The translations under genes and the position numbers were made by a program. A DNA stretch of 33,984 nt, taken from an uncultured Telmatospirillum sp. GTDB taxonomy: Bacteria; Pseudomonadota; Alphaproteobacteria; Rhodospirillales; Magnetospirillaceae. This document shows, one piece after another, positions 1 through 33,984 of this stretch. Where the stretch lies: contig CAIOJO010000430.1 of the NCBI GenBank assembly GCA_903858635.1, positions 1-33,984 of the forward strand. The letters run 5' to 3'. Position 1 is the stretch's first letter, and each line of letters starts with the position of its first letter. The notes beneath the pieces are model-generated. The model did no database searches. It was not told the origin of the DNA and saw only the letters and a list, made by a program, of their open reading frames with translations.

Positions 1-84
1 CCAACCCTGCGAGCCGCCCTGCTGGCCCATCAGGCCAAGCATTCCATCAACCCCGATCTTGAACAGCACGCCAAGGCCGCGTAG
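1..84 (+). CDS. 3' end of an unidentified gene
   Basis: The window opens inside a reading frame that gives 27 residues, ending ...LEQHAKAA, before a TAG stop. The codons are GC-rich at third positions like the neighbouring genes, so it is probably the C-terminus of a real protein. The fragment is too short to assign to a family. It converges on the thiolase gene, with a GC-rich hairpin between the two stops. Confidence 0.5.
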   Translation, partial: PTLRAALLAHQAKHSINPDLEQHAKAA

Positions 85-160
85 CCTGTTCAGACCGTGA
101 CGCCTGCCGAGCGAATTTCAACACGGCTCGGGACAATCCCGTCGACAGGCCGCCGTCGTC

Positions 161-179
161 GCGGCCTCGGGGAGGCCGC
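161..179. terminator. GC-rich hairpin between convergent genes
   Basis: The arms GCGGCCTC (161-168) and GAGGCCGC (172-179) form a perfect 8-bp stem with a GGG loop. It lies between the stop of the partial plus-strand gene and the stop of the thiolase gene. No U-tract follows, so it may be a weak or factor-dependent bidirectional terminator. Confidence 0.4.
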
Positions 180-213
180 CCGGACGGGCGACCTCCCCGT
201 AAGCCCCTCGGCA

Positions 214-1383
214 TTAGCGCTCGATGGTCAGGGCAATGCCCATGCCGCCGCCGATGCAAAGGGTGGCCAAGCCCTTCTTTGCGTCGCGCTTGGCCATTTC
301 GTGCAAGAGGGTAACCAGGATGCGATTGCCCGAAGCGCCGATCGGATGCCCCAGCGCGATTGCCCCGCCATTGACATTGACCTTGGCCAGATCCCAACCG
401 AGATCGCGGTTCACCGCAACGGCTTGTGCGGCGAAGGCTTCGTTGGCCTCGATCAGGTCGAGATCGGCGGCGCTCCAGCCGGCCTTCTTCAGGGCCGCCC
501 GGGCCGCCGGGATCGGGCCCGATCCCATGATCGCCGGATCGACTCCGGCCTGGGCCCAGGAGGCGACCCGGCCCAAGGGCTGCAGGCCGCGCTTGGCTGC
601 TTCGGCAGCGCTCATCAGGACCACCGCCGAGGCACCGTCGTTGATGCCCGAGGCGTTGCCTGCGGTGACCGTGCCGTCCTTGGCGAAGGCCGGCTTCAAC
701 TTGGCCAGCGCTTCCGGCGAGGTGGCCCGCGGATACTCGTCGGTGTCGAAGAGCTTCTCTTCCCGCTTCACGACGATCTTCACCGGGATGATCTCATCCT
801 TGAAGCGGCCGGCCTTGATCGCCGCCTCGGCCTTCTGCTGCGAGGCCAAGGCCAGTTGGTCCTGCTCTTCACGGGTGATCTGCCATTGGCGGGCGACGTT
901 CTCGGCGGTCACCCCCATGTGGTAGCCGTTGAAGATGTCCCACAAGCCGTCCCTGATCATGGTGTCGACCAGCTCGGTGTTGCCCATCTTGGTGCCGGAC
1001 CGCAGATAGACCGCATGCACCGAATTGCTCATGCTCTCCTGGCCGCCGGCCACCACGATGCTGGCGTCACCGGCGCTGATCGCCTGGACGCCGAGGGCCA
1101 CGGTGCGCAGGCCGGAGCCGCAGACCTGGTTGATGGTGTAGGCCGGCACCTCGTGGGGCACGCCGGCGGCGATGGACGCCTGGCGCGCCGCATTCTGTCC
1201 ATTGGCGGCCGTGAGCACCTGGCCCATGACCACTTCGGAAACTTCCGCCGGAGCGACCTTGGCACGCCCCAGCACCTCGCGGATGACGATTTCGCCGAGG
1301 GCGGCGGCCGAAAGCGAGGCAAGACTGCCGCTGAAGCTGCCGATGGGGGTACGGGTTGCTGCGACGATAACGATGTCGGACAT
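214..1383 (-). CDS. phaA: acetyl-CoA acetyltransferase (beta-ketothiolase)
   Basis: This 389-residue thiolase condenses two acetyl-CoA into acetoacetyl-CoA, the first step of polyhydroxybutyrate synthesis (or the reverse reaction in degradation); it is cytosolic. The N-terminus [15 protein letters not shown] is typical of the family. The nucleophilic cysteine is in NQVCGSGL (Cys88), the catalytic histidine in GHPIGASG, and the second cysteine in the C-terminal LCIGGGMG. The ATG at 1383 was chosen because AGAGGAGAA lies just upstream; an in-frame start 13 codons earlier has no support. It follows the PhaC-like gene on the same strand after about 100 bp. The neighbourhood supports a PHA role, although biosynthetic and catabolic thiolases cannot be told apart by sequence alone. 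Confidence 0.95.
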
Positions 1384-1481
1384 CAGACTATTCTCCTCTA
1401 GGGGTGCTCGTGAATTCTTCACACTCGCGCCGCACTATTGCTTCGACTTCTATCGGAAACTTGATGGTGGAAGCAAGGCGG

Positions 1482-2723
1482 CTAATACATATCCTTATGG
1501 TTTAACCAGTCTGTCAGGGTGCGGTAGACTTCGGTCTTGGCCGAGGCGCCGGTGACCATACCGATATGTCCGGATTTTACCAACTGCTGGCGGCAGCGCG
1601 GCAAGGCATCGGCCAGGGCCAGGGCGGAGGCGGGCGGCACGATTCGGTCCTTGGCCGGCACCATGGCCAGGGCCGGCTTGGCGAACGATTCCGGCCGCAC
1701 CACAGTTTCGCCGAGACGCCATTCCTGCTTGGCCGGCTGGTTGTCGATATACCAGCCGAACAATGTTTCGCGTGCCACCCGGGCGACCAGGGGCACGCCG
1801 TCGTTGAGCCAATCCTCGACCGCCACGAAGTCGCGCGCCTTGGCGCTGTCGCCCTTCAACAGGCCGAAGGAACGAAACTTCCGTTCGATACCGCCGGGGT
1901 CGATCATGGCGAACATGGCCTGCAGCATATCGACCGGGGCTTCCCCGTTGAGCCGGATGACATCGTCGAGCGGCTGTTTGAGGGCGCCCATCAGTTGCCC
2001 ATGCAGCGGCGTCGGCCGATGGAAATCCCACGGCGTGGCCAACAGGGCGAGGCCGCGCACCGCGTCCTGGCGCAGCACCCCCAGGCCGAGCGCCAGCAAT
2101 CCGCCCATGCAATAGCCGAGCAGAACCGGCGGACCGGCCACGGCGAGCACATGGTCCAAGGCCCCGACCAGCCTGCCCGCGATGTAATCTTCGAGGGAAA
2201 AGTCGGTCTCCACGGGGCCGGGCCCGCCCCAATCGACCAGGAAGGGACGCAACCCCGCCGTGGCCAGGTGGCGCATCAGGCTGCGCTTGGCCGTCAGATC
2301 GAGAATATAGGCCCGGTTGACCAGCGAGGGAATGACCAGCACGGGGCGCCCCCCGGCATCGCCATAGTCGAGAAGGCGGGTCGAGCCTTCCTCCCAGACC
2401 ACCGGTACGGCCGGCAACGCCCGGCGGTAGGAATGCCGGCGATAGGCCTCGATGCCCCGCAGGAAACCATCCATCCGCCGCAGTCCCTCGCGGTGGACCG
2501 CGTGGCCGAATTGGTCAGGGGCGACGGCGCCGAGTTGCCGCCTCAAGTCGTCGGCGGCCGGCTGCAACTGCGGCTTCCAGTTGAGCGACCCGCTCTTCCA
2601 GCTCGGCAACGCGGCCGCGGAGCCGAGCAAGGTCGTCACTTGAGTCATCAGATGATACGGCAGCGGCCGCGGCCCGAGCCTGGGCTGGTGGTGCGGCGGT
2701 GCCGGCTGCGACCTTGACGTCAT
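1482..2723 (-). CDS. PhaC-like polyhydroxyalkanoate synthase / alpha-beta hydrolase
   Basis: This is an alpha/beta-hydrolase of about 413 residues with a PHA-synthase-type nucleophile elbow, GYCMGG, in which Cys replaces the lipase Ser. Downstream AKDRIVP and SGHIGM probably supply the Asp and His of the triad. It should polymerise (R)-3-hydroxyacyl-CoA, or act as a related short PhaC homologue. The ATG at 2723 is inferred because the segment PRPLPYHL...PSWKSGSLNWKP resembles the N-terminus of this family; ATG 2648 is the alternative. No clear ribosome binding site is seen at either. With the 2723 start the gene overlaps the upstream coiled-coil gene by 209 nt in another frame. The thiolase gene lies downstream on the same strand. 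Confidence 0.8.
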   Translation of the reverse strand: MTSRSQPAPPHHQPRLGPRPLPYHLMTQVTTLLGSAAALPSWKSGSLNWKPQLQPAADDLRRQLGAVAPDQFGHAVHREGLRRMDGFLRGIEAYRRHSYRRALPAVPVVWEEGSTRLLDYGDAGGRPVLVIPSLVNRAYILDLTAKRSLMRHLATAGLRPFLVDWGGPGPVETDFSLEDYIAGRLVGALDHVLAVAGPPVLLGYCMGGLLALGLGVLRQDAVRGLALLATPWDFHRPTPLHGQLMGALKQPLDDVIRLNGEAPVDMLQAMFAMIDPGGIERKFRSFGLLKGDSAKARDFVAVEDWLNDGVPLVARVARETLFGWYIDNQPAKQEWRLGETVVRPESFAKPALAMVPAKDRIVPPASALALADALPRCRQQLVKSGHIGMVTGASAKTEVYRTLTDWLNHKDMY

Positions 2724-2916
2724 GCGCACCGTTGGTTGGCGTGGCCACAGGCAAGCCGGTTGCGGTGGCCACCAAGCCCGCACCCTTTATCGTCAGCGCA
2801 TAGACCTTGGCCAACGCCTCGGCAAAAGCCGGATCGTTCACCTGCGCCGCCACTTGATCCTGCCATAGGTCGAGATAGCGGCGCGCCAACTGCTCCATGT
2901 CCGGGGCATCGGTCAT
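2515..2916 (-). CDS. small coiled-coil PhaE-like protein
   Basis: This 133-residue protein starts MTDAPDMEQLARRYLDLWQD. It has an amphipathic N-terminal helix region, an Ala/Pro/Thr-rich middle (about residues 55-90), and a C-terminal heptad segment (DLARLRGRVAELEERVAQLE) followed by an Arg-rich tail. This layout resembles PhaE-type or PhaM-like partners of PHA synthases, which help recruit or activate the synthase on granules. It lies immediately upstream of, and overlaps, the PhaC-like gene, and is divergent from phaR. A TATAGT sequence sits only about 10 nt before the ATG and no Shine-Dalgarno sequence is seen, so the transcript might be leaderless. Assignment to the PhaE family is inference from layout and context. 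Confidence 0.7.
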   Translation of the reverse strand: MTDAPDMEQLARRYLDLWQDQVAAQVNDPAFAEALAKVYALTIKGAGLVATATGLPVATPTNGAHDVKVAAGTAAPPAQARAAAAAVSSDDSSDDLARLRGRVAELEERVAQLEAAVAAGRRRLEAATRRRRP

Positions 2917-3057
2917 GGGGCAGGACTATATCGCAGCGGCCGATCCCTGACCAGCCGCGACCGGTCCTCTGCGGACATCAAATGGCTGAGCGGCTCCCAT
3001 CAAAGGCGCCAGCCGGCACGCCCCCCTTCGAACACAAAAAAAATCCGGGCAAGGCAT

Positions 3058-3063
3058 TATAAT
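3058..3063 (+). promoter_or_regulatory. candidate -10 box of phaR
   Basis: A perfect TATAAT lies 51 bp before the phaR start in the divergent spacer between phaR and the PhaE-like gene. No good -35 is present at the usual distance. The following CTGCGGCAAAG has a loose resemblance to the TGC/GCA-rich sites bound by PhaR proteins, which would fit autoregulation, but this is weak. Confidence 0.4.
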
Positions 3064-3114
3064 CTCGGAAAAATCTGTTAAACTGCGGCAAAGACTGGAG
3101 GATGCTGAACCCCG

Positions 3115-3693
3115 ATGCCAGACAACGCCAATCCCATCACGATCAAGAAATACGCCAATCGCCGCCTCTACAACACGGCGACCAGCAGCTATGTCACGTT
3201 GGACCATCTCTGCCAGATGGTGAAGGACAACGAAGACTTCGTGGTCTACGACGCAAAGACGGGCGAGGACATCACACGGTCCGTACTCACCCAAATCATC
3301 GTCGAAGAGGAAGGCAAGGGCGGACAGAACCTGTTGCCCATCCCATTTCTCCGCCAGCTGATCGGCTTTTATGGGGATTCGCTCGGCGGGTTGGTGCCGC
3401 GCTATCTCGAGTACAGCATGCAGGCCTTCCTTCGTAATGAAGAGCAGATGCGCCAATACATGCAGCATGCCCTGGACGGCTTGTTTCCATTCAATTCGCT
3501 CGAAGAGATGAACCGGCAGCGCGTCTCGCTGTTCGAGAGCGCCATGAAGATGTTCTCGCCCTTCTACGGCGCCCCCGGCTCGCCGCCGGGCCCGGGCGGC
3601 GACCGCCCGGCCGAGGCCGACGTAACCGAATTGAAGGATCGCCTCAATACCCTGCAGAAGCAGATCGACGAACTGGCCAAACAGAAGAAATAA
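3115..3693 (+). CDS. phaR: polyhydroxyalkanoate synthesis repressor PhaR
   Basis: This 192-residue regulator senses PHA granules or PHB and represses phasin genes and its own gene. The N-terminal DNA-binding domain is the highly conserved block ITIKKYANRRLYNTATSSYV (residues 8-27). It is followed by the PHB-accumulation regulatory domain around residues 70-135 (LPIPFLRQLIGFYGDSLGG) and a C-terminal heptad-like helix, VTELKDRLNTLQKQIDELAK. GGAGG lies about 13 nt before the ATG, which is long but acceptable; the ATG 13 nt upstream is in another frame. It is divergent from the PhaE-like/PhaC-like/phaA genes, as expected for a local regulator of PHA metabolism. Confidence 0.96.
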   Translation: MPDNANPITIKKYANRRLYNTATSSYVTLDHLCQMVKDNEDFVVYDAKTGEDITRSVLTQIIVEEEGKGGQNLLPIPFLRQLIGFYGDSLGGLVPRYLEYSMQAFLRNEEQMRQYMQHALDGLFPFNSLEEMNRQRVSLFESAMKMFSPFYGAPGSPPGPGGDRPAEADVTELKDRLNTLQKQIDELAKQKK

Positions 3694-3696
3694 CAA

Positions 3697-3733
3697 TTCC
3701 CCGAGACGATGTATGGCCCTGCGCCGCGGGGAA
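3697..3733 (+). terminator. weak hairpin after phaR
   Basis: TTCCCCG (3697-3703) and CGGGGAA (3727-3733) can pair just after the phaR stop, enclosing a 23-nt loop. There is no U-tract. It is a low-confidence terminator. Confidence 0.25.
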
Positions 3734-3816
3734 GCCTGACCTGCGCCGTCGGCGTTTGAATCTATCCGGTCCATTCGTTAGGCTTAACTGGTTGGTTCCT
3801 CGTCGGACAGACGGCG

Positions 3817-4242
3817 ATGGTCTCCATTTATGCCATCTCCCCGCATAAGGCGGTCGATTTCCGTCTCGCCGCGCGCGATACGGTGGCGAAGGTTGTCCCG
3901 ACCGCTGCGGTTGTCCCTCTCGGCGTCGGCATGCCGCCGCCCCGCAAGGAACGGACGGTTGGCCGAATTTCGGCCGACCAACCGGCGGTGCCTCGTCCGT
4001 CCCGGTTGGCGGAAAGTCCGCCGGTGGGCGCCTTCCCCGCCCAACCCTTCGATCAAGCCGCGGGCATCGCCACGTCGGCGCCGGCCATTTGGGTGAACGC
4101 CGTGGCGATTGCCGCCTACCGAGCCTCGGCCGACCTTGGCTCGCCCCCTAGCCGCGGCGGCACCACGCCGTTGCTCGAGGGCGATTGGCGTAATCCGGGG
4201 GCGCCGACGCGGGCCGGCAGCGCCGTGAATTTGGTGGCGTGA
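3817..4242 (+). CDS. hypothetical protein, Ala/Pro-rich
   Basis: This 141-residue frame begins MVSIYAISPHKAVDFRLAAR. It keeps G or C at most third codon positions throughout, which argues that it is translated and not a shadow. The protein is rich in Ala, Pro, Val and Gly, with no signal peptide, membrane segment or motif that I recognise. There is no good Shine-Dalgarno sequence before the ATG, so the start is uncertain. An overlapping minus-strand frame (3784-4056) is Arg-rich and looks like a shadow. It lies between phaR and an XRE regulator, transcribed in the same direction. No function can be proposed. Confidence 0.5.
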   Translation: MVSIYAISPHKAVDFRLAARDTVAKVVPTAAVVPLGVGMPPPRKERTVGRISADQPAVPRPSRLAESPPVGAFPAQPFDQAAGIATSAPAIWVNAVAIAAYRASADLGSPPSRGGTTPLLEGDWRNPGAPTRAGSAVNLVA

Positions 4243-4689
4243 GCCCCAAACCCATCGGACCCCGATCGGCCCGCTTGCATCTCCTAAGCAAAAGGCTCCG
4301 CCGCCGTTTGGTCAATAGCGCGACGCTTCGGGCTATTGCCATAAGGTTTTTATACCTCGGACCGGCCAAAAAGGCGAAGATCGTGGGTAGACAATACCTT
4401 GCAGCGTACCCATATGGCATTGGCCGTCAGACGCCCGGTAATTGCGCGATAACTGGCCCTGGTAGCGTGACGATTTTCCTTCTATTTTTTGTGGACTTTA
4501 ATTCGACATTGCCCTGCGCTCAGGCGGCGCACATTGCTAATGTGAATTGATATCCGGCGCGGGGTCGCGCCCGAAGCCCCTTTATCGAAATAGTTCATGC
4601 GTCGGAACGGTCCTAAACCGTGCGGAGATGTTCGCATAATTGGGTTGCTCGCACGGGGAAATACGAATATTTACCTAGGGAGTACTGCC
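4243..4689. other. 447-bp spacer, AT-richer, no gene seen
   Basis: No convincing coding frame is seen on either strand; the 90-residue minus-strand frame here lacks coding bias. The second half is noticeably AT-richer than its surroundings (for example TTCTATTTTTTGTGG near 4481 and AATACGAATATTTACC before the XRE gene) and probably holds the promoter of the XRE gene. No clear -35/-10 pair or strong hairpin was identified. Confidence 0.4.
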
Positions 4690-5142
4690 ATGACCGAGAA
4701 CTCCGAGGACCCCCCCTTCGAAGGACCCGTCAGTGACCAATCGAGGACGATTTTGAACAGTGAGGGTAAGGCGAGCAAGCCACTCAACCGCGCCAACGAC
4801 ACCGACCGCCATGTCGGCGCGCGGATCCGGGAACGGCGAATCATGCTGGGCTTCAGCCAGCAACAGATGGCCGACCTGATCGGGGTGACCTACCAGCAGG
4901 CGCACAAATACGAGCGCGGCATCAACCGAATTTCGGCCGGACGTCTTTACGAGATCGCCCAGGTCTTGGGCGTACCGGTGGGTTACTTCTTCGAAGGCTT
5001 GGAGAATCAGCGCGGCCCGGAACTCACGGCGCGGCAACGTATGTGCCTGGAGCTGGCCCGCAATTTCTCCAGTATCTCGAACGAGCGTCACCAGGAGGCG
5101 TTGAGCCAGTTGGCGCGCGCTTTGGCGGCTGAACACCGGTAA
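4690..5142 (+). CDS. XRE-family helix-turn-helix transcriptional regulator
   Basis: This 150-residue protein has an HTH_3 (Cro/C1-type) domain at about residues 38-95: VGARIRERRIMLGFSQQQMA, then DLIGVTYQQAHKYERGINRI and SAGRLYEIAQVLGVPVGYFF. It belongs to the short chromosomal XRE regulators common in alphaproteobacteria, whose targets are mostly unknown. The first 35 residues are polar and probably disordered. The ATG at 4690 follows AGGGAG at a good distance; an upstream in-frame ATG at 4597 lacks one and adds sequence outside the domain. The gene stands alone and converges on the TetR gene. Confidence 0.88.
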   Translation: MTENSEDPPFEGPVSDQSRTILNSEGKASKPLNRANDTDRHVGARIRERRIMLGFSQQQMADLIGVTYQQAHKYERGINRISAGRLYEIAQVLGVPVGYFFEGLENQRGPELTARQRMCLELARNFSSISNERHQEALSQLARALAAEHR

Positions 5143-5164
5143 GCCCTGGCAAGCCTGAGAGCGA

Positions 5165-5752
5165 CTAACGGCGTTCCAGCCCTTTGACGAGGGCATCCAG
5201 GGCATCGAGAAGAAGGGTCAGGGCGCGCTCGCGTCCGCCCGGAAAGGCATCGGTCAGGGCCAGGCACAAGAAGCCATGCACCGTGGCCGCGACGCGGTCA
5301 GCGAGATCGTCGGCCGGTTCGTCGGCTTGGCGCTTGTGCACCAGTTCGGCCGCGACGCGACGCAGCGAGTCCGGCGCCGCGTCGGCGCTGCCATCGCGAT
5401 GGGCGGCCAAGCCGTCCAGGCCGTAGATGACGGCGTACAATTCGCGGTTGGCCAAGGCAAAATCCCACAATCCCCGGACCACCGCCCGCATCCGCTTGGC
5501 CGGTCCATGGACCTCGGCGATGGCTTGGTCGAGATGCAGCGCCAGGGCCTGACGGCCGTCGCTGGCCAGCGCCGCCAGCACCGCGTCCTTGTCCCGAAAA
5601 TATTGGTAGATGGCCGGCGCAGAACAGCCGATGCGGCCGGCGATGGCGCGCACCGTGACCGCCGACCAGCCCTGAGCGGCGGCGAGTGCCCGCGCCGCTT
5701 CGACGATCTCGCGACGCCGCGCGGGGTGGCCCAGTGTATCCAGTGCAATCAT
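5165..5752 (-). CDS. TetR/AcrR-family transcriptional regulator
   Basis: This 195-residue repressor has an N-terminal helix-turn-helix, with ARRREIVEAARALAAAQGWS followed by VRAIAGRIGCSAPAIYQYF and the typical DKDAVLAALA. The C-terminal helical domain (about residues 75-190) binds an unknown ligand. The ATG at 5752 (MIALDTLGH) is preferred; a GTG at 5782 would add 10 residues. No strong ribosome binding site is seen. Upstream lies a perfect 22-bp palindrome that could act as its operator or be part of a mobile repeat. The ligand and the regulated genes cannot be inferred; no transporter or enzyme gene is divergent from it. Confidence 0.87.
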   Translation of the reverse strand: MIALDTLGHPARRREIVEAARALAAAQGWSAVTVRAIAGRIGCSAPAIYQYFRDKDAVLAALASDGRQALALHLDQAIAEVHGPAKRMRAVVRGLWDFALANRELYAVIYGLDGLAAHRDGSADAAPDSLRRVAAELVHKRQADEPADDLADRVAATVHGFLCLALTDAFPGGRERALTLLLDALDALVKGLERR

Positions 5753-5785
5753 GAAACCAATGGTAGCATGAGTGGCCGACACCGA

Positions 5786-5969
5786 CTAGTGCACTGGCAC
5801 AAACTGAATCATCAGTTTGTGCCAGTGCACTAGGTCTATTATAGCCCTCGCCGGGCGCTGTTCCTTACCAGCCGCCATTGAGGCGGCGGCCAAGGGGCCG
5901 GAGGCCCCGCCCGGCGAGGGCAGAATCAAGGCTAGTGCACTGGCACATCCGAATGTGTCAGTGCACTAG
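5786..5969. repeat. nested palindromic MITE-like element
   Basis: The motif CTAGTGCACTGGCACA occurs four times in alternating orientation. The left palindrome has perfect 22-bp arms (5786-5807 and 5812-5833) around ATCA. The right palindrome has 17-bp arms (5932-5948 and 5953-5969) around CCGA with one G/A difference. Between them GCCCTCGCCGGGCG pairs perfectly with CGCCCGGCGAGGGC, enclosing two smaller hairpins (GCCGCC/GGCGGC and GGGGCC/GGCCCC). The outer ends form terminal inverted repeats of a 184-bp unit, with TA at each edge as in Tc1/IS630-type insertion. The right end supplies the TAG stop of queG, and the left end sits in the tetR upstream region. Confidence 0.75.
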
Positions 5970-7081
5970 CGGGCTTGCCACTCGGCGATCACCTCGGCCT
6001 CGGCCTCGATGGCCAAACAATGTTCAGCCAGAGCCACACAGCGGTCGGCCGGCCGCAATCGTCGCACCGCCCACACAGCCATCGCCCGCACCAGCGGCGA
6101 AGGATCGTCGAGGGCTGCCTCGGCGACCGCCGCCAATTCGTCCCGCCCGCTGTTGCCGATGGCGATCAAGACATTGCGGACGAAACGATTGCGGCCGATC
6201 CGCTTGATCGGCGAACCGGCGAAGAGGGCGCGGAAGCCGGCGTCGTCGAGCCCGGCCAACTCGGCCAGGCGCGGCGCCAGAAGCTCGGCCCGCGGCAGGT
6301 AATCCGGCTCCTCGGTGACTCGGCCGAACTTGTTCCAGGGACAGACGGCAAGGCAGTCGTCACAGCCATAAATGCGATTGCCCATCAGCGGTCGCAGTTC
6401 CGCCGGGATGGTCGCGGCATGTTCGATGGTCAGGTAGGAGATGCAGCGCCGGGGCTCGATGCGGCCCCCGGCCAGGGCGCCGGTCGGGCAAGCCGCCTCG
6501 CAGGACCGGCAACGGCCGCAATGGTCGCCTTCCGGCGGGTCGGGCGGCAGATCGAGGGTGGTCAGCAATTCGCCGAGAAACAGCCAGGATCCGAAACGCC
6601 GCGACACCAGGTTGGTATGCCGCCCCTGCCAACCCAAGCCGGCGCGGGCCGCCAGGGGCTTTTCCATGAGCGGCGCCGTGTCGGTGAACAGCTTGACGGC
6701 GCCGCCATGGCTGTCGACCAACCAGCGGGCCAGGGCCTTCAGCCGCTTCTTCAGGGTGTCGTGGTAATCCCGTCCGCGGGCATAAACGCTGATGGTGCCG
6801 CGATCAGGAGCGTCCAGACCGGCCAGCACCCCACGCCCCGGACCGTAGTTCTCGCCCAGCACCACGGCGCTCCTGGCCTCGGGCCACAGGGCCTGCGGCG
6901 AGCCCCGCCGGTCGACGTTGCGGGCCATCCATTGCATCGCCCCGTGACGGCCGTCGGCGAGATAACCGGCCAAGTCGCGGGCGGCACCATCGACCGCCGC
7001 GGCGGTGGTGAATCGCGCTTCGGCAAAGCCGAGCTCCAGGGCCTTGCTCCGGATCGCCTGTTTGACCGCCTCGCCACCCAT
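5966..7081 (-). CDS. queG: epoxyqueuosine reductase
   Basis: This 371-residue cobalamin- and iron-sulfur-dependent enzyme reduces epoxyqueuosine to queuosine in tRNA, the last step of the pathway. The DUF1730/cobalamin-binding domain covers about residues 1-180 (GLGWQGRHTNLVSRRFGSWL is diagnostic). Two [4Fe-4S] motifs follow, CGRCRSCEAACPTGAL and CDDCLAVCPWNKF, and the C-terminus has a HEAT-like segment (DDPSPLVRAMAVWAVRRL). The ATG lies 3 nt after the queF stop, so translation is coupled. The stop codon lies inside the palindromic repeat at 5966-5968, so the last residues may have been changed by that insertion. Confidence 0.96.
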   Translation of the reverse strand: MGGEAVKQAIRSKALELGFAEARFTTAAAVDGAARDLAGYLADGRHGAMQWMARNVDRRGSPQALWPEARSAVVLGENYGPGRGVLAGLDAPDRGTISVYARGRDYHDTLKKRLKALARWLVDSHGGAVKLFTDTAPLMEKPLAARAGLGWQGRHTNLVSRRFGSWLFLGELLTTLDLPPDPPEGDHCGRCRSCEAACPTGALAGGRIEPRRCISYLTIEHAATIPAELRPLMGNRIYGCDDCLAVCPWNKFGRVTEEPDYLPRAELLAPRLAELAGLDDAGFRALFAGSPIKRIGRNRFVRNVLIAIGNSGRDELAAVAEAALDDPSPLVRAMAVWAVRRLRPADRCVALAEHCLAIEAEAEVIAEWQAR

Positions 7082-7084
7082 TCC

Positions 7085-7549
7085 TCAGCCTCGGCCGCGG
7101 TAAGGCGCAACTCCCTGATCGGGCAACCACAGGCCGGCCGGCGGCGAATCGGTCTGCCAGAAGACGTCGATCGGCATGCCGCCGCGCGGATACCAATAGC
7201 CGCCGATCCGCGCCCATTGCGGGGACAGGGCGTCGACCAGCCGCTTGCCGATCGCCACCGTGCAATCCTCGTGAAAGGCGCCATGATTGCGATAGCTGGC
7301 CAGGAACAGCTTCAGGGACTTGCTTTCCACCAGCAATTCGTCGGGAACGTAGTCGATCACCAGATGGGCGAAATCGGGCTGGCCGGTGATCGGACAGAGC
7401 GAAGTGAACTCCGGTGCGGTGAAGCGCACCAGATAGGTGGTGCCGGGATGCGGATTGGGCACCGTCTCCAGCACGGCGAGGTCGGGACTGGGCGGGATTT
7501 CGCTCTTTCCGCCGAGTTGGGTCAAGCCGGTGGCAGTCGGTTCGGCCAT
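7085..7549 (-). CDS. queF: NADPH-dependent 7-cyano-7-deazaguanine reductase (short type)
   Basis: This 154-residue QueF of the short, unimodular type reduces preQ0 to preQ1 with NADPH. The thioimide-forming cysteine is Cys52 in [11 protein letters not shown]. The family signature [20 protein letters not shown] (about residues 74-93) supplies substrate and NADPH contacts. The ATG at 7549 was chosen because the protein then has the usual length; an open frame upstream overlaps tgt out of frame. It lies between tgt and queG in one operon. Confidence 0.95.
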
Positions 7550-7563
7550 GCAAAAAACCTTTG

Positions 7564-8691
7564 TCAGAGCGGGTCGAGGTCGCCGCAATCCTGCAGGGCG
7601 GCGAAATCGGCGGCGTATCGGGCCAGTCGGCCTTCGCCGATGGCGCCGCGCAGGCCGCGCATCAGATCCTGATAATAATGCAGATTGTGCCAAGTCAGCA
7701 GCATCAAGCCGAGAACCTCCTCGGCCTTCGCCAGATGGTGCAGGTAGGCGCGGCTGTAGTTCCGGCAAGCGGGACAGCCGCAGCCTTCCTCGAGCGGCCG
7801 CCCATCGTCCTGGTGACGGGCGTTGCGGATATTGACCGTGCCGCGGCTGGTAAAGGCTTGGCCGGTGCGGCCGGAACGAGTGGGAAGCACGCAGTCGAAC
7901 ATGTCGATGCCGCGCAGCACCGCGCCGACGATGTCGGCCGGCTTGCCGACTCCCATCAGATAGCGCGGCCGGTCGGCCGGCAGCCACGGCACCGTTGCGT
8001 CGAGGATGCGGAACATCTCGTCCTGCCCCTCGCCCACCGCCAATCCGCCCACCGCATAGCCGTCGAAGCCGATGGCCAGCAGTGCCTCGACCGAGTGGCG
8101 CCGCAATTCCGGATAGACGCCGCCCTGGACGATGCCGAACAGGCCGTAGCCGGGTCGCGCCACGAAGGCGTCGCGCGAACGCTGCGCCCACCGCATCGAC
8201 AGCTGCATCGATTGCGCGGCCTGGTCCTCGCTGGCGGGAAAGGGGGTGCATTCGTCGAAACTCATGGTGATGTCGGCGTCGAGCTGCCGCTGGACTTCCA
8301 TCGAGCGTTCGGGAGTCAGCAGATGGCTGCTGCCGTCGAGATGGGACTGGAAGGTTACGCCTTGTTCATCGAGCTTGCGCAGCTTCGACAGGCTCATGAC
8401 CTGGAAACCGCCGGAATCGGTCAGGATGGGGCCCGGCCAGTTCATGAAGCGGTGCAATCCGCCAAGCCGCGCCACCCGCTCGGCGCCGGGACGCAGCATC
8501 AGGTGATAGGTGTTGCCGAGGACGATCTGGGCGCCGGTCGCCGTCACCGATTCCGGCATCATCGCCTTGACCGTTCCGGCCGTGCCGACCGGCATGAAGG
8601 CCGGCGTCTCGACCGTCCCATGCGCTGTCTCCAGCCGGCCCAGGCGAGCCGCACCGTCGGTCCCCAGAAGGTGGAAGGCGACGGGGCTCAC
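7564..8691 (-). CDS. tgt: queuine/preQ1 tRNA-guanine transglycosylase
   Basis: This 375-residue TIM-barrel enzyme exchanges guanine 34 of GUN-anticodon tRNAs for preQ1. [14 protein letters not shown] holds one active-site Asp and [18 protein letters not shown] the nucleophilic Asp region. The zinc site is [17 protein letters not shown] near residue 300 plus a later His in TWHNLHYY. Its ATG overlaps the queA stop by 4 nt. The length is normal for bacterial Tgt. Confidence 0.97.
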
Positions 8692-9731
8692 CGGTCGGCC
8701 TCCGCCGGCTGCAGCAAGCAGGCATCGCCATAGGAATAGAACCGATAGCCGGCCGCCTTGGCGTGCTCGTAGGCCGAGCGCATGCGCTCGAGGCCGGCAA
8801 AGGCGGAGACCAGCATGAACAGGGTCGAGCGTGGCAAATGGAAGTTGGTCAGCATGAGGTCGATGCAGCGGAAACGATAGCCCGGGGTGATGAAGATATC
8901 GGTCCGGCCGGCGTAGGGACCGACCATGCCGGAAGCGTCGGCCGCCGTCTCCAGCAGCCTGAGCGAGGTCGAGCCGACGGCGACGATGCGGCCGCCGGCG
9001 GCGCGCGCCCGGTTGATGCGCTCCGCCGCATCGGCGCTGATCTCGCCCTGCTCGGCATGCATGCGATGCGCTTCGGTATCCTCGACCTTGACCGGCAGGT
9101 AAGTCCCGGCCCCGACATGCAGGGTGACCGTCACATGGCCGATGCCGCGCCGTTCGAGCTCGGCCATCAGTTCGGGGGTGAAATGCAGGGCCGCGGTGGG
9201 AGCGGCGACCGCCCCGGCGCGGCGCGCGAACATCGTCTGGTAGTCGGCCGAATCCCGTTGGTCGGCCCCCACGCTGCGCCGAATATAGGGTGGCAAGGGC
9301 ATCTCGCCATGCCGTTCGAGGGCCGCCGTCAAATCCGCCCCTTGCCGATCGAAGCGCAGCTCCACTTCGCCGCCTTCGCCCTTGCCGGCCACTTCGGCGG
9401 CAAAATCCTGGCTGAACTCCAACCGGTCACCGGGGCGCAGTTTCTTGGCCGGACGGGCAAAAGCCAGCCAGCGACCGGCGTCGATCCGGTCGTGCAGCGT
9501 GACTTCGACTTTGGCGGCACCGCGCAGGCCGCGCAACCGCGCCGGGATCACCCGGGTGTCGTTGAACACCATCAGGTCGCCCGGCCGCAGCAGATCGGGC
9601 AGGCCGCGCACCGACAGATCGTCGAGGCCATCCGGCCGCACCTGCAACAGGCGGGCCGCATCCCGCGGCACTGCCGGACGCAGGGCGATCAACTCGCGTG
9701 GCAGATCGAAATCAAACAGGTCGACACGCAT
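8688..9731 (-). CDS. queA: S-adenosylmethionine:tRNA ribosyltransferase-isomerase
   Basis: This 347-residue QueA transfers the ribosyl group of SAM to preQ1-modified tRNA, forming epoxyqueuosine. It begins [19 protein letters not shown], the family N-terminus, and contains [42 protein letters not shown] and the C-terminal [19 protein letters not shown]. It is the first gene of the minus-strand operon queA-tgt-queF-queG; queA/tgt overlap by 4 nt. A hairpin-rich 160-bp leader lies upstream. Confidence 0.97.
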
Positions 9732-9758
9732 ATGTATGTAGTCCCTCAGGCGCCGGGC

Positions 9759-9835
9759 GCCCGCATCCGCGGGCTTGGCTCCTCCGCTAAAGCTCCGGGG
9801 CCCTCAACGGGCCAGTCACGAAGCTGACGCTTCGT
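9759..9835 (-). other. structured leader upstream of queA
   Basis: In the 160-bp spacer between the ChbG-like gene and queA three hairpins follow one another. Their arms are GCCCGC/GCGGGC around ATCC (9759-9774), GGCCC/GGGCC around TCAAC (9800-9814), and CGAAGC/GCTTCG around TGAC (9820-9835). They may terminate the upstream gene, form the queA 5' leader, or be a dispersed palindromic repeat. No preQ1 riboswitch consensus is seen. Confidence 0.4.
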
Positions 9836-9891
9836 TCCAATTCTCTCAGACAGCGATTGCCGGGCGCTTAGACAGCTTTTGCCGTTGGCCG

Positions 9892-10740
9892 TCAATCGGG
9901 AAAGCGGCGGCCGGCGATGACCAGGCCACGTGCCGCCAACAGCGTTGGCAGGTCGGGGCCCATCAGATAGGCCCATTCGGCTTGCCGCGGCGTCGTCAGG
10001 CTGTCGCAGGCCAGCAGCTCGGCATCGACATGGCCCGGATGGACCATCAGCAGATGCCCGTCGCCGGCCCCCGCCAGCATCCGCGGCAGCGCTTCACCCA
10101 ATGACCTCCGGCTGCCGTCGTAGAAGCCGGAAAAGCCACGATTGGTGCGGATGCCGCGGCTTCGGGCGGCTTCTGCCAGGCGGCGCCCGAGCAGGGCAAT
10201 GAACCCAGCCTTGAGGCCAGAACCGCGCCGCCACAGGGCGGCCGGGCGATCGCTGCAGTCGCGCAACCAGCAATGCCGCGGATCCAGCCGGCGCCCGAAG
10301 GCGGCCAACACCACCTGCCACACGCCGGGCAACAGATGAACATGCTGATGGCCGTCGATGAAGTCGGGAAGGCGGCCGAAATGGGCCTCGAAGGCGTCGA
10401 TCTGGCGGTCGAGTTCGGCCACCACCTGGGCGCTGGGCAAGCGACCGGCCAGGCATTGCCGGAGCAGCCCGCCGATACCCGGAAAGCGGCCGGATGGCGC
10501 CACGCCCGGCATGGCGCCCAAGGGGCGCTGGTCGGTCAGGGTGAAATGCAGGCCGACGGCGATCCGCTCGGCCAATGGGATCAGCGCCGGGGCCTGGCCG
10601 GGCCAGGCCGGCATGCAGGTCATGGCGCCGGTGGCCGACAGCCGTCCGGCGGCGGCCAATTGGCGAATACCCAGACTGACGCCGGGCGCAATGCCGTAAT
10701 CATCGGCGCAGATGATGAGGGAATGAGGAGGCTCGACCAT
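9892..10740 (-). CDS. ChbG/HpnK (YdjC-like) family deacetylase
   Basis: This 282-residue protein has the metal-binding pattern of carbohydrate deacetylases of this family: ICADDYGI near residue 10 (Asp-Asp), DGHQHVHLLPGV near residue 130 (His ligands) and VHPGH near residue 232. Known members deacetylate chitooligosaccharides (ChbG) or act in hopanoid side-chain formation (HpnK). Without hopanoid or chitin genes nearby the substrate is unknown. The ATG at 10740 begins MVEPPHSLIICADDYG, so only a few residues precede the first motif. It is upstream of the queuosine operon on the same strand, separated by the hairpin-rich spacer. Confidence 0.88.
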   Translation of the reverse strand: MVEPPHSLIICADDYGIAPGVSLGIRQLAAAGRLSATGAMTCMPAWPGQAPALIPLAERIAVGLHFTLTDQRPLGAMPGVAPSGRFPGIGGLLRQCLAGRLPSAQVVAELDRQIDAFEAHFGRLPDFIDGHQHVHLLPGVWQVVLAAFGRRLDPRHCWLRDCSDRPAALWRRGSGLKAGFIALLGRRLAEAARSRGIRTNRGFSGFYDGSRRSLGEALPRMLAGAGDGHLLMVHPGHVDAELLACDSLTTPRQAEWAYLMGPDLPTLLAARGLVIAGRRFPD

Positions 10741-10807
10741 GTCCAGAGATTAGGACAGGGTCGAGCTTCCGTCACCCCTTGGTCGGCAGACCGGGGGATT
10801 TCGCGGG

Positions 10808-11917
10808 TCAGGCGAGATGCTGCTGATGGACCAGGTCGGCCATGGTCGTCAGCTGGGTCAACCCGCCGAAGCCGTGCTGCATGGCCGAGCCATGGGCATC
10901 GGTGACATGCAGGGTGTCATGATGCGAGGTGCCGCCGGTCGAGCCACTGCCGGTCGAGCCACCCGTCGAGCCACCCGTCGAGCCGCTGCCGGTCGAACCG
11001 CTGCCCGAACCGGTCGATGCGCCGACCGTGACCAGCGTGCCACCGGTGGTGACCGCGTTGACGATGGTCTGGGCGTCGGTGAAATGCAGGCCGAGCTTTG
11101 AGCTGTCGGCATAGTTGGCGGCGGGCGCGCCCAAGGTCACGCTGCCGGTGTAGGGCATATTGGGGAAACTGATGGAATTGCCGTTCTGCACGGCGCCCAT
11201 GGACGAGGTCGGCCACACCGTCTGATCGGCCGTTTCGCCGGCCCGCGGCACCACATTGACGTTGTGGAAGCTGATCGGATAGGGCGTCTCGCTTTTGTCG
11301 TCGAGGGTCCACAGCAGATAGGAGATGGCGCTGCCGTCATTGGTGGTGGCGCCCGTGTAGCTGAGGTTGACGTTGTCGAGGGTGGCCGACTTGGTCTCCG
11401 GCTGATACTGCGGCGAAATGAACAGCCCCTGGTAGTTGGTGGTCCCGGTCAAATTGTAGAAATGCAGGTTGCCGGCCGGACCCTGGGTCTGCACCACGTC
11501 GGCATGGCCGCTGGATTTGGCGCCGTTGACGTTCTCGATCAAGCTGTTCTGCACGGTCAGGTCGGGCTGCGTGCCGGCGGCGCCGGCAAAATCGATGGCG
11601 TCCTGGCCGCCGGTGGCATATTTGTTGTCGATATGCACGCCGTCGACCCAGGCCGCACCGGTCAACCCGTCGAACTGCAGGGTCCCGGTCGCTTGGCCAT
11701 GCGGCTGGAAATCACCGCCCAGAAGCATGACATTGTGGCCGCCCTGGACCTGCAGCTTGGAATTGGTGTCCGTGCCGCTGGCGCCGAGGAAGATCACGTC
11801 CTGGTTTGGCGAAAAGCTCCAATAGGTCTGACTACCAGTCTTGCTCAGATCGACAATCGTCGGATTATTCATCGTCGGCGGCGCCCACATCAGGGGCGCA
11901 TTTGTCGTGCTGCTCAT
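10808..11917 (-). CDS. beta-helix-like repetitive protein with Gly/Ser/Thr linker
   Basis: This 369-residue protein is rich in Gly, Asn, Thr and Val. It shows short beta-strand-like units such as LQVQGGHNVMLLGGDF, LQFDGLTGAAWVDGVHI and LTVQNSLIENVNG, which suggest a right-handed parallel beta-helix of the pectate-lyase-like type over about residues 15-290. A low-complexity Gly/Ser/Thr linker (about residues 300-330) joins a His-rich C-terminal tail. There is no Sec signal peptide and no RTX nonapeptide, so if it is exported the route is unclear. AGAGG lies about 11 nt before the ATG. The function is unknown; a surface or extracellular carbohydrate-binding role is only a guess. Confidence 0.75.
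   Translation of the reverse strand: MSSTTNAPLMWAPPTMNNPTIVDLSKTGSQTYWSFSPNQDVIFLGASGTDTNSKLQVQGGHNVMLLGGDFQPHGQATGTLQFDGLTGAAWVDGVHIDNKYATGGQDAIDFAGAAGTQPDLTVQNSLIENVNGAKSSGHADVVQTQGPAGNLHFYNLTGTTNYQGLFISPQYQPETKSATLDNVNLSYTGATTNDGSAISYLLWTLDDKSETPYPISFHNVNVVPRAGETADQTVWPTSSMGAVQNGNSISFPNMPYTGSVTLGAPAANYADSSKLGLHFTDAQTIVNAVTTGGTLVTVGASTGSGSGSTGSGSTGGSTGGSTGSGSTGGTSHHDTLHVTDAHGSAMQHGFGGLTQLTTMADLVHQQHLA
10931..11020 (-). repeat. short tandem repeat coding a Gly/Ser/Thr linker
   Basis: Imperfect 9- and 15-bp units built on GTCGAGCCA and GTCGAGCCGCTGCCG repeat across this stretch on the plus strand. They encode alternating GSTG units in the beta-helix-like protein. Such runs are prone to length change by slippage, so the linker length may vary between strains. 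Confidence 0.7.
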
Positions 11918-12055
11918 TTAAAACATAGCCTCTTTACTGTTTCGCTATTCGTCATATACGGCTTACATACTTTACTCATGTGGCCTAATTTTCGGTAAAT
12001 GGGGCTCCCATCTTAAGGGGTACTAAAGCTGTTGCTGCCCCGAGCAATCGGCCCG

Positions 12056-12103
12056 GGCTTCGCGGTGGCGACCGGCGAAGTCAAGAACCTGGCCAATCAG
12101 ACG
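12056..12103 (+). pseudogene. remnant of a methyl-accepting chemotaxis protein gene
   Basis: One frame reads GFAVATGEVKNLANQT, very close to the hallmark hairpin-tip sequence of chemoreceptor signalling domains (GFAVVA.EVKNLANQT). The frame has no MCP-like sequence before or after it and no room for a gene, so this is an orphan fragment of about 16 codons in the spacer between the beta-helix gene and the monooxygenase promoter. It suggests a deleted chemoreceptor gene. Confidence 0.55.
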
Positions 12104-12144
12104 ACATACGCCTGCCGCCGCGCCGGCAACGCTTCTGCGAACTA

Positions 12145-12177
12145 AATGCATTTGCATTCTATGCATTCTCATATAAT
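12145..12177 (+). promoter_or_regulatory. candidate MarR operator and promoter of the monooxygenase gene
   Basis: AATGCA-TT-TGCATT (12145-12158) is a perfect inverted repeat with a 2-nt centre. It overlaps a TTGCAT -35-like box and is followed by TATAAT (12172-12177); the spacing of 14 is short, and TAATAT two bases further on gives 16. A further ATGCATT half-site is at 12161. The same block recurs at 13485-13517 before the ligase gene. Binding by the MarR protein encoded at 17618 is inferred. Confidence 0.6.
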
Positions 12178-12206
12178 ATCTCCTCCAAAGGGAGCGAGGA
12201 GGAGAC

Positions 12207-13343
12207 ATGAAGATTGCCGTGGTCGGCGGCGGCCCCGCCGGGCTGTATTTCGCCGCGCTGATGAAGCGGGACAATCCGGCCCATCAGATTCGCGTCTATG
12301 AGCGCAACCCGAGGAACGTGACCTGGGGCTTCGGGGTGGTGTTCTCGGATCGGGCGCTGGAATTCCTGCGGGCCGACGACGAGGCCATGTTTCAGTACCT
12401 GACCCCGCATATGGAAACCTGGCCCGATCTCACCATCGTCCATCAGGACGTCCGGGTGCCGATCGACGGCAACGGCTTCGCCGCCATCGGCCGGCTGCAC
12501 CTGCTGAACCTCCTGCAGGCGTTCGCCGAGGGCCTCGGCGTGGTGGTGGACAATGGCACCGACATCGCGTCCCTGGCCGATCTCGCCGAGGCCGACCTGA
12601 TCGTCGGCGCCGACGGCGCCAACTCGGTCCTGCGGCGCGGCAACGAGGCGCGCTTCGGCACCACCATCGACGTCCGGCCCAACAAGTTCATCTGGTACGG
12701 CACCAGCAAGGCCTTCGACACCCTGACCCTGACCTTTCGCACCAACGAGCATGGCGTGTTCTGCGCCCACCACTACCGCTACAGCCCGGACCGGAGCACC
12801 TTCCTGGTCGAGGTCGACGCCGCGACCTGGGAGCGCGCCGGCTTCGCCGAAATGAGCGAAGCGGACACCATCGCCTATTGCCGGCGGGTCTTCGCCGCCG
12901 ATCTGGACGGCCATCCCATCCTCACCAACAATTCCTATTGGCGGAACTTTCCGGCCATCTGGAACGAGCGCTGGAGCTTCGACAATGTCGTGCTGATCGG
13001 CGACGCCCTGCGCACCGCCCATTTCTCCATCGGCTCGGGCACCCGCCTGGCAATGGAGGACGCGATCGCCCTGTTCAAGGCGTTCAAGACCGAAGGCGGC
13101 TCGATTGCCGTGGCCCTGGCCCGGTTCGAAGCGATCCGCCGGCCGCCGATGGAAAAGATCTATGCGGCGGCGCGGGTCAGCTTCGAGTGGTACGAGGGAA
13201 TGGCCGCACTGATGAGCCTAGCCCCCTACGAATTGGCCTATCGCTACATGACACGCACCGGCCGCGTCGAACCACAGGTGCTGCAACGCATGGCGCCCCG
13301 CTTCTTCGCCCGGTACCAGGAAGCGAAGACAGGGACCCGTTAG
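12207..13343 (+). CDS. FAD-dependent aryl-CoA monooxygenase (2-aminobenzoyl-CoA / salicylyl-CoA hydroxylase type)
   Basis: This 378-residue flavoprotein has the group-A monooxygenase motifs: GGGPAGLYFA (residues 7-16, FAD ADP binding), VGADGANS (near residue 137) and LIGDALRTAHFSIGSGTRLA followed by MEDAIAL (near residue 262). The HFSIGSGT.LAMEDAIAL block is characteristic of the N-terminal half of 2-aminobenzoyl-CoA monooxygenase/reductase and salicylyl-CoA 5-hydroxylase. In those proteins it is fused to an OYE-like reductase; here it stands alone and a separate OYE-type gene lies about 1.9 kb downstream. GAGGAGGA precedes the ATG. It probably hydroxylates the ring of an aryl-CoA made by the downstream ligase. 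The exact substrate is unknown. Confidence 0.85.
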   Translation: MKIAVVGGGPAGLYFAALMKRDNPAHQIRVYERNPRNVTWGFGVVFSDRALEFLRADDEAMFQYLTPHMETWPDLTIVHQDVRVPIDGNGFAAIGRLHLLNLLQAFAEGLGVVVDNGTDIASLADLAEADLIVGADGANSVLRRGNEARFGTTIDVRPNKFIWYGTSKAFDTLTLTFRTNEHGVFCAHHYRYSPDRSTFLVEVDAATWERAGFAEMSEADTIAYCRRVFAADLDGHPILTNNSYWRNFPAIWNERWSFDNVVLIGDALRTAHFSIGSGTRLAMEDAIALFKAFKTEGGSIAVALARFEAIRRPPMEKIYAAARVSFEWYEGMAALMSLAPYELAYRYMTRTGRVEPQVLQRMAPRFFARYQEAKTGTR

Positions 13344-13376
13344 CTTGCCTTCGTCGACAGACCGGCTCTCTTGCGG

Positions 13377-13460
13377 CGTCATTGCGAGCCGCAAGGCGAA
13401 GCAATCCATCTACGGCCGCCAAGCTGGATTGCTTCGTCGCCGTCGCTCCTCGCAATGACG
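13377..13460. repeat. dispersed palindromic repeat (GTCATTGCGAG type)
   Basis: An 84-bp imperfect palindrome has terminal arms CGTCATTGCGAG and CTCGCAATGACG (perfect 12 bp) and inner arms CGAAGCAATCCA and TGGATTGCTTCG. This matches the widespread GTCATTGCGAG...AAGCAATCC family of small non-coding repeats seen in many Proteobacteria. It lies between the monooxygenase gene and the ligase promoter and can form a long hairpin, so it may end or attenuate the first transcript. Confidence 0.85.
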
Positions 13461-13484
13461 ATGGCAAACGGTTGTCGGCAGATA

Positions 13485-13517
13485 AATGCATTTGCATTCT
13501 ATTCGGATTCATATAAA
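13485..13517 (+). promoter_or_regulatory. candidate MarR operator and promoter of the ligase operon
   Basis: AATGCA-TT-TGCATT (13485-13498) is identical to the site at 12145. It overlaps TTGCAT and is followed at the same distance by TATAAA (13512-13517), with TAAAAT giving a 16-nt spacing. The conserved block continues on both sides, so it looks like a duplicated or strongly constrained promoter-operator. Confidence 0.6.
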
Positions 13518-13570
13518 ATCCCGGCCCAACAAAGCCCCCGAAGAGGGCCGAAGAAATAGGGGAGGACACC

Positions 13571-15217
13571 ATGCTGCACGGTTTTGTCCCGTGGCCGGAC
13601 GAGTTCGTCCGACGTTACCGAAACAAGGGATATTGGGAGGGCTACAGCCTTCCGGCGGTGTTCGGCAAGCTGGCCGCCACCTATCCCGACCGTCTGGCCA
13701 TCACCGAAGGCAGCCGCCGCGCCACCCATGGCGAGATCTGGGAGTCCAGCGGCGCCTTGGCGGTCCATCTGGCCCGCCGTGGCCTGAAGAAGCATGACCG
13801 GGTAGTCTTCCAACTGCCCAACGGCATCGACTTCTTCATCTGCTTCCTGGCGCTGACCCGCATCGGGGCGATCCCGGTGATGGCGCTGCCGCCGCATCGG
13901 GAAACCGAGATCCGCCATTTCGTCACCTCGTCGGAGGCGGTCGCCCTGTTCATCCCGGCGGTGATCAAGGATTTCGACTATCGGCTGATGGCCAACGCTG
14001 TACGCGCCGAGGCGCCGTCGCTGGCCCAGGTGTTCGTGGTCGGCGAGGCTTTGGCCGGCCAGCGTTCGGTCGAGGACCTGCTGGCCCATCCGGTCGATCC
14101 GGACGAATTGGCCAAACTCGACGGCCGCGCCCTCGATCCCGGCGACGTCGTCCTGATGCTGCTGTCGGGCGGCACCACCGCCCTGCCCAAGCTGATCGCC
14201 CGGACCCATAACGACTACGTCTACAATTTCAAGCAGAGCGCCCGGGTCGCCGGCTTCAATGCCGACACCGTGTTCCTTGCGGTGCTGCCGATGGCCCACA
14301 ATTACACGCTGGGCTCGCCCGGGTTCCTGGGCGCCCTGGCCTTGGGCGGCCGCGTCGTGGTGCCCCCCAAGGCGGATGGCGAAACGGTGTTCGGCCTGGT
14401 GCAAAAGGAACGCGTCACCGCCATCGCCGCGGCGGTGCCGCTGGTGGTGCTGTGGCTGAACGATCCGGCCCTGAGCCGCTTCGACACCTCCAGCCTGACG
14501 GTGGTGCAGAACGGCGGAGCCCGGCTGTCGCCCGAGTTGCGCAGCCGGCTGCGGCAGCGTCTGGCCTGCCAATTCCAAGAGGTCTACGGCACCGCCGAAG
14601 GACTGCTCAACATGACCCGGCTGGACGACCCCGACGACCTGATCCTGGCGAGTTCCGGTGCTCCCATCTGCGACGACGACGAGATCCGGATTCTCGACGC
14701 CAACGACCGCGACCTGCCGGATGGCGAAGCCGGCGAACTGGTGGTGCGCGGCCCCTACACGATCCGCGGCTATTACAACGCGCCGGAGATCAACGCCAAG
14801 GCGTTCACCGCCGACGGGTTCTACCGGATGGGCGACGTGGTCAAGAAATTCGGCCGCACCCTGGTTACCGAAGGTCGCAAGAAGGACCTCATCAACCGTG
14901 GCGGCGAGAAGATCAGCACCGACGAGGTCGAGAACTTCGTCCTCAAACACCCGGCGGTCAAAGGGGTCGCGGTGGTGGCCATGGCGGACGAGGTGTTCGG
15001 TGAAAAGGCCTGCGCCTTCGTCACCTTGAAGAGCGGTCAGAGCCTGTCCTTCGAGGAGCTGAAGGCGTTCCTGCTGGAACAGAAGATCGCCAAGTTCAAA
15101 TTGCCCGAACGCCTCGAAATCCTCGACGAATTCCCCGTCTCGCCAGCCGGCAAGATCCTGCGGCGAGACCTGCGCGACATGGCCGACGCCCGCGTAGCGG
15201 CCGACAAAAAGACCTGA
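13571..15217 (+). CDS. aryl-acid AMP/CoA ligase of the EntE/DhbE type
   Basis: This 548-residue adenylate-forming enzyme has the ATP loop LLSGGTTALPKLIARTHND (about residue 195), VYGTAEGLLNMTRLDD (A5 motif), GDVVKK, EGRKKDLINRGGEKIS (A8) and a C-terminal VSPAGKILRRDL with the catalytic Lys. Full-length similarity is to 2,3-dihydroxybenzoate/salicylate-AMP ligases: it starts FVPWPDEFVRRYRNKGYW and has AHNYTLGSPG, whose Asn contacts the ortho substituent in DhbE. So the substrate is probably a 2-hydroxy- or 2-aminobenzoate. With no carrier-protein or siderophore gene nearby, CoA thioester formation for catabolism is the likely role. GGGGAGG precedes the ATG; the OYE gene follows after 17 nt. 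Confidence 0.88.
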   Translation: MLHGFVPWPDEFVRRYRNKGYWEGYSLPAVFGKLAATYPDRLAITEGSRRATHGEIWESSGALAVHLARRGLKKHDRVVFQLPNGIDFFICFLALTRIGAIPVMALPPHRETEIRHFVTSSEAVALFIPAVIKDFDYRLMANAVRAEAPSLAQVFVVGEALAGQRSVEDLLAHPVDPDELAKLDGRALDPGDVVLMLLSGGTTALPKLIARTHNDYVYNFKQSARVAGFNADTVFLAVLPMAHNYTLGSPGFLGALALGGRVVVPPKADGETVFGLVQKERVTAIAAAVPLVVLWLNDPALSRFDTSSLTVVQNGGARLSPELRSRLRQRLACQFQEVYGTAEGLLNMTRLDDPDDLILASSGAPICDDDEIRILDANDRDLPDGEAGELVVRGPYTIRGYYNAPEINAKAFTADGFYRMGDVVKKFGRTLVTEGRKKDLINRGGEKISTDEVENFVLKHPAVKGVAVVAMADEVFGEKACAFVTLKSGQSLSFEELKAFLLEQKIAKFKLPERLEILDEFPVSPAGKILRRDLRDMADARVAADKKT

Positions 15218-15234
15218 CGAAAGGACCCCCGACG

Positions 15235-17205
15235 ATGACCAAGCCCGGCGAAGCCAAGCTCTCGCACCTGTTCCAAGCCGCCGACTTCGCCGGGTTCAAG
15301 GTCAAGAACCGGGTGAAGTACGGCGCCTGCTGCGTCTCCAACTACAACACCCGCGACGGCTTCATCACGCCACGCGAACTGGCCCGCACCCGGGTGATCG
15401 CCGAGACCGGCTGCGGCATCATCACCAACCAGGGGGCCTATCCGGATCCCTTGGGCGAGGGCAAGGCCTATTTCCGCCAGGTCGCCATCTTCGACGACAA
15501 GTTCCTGCCGCAATTCGAGATGATCGCCCGGATGATCCACGACAACGGCGGCATGGCCATCCAGCAGATCCTGCATGCCGGGCGCTACGGCGGGATCGAT
15601 CTCGGCTATTGCATCCAACCCTCGGTGGTGCCGCAGACCCTGCCGCATTTCCGTCCGCCCCGGGAGATCACCAAGCAGCAGATCAAGGAAACCATCGCCC
15701 AGCATGCCGAAGCGGCCAAGCGGGCCATTCGGGCCGGCTTCGACGGCACCGAGGTGACCAGCTTCATGGGCTATCTGCTGGCCACCTTCAATTCCAAGTT
15801 CACCAATCAGCGGACCGACGAATATGGCGGCTCGCTGGAGAATCGCGGCCGCTTCATGCGCGAACTGATCGGCGCCATCAAAGAGGCCACCCCCGGCCAC
15901 CCGCTGGTGGTGCGTCTGAACGGCACCGAGCTGATGGACAAGTGGGGCGGCAATACGGAAGACGAATCCTTCGCGCTGATGCAGCAGGCGGCCGATGCCG
16001 GGGTCGACATGATCAGTGTCACCGTCGGCTGGCAGGAGGCCCCCGAATCGTCGATCGGCCGCGACGTTACGCCCGGCCACTGGAACTATCTGGCGGCCCG
16101 GGCCAAGAAGCTGCTGCCCAATGTGCCGATCGCCTTCGGCCAACGGCTGCCCGATCCGGCTGTGGCCGACCAATGCCTGGCCGACGGGGTGTTCGATTTC
16201 TGGGAGGTATGCCGGCCGCTGCTGGCCGACCCGCAGATGATCCACAAGGCTGCCGAGGACCGGCTGGACGAGGTCCGGCGCTGCGTCGGCTCGCTCAACT
16301 GCTTATCAAGGCTGTTCCGCGACCTGCCCTACACCTGCACGATGAACCCGGCCCTCGGCCATGAGGTCGAGCCCGAATACGCCATCACCCCGGCCACCGT
16401 GAAGAAGAAGATCATGGTGGTGGGGGCCGGCCCGGCCGGCATGGAATGCGCCCTGACCGCCCGCCAGCGCGGCCACGAGGTCACCGTCTTCGATCGCGAC
16501 ACCCGGCTCGGCGGAGCGCTGTTCGGCTATGCCACGAACGACATCGCCAATCGCGACGACCTGTTGTCGGTGCTCGGCTATTACGAGGTGATGGCCAAGA
16601 AGCTGGGGGTCGAGATGCGTCTCGGCACGGCGGTCGATGCCAAGCTGATGCGCGAGATGCTGCACCAGTTCGACGTCGCGGTGATCGCCACCGGGGCCCG
16701 ACTGGACAAGGCCGCCCTGCCGCCGGTCGAGGACGGCGTCACCCTGGTCGAGGCGGTGGCCCTGGCCTGCGGCAAGGTCGAGGCGAAAGGCCGGGTGGTC
16801 ATCCTGGGCGGCGGCAAGGTCGGCCTGACCCTGGCCGAGTCCCTGAAGACCAAGAACTTCGACGTGACCATCGTCGAAGCCGACAAGCGCCTGGCCGGCG
16901 ACGTCATGCCGTCGTGGAAATGGCGGCACACCTCCTATATCGAATCGATGAGCATTCCGGCGGTCACCGGCGCCACCGTGGTCAAGGTGGACAAAGCCGG
17001 CGTCCATGTGGTCGACGGCAAGGGCCAGGCCCAGGTGATCGCCGCCGACACCGTGGTGGCGGCCACTCCGGTCAAGTCGTCCCAGGAACTCATTCACGCC
17101 ATCGAATGGATGATCGACGAAGTCCATCCCTGCGGCGATGCGGTCAGCCCACGCGGGCTCGGCACCGCCATTCAGGACGGCTACCGGCTCGGGTGCCGCC
17201 TATGA
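15235..17205 (+). CDS. OYE-family oxidoreductase, three-domain (2,4-dienoyl-CoA reductase-like)
   Basis: This 656-residue protein has an N-terminal FMN TIM barrel (residues 10-340, with HAGRYGG and TNQRTDEYGGSLENRGRFM), an Fe-S motif near residues 347-370, and C-terminal FAD/NAD(P)H domains (MVVGAGPAGMECALTARQ near 395 and VVILGGGKVGLTLAESL near 522). The layout matches FadH, trimethylamine dehydrogenase and aryl-CoA reductases such as 2-naphthoyl-CoA reductase. Two oddities: the Fe-S motif reads CVGSLNC...C, so the second of four usual Cys is Ser; and the usual HGAHGYL before the Gly-Tyr-Leu is replaced by TSFMGYL. It probably reduces the product of the monooxygenase. Its stop overlaps the next start by 4 nt. 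Confidence 0.88.
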   Translation: MTKPGEAKLSHLFQAADFAGFKVKNRVKYGACCVSNYNTRDGFITPRELARTRVIAETGCGIITNQGAYPDPLGEGKAYFRQVAIFDDKFLPQFEMIARMIHDNGGMAIQQILHAGRYGGIDLGYCIQPSVVPQTLPHFRPPREITKQQIKETIAQHAEAAKRAIRAGFDGTEVTSFMGYLLATFNSKFTNQRTDEYGGSLENRGRFMRELIGAIKEATPGHPLVVRLNGTELMDKWGGNTEDESFALMQQAADAGVDMISVTVGWQEAPESSIGRDVTPGHWNYLAARAKKLLPNVPIAFGQRLPDPAVADQCLADGVFDFWEVCRPLLADPQMIHKAAEDRLDEVRRCVGSLNCLSRLFRDLPYTCTMNPALGHEVEPEYAITPATVKKKIMVVGAGPAGMECALTARQRGHEVTVFDRDTRLGGALFGYATNDIANRDDLLSVLGYYEVMAKKLGVEMRLGTAVDAKLMREMLHQFDVAVIATGARLDKAALPPVEDGVTLVEAVALACGKVEAKGRVVILGGGKVGLTLAESLKTKNFDVTIVEADKRLAGDVMPSWKWRHTSYIESMSIPAVTGATVVKVDKAGVHVVDGKGQAQVIAADTVVAATPVKSSQELIHAIEWMIDEVHPCGDAVSPRGLGTAIQDGYRLGCRL

Positions 17206-17618
17206 CGGCGCCGCTGCCGCCGGCGGCCGCCTGGCAGGTCCTGTTGGACCGCCATGCCGAGCTGTTCGCCGATCTCGACGAAGGGGCGCGGATCGGCGTC
17301 GCCCGCCGCGACGACGTCAACCAGGCGGGCGCGGTGATGGTGGTGTGGGAGATCGAGGACGGCAAGGCCAAGGCCAAGGAACAGCCCTTCCCCGGCTATC
17401 AGGAGGCCAAGGTCGACGTCATGCTGGTCGGCGACGACGGCGCCATGGGCGACATCGCCGGGGAACTGGACGGCGACGCCCTGCCCGCCCTGAAGCAGTT
17501 GGTGCGCAAGGGCAGCTTCATCTGCTACGTGCTGAAGCGCCGTTGCGTCCTCGAAGCCGCCGGCTACGAAGACGTCCTCGATTCCTTCGGCGTTCCCTTC
17601 CTCGGAGCCTGCCGCTGA
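17202..17618 (+). CDS. conserved-looking hypothetical protein in the aromatic operon
   Basis: This acidic protein of 138 residues begins MTAPLPPAAAWQVLLDRHAE. It has no membrane segment or signal peptide. A central beta-rich stretch (GAVMVVWEIEDGKAKAKEQP) is followed by an acidic region and LKQLVRKGSFICYVLKRRC. I recognise no family. It overlaps the reductase stop by 4 nt (ATGA) and the MarR start by 1 nt, so it is certainly translated within this operon. Its tight coupling to the reductase suggests an accessory or substrate-handling role in the pathway, but that is inference. Confidence 0.8.
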   Translation: MTAPLPPAAAWQVLLDRHAELFADLDEGARIGVARRDDVNQAGAVMVVWEIEDGKAKAKEQPFPGYQEAKVDVMLVGDDGAMGDIAGELDGDALPALKQLVRKGSFICYVLKRRCVLEAAGYEDVLDSFGVPFLGACR

Positions 17619-18112
17619 TGCCGGCCGGGAAGGAAGGTCGAGCCGTGCCGTCGTCCCAGCCGGATGCGGACAAGGGCCTGTTCGACCTCAAGCGCTTCCT
17701 TCCCTATCTGCTGAACCGCGCCGGAATCCGGCTGGCGACCGCTTTTTCCGCCGAGTTGAGCCGCTTCGACCTCACCCTGCCGATGTGGCGGGTGATGGCC
17801 GTGCTGTGGCATCACGGCGAGCAGCGGGTCACCGATCTGGTGATCGAGACCACCATCGAGCAGTCCACCCTGTCGCGACTGCTGGCCAGCATGGATGGCC
17901 GGGGCCTGGTCGCCCGCCAGCGCAACCAGCGCGATGCCCGCACGGTGATCGTCCGCCTGACGCCGGCCGGGCGCGACCTGACGCGCCAGCTCATTCCTTT
18001 GGCATTGCGCAACGAGGGCACCGCGCTGCAGGGGTTTTCGCCGCAGGAGATCGACGCCCTGCACACCATGCTGTTCCGCATTTTCGACAATGCGGCGGAG
18101 CTGCTCGACTGA
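17618..18112 (+). CDS. MarR-family transcriptional regulator
   Basis: This regulator of about 164 residues has the MarR winged helix: LTLPMWRVMAVLWHHGEQRV (helices before the recognition helix), TDLVIETTIEQSTLSRLLAS (recognition helix) and a wing with RQRNQRDARTVIVRLTPAGR. MarR proteins in aromatic catabolic clusters usually repress until the aryl-CoA or acid binds. The ATG at 17618 overlaps the previous stop; a GTG at 17645 with AAGGAAGG about 8 nt upstream is an equally good start and would drop nine residues. The twin palindromes at 12145 and 13485 are its likely operators. Confidence 0.9.
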   Translation: MPAGKEGRAVPSSQPDADKGLFDLKRFLPYLLNRAGIRLATAFSAELSRFDLTLPMWRVMAVLWHHGEQRVTDLVIETTIEQSTLSRLLASMDGRGLVARQRNQRDARTVIVRLTPAGRDLTRQLIPLALRNEGTALQGFSPQEIDALHTMLFRIFDNAAELLD

Positions 18113-18125
18113 AGGCCAAGTGGTT

Positions 18126-18323
18126 ATGATCTTTCGAAATCCGGCGGGCGCTCCGGAATTGGGTTGCGACGAATGCGGCTGCCGCTGGTTTGATCGGCAC
18201 ACCATGTCATGTTATGAGTGCGGCGCCGCGATCGGAGACGAGGACATCCGGCGCTTCGATGAGGAAATCACCCGCTTCCACCGCGACCGGGGCATCGTGG
18301 TCAACGATAGCGGGAACAGCTAG
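18126..18323 (+). CDS. small zinc-ribbon protein
   Basis: This 65-residue protein contains CDECGCRWFDRHTMSCYECG, that is CxxC-x11-CxxC, a zinc-ribbon knuckle pair. The rest is acidic and helical (DEDIRRFDEEITRFHRDRG). GAAGG lies 10 nt before the ATG. It sits 13 nt after the MarR stop and 42 nt before livH, in the same direction. Similar tiny zinc-ribbon proteins are seen in many operons without a known role. Confidence 0.7.
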   Translation: MIFRNPAGAPELGCDECGCRWFDRHTMSCYECGAAIGDEDIRRFDEEITRFHRDRGIVVNDSGNS

Positions 18324-18365
18324 ATCATGCCAAGGCGGGATGGGATTCCATCGGGGGGGCAGTGG

Positions 18366-19226
18366 ATGGATTTGTGGATCTTATTGATCCAGGTGTTGAA
18401 CGGCGTGCAGTACGGTCTGCTGCTGTTCCTGGTGGCCAGTGGCCTGACGCTGATCTTCGGCATCATGGGCATCATCAACCTCGCCCATGGCTCGTTCTAC
18501 ATGCTGGGGGCCTATCTGGCCTACTGGCTGGCGGCCAGCACCGGCAGCCTGACCCTGTCGGTCCTGCTGTCGCTGCCCATCGCCGCCGCCGTCGGCTACG
18601 TCATCGAGGCGCTGCTGGTCCGCACCCTGTATCGGCGCGACCATCTTGACCAGGTACTGCTGACCTATGGGCTGATCCTCATCTTCAACGAAGCGCAGCG
18701 CATGCTGTGGGGCAACGACGTCCACAGCGTCACCATCCCACCGGTCCTGGCCTGGTCGCTGAAGCTGTCGGATACCCTGTCCTATCCGGTCTACCGCCTG
18801 TTCCTGTCGGCCGTCTGCGGATTGCTGGCCATCGCCATGTACTTCGTCATCACCCGGACCCGCTTCGGCATGTGGGTGCGGGCCGGGGCCGCCAACCGCG
18901 ACATGGTGGCGGCGCTGGGCATCAACGTGAAGCTGCTGTTCGGCGTGGTGTTCGCCGTCGGCGCCGCCTTGGCCGGCCTGGCCGGCGCCTTGTCGTCGCC
19001 GGTCAGCTCGGTTTATCCGGGCATGGGCGACAGCGTATTGATCATCTGCTTCGTCGTCGTGGTGATCGGCGGCGTCGGCTCGATCAAGGGCGCGTTCCTG
19101 GGCGCCCTGTTGATCGGCCTGGCCGACACCTTCGGCAAGGTGTTCATGCCCAACTTCGCCAGTTTCGTCGTCTATGGGGTGATGGCCGCGGTGCTGTTGT
19201 GGAAGCCGCGGGGGCTGTTCGCATGA
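18366..19226 (+). CDS. livH: branched-chain amino acid/aromatic acid ABC transporter permease LivH
   Basis: This 286-residue inner-membrane permease has about eight hydrophobic segments and the family signature GLTLIFGIMGIINLAHGSFY near residue 30. Others are GMWVRAGAANRDMVAALGIN and VVVVIGGVGSIKGAFLGALL near the C-terminus. In aromatic catabolic clusters such HAAT-family transporters usually import the acid degraded by the neighbouring enzymes. The ATG at 18366 follows a G-rich run; upstream in-frame codons have no domain. It overlaps livM by 4 nt. Confidence 0.93.
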   Translation: MDLWILLIQVLNGVQYGLLLFLVASGLTLIFGIMGIINLAHGSFYMLGAYLAYWLAASTGSLTLSVLLSLPIAAAVGYVIEALLVRTLYRRDHLDQVLLTYGLILIFNEAQRMLWGNDVHSVTIPPVLAWSLKLSDTLSYPVYRLFLSAVCGLLAIAMYFVITRTRFGMWVRAGAANRDMVAALGINVKLLFGVVFAVGAALAGLAGALSSPVSSVYPGMGDSVLIICFVVVVIGGVGSIKGAFLGALLIGLADTFGKVFMPNFASFVVYGVMAAVLLWKPRGLFA

Positions 19227-20245
19227 GCGCCGCCCGGCCCATCGTCGATCGGTTGCCGCGCCGCCTGCTGGTGGTGCTGCTGATTCTGGTCGCCCTGCTC
19301 GCCCTGTACCCGGCCTACGGCCCGCTGCTGTTCCCGGCCAAGCATGGCTTCCTGCTGCAGCGCCTGACCGGCATCATGATCGTCGCGGTGATGGCGATGA
19401 GCCTCGACCTGCTGGTCGGCGTGGCCGGCCTGGTCAGCCTCGGCCATGCGGCCTTCTTCGGCCTGGGCGGCTATATGCTGGCCCTGTTGAGCCCGGCCTA
19501 TGAAGGGGCCAATCTGTGGCTGGCGCTGCCCTTGACGGTGCTCGGGGTGGCGGCGGCGGCGGTGGTGGTCGGCTTCCTGTCGATCCGCACCTCGGGCATC
19601 TACTTCATCATGGTGACCTTGGCCTTCGGCCAGATGGGCTATTATTTCTTCAACGATTCACGGGTCGCCGGCGGCTCGGACGGGGCCTATATCTACGTCA
19701 AGCCAACGGTCGAATTGTTCGGCAAGACGCTGATCGACCTCGACGACAAGCTCACCTTCTATTACGTCGCCTTGGGCGTGCTGGTCGGCACCTATCTGCT
19801 GCTGCGCATGCTGCTGGCCTCGCCCTTCGGCCGCGTGGTGCGGGCCATCGGCGTCAACGAGCACCGGGTGCGCGGCCTGGGCTTCAACCCGGTGCTCTAC
19901 AAGCTGGTGGCCTTCACCATCGGCGGCAGCCTGGCCGGACTGTCCGGTTTCCTGGCCGCCACCCAATACGGCTTCGTCAATCCCGCCATGCTGTCCTGGC
20001 ACCAATCCGGCCAGGTCCTGGTGATGGTCATCCTGGGCGGCATGGGCACCCTGTTCGGCCCGGCGCTGGGCGCCTTCATCCTGGAATTCGCCCGCCTCGG
20101 CTTCGAGTCGATCACCGACCATTACCTGTTGCTGATGGGGGGCCTGATCATCGGCGTGGTGCTGGTGTTGCCGCGCGGCGTCGGCGGCTGGCTGCTCACC
20201 GTGACCGAACACCGCCCCGCCGACCCCGACCAGGAGGCGCCATGA
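19223..20245 (+). CDS. livM: branched-chain amino acid/aromatic acid ABC transporter permease LivM
   Basis: This second membrane subunit (340 residues) has LDLLVGVAGLVSLGHAAFFG and LGGYMLALL near residue 65, SGIYFIMVTLAFGQMGYYFF in the middle, RAIGVNEHRVRGLGFNP, and VMVILGGMGTLFGPALGAFI towards the end. It pairs with LivH to form the transport channel. Start and stop codons overlap those of livH and livG by 4 nt each. Confidence 0.93.
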   Translation: MSAARPIVDRLPRRLLVVLLILVALLALYPAYGPLLFPAKHGFLLQRLTGIMIVAVMAMSLDLLVGVAGLVSLGHAAFFGLGGYMLALLSPAYEGANLWLALPLTVLGVAAAAVVVGFLSIRTSGIYFIMVTLAFGQMGYYFFNDSRVAGGSDGAYIYVKPTVELFGKTLIDLDDKLTFYYVALGVLVGTYLLLRMLLASPFGRVVRAIGVNEHRVRGLGFNPVLYKLVAFTIGGSLAGLSGFLAATQYGFVNPAMLSWHQSGQVLVMVILGGMGTLFGPALGAFILEFARLGFESITDHYLLLMGGLIIGVVLVLPRGVGGWLLTVTEHRPADPDQEAP

Positions 20246-21048
20246 CCACGCCGAACACGGCCGCCGCCGCGCCGACTTTGTCCGAAGACGCCGCCGCGGT
20301 GGTCCTCGAGACCCGCGGGCTGACCCGCAACTTCGGCGGGCTGGTGGCGGTCAATGCCGTGTCCCTGCGCTTCCTGTCGGGCCAGACCCATGCGGTGATC
20401 GGCCCCAACGGCGCCGGCAAGAGCACCCTGGTCAATCTGCTGACCGGACATCTGCCGGTGACCCGCGGCGAGATCCTGTTCAAGGGGCGGACCATCACCA
20501 ATCTGCCGGCGCACCGGGTCAGCCAGCTGGGGATCGGCCGCAGTTACCAGAAGACCAACATCTTCCCGGCCTTCAGCTGTTTCGAGAATTGCCGGCTGGC
20601 GGCGCAGTCGCGCCTGTCCACCTCGATGCGCTTCGTCCGGCCGGCGCTCGCCTATCACACGGTCAACGAAAAGGCGCAGGCGGCGCTCGAGGCCTGCGGC
20701 CTGGCCCGCCACCGCGATCGCGCCGCCGGCACCATTTCCTACGGCGAGCAGCGCCAGCTGGAGATCGGCATGGTGCTGGCCACCGACCCACAATTGCTGG
20801 TGCTCGACGAACCGCTGGCCGGCATGGGGGTCGAGGAATCGGAGATGCTGATCGGTCTGCTCAAGCGCTTGGCCAGCCGCTATACGGTGATCCTGGTCGA
20901 GCATGACATGGATGCCGTGTTCTCCCTGGCCGATGTGCTGACGGTGATGGTCAACGGCACCGTCCTCGAGAGCGGCCCGGTCGACATGGTGCGGGCCAGC
21001 CAGGCGGTGCAGGACGCCTATCTCGGCGACGGCGAGGAGGCCTACTGA
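20242..21048 (+). CDS. livG: ABC transporter ATP-binding protein LivG
   Basis: This 268-residue ATPase has Walker A GPNGAGKST near residue 55, the Q-loop in GIGRSYQKTNIFPAFSCFEN, the signature ISYGEQRQLEIGMVLA, Walker B LLVLDEPLAGM and the switch His in LVEHDMDAVF. The signature starts SYGEQ in place of SGGQQ, which is common in LivG. A 25-residue Ala-rich N-terminal extension precedes the domain. It is translationally coupled to livM. Confidence 0.93.
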   Translation: MTTPNTAAAAPTLSEDAAAVVLETRGLTRNFGGLVAVNAVSLRFLSGQTHAVIGPNGAGKSTLVNLLTGHLPVTRGEILFKGRTITNLPAHRVSQLGIGRSYQKTNIFPAFSCFENCRLAAQSRLSTSMRFVRPALAYHTVNEKAQAALEACGLARHRDRAAGTISYGEQRQLEIGMVLATDPQLLVLDEPLAGMGVEESEMLIGLLKRLASRYTVILVEHDMDAVFSLADVLTVMVNGTVLESGPVDMVRASQAVQDAYLGDGEEAY

Positions 21049-21050
21049 TC

Positions 21051-21770
21051 ATGGGCGAGCTCCCTCCGTTCCTGGAAGCGCACGGTATCCACACCTATTA
21101 CGGCTCGAGCCATGTCCTGCACGGGATCGACTTCCGGGTCGGCCAGGGCGAGACGGTGGCCCTGATGGGCCGCAACGGCATGGGCAAGTCGACCCTGATC
21201 AAGAGCCTGCTCGGCATCGTCGCGCCGCGCCAGGGCCAGGTCTCGGTCGATGGCCAAGCGGTGAGCGGCGCCGATACCCACGCCATCATCCGCCGCGGCA
21301 TCGCCTATGTGCCGGAAGGCCGGGGCATCTTCCACAATCTGTCGGTGCGCGAGCATCTGTTGATGGTCCGCCGCAGCGGGGCCGGCAAGCGCCGTGAATG
21401 GAATTACGAGCGGGTGCTCGACACCTTCCCGCGCCTGGCCGAACGGCTCGAGACCATGGGCAATCACCTGTCGGGCGGCGAGCAGCAGATGCTGTCGATC
21501 GGCCGCGCCCTGATGACCAACCCGCTGCTGCTGATCCTCGACGAGGCGACCGAGGGCCTCGCCCCGCTGATCCGCCGCGAGATCTGGCGGGTGATCCGGG
21601 CCATCAAGGATACCGGCATCGCCACCGTGATCGTCGACAAGAACGTGCGCGTGCTGCTGGACCTGGCCGACCGCCATGTCATCCTGGTCAAGGGCGAGGT
21701 GGTCTACGACGGCGGCCCCGGCCCGTTGCGCGACGATCCCGACATCCTGAAGCGGCATATCGGGCTTTAG
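21051..21770 (+). CDS. livF: ABC transporter ATP-binding protein LivF
   Basis: This 239-residue ATPase has Walker A GRNGMGKSTLIKSLLG, the LivF-type AYVPEGRGIFHNLSVREHL, the signature LSGGEQQMLSIGRAL and Walker B LLILDEATEGLAP. The usual switch His after Walker B is replaced by Lys in VDKNV, a variation seen in LivF proteins. GAGGAGG precedes the ATG, which lies 2 nt after the livG stop. With livH, livM and livG it completes the membrane and ATPase parts; no binding protein gene is present here. Confidence 0.93.
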   Translation: MGELPPFLEAHGIHTYYGSSHVLHGIDFRVGQGETVALMGRNGMGKSTLIKSLLGIVAPRQGQVSVDGQAVSGADTHAIIRRGIAYVPEGRGIFHNLSVREHLLMVRRSGAGKRREWNYERVLDTFPRLAERLETMGNHLSGGEQQMLSIGRALMTNPLLLILDEATEGLAPLIRREIWRVIRAIKDTGIATVIVDKNVRVLLDLADRHVILVKGEVVYDGGPGPLRDDPDILKRHIGL

Positions 21771-21781
21771 GCGGAGGCAAG

Positions 21782-22249
21782 ATGCGACTGAGACGGGTTG
21801 GAGACGTGATCGTCGGGCAGATCGCCCTTACTTTAGCGCCCGAAGCGACGGTGCAAGAGGCCGCCCGCCGGATGAGAATTGCCCAAGTCGGTTCGGTGAT
21901 GGTGGTCGCGGCCGACCGCTTGGTCGGCATCTTCACCGAGCGCGACGGGCTGTTTCGCGTTCTCGCCGAAGGGACAAATCCCAACGAGGTCAAGCTGTCG
22001 CAGGTAATGACCACGGGGGTCACCACGGTGCGCGTGGACTCTCTGTTCGTTGATGCCCTGGAACTCATGTACGAAGGCGGGTTCCGGCATGTGCCGGTGC
22101 TCGACGGCGATGTGCCGGTCGGCATCGTCTCGATTCGCGATGCCATGGGCCAGGAACTGGAAGGTTTCCGCTTCGCGCTGCAGCGCCAGCAGGAGGCTTT
22201 GCCGGACGACGCCACGCCGTCGGGGGATCAGGCCGACGACACGGCGTGA
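21782..22249 (+). CDS. CBS-domain pair protein
   Basis: This 155-residue protein consists of two CBS motifs: about residues 10-60 (VGSVMVVAADRLVGIFTERD) and 75-130 (VMTTGVTTVRVDSLFVDALE, then GGFRHVPVLDGDVPVGIVSI). CBS pairs bind adenine nucleotides and often sense energy or redox state. It starts 11 nt after livF with GGCGGAGG upstream, so it belongs to the transporter operon and may tune uptake or enzyme activity by nucleotide level. Its stop is 3 nt from the stop of the convergent permease. Confidence 0.88.
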   Translation: MRLRRVGDVIVGQIALTLAPEATVQEAARRMRIAQVGSVMVVAADRLVGIFTERDGLFRVLAEGTNPNEVKLSQVMTTGVTTVRVDSLFVDALELMYEGGFRHVPVLDGDVPVGIVSIRDAMGQELEGFRFALQRQQEALPDDATPSGDQADDTA

Positions 22250-22252
22250 AGG

Positions 22253-23557
22253 TTAGACCTGGTACGGATAGACCAGGTAGAAGGTCACCGACAGCGCCGC
22301 CAGCAGCCACATCGGCAGGTTGGTCTCCCGCCGCCGGCCGGCCAGCAGTTTCAGCAGCGGATAGCTGGCCAAGCCGGCCGTCATGCCGACGCCGATATTG
22401 TAGGAGAAACTGATCAGGCTGAGGGTCAGGAAGGCCGGGATGAATTCGGTCAGGTCGTGGAAATCGAGTTTGGCCACCGGCGCCATCATCGTGCTGCCCA
22501 CCAGGATCAGGGCGACGCCGTAGGCGTGCGGCGGCACCAGGGTGAACAGGGGCACGAAGAACAGCGCCAGCAGGAACAGCCCGGCGGTGACCACGGCGGT
22601 CAGGCCGGTGCGGCCGCCCGCCTCCAGTCCGGCCGCCGATTCGATGTAGACCCCCGAGGTGGTGGTTCCCAACAGCGGCGCCACCAGATTCGTCAGCGCA
22701 TCGGCCAGCATCGGCCGCTCGATCTGCGGCAGGTTGCCGTTGGCATCGAGCAGGCCGGCGCGGCTGGACAGGCCGATCAAGGTGCCAATGGTATCGACGA
22801 AGGCCATGACGAAGATGATCAGCACCACCGGCAGCGCCTTCGGGCTGAGGGCGGCGCCGATGTCCAACTGGCCCAGCAGCGGCGCCGGGCTGGGCGGCAA
22901 CGCGACGATCGCCTGCGGCAGCGGGGTGACTCCGAACAGCACCGATAAGAAGGTAATCGCCAGGATGCCGAGGATGATCGCCCCCGGCACCCGGCGGATC
23001 ATCAACCCGGCGGTGAGCAGCAGCCCGACGATGGCCAGCAGGGCCGGCGGCTGCGACAACGCCCCCAGGGCGACCGGGGCGCCGCGCACCCCAATCGTCA
23101 CCAGGCCGCATTCGTTCAGTCCGACGAAGGCGATGAACAGGCCGATGCCCACCGAGAAGCTGCATTTCAGGGACAGGGGAATGGCGTTGGCCATCCAGCC
23201 CCGCACCCGCAACAGGGTCAGCAGGGTGAAGGCCAGCCCGGCCAGGAAGATGGCCCCCAGCGCGGTCTGCCAGGGAAAGCCCATTGCCTTGACCACGGTA
23301 AAGGTGATGAAGGCATTCTCCCCCATATAGGGGGCGATGGCGAAGGGGCGGCGCGCCCACAGCCCCATCACCAGGCTGCCGAACACCGCGGTCAGAATGG
23401 TGACGGTCATCGACGGCCCGACCGGAAGTCCGGCCACCACGAGAATCGCCGGATTGACCACGATGACATAGGCCATGGTGAGAAAGGTGGTCAGGCCGGC
23501 AATCGCTTCCCGCCGTAAACTGGTGTGATGCTGGTCGAAAGCAAAAAACCGGCGCAT
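22253..23557 (-). CDS. NCS2-type guanine/hypoxanthine permease (AzgA-like)
   Basis: This inner-membrane transporter of 434 residues has about 12-14 hydrophobic segments. Family blocks are LRREAIAGLTTFLTMAYVIV near residue 13, YMGENAFITFTVV near 80, the permease signature in the middle with FVMAFVDTIGTLIGL, and TTTSGVYIESAAGLEAGGRT. It should take up adenine, guanine or hypoxanthine with protons. The ATG at 23557 is preferred because AAGGGG lies about 10 nt before it; ATG 23566 is too close to it. No purine genes are nearby. Confidence 0.9.
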   Translation of the reverse strand: MRRFFAFDQHHTSLRREAIAGLTTFLTMAYVIVVNPAILVVAGLPVGPSMTVTILTAVFGSLVMGLWARRPFAIAPYMGENAFITFTVVKAMGFPWQTALGAIFLAGLAFTLLTLLRVRGWMANAIPLSLKCSFSVGIGLFIAFVGLNECGLVTIGVRGAPVALGALSQPPALLAIVGLLLTAGLMIRRVPGAIILGILAITFLSVLFGVTPLPQAIVALPPSPAPLLGQLDIGAALSPKALPVVLIIFVMAFVDTIGTLIGLSSRAGLLDANGNLPQIERPMLADALTNLVAPLLGTTTSGVYIESAAGLEAGGRTGLTAVVTAGLFLLALFFVPLFTLVPPHAYGVALILVGSTMMAPVAKLDFHDLTEFIPAFLTLSLISFSYNIGVGMTAGLASYPLLKLLAGRRRETNLPMWLLAALSVTFYLVYPYQV

Positions 23558-23658
23558 CGAAGCCATCCCCCTTGCCAACAGTCTGCCACAGCGGTCGATG
23601 GCCGTCTCCATCCGCCTGGGAATCGACGGCCGCCCGCTTGCGCGATGCGGCTTTGTTG

Positions 23659-23683
23659 CGTAATATACGCAGTCTATATAGCG
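23659..23683 (+). promoter_or_regulatory. ModE-box-like site before the GIY-YIG-like gene
   Basis: CGTAATATA-N7-TATATAGCG has the architecture of the ModE operator (CGnTATATA, N6-7, TATATAnCG) with one mismatch in the left arm. It lies 39 bp before the start of the small gene at 23723. The total length, 25 bp, is the same as for the two sites near modE. Confidence 0.7.
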
Positions 23684-23722
23684 ATCGCCGATGATCGCAG
23701 GACGGGGCGAGGAACAGAGCCG

Positions 23723-24118
23723 ATGTGTGACGGTCGTGCGTGGTGCAGCAACAAGCTCGATTTCATCGCCGCGGCGGACCCGACACCGAAATGGGCCGGC
23801 TTCGCCTTCAACACCGGGCCGATGCCCGGTTCCGTGTCCGGCGTCTACCTCTACGGCCGTCGCGATGGCGAACGGGTCTATGCCGTGCATATCGGGGAAA
23901 CGGCCGATATCGGTCGCGCCGTGGCTAGGCTGGCCGAGTCGGTCGGGCCCCGGCTGGATGGGGCTGACCGCTTCTATTGGATGGCCGAGACCGATCCGGG
24001 CTTGCGCCGGCAGATCGTCGCCGCCTTGGTGGCGCGCTACCGGCCGGCAAAGCTGCCGGCAAGGCCGGAGTTCGAGCTGGCGGCCGCCGCTTGGGACGGT
24101 TCGACCCTCGGCCACTGA
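23723..24118 (+). CDS. degenerate GIY-YIG-like protein under a Mo-box
   Basis: This 131-residue protein has an N-terminal MCDGRAWCSNKLDF, then PGSVSGVYLYGRRDGERVYA and VHIGETADIGRAVARL, then RRQIVAALVARYRP. This order resembles GIY-YIG domain proteins (PGVYVF...YIGET...RL...R..IE.DL...Y.P). The second motif is VHIG instead of Y-I-G, and the position of the catalytic Glu is Val, so nuclease activity is unlikely. GAGGAA precedes the ATG. A ModE-type box lies just upstream, which ties it to molybdenum status. It converges on the DUF2325 gene. Family placement is by eye only. Confidence 0.65.
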   Translation: MCDGRAWCSNKLDFIAAADPTPKWAGFAFNTGPMPGSVSGVYLYGRRDGERVYAVHIGETADIGRAVARLAESVGPRLDGADRFYWMAETDPGLRRQIVAALVARYRPAKLPARPEFELAAAAWDGSTLGH

Positions 24119-24152
24119 AACCCGGGACCTTGCGGCTCGTCCCTGACCGCCG

Positions 24153-25445
24153 TCAATATTCGCTGGCGTCCGGCGAGCCCAGCGAGCGCAGGCGATCCAA
24201 CCCGACGAAAAAGCTGGCCATGCTGGCGCTGCGCAGCGGCAGATAGGGCTTGCCGGCCTGCCGGCACAGCCGCTTCAGGGTGGCGACGGCATCGTGGCTG
24301 ACGCAGTCGACCGGGAATAGCACGGCTTCCGCCCGGCCGACCATTCCCGCCAGCAGCCCCCTCTTGTCGTCGATGCCGCCGTCATGGTGCAGCAGCCTGA
24401 CTTCGGCTCGGGCCGCGGCGTTCTGCAGGTTGAGGATCAGGCCGGGACGACCGCCGACATAGAGCAGGGTGGCACCGGCGATCTCGGCGGCCGGAGCAGC
24501 CGGTTTGGTCCTTGGGTCGAGCGCCAATTGCCGCTCCGCGGCGGCCAATTCCTCGGCCAGGCATTGCTCGCGTTTGGTTGCCTCGTCGAGCCTGGTGGTC
24601 GCTTGCGCCAGATCCGCCCCGCCCTCTGCCGCCTTCTGTTCGGCCCGTTCGCGGCGGCCGGTTTCGGTCGACAGGCGGCGGCGCAATTGGGCGACCGCCT
24701 GACGCAATGCCGCAATCTCATCGGCCGGCGTGCCGGCTGAACCGGCTGTATCGGGTTCGAGCCCCCCCTGCTCTTCGACCAGCCGATGGGCCAGCATGTC
24801 GTTCAACTGCCGGATGGTCGCGTCGCGAGCCCGCAGCGTGGTTTGCAGCTTGTCTTCGATTTGCTGGGCCCGGGCGTGCAGCGCCGCGTTTTCCGCCTCC
24901 AAGGCATTCAGGCGGCGGATATCGGCGCGATTGGCGGCGCCGACCAGATGCGACAGCATGTGGACGTCGCTGAACACCGCGTCGATCAAGGCCTCCGTCG
25001 CCAGCGGATGGGTCAGCACCGCCCAATAGGCGCCGGGAATCTCGCCGCTGCGCTTGGCCTCGTCCCACAGGCGGCCCAGTTCGGTGGCATCCTTGGCCTT
25101 GGCGAATTGTTTCAAGGTCAGCTGATGGCGTCGGTCGAGGGTCTTCTGCAACAGCTTGCCGGCGAATCCCTGGTTCCCGGCAAGCCGCACGCCCTCGTTG
25201 TGCAGGGTGATCTCCGACAGCAGGTCGACATCGTAGCCGACCACTTTCCTGACCAGCTTGCGAAGTTCGCCGGGGGTCAGGCAAGTGCCAATGATGGAGC
25301 AATGGAAAAGGGAGGGAATCTCCCACAGCCTGGTTCGCCGGTGTTCCAGCAGCATGGCCAATTCGGCCTCGGCGGGTCGCGGCATCAGCCCGCCGGCGGC
25401 GGCCCTATCGGCGCCGTTGCGAGGCTTGGTCATCGGGATCTGCAT
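24153..25445 (-). CDS. DUF2325 coiled-coil protein
   Basis: This 430-residue protein has a helical N-terminal region (residues 30-180), a long coiled coil from about residue 180 to 310 (RLNALEAENAALHARAQQIE, later AALRQAVAQLRRRL), a Pro/Ala hinge, and a C-terminal DUF2325 domain at about 325-415 (LLYVGGRPGLILNLQNAAAR, HHDGG, CVSHDAVATLKRLCRQAGKP). DUF2325 domains resemble a Rossmann-like sensor; no activity is established. The ATG at 25445 has GGAG 9 nt upstream. A near-perfect ModE box lies 23 bp upstream in the spacer shared with modE, so expression probably depends on molybdate. Confidence 0.85.
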   Translation of the reverse strand: MQIPMTKPRNGADRAAAGGLMPRPAEAELAMLLEHRRTRLWEIPSLFHCSIIGTCLTPGELRKLVRKVVGYDVDLLSEITLHNEGVRLAGNQGFAGKLLQKTLDRRHQLTLKQFAKAKDATELGRLWDEAKRSGEIPGAYWAVLTHPLATEALIDAVFSDVHMLSHLVGAANRADIRRLNALEAENAALHARAQQIEDKLQTTLRARDATIRQLNDMLAHRLVEEQGGLEPDTAGSAGTPADEIAALRQAVAQLRRRLSTETGRRERAEQKAAEGGADLAQATTRLDEATKREQCLAEELAAAERQLALDPRTKPAAPAAEIAGATLLYVGGRPGLILNLQNAAARAEVRLLHHDGGIDDKRGLLAGMVGRAEAVLFPVDCVSHDAVATLKRLCRQAGKPYLPLRSASMASFFVGLDRLRSLGSPDASEY

Positions 25446-25467
25446 GGTCGGCAACTCCGCTCAACAC

Positions 25468-25492
25468 CGTTATATATATTGCATATATAGCG
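25468..25492. promoter_or_regulatory. near-perfect ModE box in the DUF2325-modE spacer
   Basis: CGTTATATA-N7-TATATAGCG matches the ModE operator consensus (CGnTATATA, N6-7, TATATAnCG) in every specified base. It lies 23 bp before the DUF2325 start and 88 bp before the modE start, so it can control the minus-strand gene directly and may affect modE. Confidence 0.8.
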
Positions 25493-25544
25493 CTGTCGGC
25501 AAGGGCCTTGGCCGGCGCAATCACCCATTGGCATCTCCGCCGCG

Positions 25545-25569
25545 CGCTGTATACTCGATATACACAACG
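25545..25569 (+). promoter_or_regulatory. degenerate ModE box just before modE
   Basis: CGCTGTATA-N7-TACACAACG has the same 25-bp frame as the other two boxes, with one mismatch in the left arm and two in the right. It ends 11 bp before the modE ATG, a position suited to autorepression. Confidence 0.55.
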
Positions 25570-25580
25570 AGGATGGGCGC

Positions 25581-26375
25581 ATGGCCGACGGGATGATCGA
25601 AGCGATGCTGGCGTTGCGCGGCAGGGGACAGGGCCCGATCGGCCGCGATCGCATCTCCATGCTGGAAGCGGTGGCCACCCATGGCAGCATCACCCAGGCG
25701 GCAAAGGCCCTGGGCTTCAGCTACAAGGCGGTGTGGGACGGCATCAACGCCATCAACAATCTGCTGCCGCGCCCGGCCCTGCTCGCCCAGGCCGGCGGCC
25801 GCGGCGGCGGCGGCGCCCTGCTGACCGAAGAAGGGCACCGGCTGATCACCGCCTTCCGGCGGCTCGAGGCAAAGCTGTCGCGCATCTCGCAGGCCATCGC
25901 CGAAGACGGGCTGGACAGCCATCCCGATCTCCTGTTCTGGAGCGTCGCCATGAAGACCAGTGCACGTAATGCTTTCCGCTGCCAAGTCACCGAGGTCAAA
26001 CGCGCCCCGGTGAACGTCGAAGTGGTGCTCAGGCTTTCCGAGAGCAACAATATCGTCGCCGTCATCACCAACGACAGCGCCGACGAACTGGGCATCATTC
26101 CCGGGCGCGACGCGATGGCGCTGGTCAAATCGTCCTTCGTCATGTTGGCTCCGGCCGACCAGATGCCCCGGGTCTCGACCCGCAACCGGATCATCGGGAC
26201 GGTGGTTGAACGGATCGATGGAGGGGTCAACAGCGAGATCATCCTCGATATCGGCGACGGCAAAACCCTGACCTCGGTGGTGACCAAGGACAGCGTCGAC
26301 GCGATGCCGATCGCGATCGGTGATCGGGTCTGCGCCTTCTTCATGGCCTCGCAGGTCATCCTGGCCACCGACTGA
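25581..26375 (+). CDS. modE: molybdate-responsive regulator ModE
   Basis: This 264-residue protein has an N-terminal LysR-type winged helix (GRDRISMLEAVATHGSITQA, then AKALGFSYKAVWDGI, residues 21-55). Two C-terminal Mop/TOBE domains follow, starting at SARNAFRC (127) and STRNRIIG (199), which bind molybdate or tungstate at the dimer interface. Loaded ModE usually represses high-affinity uptake genes and activates molybdoenzyme genes. GAGG precedes the ATG. It is followed by modA after 31 nt and preceded by ModE-type boxes, so it is probably autoregulated. Confidence 0.94.
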   Translation: MADGMIEAMLALRGRGQGPIGRDRISMLEAVATHGSITQAAKALGFSYKAVWDGINAINNLLPRPALLAQAGGRGGGGALLTEEGHRLITAFRRLEAKLSRISQAIAEDGLDSHPDLLFWSVAMKTSARNAFRCQVTEVKRAPVNVEVVLRLSESNNIVAVITNDSADELGIIPGRDAMALVKSSFVMLAPADQMPRVSTRNRIIGTVVERIDGGVNSEIILDIGDGKTLTSVVTKDSVDAMPIAIGDRVCAFFMASQVILATD

Positions 26376-26406
26376 ACCCTGGCCGACTGTCTGGAAAGGA
26401 GCATCC

Positions 26407-27177
26407 ATGCGCAGAAAACACTTCGTCGCAGCCCTGTTGGCTGTCTGGCTCGGCCTGGCTGCCGCCACCCCGGCGCATGCCGAGGACGTGCTGGTGTTCG
26501 CCGCCGCCTCGCTGACCAATGCCCTGAACGAGGTGGGCGGACAGTTCACCGCCAAGACCGGCAACAAGATGGTGGCCTCCTATGCCGCCTCCTCGACCCT
26601 GGCCAAACAGATCGAACAAGGCGCCCCGGCCAATGTCTTCATCTCGGCCGACCTGCAGTGGATGGACTACCTGGCCGACAAGAAGCTGATCGACCCGGCC
26701 AGCCGGTTCAATCTGCTCGGCAACAGCCTGGTGCTGGTGGCGCCGGCCGATAGCGCCCTGCAGCGGATGGACCTCACGGCGACCACCGACATCGCTGCCC
26801 TGGCCGGCGACGGCCGCATCGCCACCGGCGATCCGGCCGCGGTGCCGGTCGGCCTCTATTTCAAACAGGCGATGGAACGGGCCGGCCAATGGGTGCGGGT
26901 CGAACCCAAGCTGGCGCGGGCCGAGTCGGTGCGCGCCGCGCTGGCCCTGGTCGAGCGCGGCGAGGTGCCGCTGGGCGTGGTCTACGCGACGGATGCGGCC
27001 ATTTCCGCCAAGGTCAAGGTGGTGGGCGTGTTCCCCGGGGCGCTGCACGACCCCATCCTCTACCCCTTTGCCCTGGTGGCCGAGCGAGAATCGGCGGCAG
27101 CCAAGGCGCTGCTCGACTTCCTGCGCAGCAACGAGGCGAAGGCGGTGTTCCTCCGCTACGGATTCACCGTCAACTGA
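26407..27177 (+). CDS. modA: molybdate ABC transporter periplasmic binding protein ModA
   Basis: This 256-residue protein has a signal peptide (RRKHFVAALLAVWLGLAAAT, cleavage after AHA at about residue 22-25). The mature ModA fold follows, with VFAAASLTNAL, YAASSTLAKQIEQGAPANVF, ISADLQWMDYL, NSLVLVAP, IATGDPAAVPVGLY and GVVYATDA, which hold the oxyanion-binding Ser, Ala and Tyr residues. AAAGGAG precedes the ATG. It would capture molybdate in the periplasm, but no modB or modC follows; the next gene is on the other strand 5 bp away. Confidence 0.94.
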   Translation: MRRKHFVAALLAVWLGLAAATPAHAEDVLVFAAASLTNALNEVGGQFTAKTGNKMVASYAASSTLAKQIEQGAPANVFISADLQWMDYLADKKLIDPASRFNLLGNSLVLVAPADSALQRMDLTATTDIAALAGDGRIATGDPAAVPVGLYFKQAMERAGQWVRVEPKLARAESVRAALALVERGEVPLGVVYATDAAISAKVKVVGVFPGALHDPILYPFALVAERESAAAKALLDFLRSNEAKAVFLRYGFTVN

Positions 27178-27182
27178 CGACG

Positions 27183-27506
27183 CTAGTCCTCCTTCAGGTT
27201 GAGGATATAGGCCACCACATTGCGCGCCTCGTCGGGCGACAGAATCAGGTTGGGCATGGTCGGGTGCGATGCGCTGGTCAGCCAGGCGACCAGGGCCATC
27301 CCGGTCATGCCCGGTTTGGCGGCGATGGCCTCGAGGCTGCGCGCCGACTGGGCCGGCCGGCCGGCCACCGGACGGCTGTGGCAGCCGCGGCAGACCGCCT
27401 CGGCATAGGCCCGTCCCGCTTCGACATTGCCCGGCACGCTGTCGGCCCGGGCGAGGGGCGCCGCCAGCAGCAGGCCGATCACGGCGATCGTCAAGAACCC
27501 TCCCAT
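27183..27506 (-). CDS. small periplasmic cytochrome c
   Basis: This 107-residue protein has a signal peptide (FLTIAVIGLLLAAPLARA) and one haem-binding CRGCH motif near residue 39. The likely axial Met is in HPTMPNLILSPDEARNVVAY, the usual C-terminal helix of class I cytochromes c. It is an electron carrier in the periplasm. AAGGGGG lies 7 nt before the ATG. A half-conserved Fnr/Anr-type site lies about 64 bp upstream. It converges on modA. Confidence 0.9.
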   Translation of the reverse strand: MGGFLTIAVIGLLLAAPLARADSVPGNVEAGRAYAEAVCRGCHSRPVAGRPAQSARSLEAIAAKPGMTGMALVAWLTSASHPTMPNLILSPDEARNVVAYILNLKED

Positions 27507-27569
27507 GCGGCACCCCCTTCTTTCCCGACATCCGGACTTAATCCTCGGCCCCTCGGAGCCGAGCCCGCA

Positions 27570-27583
27570 CTAACCTGGATCAA
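27570..27583 (-). promoter_or_regulatory. possible Fnr/Anr-type site before the cytochrome c gene
   Basis: On the minus strand the sequence reads TTGATCCAGGTTAG. The left half and the core fit alphaproteobacterial Fnr-type sites (TTGATC, N2, GGTCAA-like), but the right half has two mismatches. The position upstream of a small cytochrome c would fit control by low oxygen. Confidence 0.35.
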
Positions 27584-27611
27584 GCCCCCGCCGCCGCCCG
27601 GACCCGCCAAA

Positions 27612-27755
27612 AGTCTGGCTTCTCCACCCGGCTCGGGAAAAATCGCCGTTGGCGATGCCTACTGGCATAGCTTCACCGTGCCCGGAACCTACAAATACAT
27701 CTGCGCCCCGCACGAAGACTTCGGGATGGTCGGCAGCGTGGTGGTGCAACCGTAG
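27612..27755 (+). pseudogene. 3' remnant of a cupredoxin (pseudoazurin/plastocyanin-like) gene
   Basis: The frame ends GDAYWHSFTVPGTYKYICAP, then HEDFGMVGSVVVQP and a TAG stop. This is the C-terminal third of a type-1 copper protein, with the Cys, His and Met copper ligands (CAPHEDFGM) in place. The N-terminal half, with the first copper His and the signal peptide, is missing; upstream in the same frame lies only Pro/Ala-rich sequence overlapping the cytochrome c promoter. It cannot fold as a cupredoxin and is probably left over from a deletion. Confidence 0.7.
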
Positions 27756-28117
27756 GGCCGCAATTCAATTTTGATGGGGATGGAATCGCGTGGGGTGGGA
27801 TTGGCTTCGGTTAACTTCGCCAGTTCGGTCGCGCGCCATCAGCGCGCCCGCACCGAACCCGGCCGGGCCTTCAGCCTCACACCCGTCCCCCAAAAACGCC
27901 AAAGGCCCCGCGAGGGGGCCGGTGGCGTTTTTGGCGGATGGGGTGTCCGCCCAATATGCCGCCTAGTGCGTTGATTTAACAGTGAATACTTTTCCTTGCC
28001 GCCCTGCAACTTACAATCTGGCTTACAGTCCTCCGCGTCCTGTGGATGTTGACAAGCACATAATGGGGTAGCGATTCCTTGCTCAGACCGTGCGCGTCCG
28101 CACTCGTCCGGTGGTGC
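27756..28117. other. 362-bp gene-free spacer at the left edge of the accessory region
   Basis: No gene is seen here. It contains an imperfect hairpin (GTTCGGT at 27823-27829 with ACCGAAC at 27852-27858, plus an inner GCGCGC pair), the strong terminator at 27890-27934, and CTAGTGCGTTGATTTAAC at 27963, whose first seven bases equal the ends of the MITE-like element at 5786. AT content rises after about 27960. Confidence 0.5.
27890..27934 (+). terminator. strong bidirectional rho-independent terminator
   Basis: CCAAAAACGCCA (27890-27901) pairs perfectly with TGGCGTTTTTGG (27923-27934), and the inner GGCCCC/GGGGCC extends the stem around a short loop. The A and T tracts make it work in both directions. 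It follows the cupredoxin remnant and so probably once ended that gene. Confidence 0.8.
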
Positions 28118-28561
28118 TCACGCAGCCCGCGACGCCCAGTGCCCGTCAGTCGCTTGGTCGTACTCGAACTCGAACGGCGGGGCATCCGGCAGCTTCGGGG
28201 TCGCTTCGATGAGGTCGGCGAGCCGGGGCCTCTCCCCGAGGTATTCGAGGCAGAGTTGCCGCAGCACTCGGTCGGCCCAAGCGGGAATCGGGGTTTCGCC
28301 GCTCTCCCACCGACTGACGGTGAGCAACTTCTTGCCCAGCTTCTCCCCGAGGGTGGTCTGGGTCAGCCCCATGACGTTGCGGAGGAAGCGGAACTCGTTG
28401 CCGGAAAGCTGGCGCTTGTGGCCGATCAGGTGCTCGGCAATGGCCCGCTCCAAGGCAGCCTCGTTCTCGACGATGACGGTCTCTCCGTAAGGGGTCTCCT
28501 CCCTCCGGTAGCCGCTGATCAGCCACACGTTGTCGAGGCCGCTTTCAGTGTACTGATACAT
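28118..28561 (-). CDS. MqsA/HigA-like HTH antitoxin
   Basis: This 147-residue protein begins MYQYTESGLDNVWLISGY, a start shared by a family of HTH antitoxins, and carries an XRE/MqsA-type helix-turn-helix near residues 65-105 (LRNVMGLTQTTLGEKLGKKL, VSRWESGE). It should neutralise the DUF4258 protein encoded just upstream and repress the operon. The ATG at 28561 was chosen because GGAG lies 6 nt before it and the family N-terminus starts there; it overlaps the toxin gene by 17 nt. Confidence 0.82.
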   Translation of the reverse strand: MYQYTESGLDNVWLISGYRREETPYGETVIVENEAALERAIAEHLIGHKRQLSGNEFRFLRNVMGLTQTTLGEKLGKKLLTVSRWESGETPIPAWADRVLRQLCLEYLGERPRLADLIEATPKLPDAPPFEFEYDQATDGHWASRAA

Positions 28562-28925
28562 CCCCGTCTCCATTATCCTCGTCGTCCTCGTCATTGGCCG
28601 CCTGGGGCGCGCGCCGCGTCTGTGGGATGATCGCGTAGCCGGTGATCACCAGGATGAACTCCTGCGGCACCAGAACCCCGGCAACCCGGCACCTCTGTTC
28701 GTCCACGTTCCTCTCGACGGTGAAGGTCCAACCGCCCGGCATCTTGAGGTCGGGGTAGGGACCCTCGACGATCGTTCCGTGCTCAAGGGCCGCCATGATC
28801 TCCTTCTTGGTGAGCGGCAGCTTGCCTGATGCCGGATCTCGTTTCTTCGCGTGCTCGGTGAGGCGTACCTTTTCGTACCATGGGGCCAGCTTGCGGATCT
28901 CGGCTTGGGCAGTTGCCTTGTTCAT
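28545..28925 (-). CDS. DUF4258 protein, probable toxin
   Basis: This 126-residue protein has the DUF4258 pattern: VRLTEHAKKRDPASGKLPLT, KKEIMAALEHGTIVEGPYPD, and strands with CRVAGVLVPQEFILVITGYA. DUF4258 proteins are related to small RelE/BrnT-fold toxins and are often paired with HTH antitoxins. The C-terminal 20 residues are acidic (DEDDEDNGDGD). The ATG at 28925 begins MNKATAQAEIRKLAPWYEKV; the frame is open further upstream but without domain sequence. It is the first gene of a two-gene toxin-antitoxin operon. Confidence 0.78.
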   Translation of the reverse strand: MNKATAQAEIRKLAPWYEKVRLTEHAKKRDPASGKLPLTKKEIMAALEHGTIVEGPYPDLKMPGGWTFTVERNVDEQRCRVAGVLVPQEFILVITGYAIIPQTRRAPQAANDEDDEDNGDGDVSVH

Positions 28926-29089
28926 CGTCCACCATTTATCAAAATGATATATCGTGATGTCCCGTGAGGTCAAGCCGAGACCGGGAGTGGCCAAAGCCCG
29001 CAAATTGGGTCGAGCCCCACATGTACGTCCAAGGATGATGCCACACACAAGTGGTTGCGCGCATACCAACGATGCGCTATGTTCCTCCC

Positions 29090-29106
29090 GACAGGAAATT
29101 CCTGTC
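29090..29106. promoter_or_regulatory. 17-bp palindrome, candidate operator
   Basis: GACAGGAA-A-TTCCTGTC is a perfect inverted repeat with a single central base. It lies in the 289-bp spacer between the divergent toxin-antitoxin operon and the excisionase-primase operon. It has the size and symmetry of a dimeric repressor site, such as for the HTH antitoxin or a phage-type repressor. Otherwise this spacer holds no gene; the AT-rich AAAATGATATATCG at its left edge may be the toxin promoter. Confidence 0.5.
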
Positions 29107-29214
29107 GCGGTCGGTGCTCGACCGTCGACCATTTTGGTCACCCACGCTGGGAAAGCCACCCGATAAGAGGGGCGGTGAGTCAGCGTGTTCGCGGCTCCGC
29201 CCTGGAGCCGTTCG

Positions 29215-29445
29215 ATGCTTCATCCCAGCGACACTTCCCGGCCCCACGAAACTCGTCAGGCCGAAGACCGTCTTCTCTGCCCTATTCCCGAAGCCGCGCA
29301 TCTGCTCGGTGTCGGTCGGTCATCAATCTACGCTCTGCTCGACGCGGGCGCCTTGGCCTCGGTGAACATCGGCCGCCGTCGTCTCGTCACCCGAGCCAGC
29401 ATTGATGCGCTCATCGCCAGCCGCCTCGTCGGCGGAGCAAAGTGA
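29215..29445 (+). CDS. excisionase-type helix-turn-helix DNA-binding protein
   Basis: This 76-residue protein contains PIPEAAHLLGVGRSSIYALL and DAGALASVNIGRRRLVTRAS followed by IDALIASRL, the HTH_17/MerR-like excisionase pattern. Such proteins act as directionality factors or small regulators in integrative elements. The ATG at 29215 has TGGAG 8 nt upstream; a start 10 codons earlier is possible. Its stop overlaps the primase start (TGATG), so the two are coupled. Confidence 0.78.
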   Translation: MLHPSDTSRPHETRQAEDRLLCPIPEAAHLLGVGRSSIYALLDAGALASVNIGRRRLVTRASIDALIASRLVGGAK

Positions 29446-31664
29446 TGGACGGGCACAGCGCCATGAAGAGTGCCGATCTCGCCCGGCACATCGAACCGGT
29501 CGCCCGCACGTTGCTGGGCGAACCGAACCCCAATCTCTCGAAGCCAAACGAACTAAGGTTCGGCACCCACGGCAGCGTTTCCGTGAAGGTCGCTGACCAC
29601 GAAAACGCTGGAGCGTGGTTCGATCACGAAAGAAACGAGGGCGGTGGCGTCCTCGACCTCATCTGCCACAAGACGGGCCTAACCAACGGCCAGGCGATCG
29701 AATGGATGAGATCCAAACTGGGAATTGACCCCGACGACAGAAGGCCGACAATCAAACGACGCCTCGTCGCCATGTACGACTACTGCGACGCCGACAGCCA
29801 CTTGCTATATCAGGTTTGCCGTTACCATCCCAAGGACTTCCGCCAGCGCCGCCCAGACGGCAAGGGCGGTTGGAGTTGGGACCTCAAAGGCATCAAGCCA
29901 ACGCTGTACCGCCTCCCGGAACTGCTGAGCGCCATAGCAGCCGGGAACCGCGTCTTTGTCTGCGAGGGAGAAAAAGACGTCGACAATCTGCGCGATGTCG
30001 GCTTGACCGCCACCACCAACCACGGCGGTGCGGGAAAATTCGCCGAGTGCTTTGGCAAACATTTTCATGGCGCAGACGTCGTCGTTTTGCCGGACAACGA
30101 TCCCGCCGGTCGCAAGCATGCCCAGGATGTCGCCCAAACTCTGATGCCCTTCGCCGCGAGCGTCCGCATTGTCGATCTTATAGACGACATGCCTGGCTTT
30201 TCCCTCAAGGGCGATGTCAGCGACTGGCTTGCAGCCGGTGGTACGTCAGTTCGCCTTGAAACGCTCGCAAACGCGGCGTCAGTCTGGCAAGGGGCAATCC
30301 CGCCAGCCTCCGCCGCCCAGGTCGTCGCTCCCGTGCCGCCCGAATTTACCGACGATGCCCTCGCGCTCGAATTCAGCAAGCGCCACGCCGACAATCTGCG
30401 TCATGTCGCCGTGTGGGGCAAATGGCTCGAATGTGACGGTAAGCGTTGGCGCCAAGACGAAACCATGCGGTCATTCGACTTGGCGCGGATGGTCTGTCGT
30501 GACGCCGCCGCTCGTTCCGACAACGAGAGGGTGGCGGCCCGCTGCGCCGCCGCCATGACCGTCGCGGCCGTCGAACGTTTGGCCAAGGCCGACCGCCGAC
30601 ACGCGACCACGACGGACATCTGGGACGCCGATCCTTGGCTGCTGAACACCCCGGCTGGCGTGGTCGACCTGAGGACCGGGAAAATCGGTGCGCATCGCCC
30701 GGACCTGTACATGACCAAGATCACCGGGGCACCAACTAACGGCACCTGTCCTGGGTGGCTGGCGTTCCTGGACAAGGTCACGGGGCGAGATCCCGACCTC
30801 CAGGCGTTTCTCCGGCGGGTCGCCGGGTACTGCCTGACCGGGGTCACCCGCGAGCATGCCCTGTTCTTCTGCCACGGCACCGGCGGGAACGGTAAGGGCG
30901 TGTTCATCGGGACCTTGACAGGAGTCTTGGGCGACTACGCGACGGTGGCGCCGATGGATACTTTCACCGCGAGCGGCAACGACCGGCACCCCACCGATCT
31001 CGCGGGATTGCGCGGCGCCCGCCTCGTTTCGGCCCAAGAGACGGAGGAGGGACGGTGTTGGGCTGAATCGCGGATCAAAGCGCTGACCGGCGGAGATCCT
31101 GTCAGCGCACGTTTCATGCGGCAGGATTTCTTCACGTTCACGCCGCAGTTCAAACTAGTGATCGCTGGGAATCATCGCCCCGGCCTCCGCAACGTCGATG
31201 AGGCCATTCGTCGGCGTCTCCATCTTGTTCCCTTCACGGTGACGATCCCACCCTCAGAACGCGATTCGACCTTGCCGGACAGGTTGAAGGCCGAGTGGCC
31301 AGGCATCCTGGCGTGGATGATCGAAGGGTGCCTGGAATGGCAGCGCATGGGCTTGGCGCCGCCTCCCGCCGTCCTATCGGCGACCGACGAATACCTGGGA
31401 GCCGAGGACGCCGTTTCACTCTGGATGGCCGAATGCTTGAAGTCTTCGGCGTGCGCCGTTGAGTCGTCAGCCGATCTTTATGCTTCCTGGAAGCGCTGGG
31501 CCGAGGCGGCCGGGGAAGTCCCTGGAACGCAGAAGCGGTTGTCCCAAAACCTTATCGCCAGAGGCGCCAGGCCGAAACGGCAGGGAGGCACCGGAAAGAG
31601 CGGGTTTGAAGGCTTTGGGATCATCCGCCGCGATTACACCGATGAAGTCCGTTATGGCACCTGA
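29445..31664 (+). CDS. P4-type phage/satellite primase-helicase
   Basis: This replication protein of 739 residues has an N-terminal zinc-less primase-like region, a TOPRIM domain at about residues 165-260 (VFVCEGEKDVDNL, VVVLPDNDPAGRKHAQDV), a D5_N region (about 380-480, TPAGVVDLRTG) and a C-terminal SF3 helicase. The helicase has Walker A GTGGNGKGVF near 485, RGARLVSAQETEEG as Walker B, and KLVIAGNHRPGLRNVDEAIR as motif C with the arginine finger RRRL. P4 alpha-like proteins start replication of satellites and integrated elements. The ATG at 29445 has GGAG 7 nt upstream; a GTG directly before it is also in frame. Confidence 0.92.
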   Translation: MDGHSAMKSADLARHIEPVARTLLGEPNPNLSKPNELRFGTHGSVSVKVADHENAGAWFDHERNEGGGVLDLICHKTGLTNGQAIEWMRSKLGIDPDDRRPTIKRRLVAMYDYCDADSHLLYQVCRYHPKDFRQRRPDGKGGWSWDLKGIKPTLYRLPELLSAIAAGNRVFVCEGEKDVDNLRDVGLTATTNHGGAGKFAECFGKHFHGADVVVLPDNDPAGRKHAQDVAQTLMPFAASVRIVDLIDDMPGFSLKGDVSDWLAAGGTSVRLETLANAASVWQGAIPPASAAQVVAPVPPEFTDDALALEFSKRHADNLRHVAVWGKWLECDGKRWRQDETMRSFDLARMVCRDAAARSDNERVAARCAAAMTVAAVERLAKADRRHATTTDIWDADPWLLNTPAGVVDLRTGKIGAHRPDLYMTKITGAPTNGTCPGWLAFLDKVTGRDPDLQAFLRRVAGYCLTGVTREHALFFCHGTGGNGKGVFIGTLTGVLGDYATVAPMDTFTASGNDRHPTDLAGLRGARLVSAQETEEGRCWAESRIKALTGGDPVSARFMRQDFFTFTPQFKLVIAGNHRPGLRNVDEAIRRRLHLVPFTVTIPPSERDSTLPDRLKAEWPGILAWMIEGCLEWQRMGLAPPPAVLSATDEYLGAEDAVSLWMAECLKSSACAVESSADLYASWKRWAEAAGEVPGTQKRLSQNLIARGARPKRQGGTGKSGFEGFGIIRRDYTDEVRYGT

Positions 31665-31801
31665 CCCCGCCAACGTGAAGGATCGTGAAGCAGCTTCCCG
31701 TTATCGGTGTCACGCGCGCACGCGATACGCCCGAAACCCCGAAAAGGCTCACCATCCTTCACCAAGGCCGAAGCAACCGAACATTAATGAGGTTTGTTAA
31801 G

Positions 31802-32080
31802 ATGAGACCACAACCCGAGGCCGGAATGCTGATCGTGCGGAACGGAATTGGCTTCCGTGAACTTGACCCGTCGCATGCCAACTTGGACGAGAGGTGGTGG
31901 GCGGCAGTCGTTTGCTGTCCGGGCGAGGCGCATGACTTCGTCGCGCGCGGCTGGCTCGATCAAACCTTTGCAGCAGGTGCCGAGGTGGTCATGGTCGCGT
32001 TTGTCCGGGCCGCCGACATGCTGGCTCTCCGCCGTTTGATCGCCGCAGGGCCGTCCATGACGTCAACGGTTACGGCGTAA
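31802..32080 (+). CDS. small hypothetical protein of the mobile element
   Basis: This 92-residue protein begins MRPQPEAGMLIVRNGIGFRE and has ANLDERWWAAVVCCPGEAHD and a C-terminal amphipathic segment (VVMVAFVRAADMLALRRLIA). GAGG lies 9 nt before the ATG. No family is recognised. It follows the primase by 137 bp, a spacer in which no convincing gene is seen, and is probably an accessory gene of the same element. Confidence 0.55.
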   Translation: MRPQPEAGMLIVRNGIGFRELDPSHANLDERWWAAVVCCPGEAHDFVARGWLDQTFAAGAEVVMVAFVRAADMLALRRLIAAGPSMTSTVTA

Positions 32081-32091
32081 CAGGACTGACC

Positions 32092-32279
32092 ATGACGGAC
32101 AAGACGGCTGGCGGCTCAGGGAGCGGCGGAGGGAGGGGCTGGTCTCCTTCCGCTTCGACCTTCGGCCGGAGGGGATGTGGCGCCTGGTCGACCTCCGGTT
32201 CCTCGATCCGCGCGAGACGACAGACCGCTGGTCGGTCGCGTTCGGCTTGGGGCGATTCCTCGACCAGAACCTCAAGTGA
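32092..32279 (+). pseudogene. frameshifted small gene
   Basis: An ATG at 32092 starts MTDKT and then runs into low-complexity sequence. From about 32107 another frame reads GWRLRERRREGLVSFRFDLR and continues WRLVDLRFLDPRETTDRWSV to FLDQNLK and a TGA at 32279, and is clearly protein-like. That frame has no start codon before the internal ATG of MWRLVDL. A single missing base near 32105-32108 would join the two into a 62-residue protein. This could be a true mutation, a sequencing error or programmed frameshifting. Confidence 0.55.
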
Positions 32280-32499
32280 GCCTCCTGATAGGAATGGCGT
32301 TAGTTGGGTAGGTTTCATGGCGGATTTGGTCGCGCAAAGGGAGAGAACGAAAACCGATGCGCAGACCCCGGGGGCAGGGTGTATTTCCGATTTTCGTCTG
32401 GTTCCATCCTCGGCCTTTGTCCGCCGGGAAAGGGGCCGCCATTTTTCAGGGAGGGAGTCCCGTTCCTCTATTGAGACTGCGCGTTAGAGAACAACATGG

Positions 32500-32736
32500 C
32501 TATTGCTTTCCCTGCCGATTCCTAGTCCCAAATGTCGCGACCGCTAGAACCAATGGGATAACAAATATTTGCAAGAAGCCCCACAAGCCACCGTGTCCAT
32601 TCATCCCAAATATATCCTGGAACCAATCCGACAATTCAAACGCCCATTGAGCGCCAAAGAACGCCCCCAAATTCGTTGCCATTAATACAAATAAGACAAT
32701 AGCAAGCGATGCTCTGATATGTTCTTTTGCGCTCAC
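32500..32736 (-). CDS. small membrane protein with two transmembrane segments
   Basis: This 78-residue protein (GTG start giving MSAKEHIRASLAIVLFVLMA) has two hydrophobic segments, about residues 10-30 and 55-72 (LWGFLQIFVIPLVLAVATF), joined by a loop with Trp and Gly. A longer form starting at 32772 (GTG) is possible; GAAGG supports the shorter one. Codon use is clearly AT-richer than in the core genes, which suggests acquisition by transfer. No function is known. Confidence 0.55.
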   Translation of the reverse strand: MSAKEHIRASLAIVLFVLMATNLGAFFGAQWAFELSDWFQDIFGMNGHGGLWGFLQIFVIPLVLAVATFGTRNRQGKQ

Positions 32737-32828
32737 GAGGCCACACACCTTCACATAACTCTGGCGGTTCACCTGAAACTACGCGCAGCCGGAAAGCTAG
32801 AACAATTGTTATGTTTTGAATTGTAGAT

Positions 32829-33128
32829 TCAGAATGGCCACCATCTCGACCTTTTCCTTTCTCGTGGCACCTCTCCCCCCATCATTCTCTTCAGTTCCGG
32901 GAGCGCGCCCTTGAATTGCGCCAATGTCTGCTCGTCAAATTCGACCTTGCCTCCACGCCCAATGATGGCAGCCATCTCGCGGAGGCCGTCAATGCTCACA
33001 GTGCGGTCCGACATGACGAGAGACATTGCGATGTCCGTATCCGATTGCGGCCTCGTCCCGCATCCAGGACAGGCAACGAGGGCGCCAAATTTGAATGCGC
33101 CGCAGTTAAAGCAAACAGCCTGCGTCAC
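32829..33128 (-). CDS. small zinc-ribbon protein of unknown function
   Basis: This 99-residue protein has an N-terminal zinc ribbon, CFNCGAF...CPGCG (CxxC-x9-CxxC), then a helical region (MSLVMSDRTVSIDGLREMAA) and a basic C-terminus, RERKRSRWWPF. The GTG at 33128 was chosen because GGGGAG lies 7 nt upstream; a TTG at 33143 is the alternative. Small proteins of this layout occur in accessory DNA of many bacteria. Base composition is lower in GC than in the core genes. Confidence 0.65.
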   Translation of the reverse strand: MTQAVCFNCGAFKFGALVACPGCGTRPQSDTDIAMSLVMSDRTVSIDGLREMAAIIGRGGKVEFDEQTLAQFKGALPELKRMMGGEVPRERKRSRWWPF

Positions 33129-33232
33129 CAGATCGCTCCCCAATCAATTGTTACGCGCGTACCATTGTGGCTTGCAGGTGTTCAACTCATCGGTTTGCCA
33201 AGGATAGCCAGATTCCTCGTGTGGCGGGTTTC

Positions 33233-33511
33233 TCAGTGGCAACGGACGATAAGGGAACGATCGATCGGACCAAGGTTCGTTCCACCTGATGCGGCCAAAA
33301 TGGAGTTGGTGCCGTAACCTTGACCTCCTCCGGCAACGTCGTATCCGCCGGGACATACCTGCCCCGCCTTCACATAACAGTCGTCCATGGAATGCTGAAC
33401 TCCGCTGCATGCGATCCTTTGCCCTTGGCTGCCGTCGGAGAGGGTCATCGGCCGGACGGTGGTGCAGGCCGAAAGCATCGCGAGAGCGAGGATCCCGAGG
33501 ATCATGCGCAT
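33233..33511 (-). CDS. small lipoprotein
   Basis: This 92-residue protein has a lipoprotein signal, MRMILGILALAMLSAC, with the lipobox Cys at residue 16. The mature part is Gly-rich and contains four more Cys (IACSGVQHSMDDCYVKAGQV, CPGGYDV, VRCH), which could form disulfides in the periplasm. It should be anchored to a membrane facing the periplasm. AGGAG lies 7 nt before the ATG. It follows the Sel1 gene on the same strand after 59 bp. Confidence 0.75.
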   Translation of the reverse strand: MRMILGILALAMLSACTTVRPMTLSDGSQGQRIACSGVQHSMDDCYVKAGQVCPGGYDVAGGGQGYGTNSILAASGGTNLGPIDRSLIVRCH

Positions 33512-33570
33512 GGGTGTTCTCCTGTCTTGTCGGCAGCTTCCCTTCGGAAGCGCACTGGTCTGATTGGCCA

Positions 33571-33891
33571 TCATCGTGCGACGCGCGGTTTCCAGGTGCG
33601 CGTCCATTCCTGTGCCGCCGTCAATGCGTCCGGAGGCAACATCCTGGCCAGTTGGTCCCTCAGGGGCATTGCGGCTTCCCGGAGTTGCTGATCGTCCGAG
33701 TGCGCGATGCCGATGCTGAGCCAAGCGTATGCCTTGGCATCGTTCTTCAGGACGCCCTTGCCGAAGTAGTAGTCTTGGCCAAGCGTCAGTTGCGCCAGCG
33801 GGTGCCCCTGCTCGGCGGCTTTGCCATACCAGGCCGCCGCCTGCTGGTCATCTTGGGGAACGCCTTTGCCGTCCTCGTTGCCCGGCGACAA
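33571..33891 (-). pseudogene. Sel1-repeat protein gene, 5' truncated
   Basis: The remaining frame has Sel1-type TPR-like repeats: GKGVPQDDQQAAAWYGKAAE and QGHPLAQLTLGQDYYFGKGV, then LKNDAKAYAWLSIGIAHSDD. Sel1 proteins are usually exported, longer and act in protein-protein contacts. Here the first repeat is broken at GNEDGKG. Directly upstream lie a stop codon in frame and two 24-bp tandem repeats, so the gene has been cut by an insertion near 33880. The TTG at 33891 is the first possible start but belongs to the inserted sequence. Confidence 0.65.
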
Positions 33892-33929
33892 TTACGATTG
33901 CCGGTCCAGCGACGATTATGATTGCCGGT
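33882..33929. repeat. two tandem 24-bp repeats, probable insertion-sequence end
   Basis: The unit CCGGCGACAATTACGATTGC+CGGT (33882-33905) is followed directly by a second copy (33906-33929) with three substitutions (CCAGCGACGATTATGATTGC+CGGT). Multiple short repeats next to a broken gene are typical of subterminal transposase-binding sites. The rest of the element would lie beyond the window edge. Confidence 0.55.
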
Positions 33930-33984
33930 GAGGTTGCCCGCCAGGGCCTGTCGTCGGGAGGGGCGGAGCCCCGACCAGAGACAG

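Follow-up and report, generated by a model that had tools for sequence, protein, structure and literature searches.

The window, which is the whole stretch of 33,984 nucleotides analysed here, carries a gene for a GIY-YIG-like (GIY-like) protein on the forward strand (23723..24118, ATG at 23723), followed by a DUF2325 gene on the reverse strand (24153..25445, ATG at 25445), modE on the forward strand (25581..26375, ATG at 25581), and then modA (26407..27177, forward strand), in the order that the earlier note had described. A gene for an NCS2-type permease (PF00860; 22253..23566, reverse strand) is divergent from the GIY-like gene. In domain searches, the 264-aa modE product was found to contain an N-terminal LysR-type HTH (PF00126) and two C-terminal TOBE (Mop) domains (PF03459 with 2 stretches; TIGR00638 with 2 stretches and 138.4 bits over a cut-off of 55). 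Its score was just under the cut-off of the NCBI repressor-domain model TIGR00637 (94.6 of 98.5 bits) and far below that of the NCBI full-length ModE model NF007957 (143.3 of 369 bits). The 256-aa modA product, a molybdate-binding protein, matched TIGR01256 with 218.9 bits, over the cut-off of 62.5.

ModE-box sites in the window and in relatives

Three 25-bp sites in the frame CG-N-TATATA-N7-TATATA-N-CG had been proposed as ModE boxes, and a pattern scan recovered all of them at equal length with 0, 1, and 3 mismatches; the same frame pattern gave 0 matches in 100 dinucleotide-preserving shuffles of the window. The site without mismatches (25468..25492) is located between the DUF2325 gene and modE, 22 nt from the DUF2325 ATG. 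The site with 1 mismatch (23659..23683) lies 39 nt before the ATG of the GIY-like gene and 92 nt from the start of the divergent permease gene, and the site with 3 mismatches (25545..25569) lies 11 nt before the modE ATG, so that each of the three has a start codon 11-39 nt downstream. The centres of the 25468 and 25545 boxes are 77 bp apart. All three sites show CG-n-TATATA arms in inverted repeat (the 25545 site with its 3 mismatches), and their spacer is N7, not the N6 of E. coli.

The sites were also scored with a weight matrix that was built from 23 sites near modE in relatives and that included none from the own genome. This matrix ranked the 25468 site first in the window (35.1 bits), the 23659 site second (31.1 bits), and the 25545 site third (25.6 bits); the next-best scores were 19.5 bits (a palindrome at 28930) and 11.5 bits. 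The relatives' set was drawn from 30 modE loci among the matches listed; with the window left out, these represent 29 relatives. In 23 of these 29 relatives' loci among the matches listed, a box with the N7 spacer and at most 3 mismatches was found in the 500 bp before the modE match; the other 6 of the 29 had no box even at 4 mismatches. The 30 modE loci among the matches listed contained 40 occurrences of the pattern, against 12 of the reversed control pattern. In 16 of the 29 relatives (again among the matches listed), the distance from the end of a box to the modE match was 10-61 nt, and at least two boxes were present upstream of modE in several relatives. By comparison, 2 sites with at most 3 mismatches were found in 416,126 bp of other loci, and the contig of one of these sites carries a modE gene as well. 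The proposal of a ModE regulon at this locus is thus backed by the sequence and position of the sites, by the adjacent full ModE gene, and by the conservation among relatives.

The 25545 site is the least regular member of the set. Read with an N7 spacer, the site has TACACA as its right arm, which accounts for two of its three mismatches, and the most visible inverted repeat at this place is TGTATA-N5-TATACA. The genome with the closest ModE relative (G024, 79% identical) carries CGCTATATAAGAGACTTACACAACG at an equal distance of 11 nt from modE and with the same right end, and the 25545 site is for this reason counted with the other two. A sigma-70-like promoter, TTGGCA-N16-TATACT (25528..25555, forward strand), has its -10 element inside this box; it was the 1 promoter-like pair found in the interval 23450-25750, against a mean of 0.4 in shuffles. 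Because the site overlaps the promoter-like -10 and occupies the usual modE-proximal position, it is the predicted classical autoregulatory site of modE.

The DUF2325 gene and the boxes between it and modE

The DUF2325 protein (430 aa) consists of a helical N-terminal part, a long coiled coil, and a C-terminal DUF2325 domain, which was matched by PF10087 with an E value of 1.5e-14 and 54.3 bits over the gathering cut-off of 33.6. Compared with other PF10087 proteins it is a long form, with the helical and coiled-coil parts, and in contrast to many DUF2325 orthologs it lacks the CxxxC...DLCGRC stretch. A structural model was obtained with a pLDDT of 83.6, and the fold search returned generic Rossmann/receiver-like matches at about residues 323-426 only. 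DUF2325 matches were present in 45 of 149 genomes, and 37 of these were judged by reading to have the long form.

The earlier note had placed this gene under molybdate control and had suggested that related genomes be scanned for boxes upstream of DUF2325. The scan went against the suggestion: with at most 3 mismatches and spacers of 5-8, a box was found at 0 of 29 long-form ortholog loci (29 fetched of 36). The best upstream matrix score among these 29 loci was 13.9 bits; two upstream regions (13.9 and 11.8 bits) exceeded the 95% level of random stretches, which is about the chance expectation for 29 loci and far under the scores of real boxes. DUF2325 was not found near modE in the modE loci of 20 relatives, nor in two further loci (L043 and L044). 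Full-length ModE, counted at E below 1e-40 with the DUF2325 and ModE genome lists read by hand, was absent from 18 of the 37 genomes with long DUF2325; its co-occurrence (19/37 with long DUF2325 vs 32/112 of the others, p 0.016, 149 genomes) is confounded by kinship, and within family f1 alone the figures were 14/18 vs 25/37 (p 0.54). Among 20 larger DUF2325 loci no neighbour family was common to more than 4 (PAS-sensor-like in 4 and bacterioferritin-like in 3, named by eye), in a clustering that grouped the DUF2325 gene itself in just 16 of them. With no boxes at the 29 ortholog loci fetched, no widely shared neighbours in the 20 larger loci, and a kinship-confounded co-occurrence, the candidate role of DUF2325 as a general molybdenum protein was rejected.

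The part of the claim that stands is confined to this genome, where control of DUF2325 by molybdate is possible. The 25468 box may mean that DUF2325 was recruited in this lineage alone, or it may be a second operator of modE. Under the latter reading, which we consider plausible though on balance not the probable one, both boxes between the two genes would serve modE-modA alone and DUF2325 would be a bystander. The boxless ortholog loci with their low upstream scores, the absence of DUF2325 near modE in the 20 relatives' modE loci, and the many long-DUF2325 genomes without full-length ModE all agree with it, as do the relatives with at least two boxes upstream of modE. However, the autoregulatory place is already taken by the 25545 box, and the 22-nt distance of the 25468 box from the DUF2325 ATG resembles the 21 nt that separate a box from the modA ATG in G002 and in G036. 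It is on the latter similarity that control of DUF2325 by the 25468 box in this genome is favoured, and we consider such control rather probable.

The GIY-like gene, its ancestry and its link to molybdenum

The GIY-like gene encodes a protein of 131 aa with an MCDGR-WC N-terminus, for which no Pfam or NCBIfam family was found over the cut-off; in Pfam at E up to 10 the only match was PF01636 (E 0.0028, 17.9 of 23.2 bits). Strong relatives were found in 2 of the 148 other relatives searched (G034 and G036), plus a weak one in G062. Within the order, strong matches were present in 3 of 317 genomes, the own genome included, with 2 more weak ones; in the samples at class and phylum level, the matches outside the own genome were all weak (4 others among 385 and 2 others among 398). 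Three intact members are therefore known, all in fragmented assemblies. The window protein is 53-60% identical to the two strong relatives, depending on the tool, and Cys2 and Cys8 are kept in all three. Within each of the three ortholog pairs, codon differences fell most often at third positions (68 vs 36 and 30; 60 vs 35 and 25; 53 vs 21 and 25), the pattern expected of a genuine protein-coding gene. No match to the gene was found in the plasmid search, none of 12 pattern matches on viral contigs was a relative, and the PHROGs search with the window protein gave nothing below 0.2.

The label of a degenerate GIY-YIG protein, which was attached to this gene from its sequence, is a fair one, although the domain was not detected by Pfam in the window protein. 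Neither this protein nor its two orthologs matched PF01541 at E up to 10; the more remote proteins of G062, G374, and G524 did so below the cut-off. The link to G062 was made by blastp (4e-10, single comparison) and by a profile (1.4e-10), and the alignment of the GIY-like profile with the G062/G374/G524 profile by hhalign gave 96.1%. When G062 was included in the profile, a profile search of PDB returned UvrC chains in 5 of 8 rows (E 0.09-0.45), whereas the profile of the three GIY-like members alone returned no UvrC row, so that the link to GIY-YIG is a transitive one. The predicted structure (pLDDT 43.9) was too poor for a fold search. The layout GVY ... YVG(E) ... helix ... YRP is shared with the GIY-YIG domain (PF01541; UvrC N-terminal), from which the protein differs by its extra MCDGR-WC N-terminus, the missing Pfam match, and the residues at the catalytic positions.

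Arg and Glu are the catalytic residues of GIY-YIG nucleases. Their positions in the GIY-like proteins were placed by the UvrC alignment, and they are occupied by Ala and Val in all three molybdenum-linked proteins (A66 and V99 in the window protein). Among five remote relatives, the Arg position is retained in G062, G374, and G524, and is Val in G649 and Ala in G105; both Arg and Glu are present in G062 and G374, and G105 has Val at the Glu position (by eye). The G105 gene is found next to electron-transfer flavoprotein and cobalamin-adenosyltransferase-like genes (by eye), and no box was found in 18 kb of that locus. A degenerate relative thus exists outside a molybdenum context, there is no fixed link between lost catalysis and molybdenum, and the candidate use of catalytic loss as a mark of the molybdenum-linked family was weakened by G105 together with G649. 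As judged from these alignments, the GIY-like protein is probably a GIY-YIG protein by ancestry and probably not a nuclease by activity.

Boxes upstream of GIY-like genes in related genomes, for which a scan had also been suggested, were found in part. In G034 a box with 3 mismatches and 25.0 bits is located 75 nt upstream of the GIY-like gene (L043:1639-1663). None of 3000 Markov resamples of the 200-bp upstream region reached 25 bits, and the best matrix score among 500 random 430-bp stretches was 20.9 bits. The neighbours in G034 are MoeA, two TonB, ExbD, FecCD, a periplasmic binding protein, and a receptor-plug protein, and a second box in that genome precedes a TonB receptor and a binding protein. 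In G036 the gene that directly follows modE is the GIY-like gene, and modA, an ABC ATPase/permease fusion (modCB), and NifQ lie further on; no box was found in the 225 bp upstream of the gene (best score -7.0), and a hairpin was seen by eye between modE and the GIY-like gene. The proposed molybdate control of the GIY-like gene is accordingly matched by an upstream box in two genomes, but by neighbourhood only in the third.

A truncated copy was found on another contig of the own genome (C19), which was assumed to come from the same organism as the window, the assembly being listed at 3.57% contamination. Here a box with 2 mismatches (30.5 bits) is followed after 40 nt by ATGTGCGACGG (MCDG), which corresponds to the start of the GIY-like gene, and the copy breaks off shortly after this start. 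A stretch of 41 nt there shares 85% identity with the G034 promoter (E 1e-6, small local search), and the remnant adjoins DUF2478-DUF4213-DUF364, ExbB, and TonB genes. Another box on C19 lies 84 nt before a radical-SAM gene, with a TonB receptor, FecCD, and a binding protein nearby. A comparable arrangement is present in G024, where a box with 1 mismatch is followed by genes for a TonB receptor, a DUF2478-DUF4213-DUF364 protein, and a binding protein. This gives three genomes with ModE-boxed TonB-receptor clusters, and in two of these genomes the clusters include DUF2478-DUF4213-DUF364 proteins. By its box, its neighbourhood, and the boxed remnant, this previously unnamed GIY-like family appears to be tied to molybdenum.

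That the GIY-like protein has no molybdenum role and is carried by chance, or that it is an active nuclease or has an unrelated fold, is considered unlikely. The small number of members, the poor predicted structure, and the absence of a Pfam match over the cut-off would be compatible with these possibilities, and the degenerate G105 protein with the absence of a molybdenum role, but the equivalents of the catalytic residues are replaced in all three members, and a molybdenum neighbourhood or a box accompanies all three as well as the remnant. The 23659 box might instead control the divergent NCS2 permease gene, with which it shares an intergenic region at the distance of 92 nt given above. 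This was judged improbable, since in both G034 and the C19 remnant a box again precedes the MCDG start and the genes on the other side of that box are different ones, and a permease match was absent from all 22 loci covered by the search (L043, L044, and 20 modE loci). The permease could nevertheless share the box with the GIY-like gene.

Genome-wide specificity and the proposed regulon

A scan of the own genome (568 contigs, 6.13 Mb) for the pattern with at most 3 mismatches found 8 places, and 7 for the reversed control pattern, both figures taking all mismatch levels together, so that matches with 3 mismatches carry no weight by themselves. The only places with 0 or 1 mismatch were the two in the window, and all three places with 2 mismatches were on contig C19. 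The N6-spacer form gave places with 3 mismatches only (5 vs 3 in the control). The similar totals for pattern and control would fit AT-rich palindromes without ModE function, an explanation that we regard as very improbable because the 0-1 mismatch sites occur genome-wide only in the window, precisely these three sites come out on top with a matrix built from other species, and their position relative to modE is conserved.

The preferred reading, which we hold to be likely as a whole, is that the three sites are ModE operators, that the GIY-like protein is a molybdenum accessory protein, and that DUF2325 is probably a lineage-specific member of the regulon. In its molybdate-bound form, the neighbouring ModE would occupy the three sites, mask the promoters, and hold the genes at low expression, and these genes would be switched on when molybdenum is scarce; repression by molybdenum-bound ModE is inferred by analogy with known ModE and MopA/MopB proteins. 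The 25545 site would control modE-modA, and the 23659 site would control the very rare GIY-YIG-derived protein, in which the catalytic Arg and Glu are gone and the N-terminus has the conserved Cys2 and Cys8. The GIY-like family would be an accessory of molybdenum acquisition, its genes being found with modE, modA, modCB, and nifQ or with moeA and a TonB/ExbD/FecCD uptake set, and the protein would most likely be a non-catalytic binding or adaptor protein in the uptake or hand-over of molybdenum under limitation. The widespread DUF2325, which has no general molybdenum link, would in this genome have its promoter under the 25468 box, probably as a lineage-specific addition. The sensor, storage, or insertion functions that the earlier note raised for the GIY-like and DUF2325 proteins are hypothetical.

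A more specific reading is put forward tentatively, as possible rather than probable. The GIY-YIG fold, catalytically emptied and provided with a new Cys-containing N-terminus, may have been reused as a molybdenum-limitation protein in some Rhodospirillales, where it may serve a ModE-controlled, TonB-dependent route for molybdenum (or tungsten) uptake and cofactor delivery. ModE boxes as such are already known; what would be added is an unnamed family tied to molybdenum, together with the ModE-boxed TonB-receptor clusters in three genomes. If true, this would offer a directly testable way into the question of how these bacteria acquire molybdenum when it is scarce, and it would show a nuclease fold put to use in handling metal.

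Several described systems are related to the proposed regulon. As given in the available portions of PMC545781 and PMC2700814, the ModE consensus of E. coli and Geobacter is close to the window pattern, with a spacer of 6 in E. coli. Both share with the window CG-flanked TATATA arms upstream of modE or mod genes and a ModE with an HTH and two TOBE domains; here, in contrast, the spacer is 7 and the GIY-like gene, perhaps also DUF2325, is added. In Rhodobacter capsulatus, also an alphaproteobacterium, the ModE-like repressors MopA and MopB act with molybdate on mopA-modABC, morAB, and anfA via Mo-boxes, and no GIY-like or DUF2325 target is described in the available portions of those reports (PMC6925177, PMC7294313). 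Among the matches listed in a search of open-access titles and abstract beginnings, neither a GIY-like gene nor DUF2325 was found as a ModE target; GIY-YIG, ModE, and molybdate occurred together in one of the papers listed, on the unrelated subject of type VI secretion. For DUF364 proteins, the available part of PMC2954201 proposes heavy-metal chelation and reports a genome association with molybdate transport, e.g. for amb0153; the DUF364 proteins of C19 and G024 differ from these in being fused to DUF2478/DUF4213 and are found outside the window, near ModE boxes and TonB receptors.

A ModE-boxed uptake cluster and similar loci in relatives

A metal-uptake cluster containing boxes (predicted ModE sites) is located on contig C19 of the same genome as the window (locus L005, G000:C19:3000-22999), with boxes at positions 8174, 16895 and 19565. 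The genes of this cluster encode a radical SAM protein, a TonB receptor, FecCD, a binding protein, ExbB/TonB and a DUF2478-DUF4213-DUF364 fusion, and at 16960 lies what is left of a second GIY-like gene, its start only, which is cut short. Similarly arranged loci were identified in two related genomes, G024 and G034. On contig C44 of G024 (L169), the box at 4923-4947 precedes a TonB receptor, a binding protein and a DUF2478-DUF4213-DUF364 protein that shares 70% identity with its C19 counterpart. The box on contig C255 of G034 (L167, 4162-4186) is flanked by a TonB receptor on one side and a ModE-like HTH gene on the other, the latter being incomplete as it runs off the contig end.

HTH-only ModE-like genes and modABC

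Short HTH-only ModE matches were numerous among the relatives. One such gene of 142 aa in genome G036 (L044:17592-18020) adjoins NifQ and has a box with 3 mismatches (L044:18105-18129; 24.8 bits). In the window, modA (26407-27177) is not accompanied by modBC. Only one of 13 modB matches in the same genome was above the cut-off; it lies on contig C438 (L166) next to an ABC ATPase/TOBE gene, and this contig contained neither a modA match nor a box, even when up to 4 mismatches were allowed. The region downstream of modA (28545-31664) is probably an integrated element; it encodes a P4-type phage/plasmid primase, directly upstream of which is a palindrome at 28930 (19.5 bits).

Other GIY-like and DUF2325 genes

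Genome G105 encodes a 133-aa GIY-like relative that is degenerate (L179:8210-8608); the 18 kb of sequence there contained no ModE box, and its neighbours were, by eye, ETF-like and cobalamin-adenosyltransferase-like. In the alignment of long DUF2325 orthologs, many contain CxxxC...DLCGRC directly before the DUF2325 domain; this stretch is missing from the window protein (just before residue 326) and several others. Short DUF2325 genes were examined at 18 loci (L130-L147), and neighbour families were counted in the 16 where the gene was called. Two families were each present at 8 of these loci and a further two each at 5, and these recurring neighbours we take, from inspection by eye, to resemble family-2 encapsulin shell, cargo and cysteine-synthesis genes.
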